Source of the DNA: an uncultured Clostridia bacterium
Lineage (GTDB): Bacteria > Bacillota > Clostridia > Oscillospirales > Ruminococcaceae
Length of the DNA: 64,000 nt
Direction of reading: 5' to 3'
Assembly: GCA_948473085.1 (NCBI GenBank)
Contig: CAOKWH010000002.1
Span: forward strand, 91,035 to 155,034
In this document: piece by piece, positions 1 through 64,000 of the stretch
How positions within the stretch are numbered: position 1 is the first letter of the stretch
How the letters are laid out: the number at the start of each line of letters is the position of its first letter
Notes under the pieces: generated by a model
What the model saw: the letters and a program-made list of their open reading frames with translations, nothing else
Database searches by the model: none
What the model was told of the DNA's origin: nothing
Program-made: the position numbers and the translations under genes

Positions 1-382
1 GATGGGCAGAAATAATAGGCAGAATGCTTTTATAAACGGGAACACCCCCAGATATTATTGTGCAAAATACACAAAAGAAGAAAATTTACAATTAGAGGGA
101 GAAAAGCGGCATTTGCACATAAAATGCCTAAAATATCGGCAGTTATCGAGCAATTATTTGACGCTTTTCCCGTTTTTTATGGAAGAAGATAACAGTTTGC
201 CTGCATTTTATCCAGTTTTTCAGGGGAAAAACGCCGGTTTTGGGGTTTGACATTGCCCGGTGTGGTAATTATAATCAGTATGGCGACGCAAAGAATTTGG
301 AACAACCGATTAACGGGCAAAAAAACACTGCCACTGTGTCCGGCAGTCCGGCCGGCCAGAACTGTATTGGAGAGAAGAAAAG

Positions 383-1693
383 ATGCTTGAAATCGTATCC
401 TATTTTAACTTTGTGCTGGCGCTTACCATTAGCGCAGCCTATTTTTATCAGCTGGTTTATCTTATGTACGGCGTGCTGAGCCGGAACAAGCCCTGGATTT
501 ATGTGGCGCAGAAGCAGCACCGCTACGCCGTGATGATTTCCGCCCGGAATGAGGAGGAGGTCATCGGGGAGCTGATTGGCAGCCTGAAAGGGCAGAACTA
601 TCCCCAGGAGCTGCTGGATATCTATGTGGTGGCAGACAACTGCACCGACCGCACGGCCGATGCCGCCCGGCAGGCCGGGGCCATTGTTTTTGAGCGGTTT
701 GACACTGTGAACAAGGGCAAGGGCTATGCCCTGGGCTATCTGCTGCAAAAGCTGCGGGCAGATGTGGGTGAAAGCGGCTACGACGGCTTTTTTGTATTTG
801 ATGCCGACAACATTATCGACCCCAACTTTGTTTCGGAGATGAACAAGGTGTTTGATACCGGCGAATACCATGCCCTGACCAGCTACCGCAACTCCAAAAA
901 TTTTGCCGATAACTGGATCTCTGCCGGGTATGGCCTGTGGTTTATGCGGGAGGCCCGGTACCTGAACTTCCCCCGGATGCTCATCGGCACCAACTGTGCC
1001 ATTTCCGGCACCGGTTTTCTCATCTCGGCCCAGGTGGTCAAGGAGAATGCCGGCTGGCCCTACCACCTGCTCACTGAGGATATCGAATTTTCGGTGAACT
1101 GCGCCTTGAAGGGCCAGAAAATCGGCTACTGTGACACCGCCATCCTGTATGACGAGCAGCCGGTTACCTTTAAGCAGTCCTGGGACCAGCGTCTGCGGTG
1201 GTCCAAGGGCTTCTACCAGGTGGATGCCAAGTATGGCCTGGCACTGGCCAAGGGCATGTTCACCAGCAAGAAGAGCCGCTTTGCCTGCTATGATATGCTC
1301 ATGACAGTGGCCCCCGGCATGCTGCTTACCCTGACTATGCTGGTGGTAAATATCCTCATGCTGCTCACCTGCTTTACCGAGCCGGCCTATATTGCCCGCC
1401 GGGTGTTCAGCGAGGCCACCGGCGCCATCCTGTCCGCCGGGGTGATGTTCTATATCAGCCTGTTTACCTTTGGCATGGCCACCACCATTACCGAATGGCG
1501 GAACATCCAGGCCACCACCGCCCAGAAAATCCGCTATGCCTTTACCTTCCCGCTGTTTTTGTTCACCTATGTGCCCATTGCTGTTGTGGCGCTGGTGCGC
1601 AAGGTGGAGTGGCGGCCCATCAAGCATACCTCCATGGGTACAGCCAAGCTGGGGGATATGATCTATGCCGAAAACCGGAATATTGTCCGATAA
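383..1693 (+). CDS. Family 2 glycosyltransferase, membrane-associated
   Basis: 436-aa ORF; MISARNEEEVIGELIGSL, VVADNCTDRTADAARQAGA, FDADNIIDPNFV, and QRLRWSKGFYQ (QxxRW) motifs, C-terminal TM segments. Confidence 0.9.
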   Translation: MLEIVSYFNFVLALTISAAYFYQLVYLMYGVLSRNKPWIYVAQKQHRYAVMISARNEEEVIGELIGSLKGQNYPQELLDIYVVADNCTDRTADAARQAGAIVFERFDTVNKGKGYALGYLLQKLRADVGESGYDGFFVFDADNIIDPNFVSEMNKVFDTGEYHALTSYRNSKNFADNWISAGYGLWFMREARYLNFPRMLIGTNCAISGTGFLISAQVVKENAGWPYHLLTEDIEFSVNCALKGQKIGYCDTAILYDEQPVTFKQSWDQRLRWSKGFYQVDAKYGLALAKGMFTSKKSRFACYDMLMTVAPGMLLTLTMLVVNILMLLTCFTEPAYIARRVFSEATGAILSAGVMFYISLFTFGMATTITEWRNIQATTAQKIRYAFTFPLFLFTYVPIAVVALVRKVEWRPIKHTSMGTAKLGDMIYAENRNIVR

Positions 1694-1807
1694 AACCTGT
1701 AAGAAGCAAAAAACCACTGGATTAAGATAAGAAAATTAAATAAATATTTTATGTTTGATAGATAGTGGCAGCTGGGAATGTTCTCCTTGCTGCTACTATT
1801 ATTTTGA

Positions 1808-1836
1808 TTGACATTATCAATTATATAGTTTATAAT
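1808..1836 (+). promoter_or_regulatory. Consensus sigma-70/A promoter for the HTH-methyltransferase pair
   Basis: TTGACA (1808-1813), 17-bp spacer, TATAAT (1831-1836), upstream of the HTH ORF. Confidence 0.75.
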
Positions 1837-1865
1837 ATAAATGAAAATGTTTAATGGAGGTTTTT

Positions 1866-2078
1866 ATGACAACTTCAGAGCAGATACGAGTTTTATGTGT
1901 GAGAATGGGTGTTAGTTTATCAGAGCTTGCGAGAAAAATACATCAAACACCTCAGAATTTTAATGCAAAACTCAAAAGAAATACAATCACACAAGATGAG
2001 CTTAACCAAATAGCAAAAGCACTTGATGTTACTTATGAGCAGTATTTTGTATTAGCTAACGGCGAGCATATAAAATAA
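1866..2078 (+). CDS. Small XRE-family HTH protein, possible R-M controller protein
   Basis: VSLSELARKIHQTPQNFNAKLKRNTITQDELNQIAKAL helix-turn-helix; start moved to 1866 because the ORF-track start at 1854 overlaps the ggagg RBS; directly precedes a DNA methyltransferase. Confidence 0.75.
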   Translation: MTTSEQIRVLCVRMGVSLSELARKIHQTPQNFNAKLKRNTITQDELNQIAKALDVTYEQYFVLANGEHIK

Positions 2079-2097
2079 AAATAAGGAAGGATTAGTA

Positions 2098-3357
2098 ATG
2101 ACTGAACATAAAATAATATTTGGTGATAGTCGGTCACTGAATCAAATTGCAGATAAGTCGGTACAGTTAATTATTACTTCACCTCCATATTGGCAATTAA
2201 AAGATTATGGAACAGAAGATCAAATTGGTTTCAATGACAGCTACGAGGAATATATAAATAATCTGAACCTTGTTTGGAAAGAATGCAATCGTGTATTAGC
2301 TGATGGGTGTAGACTTTGTATTAATATTGGAGATCAGTTTGCGCGCTCAGTGTATTATGGTAGATATAAGGTTATTCCTATTCGCACCGAAATAATTCGT
2401 TTTTGTGAATCATTGGGTATGGATTATATGGGTGCTATTATTTGGCAAAAAAACACTACAATGAATACTTCTGGCGGCGGCGCAATTATGGGTAGCTTTC
2501 CATATCCCCGAAATGGGGTATTGAAAATAGATTATGAATTTATTTTATTATTTAAGAAGCTGGGAAAAGCGCCCAAGCCAACTGCCCAACAAAAAGCTGA
2601 TTCTGAATTAACCAAAGAAGAGTGGAGTCAATACTTTTCATCACATTGGAATTTTAATGGAGTGAAACAAATGGGGCATATTGCAATGTTTCCTGAAGAA
2701 CTTCCGAAACGATTGATAAAAATGTTTTCTTTTACTGGTGAAACCGTTCTTGATCCATTTGCTGGTAGTGGCACTACATCCTTAGCGGCTAAACATTTAG
2801 GCAGAAATTCAATAGGATATGAGATTAATAGAGAATTTGCTACCATTATTAGGGAGAAACTTTGTAGTGACAGTGATTCTCAGGTTGTTTTTTTAGAGGA
2901 CCAAGAAGGTGTAAAACATATGTTTGAAGATTTGCCATATGTTTTTTATGATCCACATAAAATGGACAAAAAAATAGATGTCAAGAAACTGCAGTTCGGT
3001 TCAAAGATTGATAATAAAGAAAGAAAACGAGAAGATCTCTTTACTGTTAAAAATGTGTTGAATGCAAATACAATAGAGCTTAGCAATGGATTGATTGTAA
3101 AACTTTTAGGCATAAAACCTATACCCCAGTTTGAGAATGAAGCAATAGCGTTTTTGCAGCAGAAATTTAAAAAAAGGAAAATTTATTTGAAGTATGATTC
3201 AGTAAAACACGATTGTGAAGATAAATTAACATGCTATGTGTATCTTGACAATAAAACCTTTATAAATAATCATTTGATTCGAACAGGATATGTTAGTGTT
3301 GATACTGATATAGAGTATACTTGTAAAGAGAAATTTTTGAAATCAATTCCAGTATAA
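2098..3357 (+). CDS. Site-specific DNA methyltransferase (TSPPYW, beta-class order) with C-terminal SNase-like domain
   Basis: Motif IV TSPPYWQLKDYG near N-terminus and motif I DPFAGSGTTSLAAK later; residues after ~290 resemble a thermonuclease fold (NTIELSNGLIVKLLGIKP...YLKYD...CYVYLDNKTFINNHLIRTGYV). Confidence 0.88.
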   Translation: MTEHKIIFGDSRSLNQIADKSVQLIITSPPYWQLKDYGTEDQIGFNDSYEEYINNLNLVWKECNRVLADGCRLCINIGDQFARSVYYGRYKVIPIRTEIIRFCESLGMDYMGAIIWQKNTTMNTSGGGAIMGSFPYPRNGVLKIDYEFILLFKKLGKAPKPTAQQKADSELTKEEWSQYFSSHWNFNGVKQMGHIAMFPEELPKRLIKMFSFTGETVLDPFAGSGTTSLAAKHLGRNSIGYEINREFATIIREKLCSDSDSQVVFLEDQEGVKHMFEDLPYVFYDPHKMDKKIDVKKLQFGSKIDNKERKREDLFTVKNVLNANTIELSNGLIVKLLGIKPIPQFENEAIAFLQQKFKKRKIYLKYDSVKHDCEDKLTCYVYLDNKTFINNHLIRTGYVSVDTDIEYTCKEKFLKSIPV

Positions 3358-3360
3358 AAG

Positions 3361-3386
3361 CAGGCGGTGGTTTGTATCACCGCCTG
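3361..3386. terminator. Bidirectional hairpin between convergent methyltransferase and endonuclease genes
   Basis: CAGGCGGTG...CACCGCCTG inverted repeat. Confidence 0.6.
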
Positions 3387-3389
3387 AAA

Positions 3390-3980
3390 TTATTCTTCAA
3401 CTTCAATCGTTAAGCCGGATTTTTTCTTAGTGTAATAAATCATTTTTACATTAATAGCCTCGGATAAACGCCCCATAGCTTTGTAAGTATCAGGTTTTAT
3501 GGAATATGCAATTTTTCCTACATATCCATCAATTCCTTGAGCCTCTTCTTCAGGATTTGCTAATCTATAACTCTCACCTTTGATTTTAGCGAGTTTGGAT
3601 AAGATAGCCTCTTGAACATATAACCCATTGTATGTTTTAGAAATAACTAAATCCTCTACCCATTTTTGAACCATTGTTTTATCAATTAGTTTAATAGCTT
3701 CTTTGAGATTTTCTACTTGAGAGAAAATTTTGGTTGTTGCATCTTCAATAGCTTCCGGATAATGTGCCAAATACCATTCCCGCCAGCTGTCAATAGAAAT
3801 TTCATCACAATTTTTTTCATATTCAGGAAATAAATCAGAAAGCTGTCCAACTACTTTTGGACGAGTGCCCTGCGCATTTTGATTTGCCCAATTGATTAGC
3901 TGCGAGGTATACTTAGGAAAATCTAATGTTTCACTACTATTAAGTACTGCTAATTCGGTATTTTTGATTGAAAATTCCAT
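3390..3980 (-). CDS. Type II restriction endonuclease, MjaI-like
   Basis: 196 aa with NAQGTRPKVVGQLSDLFPE and GIDGYVGKIAYSIKPDTYK (PD-(D/E)XK-like D...SxK), convergent with a DNA methyltransferase; resembles RE_MjaI family from memory. Confidence 0.65.
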   Translation of the reverse strand: MEFSIKNTELAVLNSSETLDFPKYTSQLINWANQNAQGTRPKVVGQLSDLFPEYEKNCDEISIDSWREWYLAHYPEAIEDATTKIFSQVENLKEAIKLIDKTMVQKWVEDLVISKTYNGLYVQEAILSKLAKIKGESYRLANPEEEAQGIDGYVGKIAYSIKPDTYKAMGRLSEAINVKMIYYTKKKSGLTIEVEE

Positions 3981-4147
3981 TGTTTTATCTCCCCGAAAAT
4001 TTTATTATTGTCCTTTTTCTTTTATACCTACAATTTTGTAAGCCGAAATTGCTCATGTATTCTTCTTAAATTTACAACAAGATGTGAAGGTAGGTTATTT
4101 TTAATCTTTTTGAATATGTTGCTCCTTTCAAACATAGTTTTGAAAAC

Positions 4148-4753
4148 TTAATCCTCAAGCTCCTCGTTTTTGATAAAATCGTACCCGGTTTCCATGAGCA
4201 TCTGCAGGTATTCATCAAAGCTGCCTGCAATAACGGCCAGCTCGTCCGGGTCGTGCAGGTAGCGCAGAATCTGCCCCTTTTTCCCCGCCGGCGAGGGGGA
4301 AAAGTCGATAAAAAGCTGTGAAGTGCCGCCGTTGTTCATGCAGTCGGAAAAATGCAGCAGGCACAGCTGGTCCATGCTGTCGCAAATGCCGGGGTCCACA
4401 GGAATATCGTCGTATTCCCTTGTAATCAGAAAGTCCCCCCAGGTGGCGAACCCGTCCTTTTCCTCTATCATCTGCCGGGCGGACAGCAGGTAGTAGGGGT
4501 ATTCCTCCAGGTCGGAACCCAGGAAAAACAGGGCGATGCTTTGGCCGGCGTACGCTCTCCAATAGGTTCCATCCGCATAGCCCAGCAGGTGCAGCAGGCT
4601 CTGGGGGGTATCAGGGTAGCAGGCCAGCAGGTTTTGCAGATCCTCCGGGCTGACGCCCTGTTTAACCTGCTCAAACTGGTCCCATTCCTCCTGTAAGCCG
4701 TTGTTATAGTAGGCTTCTTTCAGCCCATTTACATATTGTTCTGCAATATTCAT
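4148..4753 (-). CDS. SMI1/KNR4 (SUKH) family protein
   Basis: 201 aa; LLACYPDTPQSLLHLLGYADGTYWRAYAG...LLHFSDCMNNGGTSQLFIDFSPSPAGKKGQILRYLHDPDELAVIAGSFDEYLQML. Confidence 0.8.
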   Translation of the reverse strand: MNIAEQYVNGLKEAYYNNGLQEEWDQFEQVKQGVSPEDLQNLLACYPDTPQSLLHLLGYADGTYWRAYAGQSIALFFLGSDLEEYPYYLLSARQMIEEKDGFATWGDFLITREYDDIPVDPGICDSMDQLCLLHFSDCMNNGGTSQLFIDFSPSPAGKKGQILRYLHDPDELAVIAGSFDEYLQMLMETGYDFIKNEELED

Positions 4754-4802
4754 TTAGTAGCCCTCCTTTTAGGCGGTTTGTCTGTTGTCTGCATGCTCGG
4801 GG

Positions 4803-5134
4803 TTAAAATTTTGCGTTTTTGTAGTCGTACGGGATGCTTGTCCCCACCAGCACATCTTCAATTTTTTCTAAGGTAAGCCCGTCGTCCATGTTTCCCTGGT
4901 GCTAAATGCAAGGGGCGGGATTGGGGCGGCGGCTTCAAACTCCACCGGGCACAGGCACTTTGTGTGCCACCGGGCCTGTTATCTCTCCGATAAGTCCAGC
5001 TTGCCCCGGCTGTCCGCAAGGGTTAAGGAACATCCGGCGATGCTGGCGGTTTCTTCCCTGTCAATGGGCTCCTCTTTTCGCTGCAGGTGGTTTTCGACAT
5101 AATCAACGATGGCCCGCGGTTTTTCGTTCCGTTC
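4803..5134 (-). pseudogene. Decayed AraC-like regulator remnant
   Basis: Minus-strand reading gives ERNEKPRAIVDYVENHLQRKEEPIDREETASIAGCSLTLADSRGKLDLSER* (4979-5134), resembling an AraC HTH N-terminal helix, then MDDGLTLEKIEDVLVGTSIPYDYKNAKF* (4803-4889); no intact ORF. Confidence 0.45.
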
Positions 5135-5288
5135 CCTGTCTGGCCCCTTCGGTTTCCTACTATTTTAGCAGATGTTTTCCGGCACTTCCTCTTATTTTTT
5201 GTCCTGTATGGATAGTATCATACACCAATTTGCCCCTGTAGCAAATTGAGAAAGGGAATTGCCGCAAAAGCTGCCGCTTTCTGCCGGA

Positions 5289-5330
5289 ACCGGCCTTTTA
5301 TGGGCTTTTGGGGAGGGCTAAAAGGCCGGT
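5289..5330. terminator. Hairpin downstream of proC
   Basis: ACCGGCCTTTTA...TAAAAGGCCGGT perfect 12-bp stem. Confidence 0.55.
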
Positions 5331-5401
5331 ATAGCTGGATAGAGCCGGGCGGTGCAAAAAATCCCCCCAGCAGGGGCCGGAGGGATGGGCTTTGCAGGCT
5401 A

Positions 5402-6187
5402 TCAGGCATTTTTGCCGGCGGCATCCAGTGCATCGAACATGGCCGCCCGGACGCCGGCGTCCTCCAGGGCGCGGATGCCCCGGATGGTGGTGCCGCCAGG
5501 GGAGCAGACGGCGTCTTTAAGCTGGCCGGGGTGCATTTGGGTGTCCAGCAGCATTTTCCCGGCGCCCATGGCGGTTTGTGCCACCAGGTCATAGGCCATC
5601 TGCCGGGGCACCCCAAAGGTGACGGCGCCATCTGCCAGTGCCTCCATAATCAGGTAGAAAAAGGCGGGGCCGCAGCCGGTTACCGTGCCGGCGCCGTTCA
5701 TCATGGCAGGGGGCACCAGGATGAGCTTGCCCATGGAGTGGAACATGCCGTTTACAAAGTCGAACTCGGCGGGGGTGAAAGTGTGGTTATCCTCCCCCAG
5801 CACCATGCCGGCCCCCACCATGCAGGGGGTGTTGGGCAGGGTGAACATGGCCCGGGCGGCTGCAGGCAGGGCCGCCTGCAGCCGCTGGGTGGTCCAGCCC
5901 GACGCAATGGACAGCACCGCCTTATTTTGTAGGGTGTCCCCCAGCTCCTCCAGCACAGCCGGCACAATATGGGGCTTTACAGCCAGCAGGACAATGTCGG
6001 CCTGCTCGGCTGCCTGGGCGGCGCTGCCGCAGGGGTGGATGCCGGTTTCGGCCGCCACCTCAGTTAGGCGTTTTTGGTTGATATCAAAGGCAAACACAGC
6101 GTTGGTATCAAAAAAGCCGGCTGTGCAGCCGCCCTTTAAAATGGCATAGGCCATGTTGCCCATGCCAATAAAACTCAGTTTCATCAA
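5402..6187 (-). CDS. proC: Pyrroline-5-carboxylate reductase
   Basis: MKLSFIGMGNMAYAILKG Rossmann start, ADIVLLAVKPH, MFTLPNTPCMVGAGM, CSPGGTTIRGIRALEDAGVRAA. Confidence 0.96.
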   Translation of the reverse strand: MMKLSFIGMGNMAYAILKGGCTAGFFDTNAVFAFDINQKRLTEVAAETGIHPCGSAAQAAEQADIVLLAVKPHIVPAVLEELGDTLQNKAVLSIASGWTTQRLQAALPAAARAMFTLPNTPCMVGAGMVLGEDNHTFTPAEFDFVNGMFHSMGKLILVPPAMMNGAGTVTGCGPAFFYLIMEALADGAVTFGVPRQMAYDLVAQTAMGAGKMLLDTQMHPGQLKDAVCSPGGTTIRGIRALEDAGVRAAMFDALDAAGKNA

Positions 6188-6266
6188 ACTTCCTCCATCT
6201 CTGTTGTGATTTTATGCACAGTATAGCATACTCATAGCGATTAAACAACAGGGATGGCAGCCGCCT

Positions 6267-6524
6267 CTATTTTTCCCGCAGGCGGGAGTATTTTTCCCGG
6301 GTGGCCAGCCCGCCCCGGATATGCCGCTCCTCCCGGTTTTTTTCCAGCACGCCTTTAACCCCCTGGTACAGCTCGGGGCTGATTCGGGCCAGGCGTTCGG
6401 TGACATCCTTGTGCACCAGGCTTTTGGAAAAGCCAAACACCCCGGCGGTTTGCCGGACGGTGGCGCCGTTTTCCAGTATATACCGCCCCAGCAGGACGGC
6501 ACGGTCCTCCGGTATTCCCCTCAT
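6267..6524 (-). CDS. spoIIID: Sporulation transcriptional regulator SpoIIID
   Basis: RAVLLGRYILENGATVRQTAGVFGFSKSLVHKDVTERL...GGLATREKYSRLREK typical of SpoIIID. Confidence 0.93.
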   Translation of the reverse strand: MRGIPEDRAVLLGRYILENGATVRQTAGVFGFSKSLVHKDVTERLARISPELYQGVKGVLEKNREERHIRGGLATREKYSRLREK

Positions 6525-6688
6525 GGTGGAAAACCCCCTCTGTTTTTAATGCTTGCTGTATATCTATGCCAAACGGGGCGGGGATATGTCCCCGGGCATC
6601 TTGCGGCGGCGCGGGCTTTTTGTTATAGTAGGGTTAAGAGCGGCGCTGCAAAACAGCCGTGCCGCACAAAACGGGAGGAGATGCACCC

Positions 6689-7648
6689 ATGAGAAAGATT
6701 ATAATAGACACCGACCCCGGCATTGACGATGCCGCCGCCATTGCCATTGCCATGTTCAGCCGGGAGCTGGATGTACAGCTGATTACTACTGTAGCCGGCA
6801 ATGTAAGCCTGGACAAAACCACCCGCAACGCCCTGCGGCTGATGAGCTTCTGGGGCGCCGATGTACCGGTGGCTGCCGGGGCGGACCGCCCGCTGGTGGG
6901 CCCGGTGTACGATGCCGCCGAGGCCCACGGCGAATCGGGGATGGAGGGCTTTGACTTTGAAGAAATTACAGTAAAGCCGCTGAAGCTGCACGCTGTGGAG
7001 GCCATGCGCCGGGTGCTGCTGCAAAGTGATGAGAAGATTACATTGGTGCCCATTGGCCCGCTGACCAACATTGCGCTGCTGTTTTCCCTCTACCCCGAGG
7101 TGAAGGAAAAGGTGGAGGAGATTGTGCTGATGGGCGGGGCCTTTACCCGGGGGAACATCACCCCGTTGGCGGAGTTTAACATCTTTGCCGACCCCGAGGC
7201 GGCGGATATGGTGTTCCGTTCCGGCCTGCCTATTGTCATGTGCGGGCTGGAGCTGGCCCGCTCTGCCCTGATTACCGGGGAAATGGTGGCCAAAATACGG
7301 GATCTGAACCCCACCGGGCAGATGGTATACAGCCTGTTTGAGCACTACCGGGGCGGGAATATGCAAAGCGGCCAGCGCATGTACGATTCCACAGCTGTCT
7401 GCTATCTGCTGGCGCCTGAGCTGTACACTGTGCAGGAGTGCTATGTGGGGGTGGAGGTGGCCTCCCCGCTGACCCGGGGCACCACAGTCTGTGACCTGGA
7501 GGGCTTCTGGAACAAGCAGCCCAATGTAAAGGTGTGCACCGCCATCGACCCGCAGGGCTTTGCCGGATTGTTCCTGCGCTCCCTGGCCGGGGCACAGGGC
7601 GTGCCGGAAAACCCCACTGCCGCCACCTGGCTGCATCAGGAGAAGTAA
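6689..7648 (+). CDS. Nucleoside hydrolase
   Basis: MRKIIIDTDPGIDDAAAIAIAM and LVPIGPLTNIALLFSLYPE motifs; start at MRKI. Confidence 0.95.
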   Translation: MRKIIIDTDPGIDDAAAIAIAMFSRELDVQLITTVAGNVSLDKTTRNALRLMSFWGADVPVAAGADRPLVGPVYDAAEAHGESGMEGFDFEEITVKPLKLHAVEAMRRVLLQSDEKITLVPIGPLTNIALLFSLYPEVKEKVEEIVLMGGAFTRGNITPLAEFNIFADPEAADMVFRSGLPIVMCGLELARSALITGEMVAKIRDLNPTGQMVYSLFEHYRGGNMQSGQRMYDSTAVCYLLAPELYTVQECYVGVEVASPLTRGTTVCDLEGFWNKQPNVKVCTAIDPQGFAGLFLRSLAGAQGVPENPTAATWLHQEK

Positions 7649-7657
7649 AGCCGCACG

Positions 7658-7696
7658 AAAAAGCCCGGACCTTTTATAAAAGGTCCAGGCTTTTTT
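7658..7696. terminator. Rho-independent terminator, usable in both directions
   Basis: aaaaagcccGGACCTTTTATAAAAGGTCCaggctttttt. Confidence 0.85.
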
Positions 7697-7711
7697 ATAG
7701 GGGTTAGGCGG

Positions 7712-8770
7712 CTATTCCGCCGGGGGTTCTTCCGGTTCTGGTTTGGGGTCGGGTTCCGGCTCAGGGTCGGCGCCACCGGGGATATAGGAGTTGTCCACCG
7801 GTTCGGTGCCGTAGATATCGCACCAGTCGCCGGGCTCCTCCTGGACAAAATAATCGGGGTAGAGGTAGCGCCCCATCTCCCACATGCGGTCCAGAAGGTC
7901 GGGGCTCTGGCGCTCAAAGTCCTCCGGGTCCAGGTAGCGGATGGCTCCGGCTGTACCAGCGTCGGTGGTTTTGTAGCAGGTAGAGGAGGCGATGTACTCC
8001 CGGGAGATCATGCCGTTATAGAAAATGACATCGGGGTTCAGTTCCAGTTCCTTCTCCTTGGGGTAGTTGTACTCGGTATAATTGGCCCCCCAGTTCTGTA
8101 AGCCCATCTGTTCCAAGATGTAGCCCTCGAAGCTATCCCCGGTGGAGAGCTTCAGCAAATCCTCCGCCAGGTACACACAGCTGATGGGGCGTTCCCGTTG
8201 GGCGGCCGCCTCCTCGGCCCGGTCCAAAATATCCTGCCAGCGCCGGTCAAAGCCGGCCAGGTACTCCTCGGCCATCCGGGAACCGGTTTCCTGGCCATGC
8301 AGCAGCTTGAAAAGGTCGGTGTAGTTCTGGCGGATACCCTCTATATCCTCGGCCGGGGGCAGGATGACCACATCAATATTGGCCTGCTGCAATTCTATCA
8401 TCTGGCTTTCGGCCAGCGGGGCGGTGGCAAGCACCAGGTCCGCCCCCAGGGCTTTGATGGCGGCCACATCCGGCAGCTGCTGGGTGCCCACCCGGGGATA
8501 TTCGTAGTATTCCAGATAGGCCGTTTCGCAGGGCAGGGTGCAAAAATCGCTGATGGCGGCCAGCCGGCCCAACAGCTGTAGCTGGGCCAATGTATCGGTG
8601 ATGGCCGGGGCCAGGCTGACCACTGTCCGGGGCTGGCGGTCAATCACAGTGCCGGCGGCAGATACCGGGTAGTTTTCCGGGGCATCCACACCGTCCTGCT
8701 GGCTGCAGGCCGAAAGGCCAAGGATGCAGGCCGCCGCCAGCGCCAAAGCCATCTGCTTTGAAAATTTCAT
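7712..8770 (-). CDS. ABC transporter substrate-binding lipoprotein (TroA/BtuF-like)
   Basis: Lipobox LGLSACSQ; RTVVSLAPAITDTLAQLQLLGRLAAIS...YPRVGTQQLPDVAAIKALGADLVLA; acidic/proline C-terminal tail. Confidence 0.85.
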   Translation of the reverse strand: MKFSKQMALALAAACILGLSACSQQDGVDAPENYPVSAAGTVIDRQPRTVVSLAPAITDTLAQLQLLGRLAAISDFCTLPCETAYLEYYEYPRVGTQQLPDVAAIKALGADLVLATAPLAESQMIELQQANIDVVILPPAEDIEGIRQNYTDLFKLLHGQETGSRMAEEYLAGFDRRWQDILDRAEEAAAQRERPISCVYLAEDLLKLSTGDSFEGYILEQMGLQNWGANYTEYNYPKEKELELNPDVIFYNGMISREYIASSTCYKTTDAGTAGAIRYLDPEDFERQSPDLLDRMWEMGRYLYPDYFVQEEPGDWCDIYGTEPVDNSYIPGGADPEPEPDPKPEPEEPPAE

Positions 8771-9062
8771 ATTGATACTCCCTCCCGGTTGGTTGTTTAT
8801 ATTGCTGTCAGGGGCCGCAGAAAAAAAGGATAGCAGATACTCCTTTTATTTTACTTTTGACGGGGAACAATGTCAATGTATTTGCCCGGCGGCGCTGTCT
8901 ATTCTGTGCCCAAAAAGCCGGCAGTTTCTGCCCGGTGCGACAAATTTACACTTCATACACATATTAGGCAGAATTTGTCTGTCCCCTGGGCAAGAGCGTA
9001 TGGTAAAATTTATGGTACAAAGAAGTTTGCCAGGCAAAGGATGAAAAAAGGGAGGATGCAAT

Positions 9063-9551
9063 ATGCAGATAAAACGATACAGGGGGGCCCTGCTGTTGGC
9101 CCTGACGGCGGCAGTGATGCTGGGTGTCTATCTGTTTTCGGCCCAGAGCGGGGAGCGCTCCTCCAGCCTCTCCCAGGAGGCGCTGGAGCTGGTGCGCCGG
9201 CTGCTGCCAGGGGTGTATGAGCTGCTGGCCCGGGGCGGCCGGCCGGAATTTGCCCTGCGCAAGCTGGCCCACCTGAGCGAATATGCCCTGCTGGGGCTGA
9301 TTGTCTATGCCCTCCTGCGCAAAAAGCTTTCGCCCCTCCCGGCGGCGGTGACAGCCCTGGTGTTGTGCGTGGGGTTTGCCATAACCGACGAGTGGCACCA
9401 GCTGTATGTGCCCGACCGGGATGGCAACATCCGGGATGTATTCATCGACGGCGCGGGTTCCTCGGCCGGCATTGCCCTGGGGCTGTTGGGCACCGGCCTG
9501 CGGTGGGCGCTATTCCGGCAGTTTCCCATCCGGCGGGAAAAGAGGGCCTGA
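9063..9551 (+). CDS. VanZ family protein
   Basis: KLAHLSEYALLGLIVYALL...ITDEWHQLYVPDRDGNIRDVFIDGAGSSAGIALG. Confidence 0.92.
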   Translation: MQIKRYRGALLLALTAAVMLGVYLFSAQSGERSSSLSQEALELVRRLLPGVYELLARGGRPEFALRKLAHLSEYALLGLIVYALLRKKLSPLPAAVTALVLCVGFAITDEWHQLYVPDRDGNIRDVFIDGAGSSAGIALGLLGTGLRWALFRQFPIRREKRA

Positions 9552-9705
9552 ATTTTTTGGAAATGCTGCCCGAACGCCTGCCCAAACAGGTTGTTTTTAG
9601 CGGGTTTGCCCCCTGGATTGGCAGAAAAGGCGCCGCATGTTCCTTTGCGTTGCTTGCCGCAACGGGATTCCCTCGGTAGGATAGCAGGGAAAGGAGGGCA
9701 TTTCT

Positions 9706-10215
9706 ATGCTGAATGAAAACATCAGAACAATCCGAAAATCCAAAGGGCTTTCCCAGGAGGAGCTTGCCATCAAGCTGCATGTGGTGCGGCAAACCATCTC
9801 CAAATGGGAGCAAGGGCTGTCGGTTCCCGACGCCGATATGCTCCTTTCCCTCTCCGAGGTGTTTGAAACGCCTGTAAGCACGCTGCTGGGAGAACAGATT
9901 GCCGAGCCCGAGGCCGATGGCTTAAAGGCGCTTGCCGAGAAGCTGGAAGTGTTGAACCTACAGCTGGCGCGCCGGAAGGCGGCGCGGCAAAAGGCGCTCC
10001 ATTGGCTTTTTATCCTGCTGTGTGTGGGCATAGCGGCTGTTTTTGCAGCCCTGATGGTGCTAAACAGCCCCTACCGGGGGTGGGATTACGGGCATCCCGA
10101 AACCGCAGTGATGGGCGTGCTTGTTCACGCGATGGAGTGGCTGTTTGTCAGGACAGCGCCGCTTCTTCTGGCCGGGGGCATTGTGGGGGCCTATCTAACC
10201 CGAAGGAAGGGGTAA
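9706..10215 (+). CDS. XRE-family HTH protein with TM segments
   Basis: IRTIRKSKGLSQEELAIKLHVVRQTISKWEQGLSVPDADMLLSLSEVF then two hydrophobic helices. Confidence 0.9.
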   Translation: MLNENIRTIRKSKGLSQEELAIKLHVVRQTISKWEQGLSVPDADMLLSLSEVFETPVSTLLGEQIAEPEADGLKALAEKLEVLNLQLARRKAARQKALHWLFILLCVGIAAVFAALMVLNSPYRGWDYGHPETAVMGVLVHAMEWLFVRTAPLLLAGGIVGAYLTRRKG

Positions 10216-10308
10216 CATTGCCCATCCTTTCGGAGGGAGGGCTTAAATTTAAAAATTATGTTTAAATGCAGTTACAAATGTGTTCCCCGAAAGGGGAATG
10301 GAGCATAA

Positions 10309-10352
10309 AAAGGGCAAGGCAGGCCGGCTGTGGTTCCTGCCTTGCCCTGGCT
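10309..10352. terminator. Rho-independent-like hairpin
   Basis: AGGGCAAGGCAGG...CCTGCCTTGCCCT 13-bp stem. Confidence 0.6.
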
Positions 10353-10463
10353 GCTTTATAAAAGCGCACTCTTCCGGTACGGGCATTTTTATGCTATACT
10401 AAAGGCATAATTTTAGTAGTAAAAGGGGCGGGCTGCCCCAAAACCGAGAACAGGGAGCGAAGC

Positions 10464-11609
10464 ATGGTGCAGGAAATTTATCTGGATAACAGCGCCACCA
10501 CCCAGGTGGATGGCCGGGTGGTGGATTACATTGCGCAGGTGATGCGGGAGAGCTATGGCAACCCCTCCTCGCTGTACGATATGGGGGCGCATTCCCAGCG
10601 GCTGCTCCGGGAGGCGGCGGCCTCGGTGGCTGGGCTGATTGGCGGCCGGGGGGAGAACCTCTGCTTCACCTCCGGCGGCACCGAGAGCAACAACTGGGCG
10701 GTGTTCGGCACCGCCCATGCCAAGCGCCGCCGGGGCCGGCGGATTGTCACCACCGCCTTTGAGCATTCCTCCATTTTGGAGCCGTTTAAGCGCCTGGGGG
10801 AGGAGGGGTTCGAGCCGGTGCTGGTATCCCCCGACAGCCAGGGGAACATTGCCCCGGAGGATATTCTGGCCCAGGTGACCCCGGATACCATTTTGGTAAG
10901 CTTTATGCTGGTAAACAACGAAGTGGGCAGCGTGCTGGACTACCAGGCCATTGCCGCCCGGGTCAAGGAGATTGCCCCCCATGCCACGGTGCATTGTGAC
11001 GCTGTGCAGGCCTTTGGCAAGCTGCCCATCAAGATAGAAAAGACCGATATCGACCTGCTGAGCATGAGCGGCCACAAAATCCACGCCCCCAAGGGCATCG
11101 GGGCGCTGTACATAAAAAAGGGCACCCGCATCGACCCGCTCATCTATGGCGGCGCCCAGCAGGGCGGCCTGCGCCCCGGCACCGAAAGCCTGCCGCTGGC
11201 CTGCGGCATGGGCTATGCCGCCCGGCTGCGGGGGGAACGCCTCCGGGAGGACTACCAGGCTGTTGCCGCCCTGCGGGCGTACACCTTGGAGCGGCTGAAA
11301 GAGCTGCCCGGCATTGTCCTCAATTCGCCGGAAAACGCCTTCCCCTATATTCTCAACCTTTCGGTGGAGGGCATCCGGAGCGAAACCATGCTGCACCACC
11401 TGGAGAGGGAGCGCATCTATGTATCCAGTGCGTCGGCCTGCACCAAGGGGGCGGCCAGCCATGTGCTGGCGGCAATGGGCCTGCCGGCCGGGCGCATCGA
11501 CTCGGCCCTGCGTTTGAGCTTTAACGCCGGCATTACCACTGAGGACATCGACCGGTTTATCGGACAGCTGCGCCTGGGGATGGAAACCCTTGCCCGGGCC
11601 AGAAGCTGA
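10464..11609 (+). CDS. Cysteine desulfurase (NifS/IscS-like)
   Basis: MVQEIYLDNSATTQVD, HKIHAPKGIGALYIKKG PLP-lysine region, SASACTKGAASHVLAAMG. Confidence 0.95.
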   Translation: MVQEIYLDNSATTQVDGRVVDYIAQVMRESYGNPSSLYDMGAHSQRLLREAAASVAGLIGGRGENLCFTSGGTESNNWAVFGTAHAKRRRGRRIVTTAFEHSSILEPFKRLGEEGFEPVLVSPDSQGNIAPEDILAQVTPDTILVSFMLVNNEVGSVLDYQAIAARVKEIAPHATVHCDAVQAFGKLPIKIEKTDIDLLSMSGHKIHAPKGIGALYIKKGTRIDPLIYGGAQQGGLRPGTESLPLACGMGYAARLRGERLREDYQAVAALRAYTLERLKELPGIVLNSPENAFPYILNLSVEGIRSETMLHHLERERIYVSSASACTKGAASHVLAAMGLPAGRIDSALRLSFNAGITTEDIDRFIGQLRLGMETLARARS

Positions 11610-11634
11610 CAGAGAGAGGATAGAGGAAAAACAG

Positions 11635-12816
11635 ATGAAGGAAATTATTTTGCTCAAGGCTGGGGAGATTGCCCTGAAGGGCCTGAACCGCAGCACCTTT
11701 GAGGACCGTTTGGTAAAAAACTGCAAATTCCGGCTGAAGGGGATTGGCAGCTTCAAGTTCACCCGGGCCCAGTCCACCATGGTGGCGGAACCGATGGATG
11801 AGAGCATTGATATGGATGACGCTGTAGACGCCCTGAAAACGGTGTTCGGCTTTGCCGGGCTCAGCCAGGCCTGTGTGGTGGAAAAGGAGCTGGCCGCCAT
11901 CCAGCAGGCCGCTGCCGACTACCTGGGGGAGGATTTGCGCCGGGCCAGAACCTTCAAGGTGGAGGCCAAGCGGGCGGATAAGGCCTTCCCGCTCAAGTCC
12001 CCGGAAATTTGCACCGAGGTGGGGGGCTATCTGCTCTCCCGCTTCCCCCATCTGCAGGTGGATGTGCACAACCCAGATATGACTGTCTATGTAGAGGTCC
12101 GGGACCACGCCGCCTTTGTCCGCGGCCCGCAGATGCCCGGCGCCGGCGGTATGCCGGTGGGTTCCAGCGGCAAGGCGTTGCTGCTCATCTCCGGCGGCAT
12201 TGACAGCCCGGTGGCCGGCTATATGATGGCCAAGCGCGGCCTGGAAATTGAGGCCATCCACTTTGCAGCGCCCCCCTATACCAGCGAACACGCCAAGCAG
12301 AAGGTGATTGCCCTCTGCCAGGAAACCGGCCGCTATGCCGGGCGGATTAAGCTGCATGTGGTAGGCTTTACCAAGGTGCAGGAGGAGATTCGGGACAAGT
12401 GCCCGGAGGAGTACTTTACCATTATCATGCGCCGGTATATGATGAAAATAGCCGAGCGCCTGGCCCAGCAGAACGGCTGCGGCGCCCTGATAACCGGGGA
12501 GAGCGTGGCCCAGGTGGCCAGCCAGACCCTGTATGCCATAGGCTGCACCGATGTGGCCTGCCAGCTGCCGGTGCTGCGCCCGGTTATTGGCATGGATAAA
12601 AATGAGATTGTGGCCGTCAGCCGGCGGATTGGCACCTTTGAAACCTCCATTTTGCCCTATGAGGACTGCTGCACGGTGTTCACCCCCCGGCACCCCCGCA
12701 CCAAGCCCCGGCTGCACCAGGTGCTGGCCGCCGAGCAGGCGCTGGATGAGGAGGCGCTCATCGCCCAGGCGATGGAGAATATTGAAACCATCGTCACCTA
12801 CCCCCAGCAGTGGTAG
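11635..12816 (+). CDS. thiI: tRNA 4-thiouridine synthetase ThiI
   Basis: MKEIILLKAGEIALKGLNRSTFEDRL, SGGIDSPVAGYMMAKRG, ALITGESVAQVASQT; next to cysteine desulfurase. Confidence 0.96.
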   Translation: MKEIILLKAGEIALKGLNRSTFEDRLVKNCKFRLKGIGSFKFTRAQSTMVAEPMDESIDMDDAVDALKTVFGFAGLSQACVVEKELAAIQQAAADYLGEDLRRARTFKVEAKRADKAFPLKSPEICTEVGGYLLSRFPHLQVDVHNPDMTVYVEVRDHAAFVRGPQMPGAGGMPVGSSGKALLLISGGIDSPVAGYMMAKRGLEIEAIHFAAPPYTSEHAKQKVIALCQETGRYAGRIKLHVVGFTKVQEEIRDKCPEEYFTIIMRRYMMKIAERLAQQNGCGALITGESVAQVASQTLYAIGCTDVACQLPVLRPVIGMDKNEIVAVSRRIGTFETSILPYEDCCTVFTPRHPRTKPRLHQVLAAEQALDEEALIAQAMENIETIVTYPQQW

Positions 12817-12948
12817 GGCAGCGGCCATATTTTGGGGCTTTTGCAAAAGGGAAAAATATTGTATAGTATACTTGTATGAAAGAAGGTTCCCCCATCCGCC
12901 GAAAGCGGCCTTGGATGCCGGGGAAGAAAGAAGAACAGAGGTGAGGCA

Positions 12949-15660
12949 GTGGGCATAGTGGTTTTGGGGCTTTCCAAGCATATCCATATGGAGGATAAGC
13001 AGGATGTGCTGGCGGGGGTAATCCGGCGGGAGCTGGCCGCCGCCAGCGGCATGGCTGTAACAGCGCTGGATGTGCCGCCGGCAGGTGATGGCCTCTATGA
13101 GGAGCTCTCCCGCGCCCTGGAGGAGAGCGATGTGCTGCTCACCATCGGCGGCCTGGACCAGCCGGGCGGGGTGAAGGATATATTGGTGCAGGGCCTGGAG
13201 CTGGAAACCCAAACCACAAGCGCAACCCTGGCAGCTGCCCGGGCCTGGTGCGCCGCCCACCCGGGCAGCGAGCTGCCCCCAGAGGAGCTGGCGGAGGTTC
13301 CGGCCATTGCCGATGTGTTCCCGGTGGATAGCGGGCTGTGCAGCTTTGGCATGCGCTCCCGGGAGCAGGCGGTGCTCTGCCTGGACGATGACCCGGATAC
13401 CCTGCTGCCCCTGCTGCTGCAGGAGGTGTATGGCTACATTGCGCAGTTTTTCCACCGGGAGCTGCACACCATGGCCATCCTGGCCGAGGGCTTTGCCCCC
13501 CGGCTGCTCTACAACCTGCTGGACAGCCAGCAGCTGCCCGAGGCACTGGAATATAATGTAGCCAGCTATGGCGGCGAGCAGTTTTTGCGCCTGATGGCCC
13601 CCGACCGGCCGCTGCTGTTCCATGCCACCGAAACGGTGGAGGCACTCCTGCAAGGGGGTGAGGACTTTGCCTCGCCGGAAAACCCGCTGCTGCCGCCGGA
13701 ACATCGCCGGGAGAGCCGCCCCCGCCCAAGGGAGGGTAAAAACCGGCGTTTGCTGGTGGGGGTGATCGCCGCCCTGCTTGTCATGGCTGGCAGCATGGGG
13801 CTGTTGCTGTCTGCCCGGCAGGGCGGGGAGGAAAAGCCGGTGCAGGGCTCCGAAAGCCTGTCCGAGCCCTCTTCCCAGCAGGAGAGCTCCACCGGGGAGA
13901 GCGAAAGCGAGCCGGAAGAGGAGGAAAGCTCCGCCTATGCCAACGGCATGCCGGGGGACTACCTGCCCCGGTTTGAGGAGCTGTACGACCAAAACACCGA
14001 TGTGGTGGGCTATTTGGAGATTGAGGAGACCGACTTTGCCTATCCGGTGGTGCAGTACAGCGACAACGAATACTACCTGCGCCGGGGCTTTGACCAGGAG
14101 GAGAACCAGAACGGCACCCCGTTTGTGGACTACCGCACCAATCTGAAAACCACCCAGAACACCATTGTGTACGGCCACAATATGCGCACCGGCACCATGT
14201 TTGAAACACTGCTCCAGTACCGGGATTTGAACTTTTACCGGGAGCACCCCATCCTGCGCTTTGACAGCGTCTATGAGGAGGGGGAGTACAAGGTGTTTGG
14301 CATGTTTATTGCCAACACCCGGGAGGAGGATGGGGAGATTTTCGACTATCTCAACTTCCTGGACGGCACCGAGGCCAAGTTTATGGAGTATGTGGAGAAT
14401 GTCCGGGTGCGTTCGCTGCTGAACACCGGCGTGGATGTGCAGCCAGGGGATCGGCTGATTACCCTGTCCACCTGCAGCTATGAGTTCACCGACGCCCGGT
14501 TTGTCGTGGTGGCCCGGAAAATCCGGGAGGATGAGGATCCGGAGGTGGACACCACCCAGGCGGTGAAGAACCCCACACCGCTGATGCCGGAGATTTGGTA
14601 CACCCTGTATGGCGGTGTAAACCCCAATAAACCCGCCGGGAGCGAGAGCAGCTCCTCCCAGTCGGAAAGCTCTGGCAGCACCCCGCCGGAGAGCAGTTCG
14701 GCGCCGGAACAGAGCTCTTCCTCCAGCGCACAGCCGCCCAAGGAGAGCAGCTCCAGCCGGCCGGAGCCTCCCCCCTCCTCCTCGGAGGACGAGGAGGAAG
14801 AGGACCCGGATGAGGAGGAGCCCAGCCGGGAGCCGGACGGGGATGTGGCGGATGAGGAACTGGCCGTTATGTACAACGGCCGCCTGACCCGGATGAACGC
14901 CTACGACCTGGTTTCGGAAATTGTGGAGAACGAAACCCGGGGCGCTCTGCATCAGGAGGCCATCAAGGCCCAGGTAGTGGCCACCTATACCTACATCAAA
15001 TACTCCAACAGTGTGGGGCTTTATCCCACTGTGGGTATGCGCAGCAGTGTCAGCAAACCGGTGAAAAACGCCGTGGACGAGGTGCTGGGGGAGGCCTGCT
15101 ATTATAAAGGCGACTATATCAACGCTGTCTACCACTCCATGAGCTGCGGCACCACGGCCAGCGCCAAGTCGGTATGGGGCACCAACCTGCCCTATCTACA
15201 ACCGGTGGACAGCGAGTTTGACAGCAACGCCACCAACTTTGAAACCACCTTTAAAATCAGCGAGGAGGACTTTGCCGACGCTGTTTGGAACACCTATCGC
15301 ATTGATTTGGAGGAAAGCGGCCTGGAGCCCGAGGACTGGATTGTCATCGACTATGACGAAATGGCGTCCGGCGACTATGTGGGCCGGGTGGAAATTGGCG
15401 GCGAGGATACCTCCAACGGCGGCACTGTGGGCCGGGGCAAGGCCATAACCGGCCGGAGCATCCGGGAGCAGCTGCTGGGCTTTAAACTGCGCTCCACCTG
15501 TTTTGATGTGGAGTACCGCAACGGGAACTTTGTGTTCACAGTCCGGGGCTTTGGCCACGGCGTGGGCATGAGCCAGTGGGGCGCCAACTACCTGGCCGAG
15601 GATGGCTACACCTACCGGGAGATTTTGGAGCATTATTACACCGGCATAGAGGTGGAATAG
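12949..15660 (+). CDS. Multidomain protein: CinA/MoCF-like N-terminus, TM, class B sortase, SpoIID/LytB domain
   Basis: GTG start at 12949; N-terminal ALEESDVLLTIGGLDQPGGVKD; TM LLVGVIAALLVMAGSMGLLL; sortase NTIVYGHNM, LITLSTCSYEF, ARFVVVARK; Ser/Glu linkers; SpoIID ENETRGALHQEAIKAQVVATYTYIKY, YHSMSCGTTASAKSVWG, GFGHGVGMSQWGA. Confidence 0.85.
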   Translation: MGIVVLGLSKHIHMEDKQDVLAGVIRRELAAASGMAVTALDVPPAGDGLYEELSRALEESDVLLTIGGLDQPGGVKDILVQGLELETQTTSATLAAARAWCAAHPGSELPPEELAEVPAIADVFPVDSGLCSFGMRSREQAVLCLDDDPDTLLPLLLQEVYGYIAQFFHRELHTMAILAEGFAPRLLYNLLDSQQLPEALEYNVASYGGEQFLRLMAPDRPLLFHATETVEALLQGGEDFASPENPLLPPEHRRESRPRPREGKNRRLLVGVIAALLVMAGSMGLLLSARQGGEEKPVQGSESLSEPSSQQESSTGESESEPEEEESSAYANGMPGDYLPRFEELYDQNTDVVGYLEIEETDFAYPVVQYSDNEYYLRRGFDQEENQNGTPFVDYRTNLKTTQNTIVYGHNMRTGTMFETLLQYRDLNFYREHPILRFDSVYEEGEYKVFGMFIANTREEDGEIFDYLNFLDGTEAKFMEYVENVRVRSLLNTGVDVQPGDRLITLSTCSYEFTDARFVVVARKIREDEDPEVDTTQAVKNPTPLMPEIWYTLYGGVNPNKPAGSESSSSQSESSGSTPPESSSAPEQSSSSSAQPPKESSSSRPEPPPSSSEDEEEEDPDEEEPSREPDGDVADEELAVMYNGRLTRMNAYDLVSEIVENETRGALHQEAIKAQVVATYTYIKYSNSVGLYPTVGMRSSVSKPVKNAVDEVLGEACYYKGDYINAVYHSMSCGTTASAKSVWGTNLPYLQPVDSEFDSNATNFETTFKISEEDFADAVWNTYRIDLEESGLEPEDWIVIDYDEMASGDYVGRVEIGGEDTSNGGTVGRGKAITGRSIREQLLGFKLRSTCFDVEYRNGNFVFTVRGFGHGVGMSQWGANYLAEDGYTYREILEHYYTGIEVE

Positions 15661-15737
15661 TAGAAACAGACAGCCGGGCGGCCAACCCCGGCTGTTTTGC
15701 CGCTATAGACAGGAAACAAGAAGGAGAGGAGCAGCCA

Positions 15738-16787
15738 ATGCCCGATTTTACCCAACTAAATGCCATACCCCAGCCACTGCTGGCCTGGTATGAACAAAAC
15801 CGGCGGATTCTGCCCTGGCGGGAGGATCCCCAGCCCTACCATGTGTGGCTTTCGGAAATGATGCTGCAGCAGACCAGGGTGGATGCCGTTATCCCCTATT
15901 ACCTGCGCTTTTTGCAGGCGCTGCCCACCATTGCCAGCCTGGCAGAGGCCCCGGAGGAACAGCTGCTGAAGCTGTGGGAGGGGCTGGGCTATTACAGCCG
16001 GGTGCGTAACCTGCAAAGGGCCGCTCAAATTGTGGTGCGGGAGCATGGCGGGGCGCTCCCCCGGGATTATGAGCAGGTTTTGGCGCTCCCCGGCATAGGG
16101 GAATATACCGCCGGGGCCATCTGCTCCATCGCCTTTGGGCTGCCCACCCCGGCAGTGGATGGCAATGTACTGCGGGTAATCAGCCGGGTGCTGGGGGATG
16201 CCAGCGACATTACCCGCCCGCAGGTGAAGGCCGGCTACCGGCAGGCGCTGGCCGGGCTGTACCCCGCTGGGCGGGCTGGGGACTTTACCCAGGCGCTGAT
16301 GGAGCTGGGGGCCACTGTCTGCCTGCCAAATGGGGCGCCCAAATGCTTGCTGTGCCCGCTGCGAGGGTGCTGCGCGGGATATGCCTCGGGCGACCCTATG
16401 GCGCTGCCCCATAAGCCGCCCAAAAAACAGCGCCGGGTGGAACGGCGCCAGGTGTGGCTGGTGTTCTCCCCGGCGGGGGTGCTGCTGCACCGCCGCCCGG
16501 ACAAGGGGCTGCTGGCTGGGCTGTGGGAGCTGCCCAACACCCTAAAGGAGGAGGAGCCGTTCCCGCTGGCCAAGCGGGGCCTTTCCGAGCCGGAACCGGT
16601 GGGGGCAGCCCGGCATATCTTCACCCATGTGCAGTGGGAGATGCAGGGGTTCCTCTGTACCGCCCCCAGGCCGTTCCCGGTGCCGGAGGGCTGGCGGTGG
16701 GCCAATTTGGAGGAATTGGAGGAGGAAATTGCGCTGCCCTCGGCCTTTTCTGCCTTTCGTCCCCTGGTGCTGGAACATCTGCAATGA
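15738..16787 (+). CDS. mutY: A/G-specific adenine glycosylase
   Basis: RRILPWREDPQPYHVWLSEMMLQQTRVDAVIPYY, ALPGIGEYTAGAICSIAFG, C-X6-C-X2-C Fe-S loop (CLPNGAPKCLLCPLRGCC); start set at ATG 15738. Confidence 0.95.
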   Translation: MPDFTQLNAIPQPLLAWYEQNRRILPWREDPQPYHVWLSEMMLQQTRVDAVIPYYLRFLQALPTIASLAEAPEEQLLKLWEGLGYYSRVRNLQRAAQIVVREHGGALPRDYEQVLALPGIGEYTAGAICSIAFGLPTPAVDGNVLRVISRVLGDASDITRPQVKAGYRQALAGLYPAGRAGDFTQALMELGATVCLPNGAPKCLLCPLRGCCAGYASGDPMALPHKPPKKQRRVERRQVWLVFSPAGVLLHRRPDKGLLAGLWELPNTLKEEEPFPLAKRGLSEPEPVGAARHIFTHVQWEMQGFLCTAPRPFPVPEGWRWANLEELEEEIALPSAFSAFRPLVLEHLQ

Positions 16788-17102
16788 GAAATTTCTGCCC
16801 TTCCTGTCCGTTCCTCTAAAATTGGCCAGCCGAAAATGGCAGGGTTATTATGGAAAAATACAAAATTGCCGCATGGCGGTGTGATGGAGCTTGGCGGGGC
16901 GCTCGACATGGCGCCTGGACTTATTTGGGGGAGTAAAATTGGCCGGTTTTCTCCCTGTTTTCGGGGTATGGCGGGCATGGAGCGCTGCATAGTTTCCCTT
17001 CCGGTACATTTGTGCAAATTGTTGGATTTACGGGTGACCCCGGAAATCGTACAGATAGCCCTATCGGATGTAATAAAAATGCCTTCCTATATCCGGGCAT
17101 AG

Positions 17103-17133
17103 AAAAACAGCACCCGTTTATGGTGCTGTTTTT
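17103..17133 (-). terminator. Rho-independent terminator of the GerMN gene
   Basis: aaaaacagcaccCGTTTAtggtgctgttttt. Confidence 0.8.
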
Positions 17134-17139
17134 GTGTTA

Positions 17140-17814
17140 TTATGCAGCTGGCTCTGCTGTGCTGTCGGGTGTTTCGTCCTCCTCAAACAGGGTGTCTATG
17201 CTGCCCTGGTTGGTGGAAAGCAGCAGCTGCTGGAACAAGGCGTGGGTGTATGGCTCCTCCAGCGGCAGGGTAACCCCCAAGTTGTCCAGGGTAATCTCGG
17301 TGGAGTTATCGGTGCAGTAGTAGATGTCCAGGGCCTCCGGATTGGCCGGGGAGAAGTTTTCCCGCAGGGTTTTTTGCACGCTGTCAAAGATGGTGGTGCA
17401 CAGCTGGTCGGCAGAGAACATGTGGAACTCCTCCTTCTGCTCCATGGGCGGCCCGGTGAAGATGGCGCTTTCCGGTGCAAAGGATACGGTCATGCCGCCC
17501 CTGCCGGAGGAAACCGGAAGGTCGGCGCTCAGGGTAAGGTTCCAGCCGGTGAGCTCGGCCATGGCCTGAACCAGCCCCTCCGCTGTGGTTTCGCCCGAGC
17601 TGACATAGGGGTAGGTGGTAAAGTGTTCCTCCCCGTTTTCCCCATAGGTGCCAATATAAAGGGTGGGCACCGGCTCCACCGGCTCTGAGGAAGAGCTGCT
17701 GCTCTCCTCCGGCAGAGAGGAGGAGCTTTCCTCCCCGCCCTGGCTGCATCCGCCTAAAATCAGGGTCATGGCCAGGGTGGCTGCCAGCAGGGATTTTAAA
17801 AATTTGCTTTTCAT
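17140..17814 (-). CDS. GerMN-domain lipoprotein
   Basis: Lipobox LILGGCSQ; VPTLYIGTYGENGEEHFTTYPY...LVQAMAELTGWNLTLS...LCTTIFDSVQKTL. Confidence 0.7.
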   Translation of the reverse strand: MKSKFLKSLLAATLAMTLILGGCSQGGEESSSSLPEESSSSSSEPVEPVPTLYIGTYGENGEEHFTTYPYVSSGETTAEGLVQAMAELTGWNLTLSADLPVSSGRGGMTVSFAPESAIFTGPPMEQKEEFHMFSADQLCTTIFDSVQKTLRENFSPANPEALDIYYCTDNSTEITLDNLGVTLPLEEPYTHALFQQLLLSTNQGSIDTLFEEDETPDSTAEPAA

Positions 17815-17953
17815 CTTTCTTCAACCTCCATTTTTCGCCTGGAACATTTTGGAATATTGTTCCCTCAGTATAACACAGGTATTTAAACCGCGTCGGGCCA
17901 GATTGTAAACATTCTAAACGCGGCCCTGCCGCCTTTTGTCGCAGGCCGGGGAA

Positions 17954-18346
17954 TCAGCGCAGGTTTTGGTACTCCTCCGCCGTATAGATTAGAATAGCCG
18001 CCCGGTTGGGCAGGCAGACAGCGGATTCAAACTCCCCGCCGATGTAGCCGGCGCCTTCGCAGATTTTGTCCGGGCAGTGTACCTCCACCACCCGCACCCG
18101 GCTGTCCTGAAACTCGGCTTTGCCCGGGAAGGCATAGGGGGCCAGGTCGATTACCTGCCCGTCCAGGCTTCCATCCAGCGGCCAGGCGGCCTGTATCTCA
18201 TCGTTCACGGTGAGGACGGCATAGTTGGCCCGGGTGCCTGGGCGGCTGCGGCTTTTCATAAACCAGAGCCCTGCCAGGCAGGCGGCGGCCAGCAAAAGGA
18301 TGATGAGCGCATCGGTCTTTTTAATAAATGTTCGGTTCTGTGCCAA
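17954..18346 (-). CDS. NusG domain II-containing membrane-anchored protein
   Basis: N-terminal TM then YAVLTVNDEIQAAWPLDGS...VVEVHCPDKICEGAGYI...AVCLPNRAAILI. Confidence 0.82.
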   Translation of the reverse strand: MAQNRTFIKKTDALIILLLAAACLAGLWFMKSRSRPGTRANYAVLTVNDEIQAAWPLDGSLDGQVIDLAPYAFPGKAEFQDSRVRVVEVHCPDKICEGAGYIGGEFESAVCLPNRAAILIYTAEEYQNLR

Positions 18347-18521
18347 AGGGGCCTCTCCTTTATGATGATTTAAAATGGTTGTCCGCCCTTATTATACCGG
18401 ATTTTGCCGCCGGTTTCAATCCGCCGGGGCTTTCCGGCCAGTGGTTTGAAAAAATATGGCTGGGCGGCGGGGCGCTCTTATGCTATACTGGGCATAGAGA
18501 ACAGCAAAAGGAGGAAAAAGA

Positions 18522-19223
18522 ATGGAAGGATTGAGAAGGGTACTGCTGCAACAGGCGGTCAATGTCCGGGATTTGGGGGGCTACCCCTGTGCAGGCGGTG
18601 GAGCCACCCCCTATGGGCATTTTTTCCGGGCGGATAACATGCATGGCCTGAGCCGGGAGGACCTAAAAAAGCTGTACGATTTGGGTATTCGTACCATACT
18701 TGACCTGCGCACCCCCGGGGAATGTACCGGCCAGCCCAACAGCTTTGCCGGCTACCGGGATGTGCAGGTGCTCAACTGCTCGCTGCTGGGGGAAAGCACC
18801 GACCAGTTCACCGGTTTTTTGCGCAGCTTGGGGGAAAACTATGCCGGGATGATTCGCCAAAACCCCGAGCGTTATGCCCAGCTGTTTACCATGATAGCCC
18901 AGCGGGCCGGGGCCGGCGGAATCCTGTTCCACTGCACGGCCGGCAAGGACCGCACCGGCGTAACAGCGGCGCTGCTGCTGGGCCTGGCCAGGGTGCCGGA
19001 GGAGGATATTGTGGCCGACTATGCCCTGACCGATGTGTACCTGCGCCCCAAGGTGCGGGTGTTTATGGAGCACAACCCCACAGCCAATCCCGACTTGTTC
19101 CGGGCCCAGCCGGAGAACATGCAGCACTTTGTGGAAACCCTGCGGCAGGACTTTGGCGACGCCCGGGGCTATCTGCTCCAGGCGGGTGTGGCAGAGGAAT
19201 TGCTGGAGCGTATCTGGGGCTAA
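18522..19223 (+). CDS. Tyrosine/serine protein phosphatase
   Basis: FHCTAGKDRTGVTAALLLGL (HCX5R) and NVRDLGGYPC. Confidence 0.92.
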   Translation: MEGLRRVLLQQAVNVRDLGGYPCAGGGATPYGHFFRADNMHGLSREDLKKLYDLGIRTILDLRTPGECTGQPNSFAGYRDVQVLNCSLLGESTDQFTGFLRSLGENYAGMIRQNPERYAQLFTMIAQRAGAGGILFHCTAGKDRTGVTAALLLGLARVPEEDIVADYALTDVYLRPKVRVFMEHNPTANPDLFRAQPENMQHFVETLRQDFGDARGYLLQAGVAEELLERIWG

Positions 19224-19302
19224 AGCCGCCCGCTCTACGGAGCGTTTATCGACAGGGGCGGGGGGGTTCTGGTATACTTCTACCGTCAGGAGGAATGAAA
19301 CA

Positions 19303-19887
19303 ATGGACTGTATCAAAACCGGGTCGCTGATTCGGCGTCTGCGTACCGAACTGGGGCTGACCCAGCGCCAGCTGGCCGAGAGCATCGGCGTCAGCGATAA
19401 GGCGGTTTCCAAATGGGAGCGCAGCCTGGGCTGCCCGGACATCTCGCTGCTTTCGCCGTTGGCCCGGCAGCTGGGGGTTACGCCGGAAACGCTGCTCCAG
19501 GGGGAGATGCAGGAGAGCCTATTGGTAGGAGGAAACATGAAGAATACCAGTTTTTATATCTGCCCCACCTGCGGCAATTTGATTATGGCCACCTCTCCGG
19601 CCCAGCTGAGCTGCTGCGGCAAGCTGCTGGAGCCAATGGCGCCCCAAAAGGCGGAAAGGGAAGGGAAGCTGCAGGTGCAACAGGTGGAGGATGAGTGGTT
19701 TATCACATCCGGCCACCCCATGGACAAGGAGAACTACATCACCTTTGTGGCGCTGCTCTCCGGCGGCAAGCTGCAGGTTATCCGCCAGTACCCGGAGTGG
19801 GAGCTGCAGCTGCGCCTTTCCCGGCGGGAGCATGGCAAGCTCATCTGGCACAGCCTGAAGGATGGGCTGTTCTATCAGCTGATATAG
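19303..19887 (+). CDS. XRE HTH fused to desulfoferrodoxin-like domain
   Basis: LIRRLRTELGLTQRQLAESIGVSDKAVSKWERSLG then FYICPTCGNLIMA..SCCGKLLEPM..VTSGHPMDKENYITFVALLSGGKLQVIRQY. Confidence 0.78.
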   Translation: MDCIKTGSLIRRLRTELGLTQRQLAESIGVSDKAVSKWERSLGCPDISLLSPLARQLGVTPETLLQGEMQESLLVGGNMKNTSFYICPTCGNLIMATSPAQLSCCGKLLEPMAPQKAEREGKLQVQQVEDEWFITSGHPMDKENYITFVALLSGGKLQVIRQYPEWELQLRLSRREHGKLIWHSLKDGLFYQLI

Positions 19888-20542
19888 CACCGATTTTGAA
19901 ATTCTGGGACTGTATCCATCTGCGCTTATGCTGTACCCGGAGGATGGATATGCCCGGATTGCATGGAAGAAAGGCTAAAACAGGCAGAAAAGCGCCATTT
20001 GCGGGAGCAGGCGGCGCTTTTTTGCTGTGGTTTGACCTTCTGTTTCGAGTTATATCTCCTATTTTGGGCGTGCTGTTTGGCCCAATGTATTCCTGGCGTA
20101 TATAACTGGTGCTTTTTTGGCATAGAAAGGCCCAAAATAAACAGGAGAGCTGCCCAGATGGGCGGCTCCCTGCTGGTTGATGGAACAATTTTGAACCTAT
20201 CGCTTCTATTCTGCTGCTAATTTAGAGCGATCCTTGAAAAAATCTGCCCAAAATGGGTTTTCCTTGTCAAAAGCCGTTTTTCATCCTGTGTAAGGTTGTG
20301 TGGGTAATCTGCAAACAAATTGTACACTTTTTCTTGGTTGGAACTGAAAAGCATATCACCCTTTTCTTCTGCTTGCTCTACCCGCCATATAATGCTGTGT
20401 GGATTTTTTGGTAAAATTTGTACTTCTTATTTTTTATATCCCCTACAGCTGCAAACTTCCGGCAGTATTTATCCCAACCTGTGCTTCTATTCTTTGCTGC
20501 CTTAAGGATGAACTGTTAATAAAAGCAGAACTCGTTGACGGC

Positions 20543-21799
20543 TTAGTCGCTTACAAGCATCACCCAGAAGTGCTTCCATTTGGCGCTGCTGTCGTAATAG
20601 TAGCCAAGGCCGATTTTGGTCACGCCTTCTCTCAGGATATTTGCCTTGTGGCCGGGGGAATCCATCCAGCCGCTGACAGCCGCCTCTGCGGTTTTGGGGG
20701 AGGCGTAGATGTTTTCGGCACAGTTGTAGACAACCACGCCATAATCGTCAAAGACGGTGTGCCACTCCCGGCCGTCGGGGCGTGTATGCTCATACTTTGC
20801 CGGCAGTTCGGCAGCCCGGGTGGCCGCCATGCCCATCATTGTGCTATCGGCCTCCAAAGCAGGCAGCCCGGCGCTGGCCCGTTGGGCGTTAATCAAACGG
20901 ATGGCCTCGTACACATCGCCGGATCCCTCAGCGGGTTCCGGATCAGGCTTCGGTTCCTGCTCCTGCTCCGGTTCGCCGGTATCCTCCCAGTTGTCATAGT
21001 CCTCCTCATTGCCACCATAGTTGTTCCCGGCAGCATCGCTTTCGGGCTCTCCCACTTCCTCCAGCCAGCCCCAGATGGCGGCGCCGAGATCATACGAGCC
21101 GTTGGAACCGTTGGAACCGCCCGTATAGGAAGGGGTGCTGGAAGAGGAATTGGCGGGAGTTGTAGGAGCTGTAGGCGTAGTAGGGGCAGCGGGCGTGGTG
21201 GGGGCAGTGGGTGCCGCCAGTACAGAGGTCTGGGAGCTGGTTTCCGGCTTATCCGGCTCGGTAGAGGCGGCGGGCTCCAGCACTTCCACAGCAGAGGCCA
21301 CAGCGCCGTCCTCACCGCTGCTGTATTCCACTGCAACCTTGTCACCGGGCTGGAGGGTGAGGCCCTCCAGGCCCTGTATCAGCAGGGAAAGTTCGGTTTC
21401 GTCCTCCAGTGTAAGCAGGAGGGTTTCAGCGGAGAGTTCTTTTATAGTGCCGGTGACAGACACCGGAGCCTCCGTCCGTTCGGCCACAGCAGTAACCTCC
21501 ACTTTGGCGGCCACGGCGGAGCCGGGGGCGCCGGTGTACTCCACCGCCACCGTATCGCCAGGCTGGGCGTCCAGTTCGGAAAGGCCGGTGGTATCCAGCA
21601 CAAACTCGGTGCCATCCGCCAGGGTTACAGTCATCCTGCCGCCGACAGCTTCCTTGATAACGCCCTCCACTGTAGCGGGGGCTGCTTCCGGCTCAGAGGA
21701 AGAATCGGCAGGGGTGTTGCAGCTGGTGAGCAGGGCAAGTGTTATAGATAGGGTGATGAACAGGGTAAAAATTTTTTTCAATGCGGATGCTCCTCTCAT
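20543..21799 (-). CDS. Secreted lipoprotein with two N-terminal repeats and a C-terminal CAP/SCP domain
   Basis: Lipobox LLTSCNTP; repeats ATVEGVIKEA..QPGDTVAVEYTG and VSVTGTIKEL..QPGDKVAVEYSS; CAP domain LINAQRASAGLPALEADSTMMGMAATRAAELPAKYEHTRPDG. Confidence 0.88.
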   Translation of the reverse strand: MRGASALKKIFTLFITLSITLALLTSCNTPADSSSEPEAAPATVEGVIKEAVGGRMTVTLADGTEFVLDTTGLSELDAQPGDTVAVEYTGAPGSAVAAKVEVTAVAERTEAPVSVTGTIKELSAETLLLTLEDETELSLLIQGLEGLTLQPGDKVAVEYSSGEDGAVASAVEVLEPAASTEPDKPETSSQTSVLAAPTAPTTPAAPTTPTAPTTPANSSSSTPSYTGGSNGSNGSYDLGAAIWGWLEEVGEPESDAAGNNYGGNEEDYDNWEDTGEPEQEQEPKPDPEPAEGSGDVYEAIRLINAQRASAGLPALEADSTMMGMAATRAAELPAKYEHTRPDGREWHTVFDDYGVVVYNCAENIYASPKTAEAAVSGWMDSPGHKANILREGVTKIGLGYYYDSSAKWKHFWVMLVSD

Positions 21800-21817
21800 T
21801 TTTTATGGAACCATCGG

Positions 21818-22321
21818 TTATGCTGCCGTTTGGGCGGCGGGCAGCAGGAAGGCAAAGAGGAAATAGAGCTTCATGCCAATGCCCACCAGCAGGGCCAACA
21901 AGATAATCAGGCCGCTGCCGGTGAATAGCGACAGGAGAAGCCCCAGGACGGAGGACATGCCCAAAACAGTAAGAATGCGCCGCTTTTTAGCCGCTTCCAT
22001 GCCTATAGTGGCGGCAATCAGGTCGGCGGACAGGATAAAGGTCATGGCCTCGGTGAGGACAAACAGCCCCGAAATAAGAACGGCAAACAACCCATCGGGG
22101 TGCAAAAACAGCATGGACAGCTCCACAATTACCAGGGTCCAGGCCAGGTAGGAGGGGTTGCCTATCTGCCCGGCGCTGTCCTGCTCCAGCAGCAGAATGC
22201 CAATGGCAAACAGCAGGTAGCCCAGCCAGTCGGGCATCAGGTTGTAGCCCGACAGCACCAGGTTAAAGGTGGAAAACAGGGTGCCTGCAAACAGCAGGCC
22301 GAGGGATTTTTTCATGGGCAA
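21818..22321 (-). CDS. Integral membrane protein of unknown function
   Basis: 167 aa, multiple hydrophobic segments. Confidence 0.7.
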   Translation of the reverse strand: MPMKKSLGLLFAGTLFSTFNLVLSGYNLMPDWLGYLLFAIGILLLEQDSAGQIGNPSYLAWTLVIVELSMLFLHPDGLFAVLISGLFVLTEAMTFILSADLIAATIGMEAAKKRRILTVLGMSSVLGLLLSLFTGSGLIILLALLVGIGMKLYFLFAFLLPAAQTAA

Positions 22322-22455
22322 GGCCCCTTTCCGGCTTTATATTGTTTTTAGTATAGCACGTCTGATTTTGGAGCACAAGGGCGGGCGCAAAAAGGCAGGG
22401 CTATTGTGTAGCAGCCCAAAGGGAAATCTTATTCTATCCCGTGATGGAAAACTTG

Positions 22456-23200
22456 TGCTATAATAACGGCAAAGCCGTTGTTATACTTAAATTTTAAAGG
22501 CCCTTTTTCTCGCCCCCTGCGGGGCAACCGAAAAAGATGGCCAATTATACCATTCCGCTATCGATTCATGGTATAATAACGACAAAATCGTTATTATACT
22601 CAATTTATGCGCAGAACCTCGCCGCCGGAGGCGGCAACCGGTTCTAATGCGCAATTATACCATTTCGGTGTAAACACCTTCATGGTATAATAACCGCAAA
22701 TAGCTATCATATAACGCACTTCTAAAAGGAGGGGGGCGTTTGTGGGGGGAACCATATGGTTCCCTACCGCATTAGAGGGAGCGTAAGCGAACGGATACCC
22801 CGCCACAGCGGAATACCATATCGCCCGTTTCCGGGCGATATGGTATAATAACCGTAGAGCGGTTATTAACTCAATTTATGCGCAGAACCTCGCCGCCGGG
22901 GGCGGCAACCGGTTCTAATGCGCAATTATACCAGCTATCTAAAATATACCTGGGCGGCGCTTTGAGTCTTGTAGGTTATAACAACGAAGTATACAGGGTA
23001 CCTTTCTATCAAAAAGAGGGCGTTTGCGTTTCCCTATTATATGAGAGGGCGTGAAAGCGAACAGACACCTCACTGTGATACTATATCTGTGCAAGGAACC
23101 CCGTCGCTGGGCGTGGCAACCGGTTATACTATCAAAATTTTAAAGGCCCTCTTAACCCCCCTTTGCAGAGGCAGTTAAAAAGAGGGCCATATACTATATT
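22456..23200 (+). repeat. Structured intergenic locus of recurring nested-hairpin modules
   Basis: Repeated TGGTATAAT...ATTATACCA boundaries (22456-22552 imperfect, 22569-22662, 22683-22819 variant, 22841-22933), each enclosing two hairpins; 65-nt near-identical copies at 22598-22662 and 22869-22933 (one mismatch); further related module at ~23011-23200. Confidence 0.8.
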
Positions 23201-23243
23201 ATAGAGCCGTTTGGCGGCAAAGCGGAAAAAAGGAGGGGATACC

Positions 23244-24074
23244 ATGCAGAAAAAGCAGGATAGGGTCTGGACATTTGTCCTGTCCGTCTATCTATTGTGC
23301 TTTGCCCTGCGCATTTGGGAATATGTTGTGCTGCGTACCGATCAGACAGTCTTGAGCGAGGCATTTGTCCACAAGCTGCTGGGTATTGGAGTGCTTTATG
23401 CAGTTGCCAGATACAGCGGCCTGGGCCTGCGGCAGATTGGTTTTGCACCGTCCGGGGCTGCTCGGAACCTGTCGCTGGGTTTGGGCCTGGGCCTGTTGGC
23501 CTTTGTCCCGGCCTATTTGGCTGAAATTGCCCTGCTGGCTGCCCGGGGCAATTTTACGGGGGTGTGGCTGTTTGTCAGCGCCTACACTGTGGATGGCACT
23601 GCCGCTGCCCAAACCGGCCTTGTTTTCTTCCTGCTTTGCATAGCGGGGAACCTTATCAATGTGCTGATGGAGGAGGGTCTGTTCCGGGGCCTGTTCCAAA
23701 AGGCGCTGGAAACCCGCTACCCCTTTTGGGCCAGCGCCGCCCTGGCCTCCGGTTTGTTTGGCCTGTGGCATATTATGGCGCCGCTGCGCAGCTATTGGGA
23801 TGGCAGCATGGGCAGCGCCGCCTTTTGGGCCAACGCCCTGCTGCTGGTGGGCGCCTCGGCCCTGATCGGGTTTAAATTTGCGCTGCTCACCCGCATTACC
23901 GGCAGCCTCTATGCGGCAATGGGGGACCACTTTGTCAACAATACCATTGTCAATCTGCTGCATGTGCTGTCCTATAGCGGGGCGGATGAGCTGCAAACAG
24001 TGCGCATTGCCCTTGCCCAGAGCCTCTCCTTTCTCCTGGTGCTGATTTGGTATAAAAACAAACGGGGGTTATGA
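23244..24074 (+). CDS. CPBP-family intramembrane metalloprotease
   Basis: MEEGLFRGLFQKALE (EExxxR), SGLFGLWHI, DHFVNNTIVN; start at MQKKQDR. Confidence 0.9.
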   Translation: MQKKQDRVWTFVLSVYLLCFALRIWEYVVLRTDQTVLSEAFVHKLLGIGVLYAVARYSGLGLRQIGFAPSGAARNLSLGLGLGLLAFVPAYLAEIALLAARGNFTGVWLFVSAYTVDGTAAAQTGLVFFLLCIAGNLINVLMEEGLFRGLFQKALETRYPFWASAALASGLFGLWHIMAPLRSYWDGSMGSAAFWANALLLVGASALIGFKFALLTRITGSLYAAMGDHFVNNTIVNLLHVLSYSGADELQTVRIALAQSLSFLLVLIWYKNKRGL

Positions 24075-24674
24075 GCCGCACTGCTGCTGGTAACGGTCCA
24101 GCATGGGCTTCATGGCTGTTTCGTACAGCTCCCGGCTGCCCATCCAGAAAGTGTAGGCACGCGGGCTTTCACCGTTTTGCCCCGATGCTTCCAATTCGCA
24201 GAGCAGGAGGATATAGACATCCCCCTGCTGCTTGGCAACGGGGATGCTTGTTATGCCCTGCGGCTGCTTTTCCAGCTCGCCCATCAGTTCCCCATAGAGC
24301 CAGGGGGCGTTCAGGCCATCGCTGTACAGCTTGCAGGCCACTGCAAAAAGGGCTTCGGTATCCTCCGGACGGGCACGATCAAGGAAAATTTGCACCCTGA
24401 CATAGTCATGCGCCGCTTGCCCGTCGTTGTAGCAGTTAAACCAGGCCGCAGGCAGCTCCTTCTCCGAATCCGGCGCGCGCAGGTAAAAGCCCCACCCGCC
24501 GGGGTTTGGCTCATCGACAAGATAGAGGGGGTAGTTTAGCTCGTAACCGGACAAGGCAGCATTCAGCCCGGCCTCGGTAAAGGGTAGCTCGTTCTTTGCC
24601 AGTTGGGCGCCTGTCTGCTGCCCAACAAGCAGCAGCGCCGCTGATAGGATTGCGGATAGGATTATGCCGTTCAT
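24069..24674 (-). CDS. Hypothetical secreted/membrane-anchored protein
   Basis: 202 codons starting MNGIILSAILSAALLLVGQQ. Confidence 0.6.
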   Translation of the reverse strand: MNGIILSAILSAALLLVGQQTGAQLAKNELPFTEAGLNAALSGYELNYPLYLVDEPNPGGWGFYLRAPDSEKELPAAWFNCYNDGQAAHDYVRVQIFLDRARPEDTEALFAVACKLYSDGLNAPWLYGELMGELEKQPQGITSIPVAKQQGDVYILLLCELEASGQNGESPRAYTFWMGSRELYETAMKPMLDRYQQQCGS

Positions 24675-25003
24675 AGTGCCCCTCCCTCTATAATCTGGCC
24701 TGTCTATTATGGAGTGTGCCGCTTTTCGGATACAAACACTTTTGGTGTACAATACGGGGCAGCCCGGTATCAAACAGGAAAAATTTCCTGCCGCAGCGGT
24801 TCCGCAGGTGCAAGAAATCTGCCCTATCAATTTGTTCTTCATAGCATAAAACAACAATCTTCCATATTTGTAGTGTACACTATAAATAGTTATTTGTAAA
24901 TATAAGCAGATAAATTGTTGATATTGTGGAAAACTGCCGTATCTTTGAGGCCGAAAGGGAAACCGGCTGTGTATAAGACGCTGCTCGCCACAGGCTTGAC
25001 AGC

Positions 25004-25034
25004 ACAAAAGGCGCCCCATAGGGAGCGCCTTTTT
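25004..25034 (-). terminator. Terminator of liv operon
   Basis: minus strand AAAAAGGCGCTCCCTATGGGGCGCCTTTT. Confidence 0.8.
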
Positions 25035-25035
25035 A

Positions 25036-25737
25036 TCAGCCCAGATAGGCCGAACGCACGGAAGAATCGGTGAGCATACTTTTCCCCTCGCCGGAGCTGA
25101 CAATCTGCCCAGTTGCCAGTACATAGCTGTAATGGGCGATTTCCAGCGCCTTGGCGGCGTTCTGTTCCACCAGCAGCACCGTTACGCCGGACTGGTTCAC
25201 CTGCCGGATGATGGAGAAAATCTCATCCACTAAAATGGGCGCTAGGCCCATGGAAGGCTCATCCAGCAGCAGCATCCGGGGGCGGGACATCAGCGCCCGG
25301 CCTATGGCCAGCATCTGCTGTTCGCCGCCGCTGAGGGTGCCGGCCTGCTGGTGGATGCGCTCCTTGAGCCGGGGGAAGCTCTGGAACACCATTTCGTAAT
25401 CCTCCCGGATTCCGGCGGCGTCCTTGCGGGTGTAGGCCCCCATCTCCAAATTTTCCAGGACGGTCATTTTGGAGAACACCCGGCGGCCCTCCGGCACCTG
25501 GGCCAGGCCCTGAAGCAGGATTTTGTTGGGTGCCCGGCCGGTTATTTCGCTGCCGTCCAGTGTAATTTTGCCGCTTTTGGGCTGCAGCAGGCCGGAGATG
25601 GTTTGGAGGATGGTGGTTTTCCCGGCGCCGTTGGCGCCAATCAGGGTGCAGATTTCCCCATCCCGCACCTCAAAGCTGGCCCCTTTTATTGCATGGATTT
25701 TGTCATAATAGACATTCAAATCTTCTACTTTCAGCAT
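25036..25737 (-). CDS. livF: Branched-chain amino acid ABC transporter ATPase LivF
   Basis: MLKVEDLNVYYDKIHAIKGASFEV, GANGAGKTT, LSGGEQQMLAIGRALMSRPRMLLLDEPSMGLAP. Confidence 0.95.
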   Translation of the reverse strand: MLKVEDLNVYYDKIHAIKGASFEVRDGEICTLIGANGAGKTTILQTISGLLQPKSGKITLDGSEITGRAPNKILLQGLAQVPEGRRVFSKMTVLENLEMGAYTRKDAAGIREDYEMVFQSFPRLKERIHQQAGTLSGGEQQMLAIGRALMSRPRMLLLDEPSMGLAPILVDEIFSIIRQVNQSGVTVLLVEQNAAKALEIAHYSYVLATGQIVSSGEGKSMLTDSSVRSAYLG

Positions 25738-25748
25738 AGCTCCTCCAA

Positions 25749-26513
25749 TCAGCCTCCCAGATAGGCCCCGATAACCCGGGGGTCGGCCCGTACCTCGTCC
25801 GGCGTGCCGTTGGCAATCACCCTGCCGTAGTCCAGCACCACAATGCGCTCGCATACCCCCATTACCAGGGGCATATCGTGTTCAATGAGCAATATGGCAA
25901 TGCCAAACTTTTGCCGGATAAAGGCGATGGTTTCCATCAGGTCCCGGGTTTCGGTGTTGTTCATACCGGCGGCGGGTTCGTCCAGCAGCAGCAGTTTGGG
26001 GGAGGCCGCCAGCGCCCGGGCAATTTCCAGCTTGCGCTGCTGCCCGTAGGAGAGGCCGGAGGCCGGCATGTCCGCCTTTTCCCGGAGGCCAAACACCTCC
26101 AGCAGCTCCAGCGCCTCCCGGTCGGCCTGTTCCTCCTCGGCCCAGTAGCGCCGGGTTTTAATCAGCGATTCCAGCAGGTTGTAGTGCATCTTGTGGTGCA
26201 TGGCCACCTTGACATTGTCCAGGACAGTCATATCCCGGAACAGCCGGATGTTCTGGAAGGTGCGGCTGATGCCGTGCAGCACCGTGTAGCCCATGCCCTT
26301 GCCGCTGATAACCTCGCCATCCAGGATAACCGCCCCGTCGGTAGGGGTGTACACACCGGTGAGCAGGTTGAACAGCGTTGTCTTGCCGGCGCCATTGGGG
26401 CCAATCAGCCCGATAATGCCGCTGGTGGGGATTTCAAAATTCACATCGTCCAGTGCCCGGAGCCCCTTGAAGCTGATGCCCAGGTGCTCCACCTTTAACA
26501 GTGCCTGTCCCAT
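25749..26513 (-). CDS. livG: Branched-chain amino acid ABC transporter ATPase LivG
   Basis: GPNGAGKTTLFNLLTGVY, LSYGQQRKLEIARALAASPKLLLLDEPAAGMN. Confidence 0.95.
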   Translation of the reverse strand: MGQALLKVEHLGISFKGLRALDDVNFEIPTSGIIGLIGPNGAGKTTLFNLLTGVYTPTDGAVILDGEVISGKGMGYTVLHGISRTFQNIRLFRDMTVLDNVKVAMHHKMHYNLLESLIKTRRYWAEEEQADREALELLEVFGLREKADMPASGLSYGQQRKLEIARALAASPKLLLLDEPAAGMNNTETRDLMETIAFIRQKFGIAILLIEHDMPLVMGVCERIVVLDYGRVIANGTPDEVRADPRVIGAYLGG

Positions 26514-27496
26514 CAGGCGTTCCCTCCCTTCGTTTCTGCTTTTTTGCGCAGCTGTTCCCAGGCGCGGGTCAGGGAAAATTCCTTTTTGCCCAGCAGGCCC
26601 TGGGGGCGCAGAATCATCATCAGCACCAGCGCGATGGAGTAGAGAAGCATCCGGTAGTCGGACATGCTGCGCAGCAGTTCGGGCAGCAGGGTGAGCACAA
26701 CCGCCGCCAGCGTGGCCCCGGTAAAGCTGCCCATGCCCCCCAGCACCACCATAACTAAAATTTCGATGGACATATTAAACCCAAAGGTGCCGGGATCCAG
26801 TACAGTAATATAGTGGGCGTACAGCCCGCCGGCCACCCCGGCAAAGAAGGAGGACACGGCAAAGGCCAGCACCTTGTAGCGGGTGGCGGGAATGCCTGCG
26901 GCCTCGGCGGCAATCTCGTTCTCCCGCAGGGAGAGGATGGCCCGGCCGTGGCGGGTGAAGATGAGGGCATACATGATGGTAATGCCAAAGGCGGATGTCC
27001 AGAACACCCAGGGAAAAGTGGTGTATTCCTCAATGCCGTAAAGCCCCCGGCCGCCGCCGGTGATGCTCATATTTTGTATAATAACCCGGATAATCTCGCC
27101 AAAGCCCAGTGTGACAATGGCCAGGTAGTCCCCCCGGAGCCGCAGCGCCGGAATGCCAATAATCACCCCGAACACTGCCGCCAATGCGCCCCCCAGCAGC
27201 AGGGCCAGGGGGAATTCCACCAGGCCGGGCAGGTCCATGTGCAGCGTGAACAGCGCCGCTGTGTAGGCGCCGATGGACATAAAACCGGCGTGGCCCAGCA
27301 CCAGCTCCCCCAGGGCGCCGGTGGTGAGGTTCAGCGAGGTGGCCAGCAGTACATTGATGCCAATGAGGATGATAACCCCCTGGTACTGCACGCTGATGCT
27401 CCGGGTGAGCATCAGCACATAGAGGACGGCGAACACCGCCGCCAGCGCCAGCAGGTTTCTGCGATGGCTGATTTGAAGCATTTTTGCCTTATCCAC
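26513..27496 (-). CDS. livM: Branched-chain amino acid ABC transporter permease LivM
   Basis: LVLGHAGFMSIGAYTAALF, LRLRGDYLAIVTLGFGEIIRV; GTG start inferred at 27496 behind a G-rich RBS. Confidence 0.93.
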   Translation of the reverse strand: MDKAKMLQISHRRNLLALAAVFAVLYVLMLTRSISVQYQGVIILIGINVLLATSLNLTTGALGELVLGHAGFMSIGAYTAALFTLHMDLPGLVEFPLALLLGGALAAVFGVIIGIPALRLRGDYLAIVTLGFGEIIRVIIQNMSITGGGRGLYGIEEYTTFPWVFWTSAFGITIMYALIFTRHGRAILSLRENEIAAEAAGIPATRYKVLAFAVSSFFAGVAGGLYAHYITVLDPGTFGFNMSIEILVMVVLGGMGSFTGATLAAVVLTLLPELLRSMSDYRMLLYSIALVLMMILRPQGLLGKKEFSLTRAWEQLRKKAETKGGNA

Positions 27497-27509
27497 GAAA
27501 GCACCCCCC

Positions 27510-28385
27510 TTACACTTTTTCCCGTTCGTTTTTGCCCAGCAGGCCGGACGGCTTGATAATAAGCACCACAATCAGCAGGGAAAAGACGATGGCATCCACC
27601 AGCGCCGAAGAGATGTAGCCCTTGATGAGCGCCTCGGCAATGCCGATGATAAAGCCCCCCAGCATGGCGCCGGGGATGATGCCAATACCGCCGATAACAG
27701 CGGCAATAAAGGCTTTCAGCCCCAGCATCGAACCCATATAGGGGTTGATAAGCGGGTAGGTGGAGCTGTACAGCACCGCCGCCACAGCCGCCAGGGCCGA
27801 GCCGATGGCAAAGGTGAGGGAAATGGAGGTATCAATGTTAATGCCCATCAGCTGGGCGGCGCCCTGGTCCTCCGATACGGCCCGCATGGCCTTGCCCAGC
27901 TTGGTGCGGCCCACAAACAGCGTGAGCAGCACCATCAGAAGCAGGGTGACAAGGAGGGTTACTAAGGTCAGGCGGCTGACAGGCACCCCGGCCAGGGTGA
28001 AGCCCTCCCCTTCAAAGGCCGCCGGGAACGGCTTGGGGCTGGAGCCGAACAGGAGCAGAAACACATTTTGCAGCAGGATGCTGACGCCGATGGTGGTAAT
28101 CAGTGCCGACATCCGGGAGCCGCCCCGGAGCGGCTTATAGGCCAGGCGTTCGATAGCCATGCCCAGCAGGGCGCTGGCCAGCGCCGAGGCGGCAATAACC
28201 CCCCATACCGGCAGCCCGGTGTTCTGAAAGATCATCAGCGCAATATAGGAACCCACCATAATAATATCGCCGTGGGCAAAGTTAATCATCTTGGCAATGC
28301 CATACACCATGGTGTAGCCAATGGCAATCAGGGCATAGATGCTGCCAAGCTGGATGCCGTTGATAAGCTGCTGTGCAAAATCCAT
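27510..28385 (-). CDS. livH: Branched-chain amino acid ABC transporter permease LivH
   Basis: GIQLGSIYALIAIGYTMVYGIAKMINFAHGDIIMVGSY. Confidence 0.95.
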   Translation of the reverse strand: MDFAQQLINGIQLGSIYALIAIGYTMVYGIAKMINFAHGDIIMVGSYIALMIFQNTGLPVWGVIAASALASALLGMAIERLAYKPLRGGSRMSALITTIGVSILLQNVFLLLFGSSPKPFPAAFEGEGFTLAGVPVSRLTLVTLLVTLLLMVLLTLFVGRTKLGKAMRAVSEDQGAAQLMGINIDTSISLTFAIGSALAAVAAVLYSSTYPLINPYMGSMLGLKAFIAAVIGGIGIIPGAMLGGFIIGIAEALIKGYISSALVDAIVFSLLIVVLIIKPSGLLGKNEREKV

Positions 28386-28474
28386 TGTACTTCCCTTTCC
28401 TGTTGTTCTGCCCCGGCAGGGCAGGAATAAAAGCCCAAAGGGCGGAAAGCAGCTTCCGCCCCTGCGCTGTATTT

Positions 28475-29629
28475 TTACTTCTCCACCGAGCCGGCGTACT
28501 GGTACTGGCCGTCTCGGATGGTTACCAGGGTGATGTTTTTCACCGGGTCACCGCTGTTTTCATAGTGGATCTGGCCGGTAACGCCGTCATACTGAATCTC
28601 GGCCAGTGCCTTGTTCACCGCCTGGGTGTCGGTGCTGCCGGCTGCTTCGATGGCCTGGAACAGCATCATGCCGGCATCGTAGCCCAGTGCTGCAAAGGAG
28701 GAGGGATCGGAGCCGTAGGCATCCCGGTACTTGGTTACAAAGTTCTGTACCTTTTCATCCTCGGCGGTGGCTACAAAGTGGTTGGTGAACACAACCCCTT
28801 CCACTGCGGCCTTGTTGTTCCCCTCCAGGGCGCCCAGCACGCCATCCCAGCCGTCGCCGCCCAGCAGCTGGACCTTCATCCCCAGGCCGTTGGCCTGAAT
28901 GGCAATCAAAGCGTTGGTGTTGTAGTAGGAGGGCACATACAGCACATCCGGTGTGGCAGTGCCGATTTTGGCCAGCTGGGATTTAAAGTCGGTGTCGGTG
29001 CTCTGGAAGCTCTCGTAGGCAACTACCTCCATCTGCCGGGTTTCCGCCTCGGCCTTGAAGGCTTCGGCCAGGCCCAGGGAGTAGTCGTCGGTGATGTCAT
29101 ACAGGACAGCCACCTTCTGGGCGTGCAGTGTTTCATCGGCGTACATAGCCATGGCGGTTGCCTGGGTTTCGTCCAGGAAGCAGGTGCGGAACACATTGTC
29201 CCCGGCCTGGGTGATGGCCTGGGCGGTGCCGGTGGGGGTCATCATGGGCAGGGTGTCCTTGGCCGCCTTGGTGGATACGCTGATGGAGGGCTTGCTGGTA
29301 ACCGGACCCCACAGGGCAACCATGCCGTCCCCTGCCAGCTTGTTGTAGGCGTTTACCGCCTTGGTGGTGTCGTTTTCATCGTCCTGGTAGCTTACCACAA
29401 CCTGCCGGCCCAGTACACCGCCGTTGGCGTTTACCTCCTCCACAGCCAGCTTCAGGCCATTGGTGGCGGTGATGCCATAGTCGGACGCGCCCCCGGTCAG
29501 GGGGGCAATGGCGCCGATGAACAGGGTGTTTTCATCCTTGGACGAGCTTTCATCCCCGGCGCAGCCGGTGAACATCCCCAGGGCCATTACGCCGGCCAGG
29601 GTGAGGGCAGTGAGTCTTTTTTTGTTCAT
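28475..29629 (-). CDS. livJ: Branched-chain amino acid ABC transporter substrate-binding lipoprotein
   Basis: MNKKRLTALTLAGVMALGMFTGCAG lipobox; IGAIAPLTGGASDYG; start moved inside ORF-track ORF. Confidence 0.93.
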   Translation of the reverse strand: MNKKRLTALTLAGVMALGMFTGCAGDESSSKDENTLFIGAIAPLTGGASDYGITATNGLKLAVEEVNANGGVLGRQVVVSYQDDENDTTKAVNAYNKLAGDGMVALWGPVTSKPSISVSTKAAKDTLPMMTPTGTAQAITQAGDNVFRTCFLDETQATAMAMYADETLHAQKVAVLYDITDDYSLGLAEAFKAEAETRQMEVVAYESFQSTDTDFKSQLAKIGTATPDVLYVPSYYNTNALIAIQANGLGMKVQLLGGDGWDGVLGALEGNNKAAVEGVVFTNHFVATAEDEKVQNFVTKYRDAYGSDPSSFAALGYDAGMMLFQAIEAAGSTDTQAVNKALAEIQYDGVTGQIHYENSGDPVKNITLVTIRDGQYQYAGSVEK

Positions 29630-29693
29630 GTTTACTTCTTCCTCTCTGTACAGTTTTTTTGAAAGAGCGTTTTGTAAAAGGCAAAAAGGGTAT

Positions 29694-29973
29694 AAAAAAA
29701 CACGCAATCGTCCTTTGGAATTTCCAAGAGACGAAGCGTGTGCTCCGTGGTACCACTCTCATTGCCGGATAAAAGAACCCGGCCACTCTGTCACATCCAA
29801 CAATGCGCCCTCCAAGGTAACGGGGAGGAACCGGTGCGGCTTACCGGGCCGGACGGCCTTTCAACCCACTGCTCAAGGGTGATGCTAAGGCCGCACTTCC
29901 TGCCGCCCTCCCACCAAACGGGCGCGCTCTCTGGGAATGAAGTTTGCTGCAACCTTACTGTCCCTGTCTTAGC
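29694..29973 (-). promoter_or_regulatory. T-box leader, probable isoleucine (AUC) specifier, upstream of livJ
   Basis: Minus strand: T-box AGAGTGGTACCACG followed by terminator stem (CACGCTTCGTC...GACGATTGCGTG) and T-run; Stem I GGG-acAGTA-AGG...CCTT-agcATCA-CCC placing ATC opposite the AGTA motif. Confidence 0.85.
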
Positions 29974-30402
29974 ATTTTACATATTCTCTTTCAAAAGCGG
30001 TTGTGCTTTGTAATGGTTTACAGTCTACCATATTTCGGGATGAAGTCAAGCTGTTTTTAAACAAAAGTTAAAATATTTGTGTATTTTTGTTAGTACAAAA
30101 GAGAAGCAAATTGGATTTATTGTGCGTTTTACAGAATAAATTTGTGGCCGGCCGCCGAGACAGGATAAAAATAACCTGTACTGGGTATTCCTCCCTTTTG
30201 GGCAGAAGGCCAAATGGTTTGCAAACGAAAGTGGTTGTTCCTGCAAAACAAATCGGGCATCCCGGCGGCCGTAGCGGGTATAAATGAATTCCGATTAGAA
30301 ACAAGCTTGCATTTTTATGATAAAATTAGCCGTAAAAGGGCAAAATATGAAAGGATATTTTATATCTTATGCAGAAAAGGGCGGCCCGGAAGGGGAAATG
30401 CG

Positions 30403-30443
30403 TTGACACAGCCGGTTTTCCCCCTTATAATCGGTTCAAAACC
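30403..30443 (+). promoter_or_regulatory. Consensus promoter overlapped by GGTTTT-N18-AAAACC inverted repeat, upstream of bioY
   Basis: TTGACA 30403-30408, N17, TATAAT 30426-30431; GGTTTT 30414-30419 and AAAACC 30438-30443. Confidence 0.65.
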
Positions 30444-30465
30444 AAAAAGGAGAAGGGATAAAAAG

Positions 30466-31014
30466 ATGAATCGCACAATCCAGTCCGCCGCTGTGCGGCA
30501 GCTCACTGCCGGGGCACTGTGTACAGCCATCGCCTGCCTGCTGGCGCCGGTGAGCATACCCATTGGCCCTGTAATGCTGAGCATGGGGGTTTTCGGCATT
30601 TTTGTCTGCGGGGCGCTGTTGCCGCCGGCCGGGGCCCTGTCCTCGGCGCTTTGCTATCTGCTCGTTGGGTTTGCAGGCTTTCCGGTGTTTGCCGGCTATG
30701 CCGCAGGGCCGCAGGTGCTGCTGGGGGTAACCGGCGGCTACCTGCTCGCCTATCCCATCATGGCCGGCGTGCTTTCGCTGCTGTATCGGCGCACCCGCAC
30801 CTTTGCCGGCGGGATGTTGGGGGTGGTTTTGGCGCTTCTGCTCTGCTACCTGTTGGGCACAGCCTGGTTTATGGCGGCAACAGGCATGCAGCTGCTGCCC
30901 GCCCTGGGGGCCTGTGTGTTCCCCTTTATTCTGCCCGACCTGCTCAAGGGGGCCTGCGCCCTGAAGCTGGCCGAACTCTGCCGCCAGCGGATTCCTGGCC
31001 TTTCCTGGCTTTAA
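30466..31014 (+). CDS. bioY: Biotin transporter BioY
   Basis: LTAGALCTAIACLLAPVSIPIGPVMLSMGVFGIFVCGALL, GFAGFPVFAGYAAGPQVLLGVTGGYLLAYP. Confidence 0.92.
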   Translation: MNRTIQSAAVRQLTAGALCTAIACLLAPVSIPIGPVMLSMGVFGIFVCGALLPPAGALSSALCYLLVGFAGFPVFAGYAAGPQVLLGVTGGYLLAYPIMAGVLSLLYRRTRTFAGGMLGVVLALLLCYLLGTAWFMAATGMQLLPALGACVFPFILPDLLKGACALKLAELCRQRIPGLSWL

Positions 31015-31079
31015 TCCGGCGCCCTTTGGTATAGAACTGCCCGCGTCGGCCCAAACTAACCCCCGGAGGTGATGGCTGT

Positions 31080-31850
31080 ATGCTGGGCAAAAAGTTTTGG
31101 TGGTCGTTTGGGCTTTCCCTGGCGGTGTATCTGGCCGGGATTGCTATAGCTGTGCTGGTTATCCCGCCGCCGAAGGCCCCGGCGGAACAGCGGGCCAGCG
31201 GCGTGGCCTTTGACGGCTACCGCCCCGACTGCCGGGAGGATTTGACCGTTTTAGTGGCGATCACCGGGGAGGAGGAGCCGCTGGTGTTCCTGGTGGGGTT
31301 CTGCCCGGCCGAGGAGGGGGTGCTGGTCTACTCCCTGGATGAGGGCCTAATGCCGGTGGAACAAACCCCGGAGGCGCTGTTGCAGGCTGTAAAAGCCGAG
31401 CTGGATCTGCCCATCGACTACTTTTTGGTGGGGCAAGGCAGCGATATGCCCGGCTTTGTCCAGGGGATGGGCTCTGCCGTGGTGGAGCTTGCGGCGGACG
31501 CCACGGTCCAAAGCGGGGGCCAGCGGGTGCAGCTGCGGGCCGGCCGCCAGCTGCTGAATGGCGAGCTTTCCCTGGGGGTGCTGTACAGCGCGCCGGAGCT
31601 GCGGGAGCAGGTGTTTGCCGCCTGGTGCGGGCAGTTTTTTGGCTGGTGCGCCAGCCGGGATACCGAGAAGGTGCTGGCACGGCTGCGGGAGAGCTTTGAC
31701 ACCAACCTGACCTACGATGCCCTGGCCCGGCGCATGCAGGGTGTGCGCTGGCTGGAACAGCAACAGGGGGGCTATCTGCACTGCCTGGGGCAGGGCACCC
31801 GGGAGGAGGCTGTTGCGGCGCTGGGCCGCACTGCCGGGAAACAGCCATAG
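31080..31850 (+). CDS. Membrane-anchored protein with degenerate LCP-like fold
   Basis: N-terminal TM; LLQAVKAELDLPIDYFLVGQGSDMPGFVQGMGSAVVELA...LRAGRQLLNGELSLGVLY resembles LytR-CpsA-Psr pattern. Confidence 0.5.
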   Translation: MLGKKFWWSFGLSLAVYLAGIAIAVLVIPPPKAPAEQRASGVAFDGYRPDCREDLTVLVAITGEEEPLVFLVGFCPAEEGVLVYSLDEGLMPVEQTPEALLQAVKAELDLPIDYFLVGQGSDMPGFVQGMGSAVVELAADATVQSGGQRVQLRAGRQLLNGELSLGVLYSAPELREQVFAAWCGQFFGWCASRDTEKVLARLRESFDTNLTYDALARRMQGVRWLEQQQGGYLHCLGQGTREEAVAALGRTAGKQP

Positions 31851-32019
31851 GCTTTGTATACTTGCACTAAAACACACCGGGAAAATAGTGCATTTTTATT
31901 TGCAAGTTTTTGAAATTGCCCCTTGATTAAACAGGATAAACCATGTAATATAAGTAGCGTAGAAAATCCTAACGGATATATGCCGCCCTCTGGCGGTTAG
32001 CTTGAATACAAGGAGGCAA

Positions 32020-32256
32020 ATGGTTATGGTATTTGAAAAGGTGCGCGGCATCCTGGCTGATCAGTTGGATTTGGATGCAGACGACATTACAATGGAGTCC
32101 AGCCTTACCGAGGACCTGGGCGCTGACAGCTTGGATTTTGTGGACATTGTAATGAGCCTGGAGGACGAGTTTGATGCCGAGTTCCCGGAAGAGGACATGG
32201 AAAGCGTGAAAACCGTTGGTGATGTAGTGCGCTACATTGAAGAAAATATCCAGTAA
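32020..32256 (+). CDS. acpP: Acyl carrier protein
   Basis: [43 protein letters not shown] with DSL phosphopantetheine site. Confidence 0.96.
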
Positions 32257-32396
32257 AACCACGGCCCTTTGCCCTGCGGCAGAGGGCTTTTTATTTTATC
32301 CTTGCCTTGCGGCCGGCAGAGCGGTATAATAGGATTTAAAGGATACTTTAGCGCAGTGTTGCGTCAATATTTTTCGGGAAAGGCGGTTTTTTTGAA

Positions 32397-33236
32397 ATGG
32401 ATGTATTGGTAAGAAGGCTTGTCTGGGAGGAACTGGATGAGGCTGTACGGGTGGAAGAGGCAGCCATGAAGGGGTACGGCTATCTGCGGGACACATCGGA
32501 GCTGTTCTTTAATGATGAGGTTGGCCCCATGCTGGGGGCTTTCCATGGCGAGGAGCTGGTGGGCATTGCCAAATACACCGTTCTGCCCGACCACACAGCC
32601 TGGTTGGAGACCCTGCGGGTGGCCCCGGAGCATCAGCGCAAGGGGGTTGGCCGTCAGCTGTATGAGGAGTTTGAGCGCATTTCCAAGCGGCTGAATATCC
32701 CCAGCATGGCCATGTACACCGGCCTGAAGAACATCCCCAGCTACTCGCTGGCCCGGGTGTTTGGGCTGGATACAGCCGGCAGATACCGGGAGTTCCAGCT
32801 GGATCTTGCCGGCTGCACCGCTCCGGAAGCGGTGGCTGCTTTTGAGCCGGTGGGTGAGGAGGAGGCTTGCCAGCTGCTGGGCACCCTGGCAGAGAAGTAT
32901 GAGCATTTCATCATCTTCAATCGCACCTTTATGCACATGAACAAGGATATTTTCTCCGCCCTGGCCCGGGAGGGCAAGGTGTATATCGACCGTGCCAGCG
33001 GCAGCTTTATGGCCTTTGGCAACCGCTTTTTGGAGAAGCGTTCGGTGCAGATTGCCATGATGGCCGGGGACTACAAAAAGTGCATGGATTACGCCGTTAA
33101 GGTGGGCCTGGAGAAGGGCGTGCCCCAGGTAGTAACCATGACCCCCATCAGCGACGAAGCCCTGCAGCAGGTGGTTACCGACTATGGCTTTAAGATGGCT
33201 GCCGACCTGCAGGTAATGAGCGGCGAGGTAAGATAA
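32397..33236 (+). CDS. GNAT family N-acetyltransferase
   Basis: LETLRVAPEHQRKGVGRQLYEEFERISKRLN acetyl-CoA motif. Confidence 0.88.
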   Translation: MDVLVRRLVWEELDEAVRVEEAAMKGYGYLRDTSELFFNDEVGPMLGAFHGEELVGIAKYTVLPDHTAWLETLRVAPEHQRKGVGRQLYEEFERISKRLNIPSMAMYTGLKNIPSYSLARVFGLDTAGRYREFQLDLAGCTAPEAVAAFEPVGEEEACQLLGTLAEKYEHFIIFNRTFMHMNKDIFSALAREGKVYIDRASGSFMAFGNRFLEKRSVQIAMMAGDYKKCMDYAVKVGLEKGVPQVVTMTPISDEALQQVVTDYGFKMAADLQVMSGEVR

Positions 33237-33239
33237 ATA

Positions 33240-33270
33240 AAAACCCCTGGCTTAATGGCCGGGGGTTTTT
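33240..33270 (+). terminator. Rho-independent terminator
   Basis: aaaaacccctggcttaatggccgggggttttt. Confidence 0.8.
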
Positions 33271-33392
33271 GCTATTTAGCGGACAGGGGCCAAAGGGAGC
33301 AGGGAACCGCCCGGCCATAAAATTTTCCTTGAACATTGCCGCCAAACAGTCTATAATAGGGGAATACTATAAAAAATAGGAGATGAACAGCA

Positions 33393-34829
33393 ATGGCAGA
33401 CCAGAAAAAAATGGTAGAGAGCATTACTTCCATGGATGAAGATTTTGCCCAGTGGTACACCGATGTAGTGAAAAAAGCAGAGTTGGTGGACTATGCACCA
33501 GTACGGGGCTGTATGATTGTGCGGCCATACGGCTGTGCCATTTGGGAGAATATCCAGAAGATTTTGGATGGCATGTTTAAAGCTACCGGGCATGAAAATG
33601 TAATGATGCCGCTGTTCATCCCAGAAAGCCTGCTGCAGAAGGAAAAGGACCATGTGGAGGGCTTTGCCCCGGAGGTTGCCTGGGTAACTCACGGCGGCCA
33701 GGAGCAGCTGGGGGAGCGGCTGTGTGTGCGCCCCACCTCCGAAACCCTGTTTTGCGACCACTTTGCCCATGTGGTGCAGTCCTACCGGGACCTGCCCAAG
33801 CTGTATAACCAGTGGTGCTCGGTGGTGCGGTGGGAAAAGACCACCCGCCCCTTCCTGCGCACCATGGAATTTTGGTGGCAGGAGGGCCACACCCTGCATG
33901 AAACCGCCGAGGAGGCCCGGGCCGAAACCCGGCAGCAGCTGGAGGCCTATGCCGAGCTGTGCGAAAAATACCTGGCTATTCCGGTGGTCCGGGGCCGCAA
34001 GACTGATAAGGAAAAGTTTGCCGGCGCCGCCGAAACCTACACCATCGAGGCCATGATGCACGATGGCAAGGCGCTGCAAAGCGGCACCTCCCACTACTTT
34101 GGCGATGGCTTTGCCAGGGCGTTTGACATCACCTTCCAGGGCCGGGACAACAAGCCCCAGTACCCCCATCAGACCTCCTGGGGGCTGTCCACCCGCATTA
34201 TTGGCGCTATTATCATGACCCACGGGGATAACAACGGCCTGGTGCTGCCCCCGGCAGTGGCGCCCATCCAGGTGGTTATTGTGCCCATTGCCCAGCACAA
34301 GCCCGGCGTTTTGGAGAAGGCGGCAGAGCTGCAGCAGCGCCTGCAGCAGGTGTGCCGGGTAAAGACCGACAGCAGCGATAATTCTTCCGGCTGGAAGTTT
34401 GCCGAATATGAGATGAAGGGTGTGCCCCTGCGTCTGGAAATCGGCCCCAAGGATATGGAGAAAAACCAGTGCGTGCTGGTGCGCCGGGATAACCGGGAAA
34501 AAATTGTGGTAAGCCTGGACGAACTGGAGGAACAGATTCCCCAACTGCTGCAGGCGGTGCACAATGGCCTGTATGAAAAGGCGCTGCAGAACCGGCAGAA
34601 CCGCACCTTCACCGCCACCACCTTTGAGGAGATGAAGCGGCTGGCCAGTGAGGAGAGCGGCTTTGTGGAAACCATGTGGTGCGGCGATTTGGCCTGCGAA
34701 ATGCGGGTGAAGGAGGAAGCCGGCCTGACCTCCCGCTGTATGCCCGATGAGCAAAAGCAGATTGGCGATGTCTGCCCCATCTGCGGCAAGCCTGCCAAGA
34801 CCAGTATTATCTGGGGCAAGGCGTACTAA
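33393..34829 (+). CDS. proS: Prolyl-tRNA synthetase, archaeal/eukaryote-like (ProS3) type
   Basis: 478 aa; [80 protein letters not shown]. Confidence 0.96.
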
Positions 34830-34839
34830 TAGACAGAAT

Positions 34840-34868
34840 AAAAAAGCCCCTGTTGCAGGGGCTTTTTG
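34840..34868 (+). terminator. Rho-independent terminator of proS
   Basis: aaaaaagcccctgttgcaggggcttttt. Confidence 0.85.
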
Positions 34869-34875
34869 CTTTGTT

Positions 34876-35079
34876 TCAGCGGTGCCTGTCCCGGTAAGTG
34901 CGCCAGGCCAGCCAGGCAACAAAGTCTATATGGGCCAGGATGGTAATAAACAGGGTGGGTGCATAATAGGGGCCTTTGTAGAATGCGATATTGACACACC
35001 GTTCTGATATGTAGGGCAGAACTATACCGAAAAGAATAAGGGCACTACTGAAATAGGAAATACCGTTCAATTCCTCCAT
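34876..35079 (-). CDS. Small hypothetical membrane protein
   Basis: 67 aa with hydrophobic segments; adjacent to lipoprotein gene on the same strand. Confidence 0.45.
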   Translation of the reverse strand: MEELNGISYFSSALILFGIVLPYISERCVNIAFYKGPYYAPTLFITILAHIDFVAWLAWRTYRDRHR

Positions 35080-35090
35080 CCGACCTTCCC

Positions 35091-35717
35091 CTATTCTTCC
35101 AGGGCGGCGGAATAGTAATTGCCGGAATCGGATACAGTGCAGACAGTGTTGCTTTCGCCTGAAAGGATGGCTTTAGCGTCTAAAGAATCGCCAATACCGG
35201 CTGTTTTGGTTGGTTCCCAGGTGGTTTTGCCATTTTTATAGAGGGTTCCCCTGAAATCATAATAGAATGCCCCGCCATGATAGAGTTCCATAAAAATTTC
35301 CCCGGAAAAAGCACAGTTTTCTGTAAGGATGTGGGGGTTTTGCAGTGAAACAATTTTGTTGGGGGAGGAACAGCCTGCGCTGTATTCCAGCTCCGCCCAT
35401 ACGGCGGGCTGTAATTGATACTGCCTTTTGTAAGTGAAGATGTCCAGCTTAAACAGCGCGTACCGGATAGAGGTGCTTTCGGTTCCTGCTGGGTGTTCAC
35501 CCATTAAGTTTTCCGGTGTGAAGCCGTTCCTTGCAAGGGAGAGAAGCATTTCATTATAAGAGCAGGTATCTTCAAATAGAATACCTTCCCACCCCTGGGT
35601 GCTATGCCATTTCGGGTTCTCTATTTTATCAGGGGAGGGGTTTGCGGAGGGGGTGGAGCAGGGTCCTATACAAAAAGCGGCAGCCAGTGCGAATGTTATA
35701 ACATTTTTAAGCATCAT
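35091..35717 (-). CDS. Hypothetical lipoprotein
   Basis: 208 aa; signal MMLKNVITFALAAAFCIGPCST. Confidence 0.6.
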   Translation of the reverse strand: MMLKNVITFALAAAFCIGPCSTPSANPSPDKIENPKWHSTQGWEGILFEDTCSYNEMLLSLARNGFTPENLMGEHPAGTESTSIRYALFKLDIFTYKRQYQLQPAVWAELEYSAGCSSPNKIVSLQNPHILTENCAFSGEIFMELYHGGAFYYDFRGTLYKNGKTTWEPTKTAGIGDSLDAKAILSGESNTVCTVSDSGNYYSAALEE

Positions 35718-36260
35718 AACCCTCCTTTATCTCTGTCGGGTGTTCTATCTGCCAAAATCATTCCTATATTCAACATAGCATAATTTTTGCGCCAAAGCTA
35801 TGCGCAAAATAGATGAAAAATGGTACAAATCCTTTGTATATCAGTTTGCCCTAAATCTGGTACAGCAGCATTTTGCAAAATGCGGATGGAAAACAGCTAT
35901 TTTATATATAAAGTAAGGCCGCCCTGCTGCTTCTTACAGATACTGAAAGCAGCAACAGGATAGAAAGGATAGTAAAAAGGCTGAAGATGGCCTGGTTTCT
36001 TCCCTATCTCTGCTGGCCAAAGGCGTAAAACCTCCCTTTTCCATATAAATGGAAGGGGGGTTCGGCTCAGAACCAGGCGCTGCCTGCCGGCTTAACAATC
36101 TTGAAGGAACAAGCAGGTGGATTCTCCTACCCTTTTCTGGCTGTACAAAGATAGCGGGGGTTCTGATGTGGGTTATTAGCCTTTTTCATACCCCAGATTG
36201 TCCCACAGCCCCATCTGTGCTATAATGGGGACAACAATTTATCGGGAAAGGGTGCAATTT

Positions 36261-36671
36261 ATGGGAAAGGATACTGTACGGGTTGCAGATGTGGAAACAG
36301 CAGGTGGGGAAAAAGCCAGCGGAATTACCTTGGGGGGAACCGAGGGCTATATCTCCCGTGTCGCAAATGGGCAGGAGGACTTTGTTATTTTCAATACCCA
36401 TGATGGCTTTTTACAGTTCTATGGGGTTGGGAACCAGTTTATCTGTGAGGCCTGGTTCAATTCGGATGGGCGTCGGGCGTATGGGATCATCAACCCCAAC
36501 TGCACCAATGCCGAACGCGTAGACCTGGTAACACCATACGGCCAGTTTACGCCCAGGGGAAAGGATATCCTTTCGCTGGTGCAGCTGAAAACAGCTGTGC
36601 AGGAGTATTTCCTCAATGTTCATGAAGCAGACTTTCTTGCAAAGATCCCGCATGAGGATTTGGATATGTAA
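36261..36671 (+). CDS. Hypothetical protein
   Basis: 136 aa from MGKDTVRVADVETAGGE; no family recognised. Confidence 0.55.
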   Translation: MGKDTVRVADVETAGGEKASGITLGGTEGYISRVANGQEDFVIFNTHDGFLQFYGVGNQFICEAWFNSDGRRAYGIINPNCTNAERVDLVTPYGQFTPRGKDILSLVQLKTAVQEYFLNVHEADFLAKIPHEDLDM

Positions 36672-36721
36672 TGCCGCAGGGGTTAAGCAGGCGGTGCAGA
36701 AAGCACAGAACCGGCAATAAA

Positions 36722-36758
36722 GAAAAAAAGGGGCTGTCCAGCGGGCAGCCTCTTTTCG
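36722..36758. terminator. Bidirectional terminator between convergent genes
   Basis: gaaaaaaaGGGGCTGTCCagcGGGCAGCCTCttttc. Confidence 0.7.
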
Positions 36759-36761
36759 GTT

Positions 36762-37202
36762 TTATATCTGTTTCCAGCGCAGAAAAGCCACCAGTTCCGG
36801 TTCCGCCCCCTGGTCGCCATATTCGGCCACCAGCAGGTACTGTTCGTCGGCCACAATACCGTAGCAGCGGTCGCTTCCCGTTTTGTGCAGCTGATTGCCC
36901 AGATAAATTTGGTCATCCGCCCAGAAGCGGACAGCCTCCCCGCTGGGCAGAGGATAGGGCAGGTTGACAAACGAGCCTTTCAGCGCCACAAGGTCGGTGA
37001 CCGGTTCCATATCCGGGATGGCCAGGCTGTTCAGGGCGGCCAGAATATTTTGCTTTAGCTCCATTAGGGTGCCGTTTTGGCAGTGCCGGGCTACCAGACA
37101 GGGAACGCCAAAGGGCCTCCCGCCGGTTGGGGCGCAGCCCTGGCAGCTTTCTTTCCATGGACAGGCAGAGCAGTCGGCCCCGCAGATACTGCAATTTGTC
37201 AT
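36762..37202 (-). CDS. DUF3795-like Cys-rich protein
   Basis: MTNCSICGADCSACPWKESCQGCAPTGGRPFGVPCLVARHC. Confidence 0.75.
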   Translation of the reverse strand: MTNCSICGADCSACPWKESCQGCAPTGGRPFGVPCLVARHCQNGTLMELKQNILAALNSLAIPDMEPVTDLVALKGSFVNLPYPLPSGEAVRFWADDQIYLGNQLHKTGSDRCYGIVADEQYLLVAEYGDQGAEPELVAFLRWKQI

Positions 37203-37226
37203 ACAGTCTCCCCTTCCTTGATACAG

Positions 37227-38429
37227 TCACTGGGCGGTGCGGGCAGGACGATGGTCATACTGCCGCTTGTTGCGGATACTGAGCAGGGCGGCAATTAGAT
37301 AGGAGGCCGCTGCCAGCATAAAGGGATACAGGGGGTTCAGGCCATAGGCCGCCGCTGCAATCAGCGGGCCAAAGGTACGCCCCAGCGAGAAAAAGGCGTT
37401 GAACAGGCCGGAGATGGTGCCGGTTTCGGACTTGTCCTCGTCCTTCATCATCATCACCTGCAGGATAGGCAGCGTGATGGCGTTGCAGGTGTAGTAGAGC
37501 AGCGCCGCGCCCAAAAAGGCGGGAATGGTGCCGCTGACCATAAGCATGGCGGCAATGGACACCGAGCACAGCCCCAGAATAACAGTGATGGAGCGGCGCA
37601 CATTGGTGTGATTGTTAATCCAAATGTTGATGGTGGAGTTGGCAATAATGGCTATTACGCCAATAACCGCCTTAAAGTAGCCGTTATAGGAGGTGGGGAA
37701 GCCAAACTGATCCCGCAGGAAGTAGCCAAAGTAGTTGTCATAGCTCATCATGGCAAAGCCGAAGCAGAACACCACCGCCAGATAAACAGCCATAGCGGCG
37801 TCCACCCGCTTCATTGAGGCGGTCATGGAGGTGACAGGGTTGATTTTGGCAAAGTCGATTTTTTCGTTGGAGAGGGTGCGCCCGGGGGCGTCCTTCAGTA
37901 CAAAGGGGGTAATCAGGCCCAGCGCAGCGGCAGAGCCAATCTGGGCATAGAATACCAGCATCAGGCTGTAATCCCCCATAATGCCGCCGATGAGGTAGCC
38001 AATGCAGGTGCCCACCGACTGGAGCATGGCAAAGATAGCCAGGTACTGCCCCCGGTTCTGCTCGGTGCTGACACTAATCAGGTAGGAGAGGGCGTTTACA
38101 GACAGGGCGCCATTGAGCAGCCCGCTGATAATGCGGGCAAACAGCAGCATGGGCACGCCCCGGGCCATGGAAAAGAAGCACTGCCCCAGCGCGTAGCCGA
38201 AAAAGCCGAAGGCCATCAGCGCGGGATAGGGCCTGCGGTCCCCCATCTTGCCCCAGAACGGGCTGGCAAAGAAGGAGCAGAGGCTCATCACCGAAAAGGC
38301 CACGCCATTGATATAGGAGGGGGCCGCTATCATCTGCAAAAACGCAGGTGTGATGGAATGTACAAAGTTGGATACAATGGTGAAACCAAAGTAGATAATA
38401 AAAAATTTCAGGACCGATTTATCTTTCAT
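37227..38429 (-). CDS. MFS transporter
   Basis: 400 aa, ~12 hydrophobic segments; FFASPFWGKMGDRRPYPALMAFGF MFS motif A-like. Confidence 0.9.
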   Translation of the reverse strand: MKDKSVLKFFIIYFGFTIVSNFVHSITPAFLQMIAAPSYINGVAFSVMSLCSFFASPFWGKMGDRRPYPALMAFGFFGYALGQCFFSMARGVPMLLFARIISGLLNGALSVNALSYLISVSTEQNRGQYLAIFAMLQSVGTCIGYLIGGIMGDYSLMLVFYAQIGSAAALGLITPFVLKDAPGRTLSNEKIDFAKINPVTSMTASMKRVDAAMAVYLAVVFCFGFAMMSYDNYFGYFLRDQFGFPTSYNGYFKAVIGVIAIIANSTINIWINNHTNVRRSITVILGLCSVSIAAMLMVSGTIPAFLGAALLYYTCNAITLPILQVMMMKDEDKSETGTISGLFNAFFSLGRTFGPLIAAAAYGLNPLYPFMLAAASYLIAALLSIRNKRQYDHRPARTAQ

Positions 38430-39120
38430 GCTTGCAGCCTCCGCCTGTTGTTCTGTTTATCCGCTCCCCTCCCGCCTGCCAAAGACAGGCGGGAACAGGT
38501 TCCTTTTTCTGTATAAGCCCTTGCAGCCTGTCCCATACTTTATTATAATAGGGGCAGGCCGCACTTTATATAGTATAGTAGCCGGCGGCGGGGCTGTCAA
38601 TGAAAACTTTTACAGTGCCCCAAAACTGCACCATGACCTGCACAATACGCCGTTTTGCTTTGGTTTTGCGCAGGAAACAATGCAAGCAGCCCCTGTAAAA
38701 CCGAATTTGGGCCTTGACAGAGAGTGCCGGAGGCCGACCAGGCAGCCGGCGGCTCCTCAAAAGGCAAAAAGGGAGGGAAAAACAGCCAAAAGCCTTAGGC
38801 AAAACGCACAGTTTTGGCAGTAAAACCTGTCGAAATGTGCGAAAATGTGAAAAAGCGCCCTTTTTAGGCCAAAAATGAAAAAAAGGCTTGCAAAGAGCAG
38901 CGGGGCGTGCTATTATAATTGAGCGTGACTGCACAAGATATGCGATGAAGCGGGAGGTGGCCGTGGCAACACGGGGAATTTCCGCCGAGTATGTCCGATT
39001 TTAAACCGGGCGACTTAACTTGAATACTGGATGGAGGATGTTGAGCTGCACAGCGGCACGGCATTTGACAGCAGGGCTGCGCCCCATGGGCGGCAGGCTT
39101 TCACAGATAAGTTCCGGGTA

Positions 39121-39160
39121 AACAGCGTTTGAAACAAACGGCGGTTTAACCGGTTTTTTC
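39121..39160 (+). promoter_or_regulatory. Hairpin plus T-run in leader ahead of rpsJ, putative attenuator
   Basis: CGTTTGaaaCAAACG hairpin followed by CGGTTTAACCGG and TTTTTT ~80 nt before the S10 start. Confidence 0.4.
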
Positions 39161-39239
39161 TATGGAAACTGATGAAACGCCCGGCGGGATGTTCAGTGGA
39201 AAAGCGTCGCTGTACAAAATTATTAAGGAGGCGATGAAT

Positions 39240-39551
39240 GTGGCAGTCAAGGAAAAAATCAGAATCAGACTTAAGGGGTACGACCACCGCCTGGTGGATC
39301 TCTCCGCAGAGAAAATTGTAGAAACAGCAAAGAGGACCGGCGCCCGGGTTTCCGGCCCGATTCCGCTGCCTACCGAGCGGGAGATTGTTACCATCCTGCG
39401 TGCTGTGCACAAGTATAAGGACAGCCGCGAGCAGTTTGAGATGAGAACCCACAAGAGGCTCATTGACATCCTGAGACCTTCCAACAAAACGGTGGAAGCC
39501 CTCACCAGTCTGGAGCTCCCTGCCGGTGTAGAGATCGAAATCAAGCTCTAA
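39240..39551 (+). CDS. rpsJ: 30S ribosomal protein S10
   Basis: [38 protein letters not shown] at 39240 gives 103 aa and better RBS spacing than upstream ATGs. Confidence 0.95.
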
Positions 39552-39633
39552 ATTATTAGGGCGAAGATAGTCGGTGTTCACCGGGTCATGTTGGCGGAAG
39601 TCAACCAATAACCTTAGGAGGTAGGAAAAGAAC

Positions 39634-40266
39634 ATGCAAAAGTACATTATCGGCAAGAAGGTCGGTATGACACAGCTGTTTGATGAAAACGGCAAGTTCA
39701 TCCCGGTTACAGTTATCGAGGCGGGGCCTTGTATCGTAACTCAGAAGAAGACAATCGAAAACGACGGCTACGAAGCTGTGCAGATCGGTTATGGTGAGGT
39801 ATCGGACAAGCGCCTCAACAAGCCTCAGAAGGGCCACTTTGCCAAGGCGGATGTGGCTGCCAAGAAGCACCTGAAGGAGTTTCGTGCAGATAACTGCGGG
39901 GATTTGAATGTAGGCGACCTGATCAAGGCCGATACATTTGCTGCTGGCGATAAGGTGGATGTTTGCGGCATTAGCAAGGGCAAGGGCTACCAGGGCGTTA
40001 TCAAGCGCTTTGGCGCGCACTCCCTCAAGGATACCCACGGTTCCGGCCCTGTGCACAGACATGCCGGTTCCAACGGTTCCACATCGACCCCCAGCCGTGT
40101 ATACAAGGGCAAGATCCTGCCCGGTCACATGGGTTCGGAGCAGGTAACTGTGCAGAACCTGGAAGTAGTAAAAGTAGACGCAGAGCATAACCTGATTGCA
40201 CTCAAGGGCGCCATCCCCGGCCCCAAGGGCGGCATCGTTTATATCAGCGATAGCGTTAAGGCGTAA
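39634..40266 (+). CDS. rplC: 50S ribosomal protein L3
   Basis: [41 protein letters not shown]. Confidence 0.98.
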
Positions 40267-40283
40267 GGAAGGAGGAATACACA

Positions 40284-40907
40284 ATGCCAAAGGTAACAGT
40301 ATATGATATGGCTGGCAAGAGCGTTGGCGAGATGAACCTTTCGGACGCTGTGTTCGGTATCGAGCCGAATGTTGCAGTAATGCACGCTGCGGTTGTAAAC
40401 TTCCTGGCGAACCAGCGCCAGGGCACCCAGTCCACCCTCACCCGTTCCGAGGTACGCGGCGGCGGCCGTAAGCCCTGGCGGCAGAAGGGCACTGGCCATG
40501 CCAGACAGGGCTCCATCCGTGCCCCCCAGTGGCGGCACGGCGGTATTGCACTGGGCCCCAAGCCCCGTGATTACAGCTACTCCCTCAACCGCAAAGTGAA
40601 GAGATTGGCCATCAAGTCGGCCTTCTCCTCCAAGGTGCTGGACAACGACATTATTGTTGTGGACAACATCGAGGTTGCAGAGTACAGGACAAAAACCGTT
40701 GTCGGGATGCTGGCAGCACTCGGCGCAGGCAAGAAGGCCCTGATTGTAATGCCAGAGAAGAACGAGAAGCTGATTAAGAGCGCCTCCAACATCCCCGGCG
40801 TAAAGACAGCCCTTGTCAATACACTGAACACCTACGACATCCTGAACAGCGATAAGCTGATTATTGCCAAGGATGCAGTAGCCAAGCTTGAGGAGGTGTA
40901 CGCATAA
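40284..40907 (+). CDS. rplD: 50S ribosomal protein L4
   Basis: [34 protein letters not shown]. Confidence 0.98.
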
Positions 40908-41203
40908 TGAAGGCACCGCAGGATATTATTATCAGACCCATCATCACAGAAAAGAGCATGGCGGGTATTGCAAACAAGAAGTACACCTTCGAGGTAGCAA
41001 ACAGCGCCAATAAAATCGAGATCGCAAAGGCGGTCGAGGCCCTGTTCCCCGGCACCAAGGTTGCCAAGGTGAACACCATGAACTGCGCCGGCAAGGCAAA
41101 GAGAATGGGCATGAACCAGGGGTACAGACCGGACTGGAAGAAGGCCATCGTAACTCTCGCCGAGGGATCCAATGGCATCGAATTCTTCGAGACGATGCTG
41201 TAA
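40907..41203 (+). CDS. rplW: 50S ribosomal protein L23
   Basis: [26 protein letters not shown]. Confidence 0.98.
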
Positions 41204-41284
41204 GAGCGCCGGCCCCACAGGGGCGCGGCCGGTATGGGATTGGCTCATAATCCCGCAAAATAATATGAGGAGAGTGAAACCGCA

Positions 41285-42118
41285 ATGGCTATAAAGAAGT
41301 TTAAGCCCACTACCCCCAGCCGTCGGCAGATGACCACGACTGATTACTCCGGGCTTTCCAAGGTTGCTCCCGAGAGAAGCCTTCTTGCTACACTCAAGAA
41401 CAACTCCGGACGCAACAACACTGGCAGAATCACCGTTCGCCACAGAGGCGGCGCAAACCGCAGAAAGTATCGCATTATCGACTTCAAGAGAGATAAGGCC
41501 GGCATTCCCGCCACCGTTCTCACCCTGGAGTACGACCCCAACCGTTCCGCTCACATCGCCCTGATTCAGCACGAGGATGGCGAGAAGAGATATATCATTG
41601 CCCCCAACGGCCTGTCGGTAGGCGACACCGTTGTGTCCGGCGCTGATGCGGACATCAAGCCCGGCAATGCCCTGCCCATGATTAACATCCCGGTGGGTAC
41701 CTTTATCCACAACATCGAGATGTACCCCGGCAAAGGCGCCCAGCTGGCAAGATCCGCCGGCGTTATGGCTCAGCTGATGGCCAAGGAGGGCGCCTACGCC
41801 CTGATCCGGCTTCCTTCCGGCGAGCTTCGCAATGTGCCTGTAGAGTGCATGGCCACCATCGGCCAGGTTGGCAACACCGACCATGAAAATGTAAACTACG
41901 GCAAGGCCGGCCGCAAGAGACACATGGGCTGGCGTCCCACAGTGCGCGGTTCTGTCATGAACCCCAACGACCATCCCCACGGTGGTGGTGAAGGCAAGTC
42001 CCCGGTTGGCCGTCCCGGCCCTGTAACACCTTGGGGCAAGCCTGCACTGGGTTACAAGACCAGAGCAAAGAAGAACCGTTCCGACAAGTACATTGTAAAG
42101 CGTCGTAACGACAAGTAA
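41285..42118 (+). CDS. rplB: 50S ribosomal protein L2
   Basis: [52 protein letters not shown]. Confidence 0.99.
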
Positions 42119-42144
42119 TGCGTGCTGAAAGGAGGCAATAACAA

Positions 42145-42426
42145 ATGGGCAGAAGCATCAAGAAGGGCCCTTTCGTGCAGCCGGTGCTGCTGAAGAGGGT
42201 ACAGGAGATGAATGCCGCAGGTGAGAAGAGAGTTCTCAAAACCTGGAGCAGAGCATCCACAATATTCCCGGAATTTGTTGGGCACACCTTCGCCGTTCAT
42301 GACGGTCGCAAGCACGTTCCCGTATATGTAACCGAGGATATGGTAGGACACAAGCTGGGAGAATTTGCTCCCACCAGAACATACAAGGGCCACGCTGGCT
42401 CGAAGAAGAGTAACACCGGTAAGTAA
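42145..42426 (+). CDS. rpsS: 30S ribosomal protein S19
   Basis: [34 protein letters not shown]. Confidence 0.98.
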
Positions 42427-42447
42427 TAGCCGAGAGGAGGAGAACAA

Positions 42448-42783
42448 ATGGAAGCAAGGGCTTACCTTAAATATGCCCGTATTGCACCCCGCAAGGTGCA
42501 GATCGTGCTTGACCTGATTCGGAACAAGCCTGTGGACCAGGCCCTGGCCATTCTCAAGCACACACCCAAGGCTGCTTGCGAGCCGCTGGAGAAGCTCCTG
42601 AAGTCGGCTATGGCAAATGCGGAGAACAACCACAACATGGATAAGAACAGCCTGTATGTGTCGGAGTGCTTCGTATGCCCCGGTCCCGTTCTCAAGAGAA
42701 TGCGGCCCCGCGCTCAGGGCAGAGCCTTCAGAGTGCTCAAGAGAACATCCCACATTACTATAGCTCTCAAAGAGAGAGACTAA
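42448..42783 (+). CDS. rplV: 50S ribosomal protein L22
   Basis: [27 protein letters not shown]. Confidence 0.98.
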
Positions 42784-42802
42784 CCGGAAGAGGAGGTAAA
42801 CT

Positions 42803-43483
42803 ATGGGTCAGAAAGTAAATCCGCACGGCCTTCGTGTGGGTGTTATTAAGGATTGGGACTCCCGTTGGTTTGCAAGAGACGACGCTTTCGGCGACACTCT
42901 CGTTGAGGACTACAACCTCAGGAAGTTCCTGAAGAAGACACTGTTTGACGCCGGCATTGCCAAGATTGAGATCGAGCGGGACGCCACCAAGGTGCGCATC
43001 CACCTGCACTGCGCCCGCCCCGGTATCGTAATTGGCAAGGGCGGCGCTGAGATAGAGAAGCTGCGCCTGCAGTGCGAGAAACTTATCAACAAAAACCGCG
43101 CCGAAAAGCTGCAGGTGCTGGTAAATGTTGTTGAGGTAAAGCAGCCCGATAAGAACGCCCAGCTGGTGGCAGAGAGCGTTGCAGCCCAGCTGGTGGGCCG
43201 TGTATCCTTCCGCCGCGCCATGAAGCAGGCCATCAGCCGTGCCATGCGCCTGGGTGCAAGAGGTATCAAGGTACAGGTGTCCGGCCGTGTTGGCGGCGCC
43301 GAAATTGCAAGAGTTGAACAATACCATGAGGGCACTATCCCGCTGCAGACCCTGCGTGCCGACATCGACTACGGCTTTGCCGAGGCCGACACCACCTACG
43401 GCAAGATTGGCGTTAAGGTTTGGATCTACGCAGGTGAGGTTCTGCAGGAGAGAAGACCTCGCAAGGAAGGAGGCAATAAGTAA
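42803..43483 (+). CDS. rpsC: 30S ribosomal protein S3
   Basis: [24 protein letters not shown]. Confidence 0.98.
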
Positions 43484-43905
43484 TGCTTCTGCCTAAGAGA
43501 GTAAAATACCGCCGTGTCCACAGAGGTAGAATGAAGGGCACTGCGACAAGAGGCAATACTGTTTCCAACGGCGAGTACGGCCTGCAGACCCTGGAGCCGG
43601 CTTGGATTACTTCCAACCAGATCGAGGCTGCCCGTATTGCCATGACCCGTTACATCAAGCGTGGCGGTCAGGTTTGGATTAAAATTTTCCCCGATAAGCC
43701 CATCACCAAGAAGCCGGCTGGCACCCGAATGGGTTCCGGTAAGGGCGCGCCCGAGCAGTGGGTGGCCGTGGTTAAGCCGGGCAGAGTGATGTTTGAAATT
43801 GGCGGCGTCTCCGAGGAGCTGGCCCGTGAGGCCATGCGTCTGGCGTCCCACAAGCTCCCTGTTAAGTGCAAGTTCGTAAAGAGGGAAGAGGAGGTTGAGA
43901 AGTAA
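43483..43905 (+). CDS. rplP: 50S ribosomal protein L16
   Basis: [38 protein letters not shown]. Confidence 0.98.
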
Positions 43906-44105
43906 TGAAGGCCACAGAGTTGAAAAACCTCTCCATCCAGGAGCTCGATGGAAAGCTTGCCGACCTGAAGTCCGAGCTTTTTAACCTGCGTTTCCAGCAC
44001 GCCATCAATCAGCTTGAGAATCCCATGCGTCTGAAGGCTGTCAAGAAGGACATTGCCCGCGTTAAGACCATGATTCGCGAGAAAGAGCTGACCGAGCAGA
44101 AGTAA
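43905..44105 (+). CDS. rpmC: 50S ribosomal protein L29
   Basis: [36 protein letters not shown]. Confidence 0.98.
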
Positions 44106-44126
44106 CTTTGAAAGGAGGACAAAGCA

Positions 44127-44384
44127 GTGTCTGAGAGAAATCTGAGAAAGACCAGAGTGGGCAAGGTAGTAAGCAACAAAATGGATAAGACTGTTGTGGT
44201 TTCCATCCAGGACAATGTACGCCACCCCCTGTACAAGAAGATCATCAAGCGCACCGTTAAGCTGAAGGCTCACGACGAAGAGAACAGCTGCAACATCGGC
44301 GATACCGTCAAGGTTATGGAGACCCGTCCCCTTTCCAAGGATAAGAGATGGAGAGTAACCGAAATTATCGAGAAAGCCAAGTAA
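44127..44384 (+). CDS. rpsQ: 30S ribosomal protein S17
   Basis: [25 protein letters not shown]. Confidence 0.98.
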
Positions 44385-44513
44385 AGGCCGCTCGTTATTG
44401 TTAGAATATGCTAGTTTGAGCGCCTGCATAAATGGTTGCAGGTAGTTGTTAAACAGGGCCTGCCCCTGCTTAATACTGGTAAACTTAGTTGAACCGAAAG
44501 GAGGAACGCACTG

Positions 44514-44881
44514 TGATACAGATGCAGACCTATCTGAAAGTAGCGGACAACACGGGCGCAAGAGAGCTTATGTGTATCCGTGTTCTGGGCGGCACACGCA
44601 GAAGATATGCCAATATTGGCGATGTGGTTGTATGTTCCGTTAAAAAGGCTGCTCCCGGCGGCGTAGTAAAGAAGGGCGATGTTGTCAAGGCAGTTATCGT
44701 CCGTTCTGCCAAGGGCCTGAGAAGAGAGGATGGCACCTACATCCGCTTCGATGAGAACGCAGCAGTTATTATTCGCGATGACAAAAACCCAAGGGGCACA
44801 CGAATCTTTGGACCTGTTGCCAGAGAGCTTCGTGAAAAGGACTATCTCAAAATTTTGAGCCTTGCTCCCGAAGTGCTTTAA
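44514..44881 (+). CDS. rplN: 50S ribosomal protein L14
   Basis: [30 protein letters not shown] start inferred. Confidence 0.97.
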
Positions 44882-44898
44882 TTGGAGGAGTTTGACAG

Positions 44899-45216
44899 AT
44901 GAACAATATTCATGTTAAAACTGGCGACACTGTCGTTGTTCTGTCAGGCAAAGACAAGGGCAAGCAGGGCAAGGTTCTTGAGGTAAGCCCGAAGGAGAAG
45001 AAGGTAATCGTCGAGGGCGTTAAGGTTGTTACAAAGCACATGAAGCCCCGCAGAACCGGCGAAGCCGGCGGTATCCTGAAGGTGGAGGGCGCCCTGTACG
45101 CCAGCAAGGTTATGCTGGTGTGCCCCAAGTGCGGCAAGCCCACCCGTGTTGCCCATAAGATCGGTGCTGACGGCACAAAGCAGCGTCTTTGCAAAAAGTG
45201 CAACGAAACATTCTAA
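44899..45216 (+). CDS. rplX: 50S ribosomal protein L24
   Basis: [24 protein letters not shown]. Confidence 0.98.
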
Positions 45217-45233
45217 GTAAGGAGGATTGAAAC

Positions 45234-45773
45234 ATGGCGAGAATGAAGCAGTTCTATGCTACTGAAGTAGCACCTGCACTGAACAAGAAGTTTGGCTATA
45301 AGAGTGTCATGCAGATCCCCAAGCTGGATAAGATCGTTGTAAATGTAGGTTGCGGCGAGGCCCGCGACAACCAGAAGATGATCGACGCCATTATGGGCGA
45401 TATTGCAAAGATTACCGGCCAGAAGCCCTGTGTCTGCAAGGCTAAGAAGTCCATTGCGAACTTTAAGCTGCGTGAAGGCATGGTTGTAGGCGTAAAGGTA
45501 ACACTCAGAGGCGATATGATGTACGAATTCCTGGACAGACTCTTTAATGTGGCCCTGCCCCGTGTAAGAGACTTTAGAGGAATCAGCGCAAATGGCTTTG
45601 ATGGCCGCGGCAACTTTGCCTTTGGCCTGAAGGAACAGCTTATATTCCCTGAGATCGAGTACGACAAGATCGATAAGGTGCGTGGCATGGACATTGCCTT
45701 TGTCACCACTGCTAACACAGACGAAGAGGCCAAGGCTCTGCTGGAGCTGCTGGGCGCTCCGTTCGAGAAGTAA
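45234..45773 (+). CDS. rplE: 50S ribosomal protein L5
   Basis: [47 protein letters not shown]. Confidence 0.98.
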
Positions 45774-45785
45774 GGGGGAATTTAA

Positions 45786-45971
45786 GTGGCTAAAAAGTCC
45801 ATGATTAACAAGCAGCAGAGAACACCTAAATTTTCCACAAGAGCCTACAACAGATGCAAGATCTGCGGCAGGCCCCACGCCTACCTGAGAAAGTACGGCA
45901 TCTGCCGTATCTGCTTCAGAGAGCTGGCTTACAAGGGCCAGATCCCGGGCGTTAAGAAAGCAAGCTGGTAA
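45786..45971 (+). CDS. rpsN: 30S ribosomal protein S14 type Z (zinc form)
   Basis: [39 protein letters not shown]. Confidence 0.98.
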
Positions 45972-45989
45972 GTAAAGGAGGTTAACGGT

Positions 45990-46388
45990 ATGCATATCAC
46001 CGACAGCATCGCTGACATGCTGACTCGTATCAGAAATGCAGGCGCTGCAAAGCATGATACAGTTGACGTTCCCGCTTCCAAGATGAAGAAGGCTATTGCT
46101 CAGATTCTCCTGGACGAGGGTTATATCAAGAGCTTCCAGCTGATTGAAGACGGGAAGCAGGGTATTATTCGCATCGTTCTCAAGTATGGTGAGAACAAGA
46201 CATCGGTTATTTCCGGACTGAGGAGAGTTTCCAAGCCCGGCCTGAGAATTTATACAAACTGCGAGGATATGCCCAAGGTTATGAAGGGCCTGGGTATTGC
46301 CATCGTTTCTACATCGAAGGGCGTAATGACAGACAAGCAGGCTCGCAAAGAGAATGTGGGCGGCGAGGTTCTGGCATTCGTTTGGTAA
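45990..46388 (+). CDS. rpsH: 30S ribosomal protein S8
   Basis: [44 protein letters not shown]. Confidence 0.98.
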
Positions 46389-46403
46389 GGAGGTGCAAGT
46401 TTT

Positions 46404-46949
46404 ATGTCCCGTATAGGTAGAAAGCCTATTGCAATTCCGGCAGGAGTTGAGGTTGCCATCAACGGCAGCGAGGTTACAGTTAAGGGCCCCAAGGGCACCC
46501 TTACCCGGACCTTTAACCCCGATATGGCCATTTCCATCGAAAACGGCGAGGTGCTGGTACAGCGCCCCACCGATGATAAGGAGCACAGAAGTCTGCACGG
46601 CCTTACCAGAACACTGATCTCCAACATGGTAACCGGCGTTTCCACCGGCTATTCCAAGGAACTGGAGATTCAGGGCGTTGGTTACCGTGCTGCCAAGCAG
46701 GGCAAGGACCTGGTTATGACCCTGGGTTATTCCCATCAGGTAATTATGTCCGAGAAGGACGGCATCACCATCGAGGTTCCCTCCCCCAGCAAAATTGTTA
46801 TCAGCGGCTATGATAAGCAGGCTGTTGGCCAGTTTGCTGCCGAGGTGCGCGAGAAGCGCCCGCCCGAGCCATACAAGGGCAAGGGTATTCGATATGTTGG
46901 CGAGCATGTTATCCGCAAGGAAGGCAAAGCCGGCAAGGGTAAAAAGTAA
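46404..46949 (+). CDS. rplF: 50S ribosomal protein L6
   Basis: [31 protein letters not shown]. Confidence 0.98.
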
Positions 46950-46967
46950 TTAAAGGAGTGAATAGAC

Positions 46968-47327
46968 ATGGTGAAAAAGCCTGACAGCAATGCAGCAAGG
47001 CTCAAAAGACACAAGAGAGTTCGAGCCAAGATCAGCGGCACACCAGAGCGTCCACGCCTTAGTGTATTCCGCTCCGCCAAGCATATCTATGCTCAGATTA
47101 TCGACGATGTAAACGGCGTAACACTGGCCAGCGCATCCACGATGGAAAAGGGTTTTGAAGGCTTTGGCGGCAACAAGGAGGCAGCCCGCAAGGTGGGCGA
47201 GGCCATTGCCAAGGCAGCTCTGGACAAGGGCATTTCCGAGGTAGTGTTTGACCGCAGCGGTTACATCTACCACGGCCGTGTTATGGAGCTGGCAGAGGGT
47301 GCTCGCGAGGGCGGCCTTAAATTCTAA
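46968..47327 (+). CDS. rplR: 50S ribosomal protein L18
   Basis: [37 protein letters not shown]. Confidence 0.98.
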
Positions 47328-47343
47328 GTAAGGAGGGATACTT

Positions 47344-47844
47344 TTGGCTCGAATTGACGCATCCACACTGGATTTGCAGGAAAGAGTTGTCACCATTAAC
47401 CGTGTTTCCAAAACCGTTAAGGGTGGCCGTATATTCAAGTTTGCCGCACTGGTAGTAGTCGGCGACGGCAACGGTATCGTGGGCTACGGCCTGGGTAAGG
47501 CCTCTGAGGTACCCGACGCCATCCGCAAGGGTATTGAGGACGCCAAGAAAAACCTGGTAAAGGTTTCGCTGAAGGGGAACACCATCCCTCACGAGGTTGT
47601 AGGCGTTTATGGCGCCGGCCGCGTGCTGATGAGACCGGCCCCGGAAGGTACTGGCGTAATCGCCGGCGGCCCGGTACGTGCCGTACTGGAAGTAGCTGGC
47701 ATTAAGAACATCAGAACAAAGTCCCAGCGCAGCAGAAACCCCAAGAATGTGGTTTCCGCCACCATGCAGGGCCTGATGTCGCTGAAGAATGTGGACGAGA
47801 TTGCTGCAAAGCGCGGCAAGAGCGTAAAGGATATTATTGGTTAA
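47344..47844 (+). CDS. rpsE: 30S ribosomal protein S5
   Basis: [34 protein letters not shown]. Confidence 0.98.
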
Positions 47845-47857
47845 AGGAGGGGCTAAC

Positions 47858-48034
47858 ATGGCACTGAAGATTAAACTCGTAAAGAGCCTGAACGGCAGAG
47901 GCGAAAAGCAGACTGCAACAGCTCACTCCCTGGGCCTGCGTAAGATAGGTCAGGAGACCATTCAGCCTGACAACGCCGCTACTAAGGGCAAGATCAATGT
48001 AATTGCCCATCTGGTAGAGGTAACAGAAGCATAA
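47858..48034 (+). CDS. rpmD: 50S ribosomal protein L30
   Basis: [46 protein letters not shown]. Confidence 0.97.
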
Positions 48035-48051
48035 AAGGAGGTGCAGGTACA

Positions 48052-48492
48052 ATGAAACTTCACGAACTTTCTCCCGCACCGGGTTCTACTAAAAAGGCCT
48101 ATCGCAAGGGCCGTGGCGCAGGTTCCGGTAACGGCAAGACAGCCGGCAAGGGCCACAAGGGCCAGAACGCACGCTCCGGCGGCGGTGTAAGACCCGGCTT
48201 TGAAGGCGGCCAGATGCCCCTGACAAGAAGACTGCCCAAGCGTGGCTTTAACAACATTTTTGCCACCCGGTATGCAGCCATCAATGTTTCGGCACTGAAT
48301 GTCTTTGAGGATGGCGCTGTTGTAGATGAAAAGGCCATTGTTGAGGCCGGTTTGGTAAAGAAAACCCTGGACGGTATCAAGATTCTGGGCAGCGGCGAGC
48401 TGACCAAGAAGCTGACTGTCAATGTTAAGGCATTTTCTGCTGCAGCAAAGCAGAAGATCGAGGCCGCTGGAGGAAAGGCCGAGGTGATGTAA
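48052..48492 (+). CDS. rplO: 50S ribosomal protein L15
   Basis: [38 protein letters not shown]. Confidence 0.98.
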
Positions 48493-49788
48493 GTGCTTGA
48501 AACACTGAAAAATGCCTGGAAGATTGCAGAACTGAAACAGAAGCTGATTTATACTCTGTTCATCCTCCTGCTCTTCCGCATCGGCTCAGCAATTCCCGTT
48601 CCGTTTTTGGAGCCGGGGGTACTCAAGACCTTCATCAGCGGAGATAACAACTGGCTGGGCTATATCGACCTGCTCAGCGGTGGCGCTTTCAGCAACTCCA
48701 CCCTTTTTGCCCTGGGCATTTCCCCGTATATTACCGCTTCCATTGTCATCCAGCTGCTGGCAGTTGCCATCCCGGCGCTGGAAAACCTGGCAAAGGAAGG
48801 GGAAGAGGGCAGAAAGCTGCTTAACAAGTATACCCGTTATGCCACAGTAGCTCTTGCGGCACTCAATGCCACCGCCTACTACTTCCTTATGCGCAACCAG
48901 GGGGCGCTGGTTTATACCGAGGGCTGGCAGCAGATTTTCTCTGCTGTCGTGATTATCATCTCCTTCATGGCTGGCTCCATGCTGGTGATGTGGATGGGCG
49001 AGCAGATTGATAATAAGGGCATTGGCAACGGCATTTCGATGATTCTGTTTGCTGGCATCGTGTCCCGGGCCGGGGCAATGGTCAGTGCCCTGATTACACA
49101 AATCTACCTGGCCATCAATGGTATTATGAAGTACTACTTCATCGTGCCGTTTACCATCCTGCTGTTCCTGGCGGCGGTTGTGTTCATTGTTGTAATGACC
49201 AACGCCGAGCGCCGCATTCCGGTGCAGTATGCACAGCGGGTAGTGGGCCGCAAGATGTACGGCGGACAGTCCACCCATATTCCCATCAAGGTGAATATGT
49301 CGGGTGTGCTTCCCGTTATCTTTGCAAGTTCCATTCTATCAATCCCCGGCACCATTGCCGGCTTTATGACAGTGGACCCCAACGGGTTCATGGGCAAGGT
49401 TCTGGGCCTTTTAAACTACGACCACTGGTTCTATGCCATCTTCTATTTCTTCCTGATTATGGCATTTAACTACTTCTATATCTCCATCCAGTACAACCCC
49501 ATGGAAATTGCCAACAACCTGAGAAAGAACAACGGCACCATCCCGGGCATCCGTCCCGGCAAACCCACTGCGGACTTTATTGCCCGGGTTGTGGGCAAGG
49601 TGACTGTTGTGGGCGGTATCTTCCTGGCTGTTATTGCCATCGGGCCGATCCTGCTCTCCAACCTGTTGGGCATGAACATCTCCCTGGGCGGTACCTCCAT
49701 CATCATTGTGGTGGGTGTCGCACTGGATACAGTCCGCCAGCTTGAATCCCAAATGATGATGCGTCATTACAAGGGATTCCTCGAGTAA
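48493..49788 (+). CDS. secY: Preprotein translocase subunit SecY
   Basis: LFRIGSAIPVPFLEPGVL; ALGISPYITASIVIQLL; QYAQRVVGRKMYGGQSTHIPIKVNMSGVLPVIFASS. Confidence 0.98.
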   Translation: MLETLKNAWKIAELKQKLIYTLFILLLFRIGSAIPVPFLEPGVLKTFISGDNNWLGYIDLLSGGAFSNSTLFALGISPYITASIVIQLLAVAIPALENLAKEGEEGRKLLNKYTRYATVALAALNATAYYFLMRNQGALVYTEGWQQIFSAVVIIISFMAGSMLVMWMGEQIDNKGIGNGISMILFAGIVSRAGAMVSALITQIYLAINGIMKYYFIVPFTILLFLAAVVFIVVMTNAERRIPVQYAQRVVGRKMYGGQSTHIPIKVNMSGVLPVIFASSILSIPGTIAGFMTVDPNGFMGKVLGLLNYDHWFYAIFYFFLIMAFNYFYISIQYNPMEIANNLRKNNGTIPGIRPGKPTADFIARVVGKVTVVGGIFLAVIAIGPILLSNLLGMNISLGGTSIIIVVGVALDTVRQLESQMMMRHYKGFLE

Positions 49789-49807
49789 GCCGAAAGAAGG
49801 TATACAA

Positions 49808-50440
49808 ATGAAGTTGATTCTTCTTGGAGCCCCAGGGGCCGGCAAGGGCACCCAGGCCGAGATTATCTGCGATAAGCTCTCTATCCCCAGCATCAGCACT
49901 GGCAACATCCTGCGGGAGGCTGTGAAAAACGGCACCAAGGCCGGGCTGGAGGCCAAGTCCTTCATGGACAGCGGCGCTCTGGTGCCGGATGCAGTGGTAA
50001 TTGCCATCCTGAAGGACCGCATTGCCGCCGATGACTGCAAGGGCGGGTTTATCCTGGACGGCTTCCCCCGCACAGTGCCCCAGGCTGAGGCTTTGGACGA
50101 GATGGGCGTGGAAATTGACCGGGTAATTGAGATTGATGTTCCGGACAGCGTCATTGAAGGGCGTCTGGGCGGCCGCCGGGTTTGCGAGGGCTGCGGCGCC
50201 AGCTACCACATGGAAAACAAGGCCCCTGCCGTGGACGGCGTCTGCGACAAGTGCGGTGGCAAGCTGATTATCCGCAAGGACGATAAGCCGGAAACCATCA
50301 AGGACCGGCTGGCTGTTTACCATGAGCAGACTGCGCCTTTGGCCGATTACTACCGCAAGGGCGGCAAGCTCTTTACAGTGGACGGCACCAGGGAGATTGG
50401 GGAGATTACTGCCCAGCTCCTGGAGATCCTGGAGGCATAG
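49808..50440 (+). CDS. adk: Adenylate kinase
   Basis: MKLILLGAPGAGKGTQAEII; zinc lid RRVCEGCGASYH...CDKCGG. Confidence 0.98.
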   Translation: MKLILLGAPGAGKGTQAEIICDKLSIPSISTGNILREAVKNGTKAGLEAKSFMDSGALVPDAVVIAILKDRIAADDCKGGFILDGFPRTVPQAEALDEMGVEIDRVIEIDVPDSVIEGRLGGRRVCEGCGASYHMENKAPAVDGVCDKCGGKLIIRKDDKPETIKDRLAVYHEQTAPLADYYRKGGKLFTVDGTREIGEITAQLLEILEA

Positions 50441-50441
50441 G

Positions 50442-51188
50442 ATGGTTGTGCTTAAAACCGCTGCCGAGCTTGCAGCCATGCGGGACGCCGGCAGAATTTC
50501 GGCACAGGCACTTCTTGTGGGGGGCGAGGCGGTAAAGCCCGGCGTAACAACAGCCGAGATTGACCGCAAGATCCACAAGTTCATCCTTTCCCAGGGTGCA
50601 AAACCCTCCTTTCTCGGTTACGGCGGCTTTCCCGGAAGTGCCTGTATCTCCATTAACGACGAGGTCATCCACGGCATCCCTGGTTCCCGGGTGGTGCAGG
50701 AGGGGGATGTTGTCAGCATTGATGTGGGCGCCTTCTACAAGGGGTATCATGGCGACAACGCCTTTACCTTTGCGGCGGGCAGCATAGCCCCGGAGGTGCA
50801 GCAGCTGCTGGACGCCACGCAGGAGGGGCTGCGCCGCGCCATTGCAGCGGCAGTGCCCGGCGCCCGGATTGGCGATGTATCCTGGGCGGTGCAGAGCTGT
50901 GTGGAGCAGTTCGGCTACGGCGTTGTAAAGGAATATGTGGGACATGGTGTGGGCAAGGACCTGCACGAGGCGCCTGAGGTGCCCAATTACGGCAGACCTG
51001 GCCATGGCACAAGGCTTGTTCCTGGAATGGTGATTGCCATTGAACCAATGATCAATATGGGCACCGCCGCCGTGCGGGTGCTGAAGGATAAGTGGACTGT
51101 GGTAACACAGGACGGCAAGCCCTCCGCCCATTTTGAGCATACCATTGCCATTACAGATAATGGCCCCGTTATCCTGACAAAGGCTTAG
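50442..51188 (+). CDS. map: Type I methionine aminopeptidase
   Basis: VSIDVGAFYKGYHGDNAFTF; YVGHGVGKDLHEAPEVPNYGRPGHGTRL. Confidence 0.97.
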   Translation: MVVLKTAAELAAMRDAGRISAQALLVGGEAVKPGVTTAEIDRKIHKFILSQGAKPSFLGYGGFPGSACISINDEVIHGIPGSRVVQEGDVVSIDVGAFYKGYHGDNAFTFAAGSIAPEVQQLLDATQEGLRRAIAAAVPGARIGDVSWAVQSCVEQFGYGVVKEYVGHGVGKDLHEAPEVPNYGRPGHGTRLVPGMVIAIEPMINMGTAAVRVLKDKWTVVTQDGKPSAHFEHTIAITDNGPVILTKA

Positions 51189-51197
51189 GGGTGCAAC

Positions 51198-51449
51198 ATG
51201 GCTGTAGTGGGAACGGTTGTAAAGTCACTCTCCGGCAAGGACCGGGGGCAGCTCCTGGTGGTGGTGGGCAGCGATGCGCACCGCTGGCTGGTGGCCGATG
51301 GGCGGCGCAGAAAGCTGCAAAGCCCCAAGGCCAAAAACCCCAAACACCTGCTGGAGTGCGGCATACAGCTGACACCGGACAGGTACCGGACCGACCGGCA
51401 GATACGCAAAAATCTGCGGCTTATGGCAGAGAATGGAGAAATCGGCTAA
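51198..51449 (+). CDS. KOW-domain RNA-binding protein (L14e-like)
   Basis: GTVVKSLSGKDRGQLLVVVGSDAHRWLVADGRRRKLQSPKAKNPKHL between map and infA. Confidence 0.85.
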   Translation: MAVVGTVVKSLSGKDRGQLLVVVGSDAHRWLVADGRRRKLQSPKAKNPKHLLECGIQLTPDRYRTDRQIRKNLRLMAENGEIG

Positions 51450-51464
51450 AAGGAGGAAGCGGCC

Positions 51465-51683
51465 TTGGCTAAGGACGATGTAATTGAGATTGAAGGCGTT
51501 GTGCTGGAATCGCTGCCCAATGCGCAGTTTAATGTAGAACTGCCCAACGGGCACAAAATCCTTGCACATATTTCGGGCAAGCTGCGTATGAACTACATCC
51601 GCATTCTTCCCGGTGATAAGGTTACGGTGGAAATGTCCCCGTATGATTTGACCAAGGGACGCATTACCTGGCGTTCCAAGTAA
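51465..51683 (+). CDS. infA: Translation initiation factor IF-1
   Basis: [70 protein letters not shown]. Confidence 0.98.
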
Positions 51684-51710
51684 GTTCTGGAAATAAGGAG
51701 GTAGTTTCAA

Positions 51711-51824
51711 ATGAAAGTAAGACCTTCCGTAAAGCCTATGTGCGAAAAGTGCAAGGTTATCAAGCGCAAGGGCCGTGTTATGGTCATCTGCGAAAACCCC
51801 AAGCACAAGCAGCGTCAGGGCTAA
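51711..51824 (+). CDS. rpmJ: 50S ribosomal protein L36
   Basis: Read directly (below ORF-track size cutoff): [37 protein letters not shown], with ggagg RBS, between infA and rpsM. Confidence 0.97.
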
Positions 51825-51860
51825 TAGTGCAAACCTATATGATGGAGGTGCAACAATAAT

Positions 51861-52229
51861 ATGGCTCGTATTGCCGGTATTGACCTGCCGAGAGAAAAGA
51901 GAATTGAGATTGGGCTCACCTATATTCTTGGCATCGGTCGCAAAACAGCTAACGACATTCTGGCAGCTACAGGTGTCAATCCCGATACCCGCGTAAAGGA
52001 TTTGACCATTGATGAAGAGACCAAGCTGAGAGAATATATTGACCACAACCTGACTGTTGAGGGCGACCTGAGAAGAGATACTGCCCTGAACATTAAGAGA
52101 CTGATTGAAATTGGTTGTAACCGCGGCGTGCGTCACAGAAGAGGCCTGCCTGTAAGAGGCCAGCGTACCAAGACCAATGCCCGTACACGCAAGGGTCCCA
52201 AGAAGACCATCGCCAACAAGAAGAAGTAA
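51861..52229 (+). CDS. rpsM: 30S ribosomal protein S13
   Basis: [30 protein letters not shown]. Confidence 0.98.
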
Positions 52230-52247
52230 TTTAGGAGGGATAACGAT

Positions 52248-52646
52248 ATGGCAAAAGCTGTTGCAAAGAAGGCCGTACGCAGACGCCGTGAACGCAAGAA
52301 TATCGAGCGTGGTGCTGCGCATATCCAGTCCACCTTTAACAACACCATTGTAACCATCACCGATACACATGGCAATGCTCTGTCCTGGGCAAGTGCAGGC
52401 GGCCTGGGTTTCCGTGGCAGCCGTAAGAGCACTCCTTATGCAGCGCAGACAGCTGCCGAGGTTGCTGCTAAGGCCGCTATGGAGCATGGGCTGAAGACAG
52501 TGGAAGTTTATGTAAAAGGCCCTGGCGCCGGCCGCGAGGCAGCCATCCGTGCCCTGCAGGCAGCGGGTTTGGAAGTAAACATGATTAAGGATGTTACACC
52601 CATTCCCCACAATGGATGCCGCCCGCCCAAGAGAAGAAGAGTATAA
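52248..52646 (+). CDS. rpsK: 30S ribosomal protein S11
   Basis: [44 protein letters not shown]. Confidence 0.98.
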
Positions 52647-52665
52647 TTAAAGGAGGAACCAAACA

Positions 52666-53259
52666 ATGGCTAAGAATAGACAGCCCATTCTGAGAAGATG
52701 TAAGACACTGGGCCTTTCCCCTGCGGTTCTTGGTTACTCCAAGGAGACCCACCGCAACCCCAAGCAGAGCCGCCGCAAGCAGTCCGAGTATGGTATGCAG
52801 CTGGCTGAAAAGCAGAAGGTTAAATTTATCTATGGCGTACTGGAGAAGCAGTTCCGCTCTTATTACGAGAAGGCAGACAGAAAGCCCGGCATTACCGGTG
52901 AAATCCTGCTGCAGGAGCTGGAGCGCCGCCTGGACAATGTTGTATTCCGTATGGGGTATGCCAACACCCGCCGCGAGGCCCGTCAGCTGGTGGTACATGG
53001 CCACTTTACTGTAAACGGCCGGCGTGTAGACATTCCGTCCTATCAGGTAAAGCCCGGCGAAGTAGTTGCAGTTTGCGAAAAGAGCCGTGCTTCTGTTAAG
53101 TTTAAGACACTGCTGGAGCAGAACGGCAAGAACCCCTGCCCCAAGTGGATTGAGAAGGCCGCAGATGCTTTCGAGGGCAAGATTGTAGCTATGCCCGCTC
53201 GGGATGACATCGACTACGAAGTAGCCGAGCACCTCATCGTCGAGCTGTACAGCAAGTAA
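52666..53259 (+). CDS. rpsD: 30S ribosomal protein S4
   Basis: [49 protein letters not shown]. Confidence 0.98.
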
Positions 53260-53354
53260 TAACCTCTAAGTAATCAGCAAGGAATGCGAAACGCAAGGCG
53301 AGGCTTTCTGCACCCCGCAGAAAGCCGGACCGAGATTAAGGAGGGTTTTTATAA

Positions 53355-54311
53355 ATGGTAAAAATCATAGAGCCGAAGATTATCACCGATGAACTCAGGC
53401 CCGACGGTTCCTATGGCCGATTTATCGCCGAACCGCTGGACAGAGGATTTGGTACTACCTTGGGCAATAGCCTTCGTCGTGTGCTGCTCTCCTCGCTTCC
53501 CGGTGTGGCCGTTATGTCTGTTAAGATTGACGGCATTCAACACGAGTTCTCGACCATTCCCGGCGTGAAGGAGGATGTTACGGAAATTATCCTGAACATC
53601 AAGGGCCTGACCGCCAAGCTGTTTACCGAGGAGCCCAAAACGGTCCGTATCGAGGCCGCCGGCCCCTGCGAGGTGACGGCTGGAAGCATCGAGACTGATG
53701 CTGAGGTGGAAATTCTTGACCCAAGTATGCACATCGCCACCCTGGGCGAAGGTGCAAAACTTTCGATGGATATTACCCTGAAGAAGAGCCAGGGCTATGT
53801 ATCTGCCGATAAAAACAAGGCTCTGGAGCTTACCAAGGCCCCCATCGGCACCATAGCAGTAGACAGTATTTTTACACCCGTACTCAAGGTGAACTACACT
53901 GTGGAGAACACCCGCGTGGAGCAGATCACCGATTATGATAAGCTGACAATAGAAGTCTGGACAGACGGCACTATTTCTGCAAAGGAAGCGGTGAGTCTGG
54001 CTGCCAAGATCCTCAATAGACAGCTCAACCACTTTGTAGAACTCTCGGATGAGATCAGCAGCACTGAAATCATGGAGAAAAAAGAGGATACCGGTAAGGA
54101 AAAGGTACTTGAGATGACCATTGAAGAGCTTGACCTGTCGGTGCGTGCATTCAATTGCCTCAAGCGTGCAGGTGTAAATTCTGTCAGCGACCTGATTAAC
54201 AAATCCCCCGAGGAAATGATGAAGGTCCGTAATCTTGGTAAGAAGAGCCTTGAAGAGGTTGTAAGCAAACTGCAGTCCTTAGGTTTTGACCTTAGCAAGG
54301 ATGAAGAATAA
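53355..54311 (+). CDS. rpoA: RNA polymerase subunit alpha
   Basis: [29 protein letters not shown]-terminal [22 protein letters not shown]. Confidence 0.99.
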
Positions 54312-54353
54312 ATGTGAGTTATTCCTCAAGCACAGGTAAAGGAGTGAACATAA

Positions 54354-54695
54354 ATGCCCGGTACAAGAAAACTCGGTAGAAAGACGGACCATAGAACTGC
54401 TATGCTCAGAGCAATGGTTACCTACCTGATGGAAAACGGTAAGATTGAAACCACCGTTACAAGAGCAAAGGAAGTTCGTTCGGTAGCTGAGAAGATGATT
54501 ACAACAGCCAAGCGCGGCGATCTCCACTCCAAGCGTCAGATCTTCTCCTTCATTACAAAGGAGTCGGTAGCGAAGAAGGTAATTGATGAGATTGCCCCCA
54601 ACTACGCTGAAAGAAACGGCGGCTATACCCGTATTATCAGAACGGGCCCCCGTCGTGGCGACGCGGCAGAGATGGCCATTATTGAGCTGATCTAA
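54354..54695 (+). CDS. rplQ: 50S ribosomal protein L17
   Basis: [42 protein letters not shown]. Confidence 0.98.
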
Positions 54696-54707
54696 GCGGA
54701 TTTTTAA

Positions 54708-54738
54708 AAAGCCTGGAGCATCTGCTCCGGGCTTTTTT
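54708..54738 (+). terminator. Terminator of ribosomal protein cluster
   Basis: aaaaagcctggagcatctgctccgggctttttt. Confidence 0.85.
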
Positions 54739-54895
54739 GTGTCTGGGAAAGGGGTGTGGCCTTATTTTTAAGGTGGGCAAAAAAGGTTTTAAATTTATTC
54801 GGAATTTCCCCCTTGCCCTCCCTACAGAAAACATGGTAGAATCTTAGGGAAAAGCGGGGGAGCCTCTCCCCTTTTTTGTAGTTTGTTCACCAACT

Positions 54896-56485
54896 GTGGG
54901 AATGGGAAATATGGGTTATTCAAAGGGTTTACGATACTTTTTACTGCTGGCCTCGCTGCTTTGCATCGGGGTGTTTTCCGGCTGTGGCAGCGATGTGCTC
55001 ATCCTCAACCTGGCGGTGTCCGGCGGGGTGGGTACCTTTGACCCCCAGTTTGCCCAGAACAGCACCTCCATTTTGGTGGCGGCCAATGTATTTGAGCCGC
55101 TGCTGGTGGAGGACCCCGAGGGGCAGCTGCATCCCGGTGTGGCCGAAAGCTATACCCTCTCCCCGGATGGGCGCACCTATACCTTTACTTTGCGGGAGGA
55201 CGCCCGATGGTCGGATGGCAGCAGTGTTACAGCCGGCGACTTTGAATTTGCCCTGAAACGGCTGTTCGAGCGGGAGAGCACCTCCCCCTATGCCGAAAAC
55301 CTCTCCTCGCTGCGCAATGCCCGGAGCATCCTGGCCGGGGAGCTGGATAGCCGTTCCCTGGGGGTGCGCGCCGCCGGGGAATATACGCTGATTGTGGAGT
55401 TGGAGCAGCGAGACAGCAGCGTGCTTTCGGTGCTGGCCAAATGGTACTGCGCCCCCTGTAAGCAGAGCTTTTTCCAGGAGCAGCGCGGCAAATACGGCCT
55501 GGGCATGGATACAACGCTTTATAACGGCCCCTTTGTGGTGAGCATGATGGAAAGCGGCAAGCAGCTGCGCCTGCGCCAGAACCCCCACTACGCCTCGGAG
55601 CGGGGGACACAGCTGTACGGCGTCAACATTGCCCTGAACAGCCCCGACCCGGCGGCGGCCTTTGCAGCCGGGGAAAACTGTGTTTTAAGGCTGCGGGAAG
55701 GGGAGGAAGTACCCAAGAATGCCCGGCTGATTGGGGTGGAGGACACCACCTACCTGCTGCTGTTCAATACCCAGCGCAGCCTGCTGGGGAATGAGGATAT
55801 CCGCCTGGCACTCTGTGCTGCCATCGACCGGCAGGCTGTGCAGGAGGCCCCTTTGGATGGGGCGCGGCAGATTACACAGAATATTATTCCGCCTTCGGCT
55901 ATGCTGCACACCCGGCCTTACCGGGAGCAGGCAGGGGCGCTTTCTGCCCTGTCCCTGCCCGACCCCCGCGGCACCTTCCGGGGAGCCCTGGACAGCGAGG
56001 GGGCCCAGAAGCTGCCGTTTACCGAGCTGATAGCCCCGGATACCTTAACCGAGCGCCGGGCCGGCGGCATGGTCCAGGGCTGCTGGCAGAACACCCTGAG
56101 CGCCAGTATCAACCTGATGCCGCTGGAGCAGCAGGAGTTGATGCAGCGGGTGGCCGCCGGGGAGTATGATATTGCCCTGATTCCCATTAAGAGCGGGGAA
56201 AACCCGCTGGAACTGCTGGGGGATTTTGCCCCGGAGGAGGACCGGTACAACACCGGCTGGCAGTCGGAGGAATATGCCCAGGCACTGGCGGCTGCCCGGC
56301 AGGAGAGCAATACCGCCCGCCTGGCCCGGGATATCCGCCTGGCTGAGCAGCTGCTGGCGGACAGCGGCGTTGTGTATCCGCTGTACAGCGGCGCCAGCTA
56401 CTACGCTGTGGACAGCAGCCTGAAAGAGGTGTGGCTGTACAGCGGCAGCGGGGCCATCTATTTTAAATATGTGCAGAAGCAGTAA
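54896..56485 (+). CDS. ABC transporter peptide-binding lipoprotein (SBP_bac_5/OppA-like)
   Basis: Lipobox GVFSGCGS; GTFDPQFAQNSTSILVAANVFEPLL; LSPDGRTYTFTLREDARWSDG. Confidence 0.92.
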   Translation: MGMGNMGYSKGLRYFLLLASLLCIGVFSGCGSDVLILNLAVSGGVGTFDPQFAQNSTSILVAANVFEPLLVEDPEGQLHPGVAESYTLSPDGRTYTFTLREDARWSDGSSVTAGDFEFALKRLFERESTSPYAENLSSLRNARSILAGELDSRSLGVRAAGEYTLIVELEQRDSSVLSVLAKWYCAPCKQSFFQEQRGKYGLGMDTTLYNGPFVVSMMESGKQLRLRQNPHYASERGTQLYGVNIALNSPDPAAAFAAGENCVLRLREGEEVPKNARLIGVEDTTYLLLFNTQRSLLGNEDIRLALCAAIDRQAVQEAPLDGARQITQNIIPPSAMLHTRPYREQAGALSALSLPDPRGTFRGALDSEGAQKLPFTELIAPDTLTERRAGGMVQGCWQNTLSASINLMPLEQQELMQRVAAGEYDIALIPIKSGENPLELLGDFAPEEDRYNTGWQSEEYAQALAAARQESNTARLARDIRLAEQLLADSGVVYPLYSGASYYAVDSSLKEVWLYSGSGAIYFKYVQKQ

Positions 56486-56487
56486 AA

Positions 56488-56522
56488 AAGCGCCGTCCCC
56501 GGAGATGGGGCGGCGTTTCTTT
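56488..56522 (+). terminator. Rho-independent terminator
   Basis: aaagcgccgtccccggagatggggcggcgtttctttg. Confidence 0.75.
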
Positions 56523-56669
56523 GTTAAAGTTCCGAACAATTCAGCGATTTAGCGCAAAAAATCGCATATAAATATGGTTATTTTGCTAATTGTTTCCATT
56601 GTATAAAAGTGGTATATTGTAAGTGGATACCCAACATAGCTTATCGACAGAACCAAAGGAGGTATTACA

Positions 56670-57209
56670 ATGAAAGAAAAAATGATGAAGTTGTTTGCAT
56701 TTGTTCTTTGTGCCATACTTGTGTCGATGAACTGCGCCGCACCTGCTGCCGCATTAGAGAAAGAGGTGGCCCCCGGTATTCAGTCTGAAGAGCGGAAAGA
56801 TGTAGCGCCTCATGGTCAATATATTCCCTATTATACCCCAAACCCTCCGGCAGGGTCTTCCAGTAGTGATTATAAGGCTTATGTAGGGAGCACAAGCGGC
56901 AATGTATCTTTGGATGCGTATGCTGCGGATAAGACTATGGAGCGGTTGATAAAAATTGTTGCACCAACATTTGGAGCCACATATTCCGACTTTGCCCGAA
57001 GAGATTTGGAGTTGTTATTTAGTGGGCTTCAGACTGCGATTGAAAAGTATGCCCCAGATGGCGGCGATATGGAATATAAAAAGCTGACATATAAAAATGA
57101 AAAGATTTCTACCTCTACTTCTGTATACTATAAACATGTAGTAACCTATACACTAAGAGGAGGTCAAACAAAGCAAGTAACAATTTATGAAACCGCATCT
57201 TGGGTTTAA
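56670..57209 (+). CDS. Hypothetical secreted protein
   Basis: 179 aa; signal MKEKMMKLFAFVLCAILVSMNCAAPAAA; aaaggagg RBS. Confidence 0.65.
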   Translation: MKEKMMKLFAFVLCAILVSMNCAAPAAALEKEVAPGIQSEERKDVAPHGQYIPYYTPNPPAGSSSSDYKAYVGSTSGNVSLDAYAADKTMERLIKIVAPTFGATYSDFARRDLELLFSGLQTAIEKYAPDGGDMEYKKLTYKNEKISTSTSVYYKHVVTYTLRGGQTKQVTIYETASWV

Positions 57210-57343
57210 TAGTAGATAGCATAAGATTACTAAGTTTAGCTAATTGATATAATAGTAAAAACTGCTGAAATATTTGTCCGTATTTATATTTGCGGAGGTG
57301 TTTCGGCAGTTTTTATAAACTATAAAGCGTAGGGGGTGTATTT

Positions 57344-57856
57344 ATGAATCAGGAGCGTCTGGAAATAATTGATATGCTAAGAAAGGATTCCATGCTGTTG
57401 ATTGCACTGGCTTTTTTGGGGTCCATGCTTGGTTTTGTGCTCATAGGTATCTATGAGTTTGGCTTGGTTCCGAAGATGAAGCCTTTTCCATATATCCACC
57501 TGCTTAGTGGCATGATAAGTATTACCTGGGTTTCCTATTGCAGCGACCTGGTTTCTGCCTCCTGGCATATTGATAAGGCGGTAGAAGCCCTGGGGAGCGG
57601 GGGCGAGGATCAATTGGAGCAGGAACTGCTGGATCTAAAGCAGGCAGAACAGGAGAGCAGGCTGAAAGTAAAGGAACGGCTGCAAACCAGTCTGTCTTTC
57701 CATGCAATATCGGTTATTGCGGAACTTGTCTTTGTGCAGTCGGCCTATTCGGCTATATTATTTTTATTCTACCTTCTCCTTCACAACTATTACCAGCTGA
57801 TAGAAGGCCGTTTTCGCAGGAAATTAGAAGATGTATTGCCAATAGAGGCCATATAG
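57344..57856 (+). CDS. Hypothetical membrane protein
   Basis: 170 aa; two N-terminal and two C-terminal TM segments with Glu/Gln-rich helical middle. Confidence 0.6.
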   Translation: MNQERLEIIDMLRKDSMLLIALAFLGSMLGFVLIGIYEFGLVPKMKPFPYIHLLSGMISITWVSYCSDLVSASWHIDKAVEALGSGGEDQLEQELLDLKQAEQESRLKVKERLQTSLSFHAISVIAELVFVQSAYSAILFLFYLLLHNYYQLIEGRFRRKLEDVLPIEAI

Positions 57857-57861
57857 ACAAC

Positions 57862-57905
57862 AGCAAGAAAGAGCAGATACTTGTTTGTATCTGCTCTTTC
57901 TTGCT
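57862..57905. terminator. Long hairpin terminator
   Basis: GCAAGAAAGAGCAGATAC ttgttt GTATCTGCTCTTTCTTGC, 18-bp perfect stem. Confidence 0.8.
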
Positions 57906-58244
57906 ATGCCCATATAAGGGCTTGCAATGCAGGGTGGCAGGGCATACAGGATATGGAATTTCCTCCATCCAATAGGGCAGGGAAAAAGAGGAAAACAGGT
58001 CGAACAAAATTTTTTTCTTTCCAGGCTGATTCCCTCTTTTTTGTGCGATTTACCACTGGACAATTTCGCTTTTTTTGCTATAGCCCGAAAAACACTATAC
58101 AAACTGTATTATTAAAAATTCTTTTTATTCTTTCTGTTTATAACTCGGTGGAAAGTGTGGAATTTTGTGTGCAAAACTATTTTGCCGTTTTGTATTTTTG
58201 GTAATACTGAAATTGCCCCCGCCAAAAACTGTGACAAGGGAGCA

Positions 58245-58272
58245 TTGACACAGGTAGCAGATGTGGTATACT
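58245..58272 (+). promoter_or_regulatory. Sigma-A-type promoter upstream of nrdD
   Basis: TTGACA 58245-58250, N16, TATACT 58267-58272. Confidence 0.6.
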
Positions 58273-58285
58273 AAATAAAGACGAA

Positions 58286-58333
58286 TACCTATATATTGTG
58301 GACATTTGTGTAATGGAGCAGAATATATAGAAA
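58286..58333 (+). promoter_or_regulatory. Tandem NrdR-box-like sites
   Basis: TACCTATATATTGTGG (58286-58301) and GCAGAATATATAGAAA (58318-58333), centres offset 32 bp, between promoter and nrdD start. Confidence 0.6.
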
Positions 58334-58370
58334 AAATATAAATTTTGCAGAAGAATAGGAGAAAGATGCC

Positions 58371-60686
58371 ATGCTCACCAAAATCATCAAACGGGACGGC
58401 CGGGAGGTGGAATTTGACCGCAGCAAGATAGCCGAAGCCATCTTTAAAGCGGCCCAGGTGCTGGGCGGAAACAACTATGAAATGGCCAAGGACCTGGCCG
58501 AAAAGGCCGAGGCCCATGTGGAACAAGCCCACCCCGGCATTGTGCCTACGGTGGAGCAGGTACAGGATGCGGTGGAACACACCCTGATTGAGCATGGCCA
58601 CGCCCGCACGGCCAAGGAGTACATCCTCTACCGGGCCGAGCGCACCCGGGTGCGGGAGATGAACACCCGCCTGATGAAAACATTGGAGGATTTGACCTTT
58701 AAGGACGCCGTGGACAACGATGTCAAGCGGGAGAATGCCAATATTGACGGCGATACGGCCATGGGCACCATGCTCAAGTATGGTTCGGAGAGCGCCAAGC
58801 AGTTCTATGAGATGTATGTGCTTAACCCCCGGCACTCCAAGGCGCACCGGGAGGGGGATATTCACATCCACGACCTGGACTTTTTAACCCTGACCACCAC
58901 CTGCTGCCAGATTGATATTGTCAAGCTGTTCCAGGATGGCTTTTCCACCGGCCACGGCTTCCTGCGGGAGCCCAACGATATCCAGAGCTATTCCGCCCTG
59001 GCCTGTATTGCCATCCAGTCCAACCAGAACGACCAGCACGGCGGCCAGAGCATCCCCAACTTTGACTATGGCATGGCGGTGGGCGTAGCCAAAACCTACG
59101 CCCGGCTGTATACCAAAAACCTGGCCAAAGCTGCCGAAATCCTGCTGGACAAGGTGGACATGGAGGAGCGCTTTAAGGAGATAAAGGCCCGGATTTATGC
59201 CGAAACCGGCAAAAAGCCGCTGCTGGAAAACAGCGGGGAATACTGCGCGCTGGAACGCCCCTATCTGGCCGAGCTGGTGGGGGAAGAGGCCGAACGCCTC
59301 CAGCAGCTTGCCATCAAGTATGCCGAGCGGGAAACCGAGCGGGCCACCTACCAGGCCATGGAGGCACTGGTACACAACCTGAACACCATGCACTCCCGGG
59401 CAGGGGCCCAGGTGCCATTCAGCTCCATCAACTATGGCACCGATACCTCCCCGGAGGGCCGGATGGTGATAAAAAACATCCTGTTGGCGGAGGATGCCGG
59501 CCTGGGCAACGGTGAAACCCCCATCTTCCCCATCCACATCTTCAAGGTGAAGGAGGGGCTGAACTACAAGGAGGGGGAGCCCAACTACGATTTGTTCAAG
59601 CTGGCCTGCAAGGTTTCGGCCAAGCGGCTGTTCCCCAACTTCTCGTTTATTGACGCCCCGTTTAACCTGCCCTATTATAAGCCCGGGGATTACAACACCG
59701 AGGTGGCCTATATGGGCTGCCGCACCCGGGTTATGGCCAACCATTACGACCCCAGCCGGGAGATTACCTGCGGCCGGGGTAACCTGAGCTTCACCTCCAT
59801 CAACCTGCCCCGGATTGCCATCAACGCCCATGGCAATGTGGAGTGGTTCTTTGAGGATTTGGAGCGCAAGGTGGATCTCTGTATCGAACAGCTCACCGAG
59901 CGCTTTAAAATCCAGGCGGCCAAAAAGGTGCGCAACTACCCCTTCCTGATGGGACAGGGGGTTTGGCTGGATTCCGAGGCCCTGGGCCCGGACGACAGCG
60001 TGGAGAAGGTGCTGGGCCACGGCACCCTGACTATTGGCTTTATCGGCCTGGCCGAGTGCCTCAAGGCGCTGATTGGCAAGCACCATGGCGAGAGCGCCGA
60101 GGCGCAGAACCTGGGGCTGGAAATTGTGGGCTACATCCGCCAGCGCATGGATGAGGAGAGTAAGAAAACCGGCCTGAACTTCTCGCTGATTGCCACCCCG
60201 GCCGAAGGGCTGTCCGGCCGCTTTGTCCGGATGGATCGGAAGAAATTCGGCACTATCCCCGGCGTTACCGACCGGGATTACTATACCAATTCCTTCCATG
60301 TGCCGGTGTACCATGAAATCAATGCTTTTGATAAAATCCGGCTGGAGGCGCCCTACCATGCCTTAACCAACGGCGGGCATATCACCTATATTGAGATGGA
60401 CGGCGACCCGCTGAAGAATTTGGAGGCCTTTGAATCGGTTATCCGCTATATGAAGGAGTGCGGCATCGGCTATGGTTCCATCAACCATCCGGTGGATCGG
60501 GACCCGGTGTGTGGCTACACCGGCATTATTGACGAGGTCTGCCCCCGATGCGGCCGCCGGGACGGCGAAGGGGTCAGCCTGGAACGGCTGCATAAGCTGG
60601 GGCTGTACCGCAACCTGAACGCCGACACTTTGGGCTACCACGGCGACGCCGCTGAGGAGGCCGACCGCCGGCCCAACAGCCTATAA
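58371..60686 (+). CDS. nrdD: Anaerobic ribonucleoside-triphosphate reductase catalytic subunit lacking the glycyl-radical segment
   Basis: ATP-cone N-terminus MLTKIIKRDGREVEFDRSKI; DIHIHDLDF; SINHPVDRDPVCGYTGIIDEVCPRCGRRDGEGV; ends ...LGYHGDAAEEADRRPNSL with no RxxGYL motif. Confidence 0.93.
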   Translation: MLTKIIKRDGREVEFDRSKIAEAIFKAAQVLGGNNYEMAKDLAEKAEAHVEQAHPGIVPTVEQVQDAVEHTLIEHGHARTAKEYILYRAERTRVREMNTRLMKTLEDLTFKDAVDNDVKRENANIDGDTAMGTMLKYGSESAKQFYEMYVLNPRHSKAHREGDIHIHDLDFLTLTTTCCQIDIVKLFQDGFSTGHGFLREPNDIQSYSALACIAIQSNQNDQHGGQSIPNFDYGMAVGVAKTYARLYTKNLAKAAEILLDKVDMEERFKEIKARIYAETGKKPLLENSGEYCALERPYLAELVGEEAERLQQLAIKYAERETERATYQAMEALVHNLNTMHSRAGAQVPFSSINYGTDTSPEGRMVIKNILLAEDAGLGNGETPIFPIHIFKVKEGLNYKEGEPNYDLFKLACKVSAKRLFPNFSFIDAPFNLPYYKPGDYNTEVAYMGCRTRVMANHYDPSREITCGRGNLSFTSINLPRIAINAHGNVEWFFEDLERKVDLCIEQLTERFKIQAAKKVRNYPFLMGQGVWLDSEALGPDDSVEKVLGHGTLTIGFIGLAECLKALIGKHHGESAEAQNLGLEIVGYIRQRMDEESKKTGLNFSLIATPAEGLSGRFVRMDRKKFGTIPGVTDRDYYTNSFHVPVYHEINAFDKIRLEAPYHALTNGGHITYIEMDGDPLKNLEAFESVIRYMKECGIGYGSINHPVDRDPVCGYTGIIDEVCPRCGRRDGEGVSLERLHKLGLYRNLNADTLGYHGDAAEEADRRPNSL

Positions 60687-60739
60687 CAACCACACAGAAG
60701 CGGCAGCCTGCCGCTGTTTGATAAGGAGGTTCTTTTACC

Positions 60740-60904
60740 ATGAGCGAAAAGGAAATGATGATTGGCGAGGGTATCAAGTTTGAGCGTATCCGGCGTATTA
60801 CCGGCTATCTAGTGGGCACACTGGACCGCTTTAACAACGGCAAGCGGGCCGAGGAGTCCGACCGGGTTAAGCATTCGGTATCCGGCAGCCTGGAACATAT
60901 CTAA
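60740..60904 (+). CDS. Standalone glycyl-radical polypeptide of class III RNR (split NrdD C-terminus)
   Basis: Read directly: MSEKEMMIGEGIKFERIRRITGYLVGTLDRFNNGKRAEESDRVKHSVSGSLEHI; aaggagg RBS at ~60723; different frame from nrdD, 53-nt gap. Confidence 0.88.
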   Translation: MSEKEMMIGEGIKFERIRRITGYLVGTLDRFNNGKRAEESDRVKHSVSGSLEHI

Positions 60905-60969
60905 ACAGAACAGGAAGGGGGAAGGCAAAACAAGCCCTCCCCCTTTGCCATAAATAGGAGGGGATAAAA

Positions 60970-61626
60970 ATGTCGCCGCAGGAAGAGAGAGCATTTATAG
61001 AGCGGGCTTTTCAAAAATTGCAGCAACGCGGATGGTTCCGGGAGCAGGTTCTGGCGCGTTCCAACATTTCTGCCCAGGAAATTGCAGCATTTGAGCGGGA
61101 ACGCCAGATAACACTGCCTTCGCTCTACAAGGCGTTTTTAACTTCCTTTTTGCTTCCGCAAAAGGAGGGCGATATTTGTTCCATCATCGAACAGGATGAG
61201 GACCTCGACGCCCTTTGGCTAATGCTGGATAGCCCCAGAGAAATGAAGGATATTGCCAGGCGTACGGAAATTTTACAGGAAATCCGGGAGTTTTGCGAGC
61301 TGCCGGAGGATTGCTTTCAAAATTTGATACCCATTGGCGACTGGGGCGCTGGTTGGGGGCCGCTGTGTATCGACCTGTCCAGGCCGGAGGATGAGGTGAA
61401 CCGGGATAGGAAGGAAACCTGGACCCTGGTCTGGTTCGACCACGAGGAGTTTGACTGGGAGGAGCGATATTTGGGGGAGGATGGGCTGCTGCATGGACGG
61501 GCGGCCCTGCCGGATTTTAAAACCCTGTTGGAGTGGTATTTTTGCGGGATCTTGGAGGAGCGGTTCGAGCAGGAGGAGGGGATAACACCCACCTACCAGT
61601 GGTACCAGGATACGCTGAAGCGATAA
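60970..61626 (+). CDS. SMI1/KNR4 (SUKH) family protein
   Basis: ISAQEIAAFERERQITLPSLYKAFLTSFLLP...LIPIGDWGAGWGPLCIDL. Confidence 0.78.
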   Translation: MSPQEERAFIERAFQKLQQRGWFREQVLARSNISAQEIAAFERERQITLPSLYKAFLTSFLLPQKEGDICSIIEQDEDLDALWLMLDSPREMKDIARRTEILQEIREFCELPEDCFQNLIPIGDWGAGWGPLCIDLSRPEDEVNRDRKETWTLVWFDHEEFDWEERYLGEDGLLHGRAALPDFKTLLEWYFCGILEERFEQEEGITPTYQWYQDTLKR

Positions 61627-61640
61627 AAGGAGGATGTAAT

Positions 61641-62159
61641 TTGATACGAATTTGCGGCGTGGTGCGGGAATCCATTGTGGATGGCCCCGGCCTGCGCTTT
61701 GTACTGTTTACACAGGGCTGCCCCCATGCCTGCCCCGGCTGCCACAACCCGGAGAGCCATGCGATGGATGGCGGCTATCTGGTGAGCGGGGAAAAGGTGC
61801 TGGAGGAGTTTAAAAGGAATCCGCTTCTCAAGGGCATTACCCTGTCCGGCGGGGAACCGGTGCTGCAGGCAGAGGAACTGATCCCCCTTTGCCGGGAGGT
61901 GCATGCCCTGGGCAAGGATGTGATGCTCTACACCGGCTACACCTATGAGGAGCTGCTAAAACAGGGCTCCCCGGCAGCGCTGGCACTGCTCCAGGAGGTG
62001 GACACCCTGGTGGACGGCCGCTTTGTGCTGGCCCAACGGGATTTGACCCTGACCTACAAGGGCAGCCGGAACCAGCGTATTATTGATATGAGGCGCACCC
62101 GGGAAACCGGGGAGGTTGTGCTGGATGCTGTGGAGGAACAGAACATCCGTATGGACTAA
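61641..62159 (+). CDS. nrdG: Anaerobic RNR activating protein (radical SAM)
   Basis: TTG start behind aaaggagg; LIRICGVVRESIVDGPGLRFVLFTQGCPHACPGCHNPESHAMDGG with CX3CX2C-type cluster motif. Confidence 0.94.
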   Translation: MIRICGVVRESIVDGPGLRFVLFTQGCPHACPGCHNPESHAMDGGYLVSGEKVLEEFKRNPLLKGITLSGGEPVLQAEELIPLCREVHALGKDVMLYTGYTYEELLKQGSPAALALLQEVDTLVDGRFVLAQRDLTLTYKGSRNQRIIDMRRTRETGEVVLDAVEEQNIRMD

Positions 62160-62250
62160 AAGCCGGGTATGTACCGCTTTTATTTGTGCATAGCGGGTGG
62201 TTTTTACCTGGGAAATATGGTACACTCAAGGGAGAAGGGGGATAAAACGG

Positions 62251-62781
62251 ATGGAACTGACCTTTAAACGGATGAGGCTGCCCGGAGCCTTGGCGCTATG
62301 CAGGGACATTGTCCGGGATTTTCATGCCTATGAACTCAAGGGATATGCCTATGCCCTGGCGGAAATTGTCACCCGGAAGGCCATAGCCATCACTGTCTTT
62401 TCCGGTGGGCGCCGGTGCGGCTATCTGGTGCATGGGCTGCCGGATGGCCAGGGGATGCTTCGCATTATGTACCTGGCCACCGAACAGCGGGTGCGCGGGC
62501 ATGGCATTGGCGCGGCAATCCTGCAAAAATTTTGCCGGGATTATCCCCATGCCACCCTCTACTTTGAGGTGGAGGACCCGGCCTTTGCCCAGGATGAACA
62601 GGAGCGGCAGCTGATGGAGCACCGCATCGGTTTTTATCGGCGCTGTGGTTTTTCGCTGCTGGATTTTAAGCTTACTGCCGGCCCCTGGCACCTTTTTTGC
62701 ATGACCAACAACCCCGCTGCCGCTGGACAAATTGAGCAGCGCTATCGCAGTGGCTGGGGCCAGGATGTAGTAAGCCGCTGA
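62251..62781 (+). CDS. GNAT family N-acetyltransferase
   Basis: IMYLATEQRVRGHGIGAAILQKFCRDYPHATLYFEVEDP. Confidence 0.82.
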   Translation: MELTFKRMRLPGALALCRDIVRDFHAYELKGYAYALAEIVTRKAIAITVFSGGRRCGYLVHGLPDGQGMLRIMYLATEQRVRGHGIGAAILQKFCRDYPHATLYFEVEDPAFAQDEQERQLMEHRIGFYRRCGFSLLDFKLTAGPWHLFCMTNNPAAAGQIEQRYRSGWGQDVVSR

Positions 62782-62869
62782 CTTCCCTAATTTTTGGTTG
62801 AAAAGCGGGGGTAGCCTTGGTAGAATAGAGAAAAGGGGTTCTGCCCCGCCACGAGAGGAGAAGAGAATT

Positions 62870-63805
62870 ATGCCACTTGTAACAACTGCCGAGATGTTCA
62901 AAAAGGCCTATGAGGGCGGCTATGCCGTGGGCGCTTTTAATGTGAACAACATGGAGATTATCCAGGGCATTACCGAGGCTGCAATGGAGGAGCGCGCCCC
63001 GCTGATTTTGCAGGTATCGGCTGGCGCCCGGAAGTATGCCAAGCATGTCTATCTGATTAAGTTGGTGGAGGCCGCCATTGCCGATACCGACCTGCCCATT
63101 GCCCTGCACCTGGACCATGGCGCCGACTTTGATATCTGCAAGGCCTGTGTGGACGGCGGCTTTAGCTCGGTGATGATTGACGGCTCCAAGTACAGCTTTG
63201 AGGAGAACATTGCCCTGACCAAAAAGGTAGTGGAGTATGCCCACGCCCACGGCGTTGTGGTGGAGGGCGAACTGGGTACACTGGCTGGTATTGAGGATGA
63301 TGTAAAGGTCAGCAGCGGCGATGCCATGTTCACCCGCCCGGAAGAGGTGGAGGAGTTTGTAAGCCGCACCGGTGTGGATTCTTTGGCCATTGCCATCGGC
63401 ACCAGCCATGGGGCGTTCAAATTTAAGCCTGGCACCAAGCCGATGCTGCGGTTTGATATTTTGGAGGATATTGGCCGCCGGCTGCCGGGATTCCCCATTG
63501 TACTGCACGGTGCTTCGTCGGTACCCCAGGAGTTTGTGGCAGAGGTGAACCGCTATGGCGGTGCTATGCCCGGCGCCATTGGCGTGCCGGAGGAGCTGCT
63601 GCGTCAAGCCGCTGGTATGGCTGTATGCAAAATCAATATTGATTCCGACCTGCGTCTGGCTATGACTGCCGCCGTGCGCAAGCACCTGCAGGAGCATCCG
63701 GCCGACTTTGACCCCCGCCAGTATCTGACCCCTGCCCGCACCGCCATTAAAGAGATGGTACGGCATAAAATTGTGGATGTACTGGGCTGTGCTGGAAAGG
63801 CATAG
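62870..63805 (+). CDS. fba: Class II fructose-bisphosphate aldolase
   Basis: VTTAEMFKKAYEGGYAVGAFNVNNMEIIQGI; ALHLDHGADFDICKACVDGGFSSVMIDGS; PIVLHGASSVP. Confidence 0.96.
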   Translation: MPLVTTAEMFKKAYEGGYAVGAFNVNNMEIIQGITEAAMEERAPLILQVSAGARKYAKHVYLIKLVEAAIADTDLPIALHLDHGADFDICKACVDGGFSSVMIDGSKYSFEENIALTKKVVEYAHAHGVVVEGELGTLAGIEDDVKVSSGDAMFTRPEEVEEFVSRTGVDSLAIAIGTSHGAFKFKPGTKPMLRFDILEDIGRRLPGFPIVLHGASSVPQEFVAEVNRYGGAMPGAIGVPEELLRQAAGMAVCKINIDSDLRLAMTAAVRKHLQEHPADFDPRQYLTPARTAIKEMVRHKIVDVLGCAGKA

Positions 63806-63833
63806 TTTTTGCCCCTAAGGCTTTGAACAAAAC

Positions 63834-63873
63834 CAAACCGCCCCTGGCTTTTGATTTAGCTAAGGGCGGTTTG
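63834..63873. terminator. Hairpin terminator after fba
   Basis: AAACCGCCCctggcttttgatttagctaaGGGCGGTTT. Confidence 0.75.
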
Positions 63874-63945
63874 ATTTATAAAATGGAGCTTTTTACTAAT
63901 CTTAATTTGACAATAGAATAAAACTTTTGCTTATAGTAAGAGTAT

Positions 63946-63974
63946 TTGACTTTAAGGCCCAAAGCGTGTATAAT
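63946..63974 (+). promoter_or_regulatory. Consensus-like promoter reading out of the window
   Basis: TTGACT 63946-63951, N17, TATAAT 63969-63974. Confidence 0.65.
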
Positions 63975-64000
63975 AAAAATAAAGAAGGCACCATCGATAG

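What the first reader, a model, noticed from the sequence alone, without database searches (positions are those of the whole stretch)
22456..23200. Unexplained ~0.75 kb intergenic locus of modular nested hairpins
Between two divergent membrane-protein genes there is no plausible ORF but a series of similarly built modules. Each starts TGGTATAATAAC and ends AATTATACCA (9-bp outer stem; the first copy has one mismatch) and encloses two hairpins, i.e. a three-way-junction layout: 22456-22552, 22569-22662, 22683-22819 (variant with larger insert), 22841-22933. Two copies share a 65-nt block with one mismatch (22598-22662 and 22869-22933). Outer strands can also pair with the neighbouring module (e.g. 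TATACCAT...ATGGTATA flanking GGTGTAAACACC at 22655-22690), so alternative pairings exist. Could be a structured ncRNA, a leader of the downstream CPBP protease, or a palindromic non-autonomous mobile element.
Basis: partly seen in the sequence, partly recalled or inferred. Interest (0 to 1): 0.85.

Follow-up and report, generated by a model that had tools for sequence, protein, structure and literature searches.

The report
Hairpin mobile element that targets promoters
The odd hairpin-rich stretch is an array of small non-coding mobile DNA units that are scattered through this gut-type Clostridia genome and many relatives, and that insert right behind the "-10 box" of gene promoters, a target preference I know of in no described bacterial element; the enzyme that moves them was not found.

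Summary
22456-22933 holds four well-preserved ~113-160 bp modules, with decayed ones up to ~23205. They belong to a dispersed family: about 92 BLAST matches in about 40 arrays of this 1.9 Mb genome, 54 of 199 relatives at genome scale, and several other families of the class.

Each unit has three consecutive hairpins (H1, H2, H3).

TGnTATAAT is the extended -10 promoter motif. Upstream of it, TTG (start of a -35) sits at exactly 17 bp in 16 of 56 arrays, against about 1.4 expected. At three loci, sister species have the empty site: one promoter -35/-10, with the unit inserted directly behind the -10. Units read toward the downstream gene, usually 30-85 nt away.

G.U and A.C cells are equally rare, so the palindromes look DNA-level, not RNA-level.

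Best reading: a non-autonomous, hairpin-borne mobile element homing to the extended -10. Its layout resembles IS200/IS605, but no Y1, IS110 or TnpB gene was found in the host, so the enzyme is unknown. Rfam, plasmid and phage searches gave no match to the unit.

The parts
22456..22464 (+). 5' copy of the extended -10 motif (TGCTATAAT): presumed original promoter -10 / insertion target of the first unit
   Evidence: TGnTATAAT nearly invariant at this place in A1, A3 and A5; empty sites at other loci show that this copy is the host promoter. No good -35 at this particular locus.
22456..22568 (+). Unit 1, body type A (H1 22459-22485, H2 22499-22542, H3 22544-22577)
   Evidence: CM R2 match 136 bits, E 4.9e-21; DNA fold; further own copies and many relatives.
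22569..22682 (+). Unit 2, body type B (H1 22571-22599, H2 22608-22653, H3 22654-22691)
   Evidence: family D1; DNA fold z -8.4; copies elsewhere in genome at up to 98%.
22683..22840 (+). Unit 3, body type C (larger body; ends in a 15-bp perfect inverted repeat 22813-22846)
   Evidence: I5; 86-98% copies at C35, C13, C2, C9, C6.
22841..22933 (+). Unit 4, body type B
   Evidence: CM R2 match 67.6 bits, E 1.8e-9; 98% identical 65-nt block with unit 2.
22934..23079 (+). Decayed D-type linker (GCTATCTAAAATATACCTGGGCGGCGCTTTGAG..) followed by decayed C-type unit
   Evidence: BLAST to D and C blocks; direct repeat D6.
23080..23205 (+). Decayed B-type and A-type units ending just before the CPBP gene leader
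   Evidence: 63% repeat of unit 2 block; BLAST to A and B blocks.
23230..23246 (+). RBS (AAGGAGG) and ATG (23244) of the downstream CPBP (Rce1-like) membrane protease gene that the array precedes in sense orientation
   Evidence: Sequence; PF02517 E 2e-13.

Best explanation
The locus is an array of a small non-autonomous mobile DNA element that homes to promoters. Each unit (about 70-160 bp, typically 113) inserts immediately 3' of the extended -10 motif TGnTATAAT on the non-template strand, reading in the direction of transcription. The host -35 and -10 keep their 17-bp spacing on the 5' side. The unit brings its own second TGnTATAAT at its 3' end, so the gene remains behind a -10 and the insertion is mild. 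Because the unit ends in its own target, further units can insert into it, which builds tandem arrays like this one. Inferred mechanism: the unit moves as single-stranded DNA folded into hairpins. H2, with its conserved unpaired TC/AACC and AT, is the protein-binding hairpin. The H1 3' arm and the H3 5' arm (ATTATA..) act as guide strands that pair with the target -10 and with the unit's right end, comparable in order to IS200/IS605 guides. The -10 is suitable because it is melted in the open promoter complex. Shown: family, fold, target, orientation, empty sites, arrays. Inferred: single-strand intermediate, guide role, melted target. Unknown: the enzyme.
For: Dispersed copies: 92 matches in own genome, about 40 arrays, 54/199 relatives, 25/392 genomes class-wide including families outside the order. 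Target: TGnTATAAT nearly invariant; TTG at spacing 17 in 16/56 arrays against a mean of ~1.4 at other spacings. Empty sites: G042 L112 vs G149/G199/G167; G042 L113 vs G149/G199; G042 L110 vs G167. Position and orientation: sense gene start with RBS mostly 30-85 nt downstream. DNA not RNA: GU 51 vs AC 45 of 3059 cells, against 11 vs 0 of 108 in tRNAs. Fold: 34/38 pairs with two-sided changes, 0/500 shuffles. H2 unpaired TC, AACC, AT conserved in 56-62 of 62 rows while the mid stem has 14 different sequences. Guide-target matching: L112 TACAAT, L115 TATACT, L119 TATACC and L141 CATAAT are each matched by the H1 arm; L206 TAAAAT with ATTTTA arms. Right end belongs to the element: its third base follows the H3 arm, not the 5' copy. 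IS608 comparison: PMC5934647.
Against: No mobilising enzyme was found: Y1, IS110 and TnpB are absent from the own genome and, where the searches covered it, from the genus with the empty sites (only sub-threshold TnpB matches). No longer, gene-carrying version was seen in the loci examined. Many arrays, the window's included, lack a recognisable -35. At L112 the 3' junction carries 8 extra bases. L115/L119 show that H1 arms keep changing in a coordinated way after insertion, so guide-target matching need not date from insertion. Some own-genome units face convergent genes (crude ORF calling). Direction (insertion, not loss) at the empty sites rests on parsimony among five species.
Confidence: 0.75

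Rival explanations
1. Same mobile element, but moved by site-specific recombination of a double-stranded (or folded, integron-like) circle with the -10 site, through a tyrosine or serine recombinase, rather than by IS200/IS605-like single-strand transposition.
For: A circle of one unit carries exactly the TGGTATAAT|AACCGC junction seen between tandem units, and recombination with a chromosomal TGnTATAAT gives the observed products. Arrays form as with integron cassettes.
Against: Not tested: no recombinase family was surveyed. It does not by itself explain why H1 and H3 keep arms complementary to the target, nor the conserved H2 unpaired bases.
Confidence: 0.25
2. Classical MITE of a DDE transposon with a 9-bp target duplication TGnTATAAT.
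For: 9-bp direct repeats flank single units; empty sites hold one copy.
Against: No terminal inverted repeats inside the direct repeats; the 3' copy often differs from the 5' copy and follows the H3 arm (L109, L111, L113, L124, L125, L097), so it is part of the element and not a duplication.
Confidence: 0.08
3. Structured RNA leader or regulatory RNA acting on the downstream gene.
For: Strong covariation and conserved unpaired bases; sense position before genes; the promoter would transcribe H2 and H3.
Against: GU = AC (against tRNA control); unrelated downstream genes; absent from orthologous promoters of sister species; with a -10 at the 5' end transcription would start near the H1 loop, so H1 could not form in RNA; no credible Rfam match.
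Confidence: 0.07
4. Regulatory palindromes (protein operators) at promoters that spread by gene conversion or unequal recombination, not a mobile element.
For: Long perfect palindromes over the -10 region; array length varies between species.
Against: De novo appearance of a whole 110-bp unit at new, unrelated promoters with clean junctions; conserved H2 lies outside the -10 palindromes; present before housekeeping genes of every kind.
Confidence: 0.07
5. REP element moved by a RAYT (Y1) transposase.
For: Dispersed, intergenic, palindromic with bulges and internal loops, non-autonomous.
Against: No Y1_Tnp in own genome (99.7% complete) or in the unit-rich genomes G007, G008, G013 listed as negative; presence of Y1 and of units does not coincide.
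Confidence: 0.03

Closest known systems
IS200/IS605-family ends (IS608, ISDra2) and derived non-autonomous elements
   Same: Insertion directly 3' of a short fixed sequence kept in the left flank; order cleavage site - guide - hairpin ... guide - hairpin - cleavage site; target and guide complementary and covarying; hairpins with conserved unpaired bases (IS608 facts from PMC5934647).
   Different: No Y1 transposase in own genome; guide arms 6-10 bp instead of 4; right guide and right cleavage site form a long perfect hairpin; target is the extended -10 promoter motif.
REP/BIME elements with TnpA-REP (RAYT)
   Same: Small non-coding dispersed palindromes with a bulged, protein-recognition type hairpin, often clustered.
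   Different: Y1 gene absent; position fixed at promoter -10 boxes rather than generic extragenic space; units over 100 bp with three hairpins. The GTAG/CGTC tag was not tested.
Pneumococcal BOX elements (boxA-boxB-boxC), RUP, SPRITE
   Same: Modular, structured, intergenic repeats of a Gram-positive with variable numbers of internal modules (PMC3049150).
   Different: BOX and RUP have terminal inverted repeats and target duplications; here the unit has neither, targets -10 boxes and is spread over a whole class, not one species group.
Integron cassettes / attC sites
   Same: Folded single-strand recombination sites whose structure outlives their sequence; tandem arrays by repeated insertion at one site (own knowledge).
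   Different: No coding cassette, no attI-like single locus, target is any extended -10; integrase not tested.
Correia elements (Neisseria)
   Same: Small mobile repeats that can supply promoters (PMC3049150).
   Different: Correia elements are TIR-bearing and TA-targeting (own knowledge); here the target itself is the -10 and is kept in register with the host -35.

Membership tests
IS200/IS605 (or derived MITE) | Y1 HUH transposase in element or host | tested here: not met
   PF01797: no candidate at all in G000; also absent in other unit-bearing genomes.
IS200/IS605 (or derived MITE) | Insertion immediately 3' of a short conserved target kept in the left flank, no terminal inverted repeats | tested here: met
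   Three empty/filled comparisons.
IS200/IS605 (or derived MITE) | Guide sequences pairing with cleavage site/target, subterminal hairpins | tested here: inconclusive
   Complementary, covarying arms present, but coordinated change also occurs after insertion; no biochemistry.
REP / RAYT | Y1 RAYT gene in genome | tested here: not met
REP / RAYT | GTAG or CGTC tag at the hairpin foot | not tested
   No tag search was run; none was noticed in the aligned copies.
IS110/IS1111 (bridge/seekRNA) | DEDD transposase | tested here: not met
   PF01548 absent in G000, G042, G149, G167, G199 and others.
TnpB/omega-RNA associated element | TnpB (PF07282) | tested here: not met
   Absent in G000, G042, G167; only sub-threshold matches in G149 and G199.
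Classical MITE (DDE transposon) | Terminal inverted repeats plus equal target duplications | tested here: not met
   No TIR; 3' copy often unequal to the 5' copy and linked to the H3 arm.
BOX element | TIR and target duplication on insertion | tested here: not met
   No TIR in the unit; TIR/TSD definition from PMC3049150. Sequence similarity to boxA/B/C was not compared.
Rfam RNA family | Match to any Rfam 15 model | tested here: not met
   None at gathering score in the array; best sub-threshold E 0.042.
Integron attC | Integrase and attC boxes | not tested

The most novel reading that the evidence does not exclude
A class-wide family of single-strand mobile hairpins whose DNA guide arms read the -10 element, probably while RNA polymerase holds it melted, so that every sigma-A promoter is a potential landing site and every insertion carries a fresh -10. 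It would be moved by an enzyme family not yet linked to such elements. Four phage contigs carry the H2 hairpin between a DGR-type reverse transcriptase gene and its variable-protein gene, which leaves a reverse transcriptase open as a partner.
Probability: 0.3. Interest if true: 0.9.

Novelty: new variant of a known kind. Interest (0 to 1): 0.74.

Why it matters
If right, a widespread group of gut Clostridia carries small mobile units that insert in one orientation at the -10 of promoters, including those of housekeeping genes such as ftsZ and obg. That would explain many structured 'leaders' as transposition products, give a natural example of DNA-guided targeting of promoters, and point to an unidentified mobilising enzyme with a programmable, transcription-linked target.

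Tried and rejected
RNA family: Rfam scans of the window and of nine relative loci gave no credible hit in the array. Three-way junction: rejected as the conserved fold. RAYT/Y1, IS110 and TnpB mobilisers: not in own genome. Autonomous partner: genes between neighbouring own arrays are ordinary (CinA-like, peptidases, cyclophilin, YaaA-like; names by eye from translations), and in G103 no ORF lies between unit ends. Plasmid and phage records: no similar DNA. Viral contigs: A-type body none, H1 palindrome none; an H2-only hairpin in four DGR phage contigs, no RT gene next to any array. CPBP homologues in other clades: no unit in their loci. Simple target-duplication model: dropped because the 3' copy follows the H3 arm. 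Literature: found no description of an element targeting -10 boxes (open-access library only).

Full report
OBSERVATION. The window lies in a 1.89 Mb Clostridia-type assembly of 45 contigs (S10-Clostridia leader in the window). The described modules are present at the stated coordinates. They fold far better than shuffles as single-stranded DNA. BLAST of 22400-23250 against the own genome gives 92 matches on many contigs, several at contig ends where repeats break assemblies. The copies form about 40 arrays built from the same blocks: a 33-bp palindrome, bodies A, B and C, and a short body D. The window array is A-B-C-B followed by decayed D, C, B and A blocks, and ends just before the RBS of a CPBP/Rce1-like gene (PF02517).

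FAMILY. Relatives in other genera and families carry the same unit. A covariance model (R1) finds it in 54 of 199 relatives. A broader model (R2) finds it in 25 of 392 genomes drawn from the class, including families outside the order. The most distant copies keep the whole architecture.

FOLD. Across 89 units, 34 of 38 pairs show two-sided changes; none of 500 shuffles and none of the slid structures come near. There are three hairpins in a row. H1 spans the 5' -10. H2 has a lower stem, an AT bulge and a TC/AACC internal loop. H3 spans the 3' -10. In the 62 rows with the upper H2 stem, the unpaired TC, AACC and AT are kept in 56-62 rows, while the mid stem takes 14 different sequences. That is the mark of a hairpin read by a protein. 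The 'end' strand ATTATACCA agrees with the downstream TGnTATAAT at the variable third base in 82 of 89 units, and with the upstream one in 62; where the 5' and 3' copies clearly differ (for example L109, L111, L113, L124, L125, L097, L117, L105, L142) it follows the 3' copy. So the right-hand TGnTATAAT belongs to the element, and the left-hand one does not.

DNA OR RNA. A structure kept in RNA tolerates G.U on the sense strand but not A.C. Here both are equally rare: H1 15/15, H2 13/11, H3 23/19 of 3059 cells. A small tRNA control from the same sequences gives 11 to 0. The palindromes are therefore maintained as DNA, by use or by palindrome correction.

TARGET. TGnTATAAT is the extended -10 consensus (own knowledge); its first base, G and TATAAT are nearly invariant while the n varies. 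Upstream of the first -10 of each array, TTG lies at spacing 17 in 16 of 56 arrays; the mean over the other spacings is about 1.4. The best cases read TTGACA, TTGACT, TTGACG and TTGAAA. Downstream, a sense gene start with an RBS is usually 30-85 nt away. In the own genome, about 23 of 29 arrays with clear flanks precede a gene in sense orientation by a crude ORF caller. The window's own first -10 lacks a good -35.

EMPTY SITES. At L112, G149 and G199 read TTGAAA-N17-TATGGTACAATAGCCGCATG with no unit (the N17 counted up to the TACAAT hexamer), and G167 reads the same promoter with no unit; G042 has the unit directly behind that -10. At L113, G149 and G199 have single promoters with TTGAAG 17 bp before the hexamer of TGGTATAAT and TGATATAAT; G042 has the same promoter with TGATATAAT, the unit, then flank. 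At L110, G167 has TTGCGC 17 bp before the hexamer of TGCTATAAT, followed by ACTATCC; G042 has the same -35/-10, the unit, then ACTATCT. The host -35/-10 spacing is intact on the left in each case. Orthologous arrays of another gene hold three units in G149 and two in G042 and G167.

GUIDES. Where the -10 is unusual, the H1 arm matches it: TACAAT (L112), TATACT (L115), TATACC (L119), CATAAT (L141) and TAAAAT (L206); L140 (TTTAAT) is an exception. L115 and L119 are orthologous and differ from each other in a coordinated way, so matching is also renewed after insertion. In own arrays C5 and C18, units with different bodies share locus-specific H1 arms.

MECHANISM. Shown: a dispersed family, the fold, insertion directly 3' of the extended -10, orientation, empty sites, arrays. 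Inferred: movement as folded single-stranded DNA with guide arms. The order (target, guide, hairpin ... guide, small hairpin, right end equal to the target) parallels IS608, where insertion is 3' of a tetranucleotide recognised through guides 5' of each hairpin (PMC5934647). A melted -10 in open promoter complexes would supply single-stranded target. Not shown: the enzyme. Y1, IS110 and TnpB are absent from the own genome, and no gene-carrying version was found. A recombinase acting on unit circles remains a serious rival.

LEAD. The only viral contigs with an H2-type hairpin found here are four related phage contigs, where it lies between a reverse transcriptase gene (PF00078) and a DUF6273 variable-protein gene. 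This may be coincidence; no RT lies beside the arrays examined.

LIMITS. Genomes are mostly unnamed draft assemblies; ORF calling was crude; model E-values are rough; the number of matches per genome is capped by the tool; insertion rather than loss at empty sites is parsimony.

Noticed in passing
window 38937-39016: S10-Clostridia ribosomal protein leader (RF03136) above gathering score, the only Rfam match in the window.
   Followed up: no
L209 847-932, L210 3825-3910 and 1731-1786, L211 644-729, L212 1231-1316 (minus strand): Phage contigs with a DGR-type reverse transcriptase, an Avd-like small protein and a DUF6273 variable protein carry an H2-type hairpin (TC/AACC loop, AT bulge) between RT and the variable gene; L210 has a second one downstream, abutting a gene start.
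   Followed up: partly
L136 (G103:C7 about 899455-900041): Six or more tandem units stand in front of an ftsZ-like gene in one genome, the longest array seen.
   Followed up: partly
L039, L049, L052; similar to window 22720-22790: Part of the C-type body (AGGGAGGGGGGCGTGTGTGGGGGGAACC..GGTTCCC) also occurs on its own in relatives (G034, G002, G017) without the -10 palindromes, possibly a separate repeat family captured in the C unit.
   Followed up: no
L101, L143, L102, L104: Variant units whose outer arms are not TATAAT-like (GCTATTTTTTATT, GGTATTGATTGTGATAA, others) but keep an H2-like internal loop in most cases; possible subfamilies with another target.
   Followed up: no
L115 vs L119 (G042, G149): Orthologous units differ at several H1 positions, each change matched on the other arm, suggesting palindrome correction by template switching or strong selection.
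   Followed up: partly
L037 305-496 (minus): 6S RNA (RF00013) above gathering score in relative G010.
   Followed up: no

Follow-up and report, generated by a model that had tools for sequence, protein, structure and literature searches.

The BOX elements of Streptococcus pneumoniae are modular intergenic repeats assembled from sub-modules and situated near genes, and by description they resemble the units reported here. A likeness also exists to integron attC sites and cassette arrays, where a folded hairpin with extrahelical bases goes together with tandem cassettes at one site. MITEs and RU/ERIC-type non-autonomous repeats share with our units the short length, the lack of an ORF, many intergenic copies, inverted repeats, and the existence of empty and filled sites (PMC2229807). 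REPs and REPINs with their RAYT (TnpA-REP) likewise form clustered imperfect hairpins with conserved unpaired bases (PMC3116915, PMC3733652, PMC8266576). Finally, mobile promoters, as they are portrayed in PMC8049555 with reference to Matus-Garcia 2012 and van Passel 2014, are promoter-like sequences repeated upstream of non-homologous genes, as our units are. Here we describe a set of hairpins from Clostridia that probably form the core parts of a non-autonomous mobile repeat in DNA, one that inserts into sigma-A promoters at their -10 box and re-creates this box.

The window analysed is a 64,000-nucleotide stretch from the genome of an uncultured member of the Oscillospirales (1.9 Mb in 45 contigs; G000 in the following). 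Its array at 22456 to ~23190 is flanked by a divergent gene and by a gene for a CPBP/Rce1-like protease, and consists of three units, fragments of more, and a second, unrelated repeat in two copies. A preliminary description had drawn four hairpins in this region with a common asymmetric internal loop, TC/AACC, in stems of different sequence. All four exist with the sequences and at the positions reported, hairpins 2 and 3 being each one pair longer than claimed (Table 1). Hairpins 1-3 are much more stable than their shuffled counterparts (z -5.8, -7.0 and -7.2), but the stretch containing the fourth is not (z -0.5); the outer stem of this hairpin has 4 bp, and CC replaces TC. Because of this z-score, and because its minimum-energy fold differs from the one drawn, we read hairpin 4 as a decayed copy.

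Comparison with homologous loci elsewhere in the order revealed that the described hairpin, termed H2, is only the middle third of a ~112-bp repeat of three hairpins, H1-H2-H3. H1 corresponds to TGGTATAATAACCGCAAAGCGGTTATTATAC, H2 adds to the described hairpin a basal stem, GCC/GGC, with an AT bulge preceding the GGC, and H3 follows the scheme ATTATACCAT-(short hairpin)-ATGGTATAAT. Both ends of the unit are extended -10 promoter boxes, TGNTATAAT, and tandem units have a TGGTATAAT box in common, with a period usually near 110 nt. Searches relied on two models: R1, a covariance model built on the complete unit, and R2, built on H2 alone. A chimeric unit occurs on the minus strand of locus L007, where a subfamily B 5' half of H2 (AGAACC) is joined to a subfamily A 3' half (GAAAAAG), so that the outer stem is broken. 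The second, unrelated intergenic repeat (GGAGGGGGGCGTTTGTGGGGGGAACC..GGTTCCCTACCGCA..AGAGGGAGCGTAAGCGAACGGATACCCC) is interleaved with the units at 22718-22812 and 23004-23085 of the window; it is also present at two loci (L063 and L076) of G034, a genome for which R1 reports no unit.

Table 1. Components of the array and the gene downstream of it, in window coordinates.
Feature	Position	Strand	Description and basis
Unit 1 (subfamily A), H1 + H2 core + H3	22456-22579	+	Bounded by TGCTATAAT (22456) and TGGTATAAT (22569); R1 match 136.3 bits, E 1.7e-22; RNA fold z of H1-H2 part -5.75
H2 hairpin 1	22503-22536	+	CTTTTTC-tc-GCCCC(ctgc)GGGGC-aacc-GAAAAAG; sequence, folding
H2 hairpin 1, basal stem	GCC 22500-22502 / GGC 22539-22541		AT bulge 22537-22538
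H3 of unit 1	22544-22577	+	ATTATACCAT ... ATGGTATAAT; right arm is the -10-like box common to unit 2
Unit 2 (subfamily B), H1 + H2 core + H3	22569-22691	+	H3 with loop TTTCGGTGTAAACACCTTC; R1 own-genome match G000:C2:113603-113727, 106 bits
H2 hairpin 2 (core of unit 2)	22613-22644	+	AGAACC-tc-GCCGCC(gga)GGCGGC-aacc-GGTTCT; sequence, folding
Broken further unit, start only	22683-22720	+	TGGTATAATAACCGCAAATAGCTATCATATAACG
Unit 3 (subfamily B)	22841-22933	+	H1 + H2 intact, H3 truncated or replaced; R1 match 22841-22984, 64 bits
H2 hairpin 3 (unit 3)	22884-22915	+	AGAACC-tc-GCCGCC(ggg)GGCGGC-aacc-GGTTCT; sequence, folding
H2 hairpin 4, decayed	23097-23125	+	AACC-cc-GTCGC(tgggc)GTGGC-aacc-GGTT; sequence; not favoured by folding, z -0.52
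Related degenerate hairpin	23145-23188	+	GGCCCTCTTAAC ... GTTAAAAAGAGGGCC, without TC/AACC loop; sequence, folding
Gene for CPBP/Rce1-like membrane protease	23244-24074	+	Same direction as the units; PF02517 E 2e-13

Is the TC/AACC loop a conserved motif? Across the 1.9-Mb genome the pattern TCGCC-N3..16-GGCAACCG occurs 41 times and the reversed control pattern twice, and overall we count ~40 core hairpins and 92 similar places. When the H2 segments of 61 genomes were folded without constraints, the loop formed in 39 genomes and in 90 of 177 distinct units, and the AT bulge in 30 genomes. The loop recurs in many genera and is framed by 42 combinations of stems; 89 of the 90 units close it on the outer side with a C-G pair. 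Among 21 diverse cores, both partners vary at 13 of 15 stem pairs (7.8 expected), a value that 0 of 500 shuffles reach; the pairing of 96.8% of their stem cells is biased upward, as these cores were selected for folding in this way, and drops to 39-52% in sliding controls. A fixed loop within unrelated stems, as first proposed from the window alone, is therefore a conserved motif, and its interpretation as a recognition motif gains support; a protein may be what recognises it. The preliminary description had named missing covariation or an unconserved loop as grounds against its reading. Covariation and conservation are both found, but some relatives carry other loops (ATCC/TCC and similar, in G001, G112, G089 and G120) or a short H2 with the AT bulge only (G103, G013, G155, G008 and G077). 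The loop is thus not essential everywhere, as a few genomes have an H2 without it. That the hairpins arose by chance or are simple palindromes has nothing in its favour beyond the weak fourth hairpin; given the 41 matches against 2, the covariation, and more than 100 model matches across the order, we rejected this idea as having next to no probability.

R1 recovers the unit from 49 of 149 genomes in the family and from 47 of 295 in the order, covering at least 10 families. Outside the order, R2 identified it in a single genus of another Clostridia family among the genomes sampled. A scan of named genomes with one core sequence returned at least 111 stretches, nearly all from records named Oscillospiraceae, Ruminococcaceae or other Clostridia/Clostridiales. 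No matches to one core pattern were obtained in viral contigs, nor any match in the plasmids searched. Phages gave one weak match with 70% identity to a unit (L465, MT835828.1 16675-16802), on an unverified and unannotated human-faecal 'Bacteriophage sp.' scaffold that may be bacterial.

The 80 loci read from the scan of named genomes were collected with one fixed stem pattern and are consequently uninformative on the frequency of other stems. About half of them have the same core flanked by outer hairpins with unrelated sequences (TATAGTAAACG, TTTTGCTATGCAAAAGCATAGCAAAA, GGTTGAAACAAGTTTCAACC and others), and these cores show no orientation bias (9 vs 9). H2 is thus the conserved core, and sitting at promoters is a trait of the TATAAT-ended branch. 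Altogether, these loci (L324-L403, from other gut and rumen Oscillospirales) show the H2 core inside five or more further pairs of outer hairpins that are unrelated to one another.

The TATAAT-ended units mostly point at a gene. In 66 of 176 arrays a gene start with a ribosome-binding site is located downstream only, and in 13 upstream only (p 1e-9), with a median distance of 69 nt; an independent sample gave 12 downstream against 2 upstream. The neighbouring genes are unrelated, housekeeping and other, so that a promoter-like sequence is repeated upstream of unrelated genes, a trait of mobile promoters. Of 123 first TATAAT boxes, 32 are preceded at a spacing of precisely 17 bp by a hexamer that agrees with TTGACA in 4 or more positions, while all other spacings yield 1-11; before the right-end box, which lacks a -35, this holds for 1 of 119. 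Owing to this enrichment at spacer 17, many first boxes are predicted to serve as the -10 of genuine sigma-A promoters with a -35 outside the unit.

Comparisons of related species at four loci reveal what such promoters look like without a unit: the empty allele is the same promoter with one TATAAT box (TGNTATAAT), and the filled allele has the unit between two. Upstream of a NifS-like gene in genus g41, with flanks that are 85-95% identical, two genomes are empty and show one box (ACATGGTATAAT; G186 has TTGACAAACATGGTATAATAAGCATAG and G204 ends with AACCATAG), and in two others (G042 and G247) a whole unit stands at this place between two ATGGTATAAT boxes. At a PPIase gene of genus g26, G027 is filled, G176 and G177 are empty, and G163 and G175 keep the right part only. 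The PPIase gene of genus g19 is preceded by several units in G160, and is empty in G179, G180 and G020, where the promoter contains TGGTATACT or TGGTATAAT. Lastly, the genus of the window itself has a DNA-glycosylase gene whose promoter is empty in G002 and carries a TC/AACC unit in G000 and ATCC-type units in G001. This glycosylase promoter (L011:5048-5171 in G000, L467 in G001, L468 in G002), where two species have units that differ in their H2 loop type and the third has no unit, is either a hot spot or a site of core replacement. The right box could stem from duplication of the target or belong to the unit; among units that allow a distinction, 4 have a box like the target and ~6 one like their own H3 arm. 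As a short repeat without an ORF and with precise empty sites, the unit has these traits in common with MITEs. Recombination between the two TATAAT copies could have generated part of the empty alleles by excision. Since empty promoters occur in more distant species too, insertion appears favoured over excision, although the direction is not proven for each locus.

The location between a -35/-10 promoter and a gene, in the direction of the gene and with a right part that would be transcribed, could also be that of a structured 5'-leader RNA, in which H2 and H3 regulate the downstream genes in cis through the TC/AACC loop, and the strong covariation fits this notion. We nevertheless regard it as unlikely: the downstream genes are unrelated, the unit is missing at the same promoter in related species, the left arm of H1 is upstream of the expected transcription start, and the same core with other ends has no preferred orientation. 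Furthermore, the stems are 89-99% Watson-Crick across units, and a G.U pair occupies 1 of 315 stem cells in the 21 cores, a near-absence that is unusual in structural RNA and natural in DNA palindromes. Counting G.T against A.C mismatches across units yields 19 vs 27 for H1, 20 vs 38 for H3 and 7 vs 4 for H2. This lack of an RNA signal led us to abandon the earlier claim that the plus strand acts as RNA, which had been based on G-U pairs in what is one decayed copy. At gathering score, no Rfam covariance model matches the hairpin region or the cores of 15 other loci, and at E values up to 10 the hairpin region has chance-level matches only. Elsewhere in the window, positions 38937-39016 match the S10-Clostridia ribosomal protein leader (37.3 bits).

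Another possibility, which we hold to be unlikely, is a promoter module that spreads by duplication and recombination and is kept for its benefit to expression, with no dedicated mechanism of transposition. The TGNTATAAT boxes, the tandem repeats in gene direction, and the existing concept of mobile promoters cited above speak for it. Promoter function, however, leaves the conserved H2 hairpin, its loop and its bulge unexplained; the same core is found between non-promoter ends without orientation bias, and the occupied sites had a promoter already.

How would the mobile DNA repeat that we favour work? An existing sigma-A promoter would receive the unit at its -10 box, oriented with transcription; promoter targeting would result from the match between the unit's ends and the extended -10 box. 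Afterwards, one TATAAT would be found with the host -35 upstream, and a second at the right end of the unit, beside the gene. Repeated insertion would lead to tandem arrays with a box in common. With its TC/AACC loop and AT bulge, H2 may present a strand-distinguishing DNA hairpin to a trans-acting machinery that moves the unit, and the outer hairpins, presumably exchangeable, would set the target. Such an insertion might be tolerated because each end keeps a -10 box, and the gene could be transcribed through the unit or from the right-end box. A bolder proposal is a new class of single-stranded mobile DNA element whose entry point is the -10 box, in the non-template strand of the RNA-polymerase open complex, with a recognised TC/AACC DNA hairpin and exchangeable outer hairpins as determinants of the target; we offer this version as speculation that is unlikely to hold.

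Which enzyme could mobilise the unit? A conserved, imperfect and strand-asymmetric hairpin, with the left box outside the unit and the right box inside as in the logic of IS200/IS605, brings to mind single-strand elements of the REP/REPIN or IS200/IS605 type, for which a Y1 HUH transposase provides the movement. This origin is quite improbable: Y1/IS200 transposases (PF01797) are absent from G000 despite its ~40 copies, they are no commoner in genomes with the unit (21 of 49) than in the family (63 of 149), and no transposase is adjacent. On these grounds the Y1 transposase was rejected as mobiliser, even if the enzyme may have been lost or gone unrecognised. A non-exhaustive search beside the units showed only ordinary genes, with no recurring gene family and no autonomous transposon that has the same ends.

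We found no description of the element in the openly licensed literature. If true, insertion targeted to the -10 box that re-creates this box at both ends would be an unusual, harmless strategy for a mobile repeat, and one by which it places itself in the leaders of many genes of common gut bacteria. As the core hairpin is kept across families while stems and neighbours change, its recogniser is directly testable.

How does the unit relate to the known systems? From BOX elements, compared by description and not by sequence, it differs in its promoter-box ends and in the box common to tandem units. Integron attC cassettes offer an analogy only, for the unit has no ORF and a different core sequence. 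Unlike MITEs (PMC2229807), it ends in direct TGNTATAAT boxes and targets a promoter box, and it contains a conserved internal hairpin of changing stems and has no known parent transposon. Unlike REPs and REPINs, the copies read have no GTAG/CGTC tag, G000 lacks a Y1 transposase, and the units are oriented at promoters. Compared with mobile promoters as outlined in PMC8049555, finally, it is a structured three-hairpin unit inserted into pre-existing promoters, whose core also exists with non-promoter ends.

Follow-up and report, generated by a model that had tools for sequence, protein, structure and literature searches.

A class III ribonucleotide reductase gene split ahead of its glycyl-radical loop, with the radical very likely carried in trans by a 54-residue protein

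Delivery of a glycyl radical in trans is established for YfiD, which supplies it to pyruvate formate-lyase (PFL) (PMC8683613). GrcA/YfiD and T4 Y06I, the autonomous PFL cofactors, are small stand-alone homologues of the enzyme's C-terminus that can provide the radical from a separate chain; only YfiD and Y06I have been validated, and spare parts for other enzymes have been speculated upon (Andorfer et al. 2021, PMC8683613). Ribonucleotide reductases (RNRs) encoded in pieces have also been described, namely the class II NrdJa/NrdJb, an RNR in two genes with its C-terminal parts on a second chain (PMC9669993), and phage nrdD genes that occupy more than one open reading frame (ORF) (PMC3653736). 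Here we describe a class III RNR of an uncultured Clostridia bacterium (Ruminococcaceae) encoded within the window, by which we mean the whole stretch of 64,000 nucleotides analysed (contig CAOKWH010000002.1 of assembly GCA_948473085.1). The features of the locus, in window coordinates, are as follows.

58371..60686, forward strand: nrdD, catalytic subunit without the radical loop, 771 residues (PF03477 4-92; PF13597 1-531 of 562; NF005497)
60510..60551, forward strand: zinc-site cysteines C714...C724xxC727 kept in NrdD, the final conserved block ahead of the split (invariant among aligned split NrdDs; aligned to CxxC...CxxC of 8p23)
60561..60683, forward strand: lineage-specific C-terminal tail of the split NrdD, ~41 residues, DGEGVSLERLHKLGLYRNLNADTLGYHGDAAEEADRRPNSL (homologous tails in other split NrdDs)
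60699..60715, no strand assigned: intergenic hairpin AGCGGCA-GCC-TGCCGCT between nrdD and the small gene (fold z = -2.2)
60723..60729, forward strand: Shine-Dalgarno AAGGAGG of the small gene (read from the sequence)
60740..60904, forward strand: putative stand-alone NrdD glycyl-radical subunit, 54 residues (PF13597 533-562; alignment with 35 relatives)
60803..60805, forward strand: predicted radical glycine Gly22 in RRITGYL (alignment to the RITGYL glycine of 8p23_A)
60970..61626, forward strand: SMI1/KNR4 (SUKH) family gene between the radical subunit and nrdG (PF09346 E 2e-7)
61641..62159, forward strand: nrdG, radical-SAM activase (TIGR02491 146.7 bits, above cut-off)

The NrdD chain comprises an ATP-cone, a ten-stranded barrel, the MGCRTRV loop with Cys450 and a Cys-rich zinc region; it ends in CPRCGRRDGEGVSLERLHKLGLYRNLNADTLGYHGDAAEEADRRPNSL at its stop codon, and its alignment to Prevotella copri NrdD (8p23) reaches chain residue 705. 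The NRDD model PF13597 (562 positions) is covered by the two proteins in a complementary manner without overlap, NrdD matching positions 1-531 (648 bits) and the 54-residue protein positions 533-562 (E 4e-8, above the curated cut-off); in NCBIfam NF005497 (746 positions) they cover 1-740 and 710-745, respectively. The RRITGYLVGT motif of the small protein aligns with the radical loop of 8p23, and its Gly22, invariant in the alignment with 35 relatives, corresponds after a 4-residue offset in the 8p23 chain to Gly711, the published radical glycine of P. copri NrdD (PMC11226230). The small ORF lies 53 nt behind nrdD in a different frame, with an in-frame TAA (60722-60724) followed by AAGGAGG and then ATG. 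An earlier note, made from the sequence alone, had claimed a separate small ORF with its own ribosome-binding site in another frame, encoding the missing NrdD C-terminus, and both points held. Its claim that NrdD stops at 60686 just after the Cys region held only in part, the end being correct but a conserved tail following the cysteines.

Other elements of the locus are of less certain relevance. Hairpins like that at 60699-60715 are also present at two further loci (L163 and L171); whether this one sets the relative expression of the two subunits is no more than a possible inference, its function being unknown. The SUKH gene is likely not part of the enzyme; SMI1/KNR4 (SUKH) genes often encode toxin immunity proteins. 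At NrdD residue 711 (60501-60503), Asp replaces the first Cys of the usual CxxC...CxxC zinc site, a clade-wide substitution seen in split and intact forms.

The split arrangement is conserved in this bacterium and many relatives. In a family sample of 299 genomes searched with the 54-residue protein, many best matches fell in short open frames, and the loci, once fetched and parsed, gave 43 distinct family loci (window included) in which a truncated NrdD is followed by a radical protein of 50-78 residues. An ATG and an upstream Shine-Dalgarno-like site accompany the small gene in 43 of 43, the relative frames of the two genes are distributed 13/19/11, and their spacing runs from -11 (overlap) to about 600 nt, often below 53 nt. 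Of 42 distinct relatives, 38 have nrdG close downstream in the same orientation; the nearest relatives are Hydrogenoanaerobacterium saccharovorans An564 (L063, 88% NrdD identity) and Candidatus Avimicrobium faecavium (L065). Order-wide, a short-frame relative with a (V/I)GEG(V/I)xFERIRR-type start was listed in 75 of 397 genomes from seven families (a count of listed rows). Among 20 order loci fetched elsewhere, 18 lie behind a truncated NrdD with a homologous tail; of the other two, one runs into a contig end and the other is an additional, unlinked copy. Isolate and single-contig genomes also show the split. In a class-wide sample, short-frame matches of about 50-80 residues were confined to the bacterium's own order, and the matches listed outside it were in intact NrdD or a longer stand-alone form (discussed below), a few fragments aside. 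Phage origin was also considered; phage records match only part of the 54-residue protein, and most are unannotated faecal contigs. As separate observations, one genome (G373, L229) has a tandem pair of small radical genes behind a single truncated nrdD, and another (G377; L222, L234) carries extra unlinked copies of the small gene.

These comparisons bear on several simpler accounts of the locus. A sequencing or assembly frameshift could have broken a single nrdD, and such breaks do occur in drafts: one metagenome-assembled genome has an nrdD broken mid-gene (L138), and in another genome (G902; L247, L248) nrdD is interrupted before the zinc region with its C-terminal part on another contig, likely an insertion or assembly break and not a domain split. 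Both were excluded as real breaks. In the split loci, however, the zinc region invariably lies on one side of the break and FERIRR on the other, NrdD has gained a conserved tail, the small protein has an N-terminus, ATG and Shine-Dalgarno-like site of its own, and the arrangement recurs in 43 family loci and 18 more in the order, isolate and single-contig genomes among them; the artefact is all but excluded. The earlier note had argued against it from the separate translation initiation. Alternatively, programmed frameshifting or ribosome bypass could fuse the two adjacent, co-directional genes into one NrdD. Against this stand gaps ranging from overlap to about 600 nt, the occurrence of all three relative frames, a conserved NrdD tail that would be pointless in a fused product, and the existence of unlinked versions, which leave this account almost no room. 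An intein or intron was also rejected, given a gap of only 53 nt here and often shorter elsewhere, and a chance ORF is ruled out by the model match, conservation across dozens of genomes and dN/dS.

The cut lies between the zinc region (CPRCGR) and FERIRR, two elements that in intact relatives are joined by a linker of only some 7-12 residues. Split NrdDs have at this position a tail of roughly 16-55 residues, most opening with GExVSxEKLxxL, and no homologous tail was found in the intact relatives compared. The small proteins, in turn, have acquired a short N-terminal stretch that finishes with VGEGVG or a like motif. AlphaFold modelling of NrdD alone gives a largely confident barrel and a disordered, low-confidence tail, a prediction that is compatible with ordering upon binding without proving it. 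Within the genus, the small ORF has a dN/dS of 0.06-0.17 and the NrdD tail one of 0.09-0.14, and both are under purifying selection. A further alternative holds that the pair is a decaying, non-functional nrdD in a cell living on salvage or an undetected RNR; the detached-loop genotype does resemble a truncation. Decay is nonetheless virtually ruled out by these dN/dS values, by active-site residues invariant in the alignment of split NrdDs, by the persistence of the same state across a bacterial order, and by a genome 99.7% complete without another detected RNR.

The window genome (1.89 Mb) has no PF13597 match besides the two split parts and no match to PF02867 or PF17975, so that no class I/II large-subunit domain was found. 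The same holds for six further genomes (G062, G004, G163, G167, G249 and the single-contig G187), where PF02867 and PF17975 are absent and the only NrdD matches are the two split parts. Since these seven yielded no further RNR of class I, II or III, the split enzyme is presumably the working one, and it likely performs the cell's ribonucleotide reduction, an activity inferred from the absence of another detected RNR. Four other genomes (G146, G229, G185, G279) combine the split form with a further NrdD over the full model, and a class I/II RNR is present in 6 of the 19 genomes searched; in some relatives the split form therefore need not be the sole RNR. A related objection is that the 54-residue protein serves only as a spare for oxygen repair while NrdD uses another radical source. 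In its favour, PFL has spare parts (PMC8683613), and some relatives have a longer stand-alone protein alongside intact NrdD. The NrdD here, however, lacks a radical glycine, and the genome encodes no PF13597 protein besides the pair; the 54-residue part is therefore not merely a spare, and we regard this objection as very unlikely to hold.

The longer stand-alone NrdD radical protein, of about 90-105 residues (90-120 over the loci listed below), has an extra N-terminal domain and the same radical loop at its end. Its N-terminal domain has no Pfam match above cut-off, and AlphaFold predicts a beta-alpha-beta-beta fold for it at low confidence; with a pLDDT of 60, the model of the longer protein was too uncertain to support a fold search. 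Two sets of loci are relevant here.

L143-L158, L209-L213, L235, L236: longer stand-alone radical protein
L121, L123, L130, L237, L240, L243, L246: NrdD genes that end inside the FERIRR remnant, directly ahead of the radical glycine; their genomes encode a stand-alone radical protein at an unlinked site

The longer protein coexists with intact NrdD in G133 (a single-contig genome), G048 and G208, and its gene lies directly downstream of intact nrdD in G917 and G933; by analogy, it may be a spare part there. In at least seven genomes (G300, G301, G303, G015, G206, G259, G864), NrdD stops just before TGY, leaving remnants such as FERIPRL or CERIPRIKV, and the sole other PF13597 match is the unlinked longer protein. 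A class I/II RNR was looked for in G300, G301 and G303, and none was found. These loop-less genomes are the strongest comparative support for function in trans, and thereby for the earlier note's proposal that the radical is carried by a second protein, radical formation on the 54-residue protein itself remaining an inference. In the tree, the loop-less NrdDs L121, L123 and L130 are sister to a clade that includes G133's intact NrdD (L027). Loop-less NrdDs with an unlinked partner thus look like a transition from spare part to obligatory subunit.

Taken together, we consider it very likely (probability about 0.9) that the locus encodes a two-subunit class III RNR with its glycyl radical carried in trans. 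The analysis establishes that the gene is split, that this arrangement is conserved and under purifying selection, that it shares an operon with nrdG and that no other RNR was detected; docking, radical formation and activity are inferred, with no expression, binding, EPR or activity data. In the proposed enzyme, the large NrdD would provide the ATP-cone, barrel, thiyl-radical loop and zinc region, and the separately translated 54-residue protein would contribute the two elements that normally cover the active site, the glycyl-radical loop and the C-terminal tail. The small protein would most likely first bind NrdD next to its zinc region and conserved tail, whereupon NrdG would place the radical on Gly22; from there the radical would pass to the NrdD cysteine as in an ordinary class III RNR. 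By inference alone, a plausible benefit is that when oxygen cleaves the chain at the glycyl radical, just a cheap, replaceable subunit would be lost.

How the split arose is less clear. A single gain was tested by tree: split and intact forms are interdigitated in the NrdD core trees, and parsimony on the core tree requires 11-14 changes, of which at least 5-6 are forced by well-supported branches. Because most tails share the GExVSxEKLxxL start, we favour a single origin followed by allele exchange, without excluding independent origins. A bolder reading, which could as easily be wrong as right, is that many class III RNRs of clostridia consist of unlike subunits, a small exchangeable one carrying the radical glycine. 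The stand-alone radical proteins would then have started out as spares beside intact NrdD; with them in place NrdD could lose its own loop, and the enzyme would become obligately two-part, with oxygen damage limited to a subunit that can be discarded.

No description of a stand-alone NrdD radical protein or of this two-protein class III RNR was found in the open-access literature searched, which yielded split class II RNRs and phage nrdD genes interrupted by introns or inteins. The earlier note had stated that such a description, an intact second NrdD in the genome or a sequencing error restoring a single ORF would refute its reading, and that recurrence of the split in related genomes should be checked; none of the three refutations materialised, and the recurrence was found, single-contig genomes included. 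If the reading is true, a separate protein can hold the radical residue of a glycyl-radical enzyme that is essential for making DNA, which offers a natural system to study radical installation and transfer across a protein interface. Moreover, in these common gut bacteria the catalytic residue can escape both genome annotation and surveys of NrdD sequences.

The locus resembles class III RNR NrdD (PF13597, TIGR02487; P. copri 8p23) in its ATP-cone, barrel, MGCRTRV loop, zinc region, RRITGYLVGT loop and operonic nrdG, but the radical loop and C-terminal tail form a separate 54-residue protein and NrdD has a novel 41-residue tail. Of the criteria for this class, the NRDD catalytic domain with radical-loop homology is met across two proteins, and the dedicated radical-SAM activase NrdG is met (TIGR02491 above cut-off); a radical glycine on the barrel polypeptide is not, as NrdD ends before FERIRRITGYL. 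Phage split nrdD genes differ in reflecting introns, inteins or unexplained recent fragmentation, without a conserved radical subunit (PMC3653736). NrdJa/NrdJb differs in being a class II enzyme with a cobalamin radical, whose second chain has IscU-like and zinc domains and no radical glycine (PMC9669993); its criterion of a class I/II large-subunit domain is not met in the window genome. The analogy with GrcA/YfiD, drawn by the earlier note, is apt for mechanism and not for family: in contrast to GrcA/YfiD and Y06I, the 54-residue protein belongs to NrdD and not PFL, with PF13597 its sole Pfam match and no match to PF01228 (Gly_radical). The GrcA/YfiD criterion of a target enzyme with its own radical loop is also not met, no intact NrdD being present in the genome. 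As the enzyme here lacks its own loop, the 54-residue part is inferred to be obligatory and not a repair spare; the longer stand-alone protein beside intact NrdD is the closer functional analogue of GrcA/YfiD. The split NrdD supports the published, untested suggestion that spare-part proteins serve enzymes besides PFL (Andorfer et al. 2021, PMC8683613).
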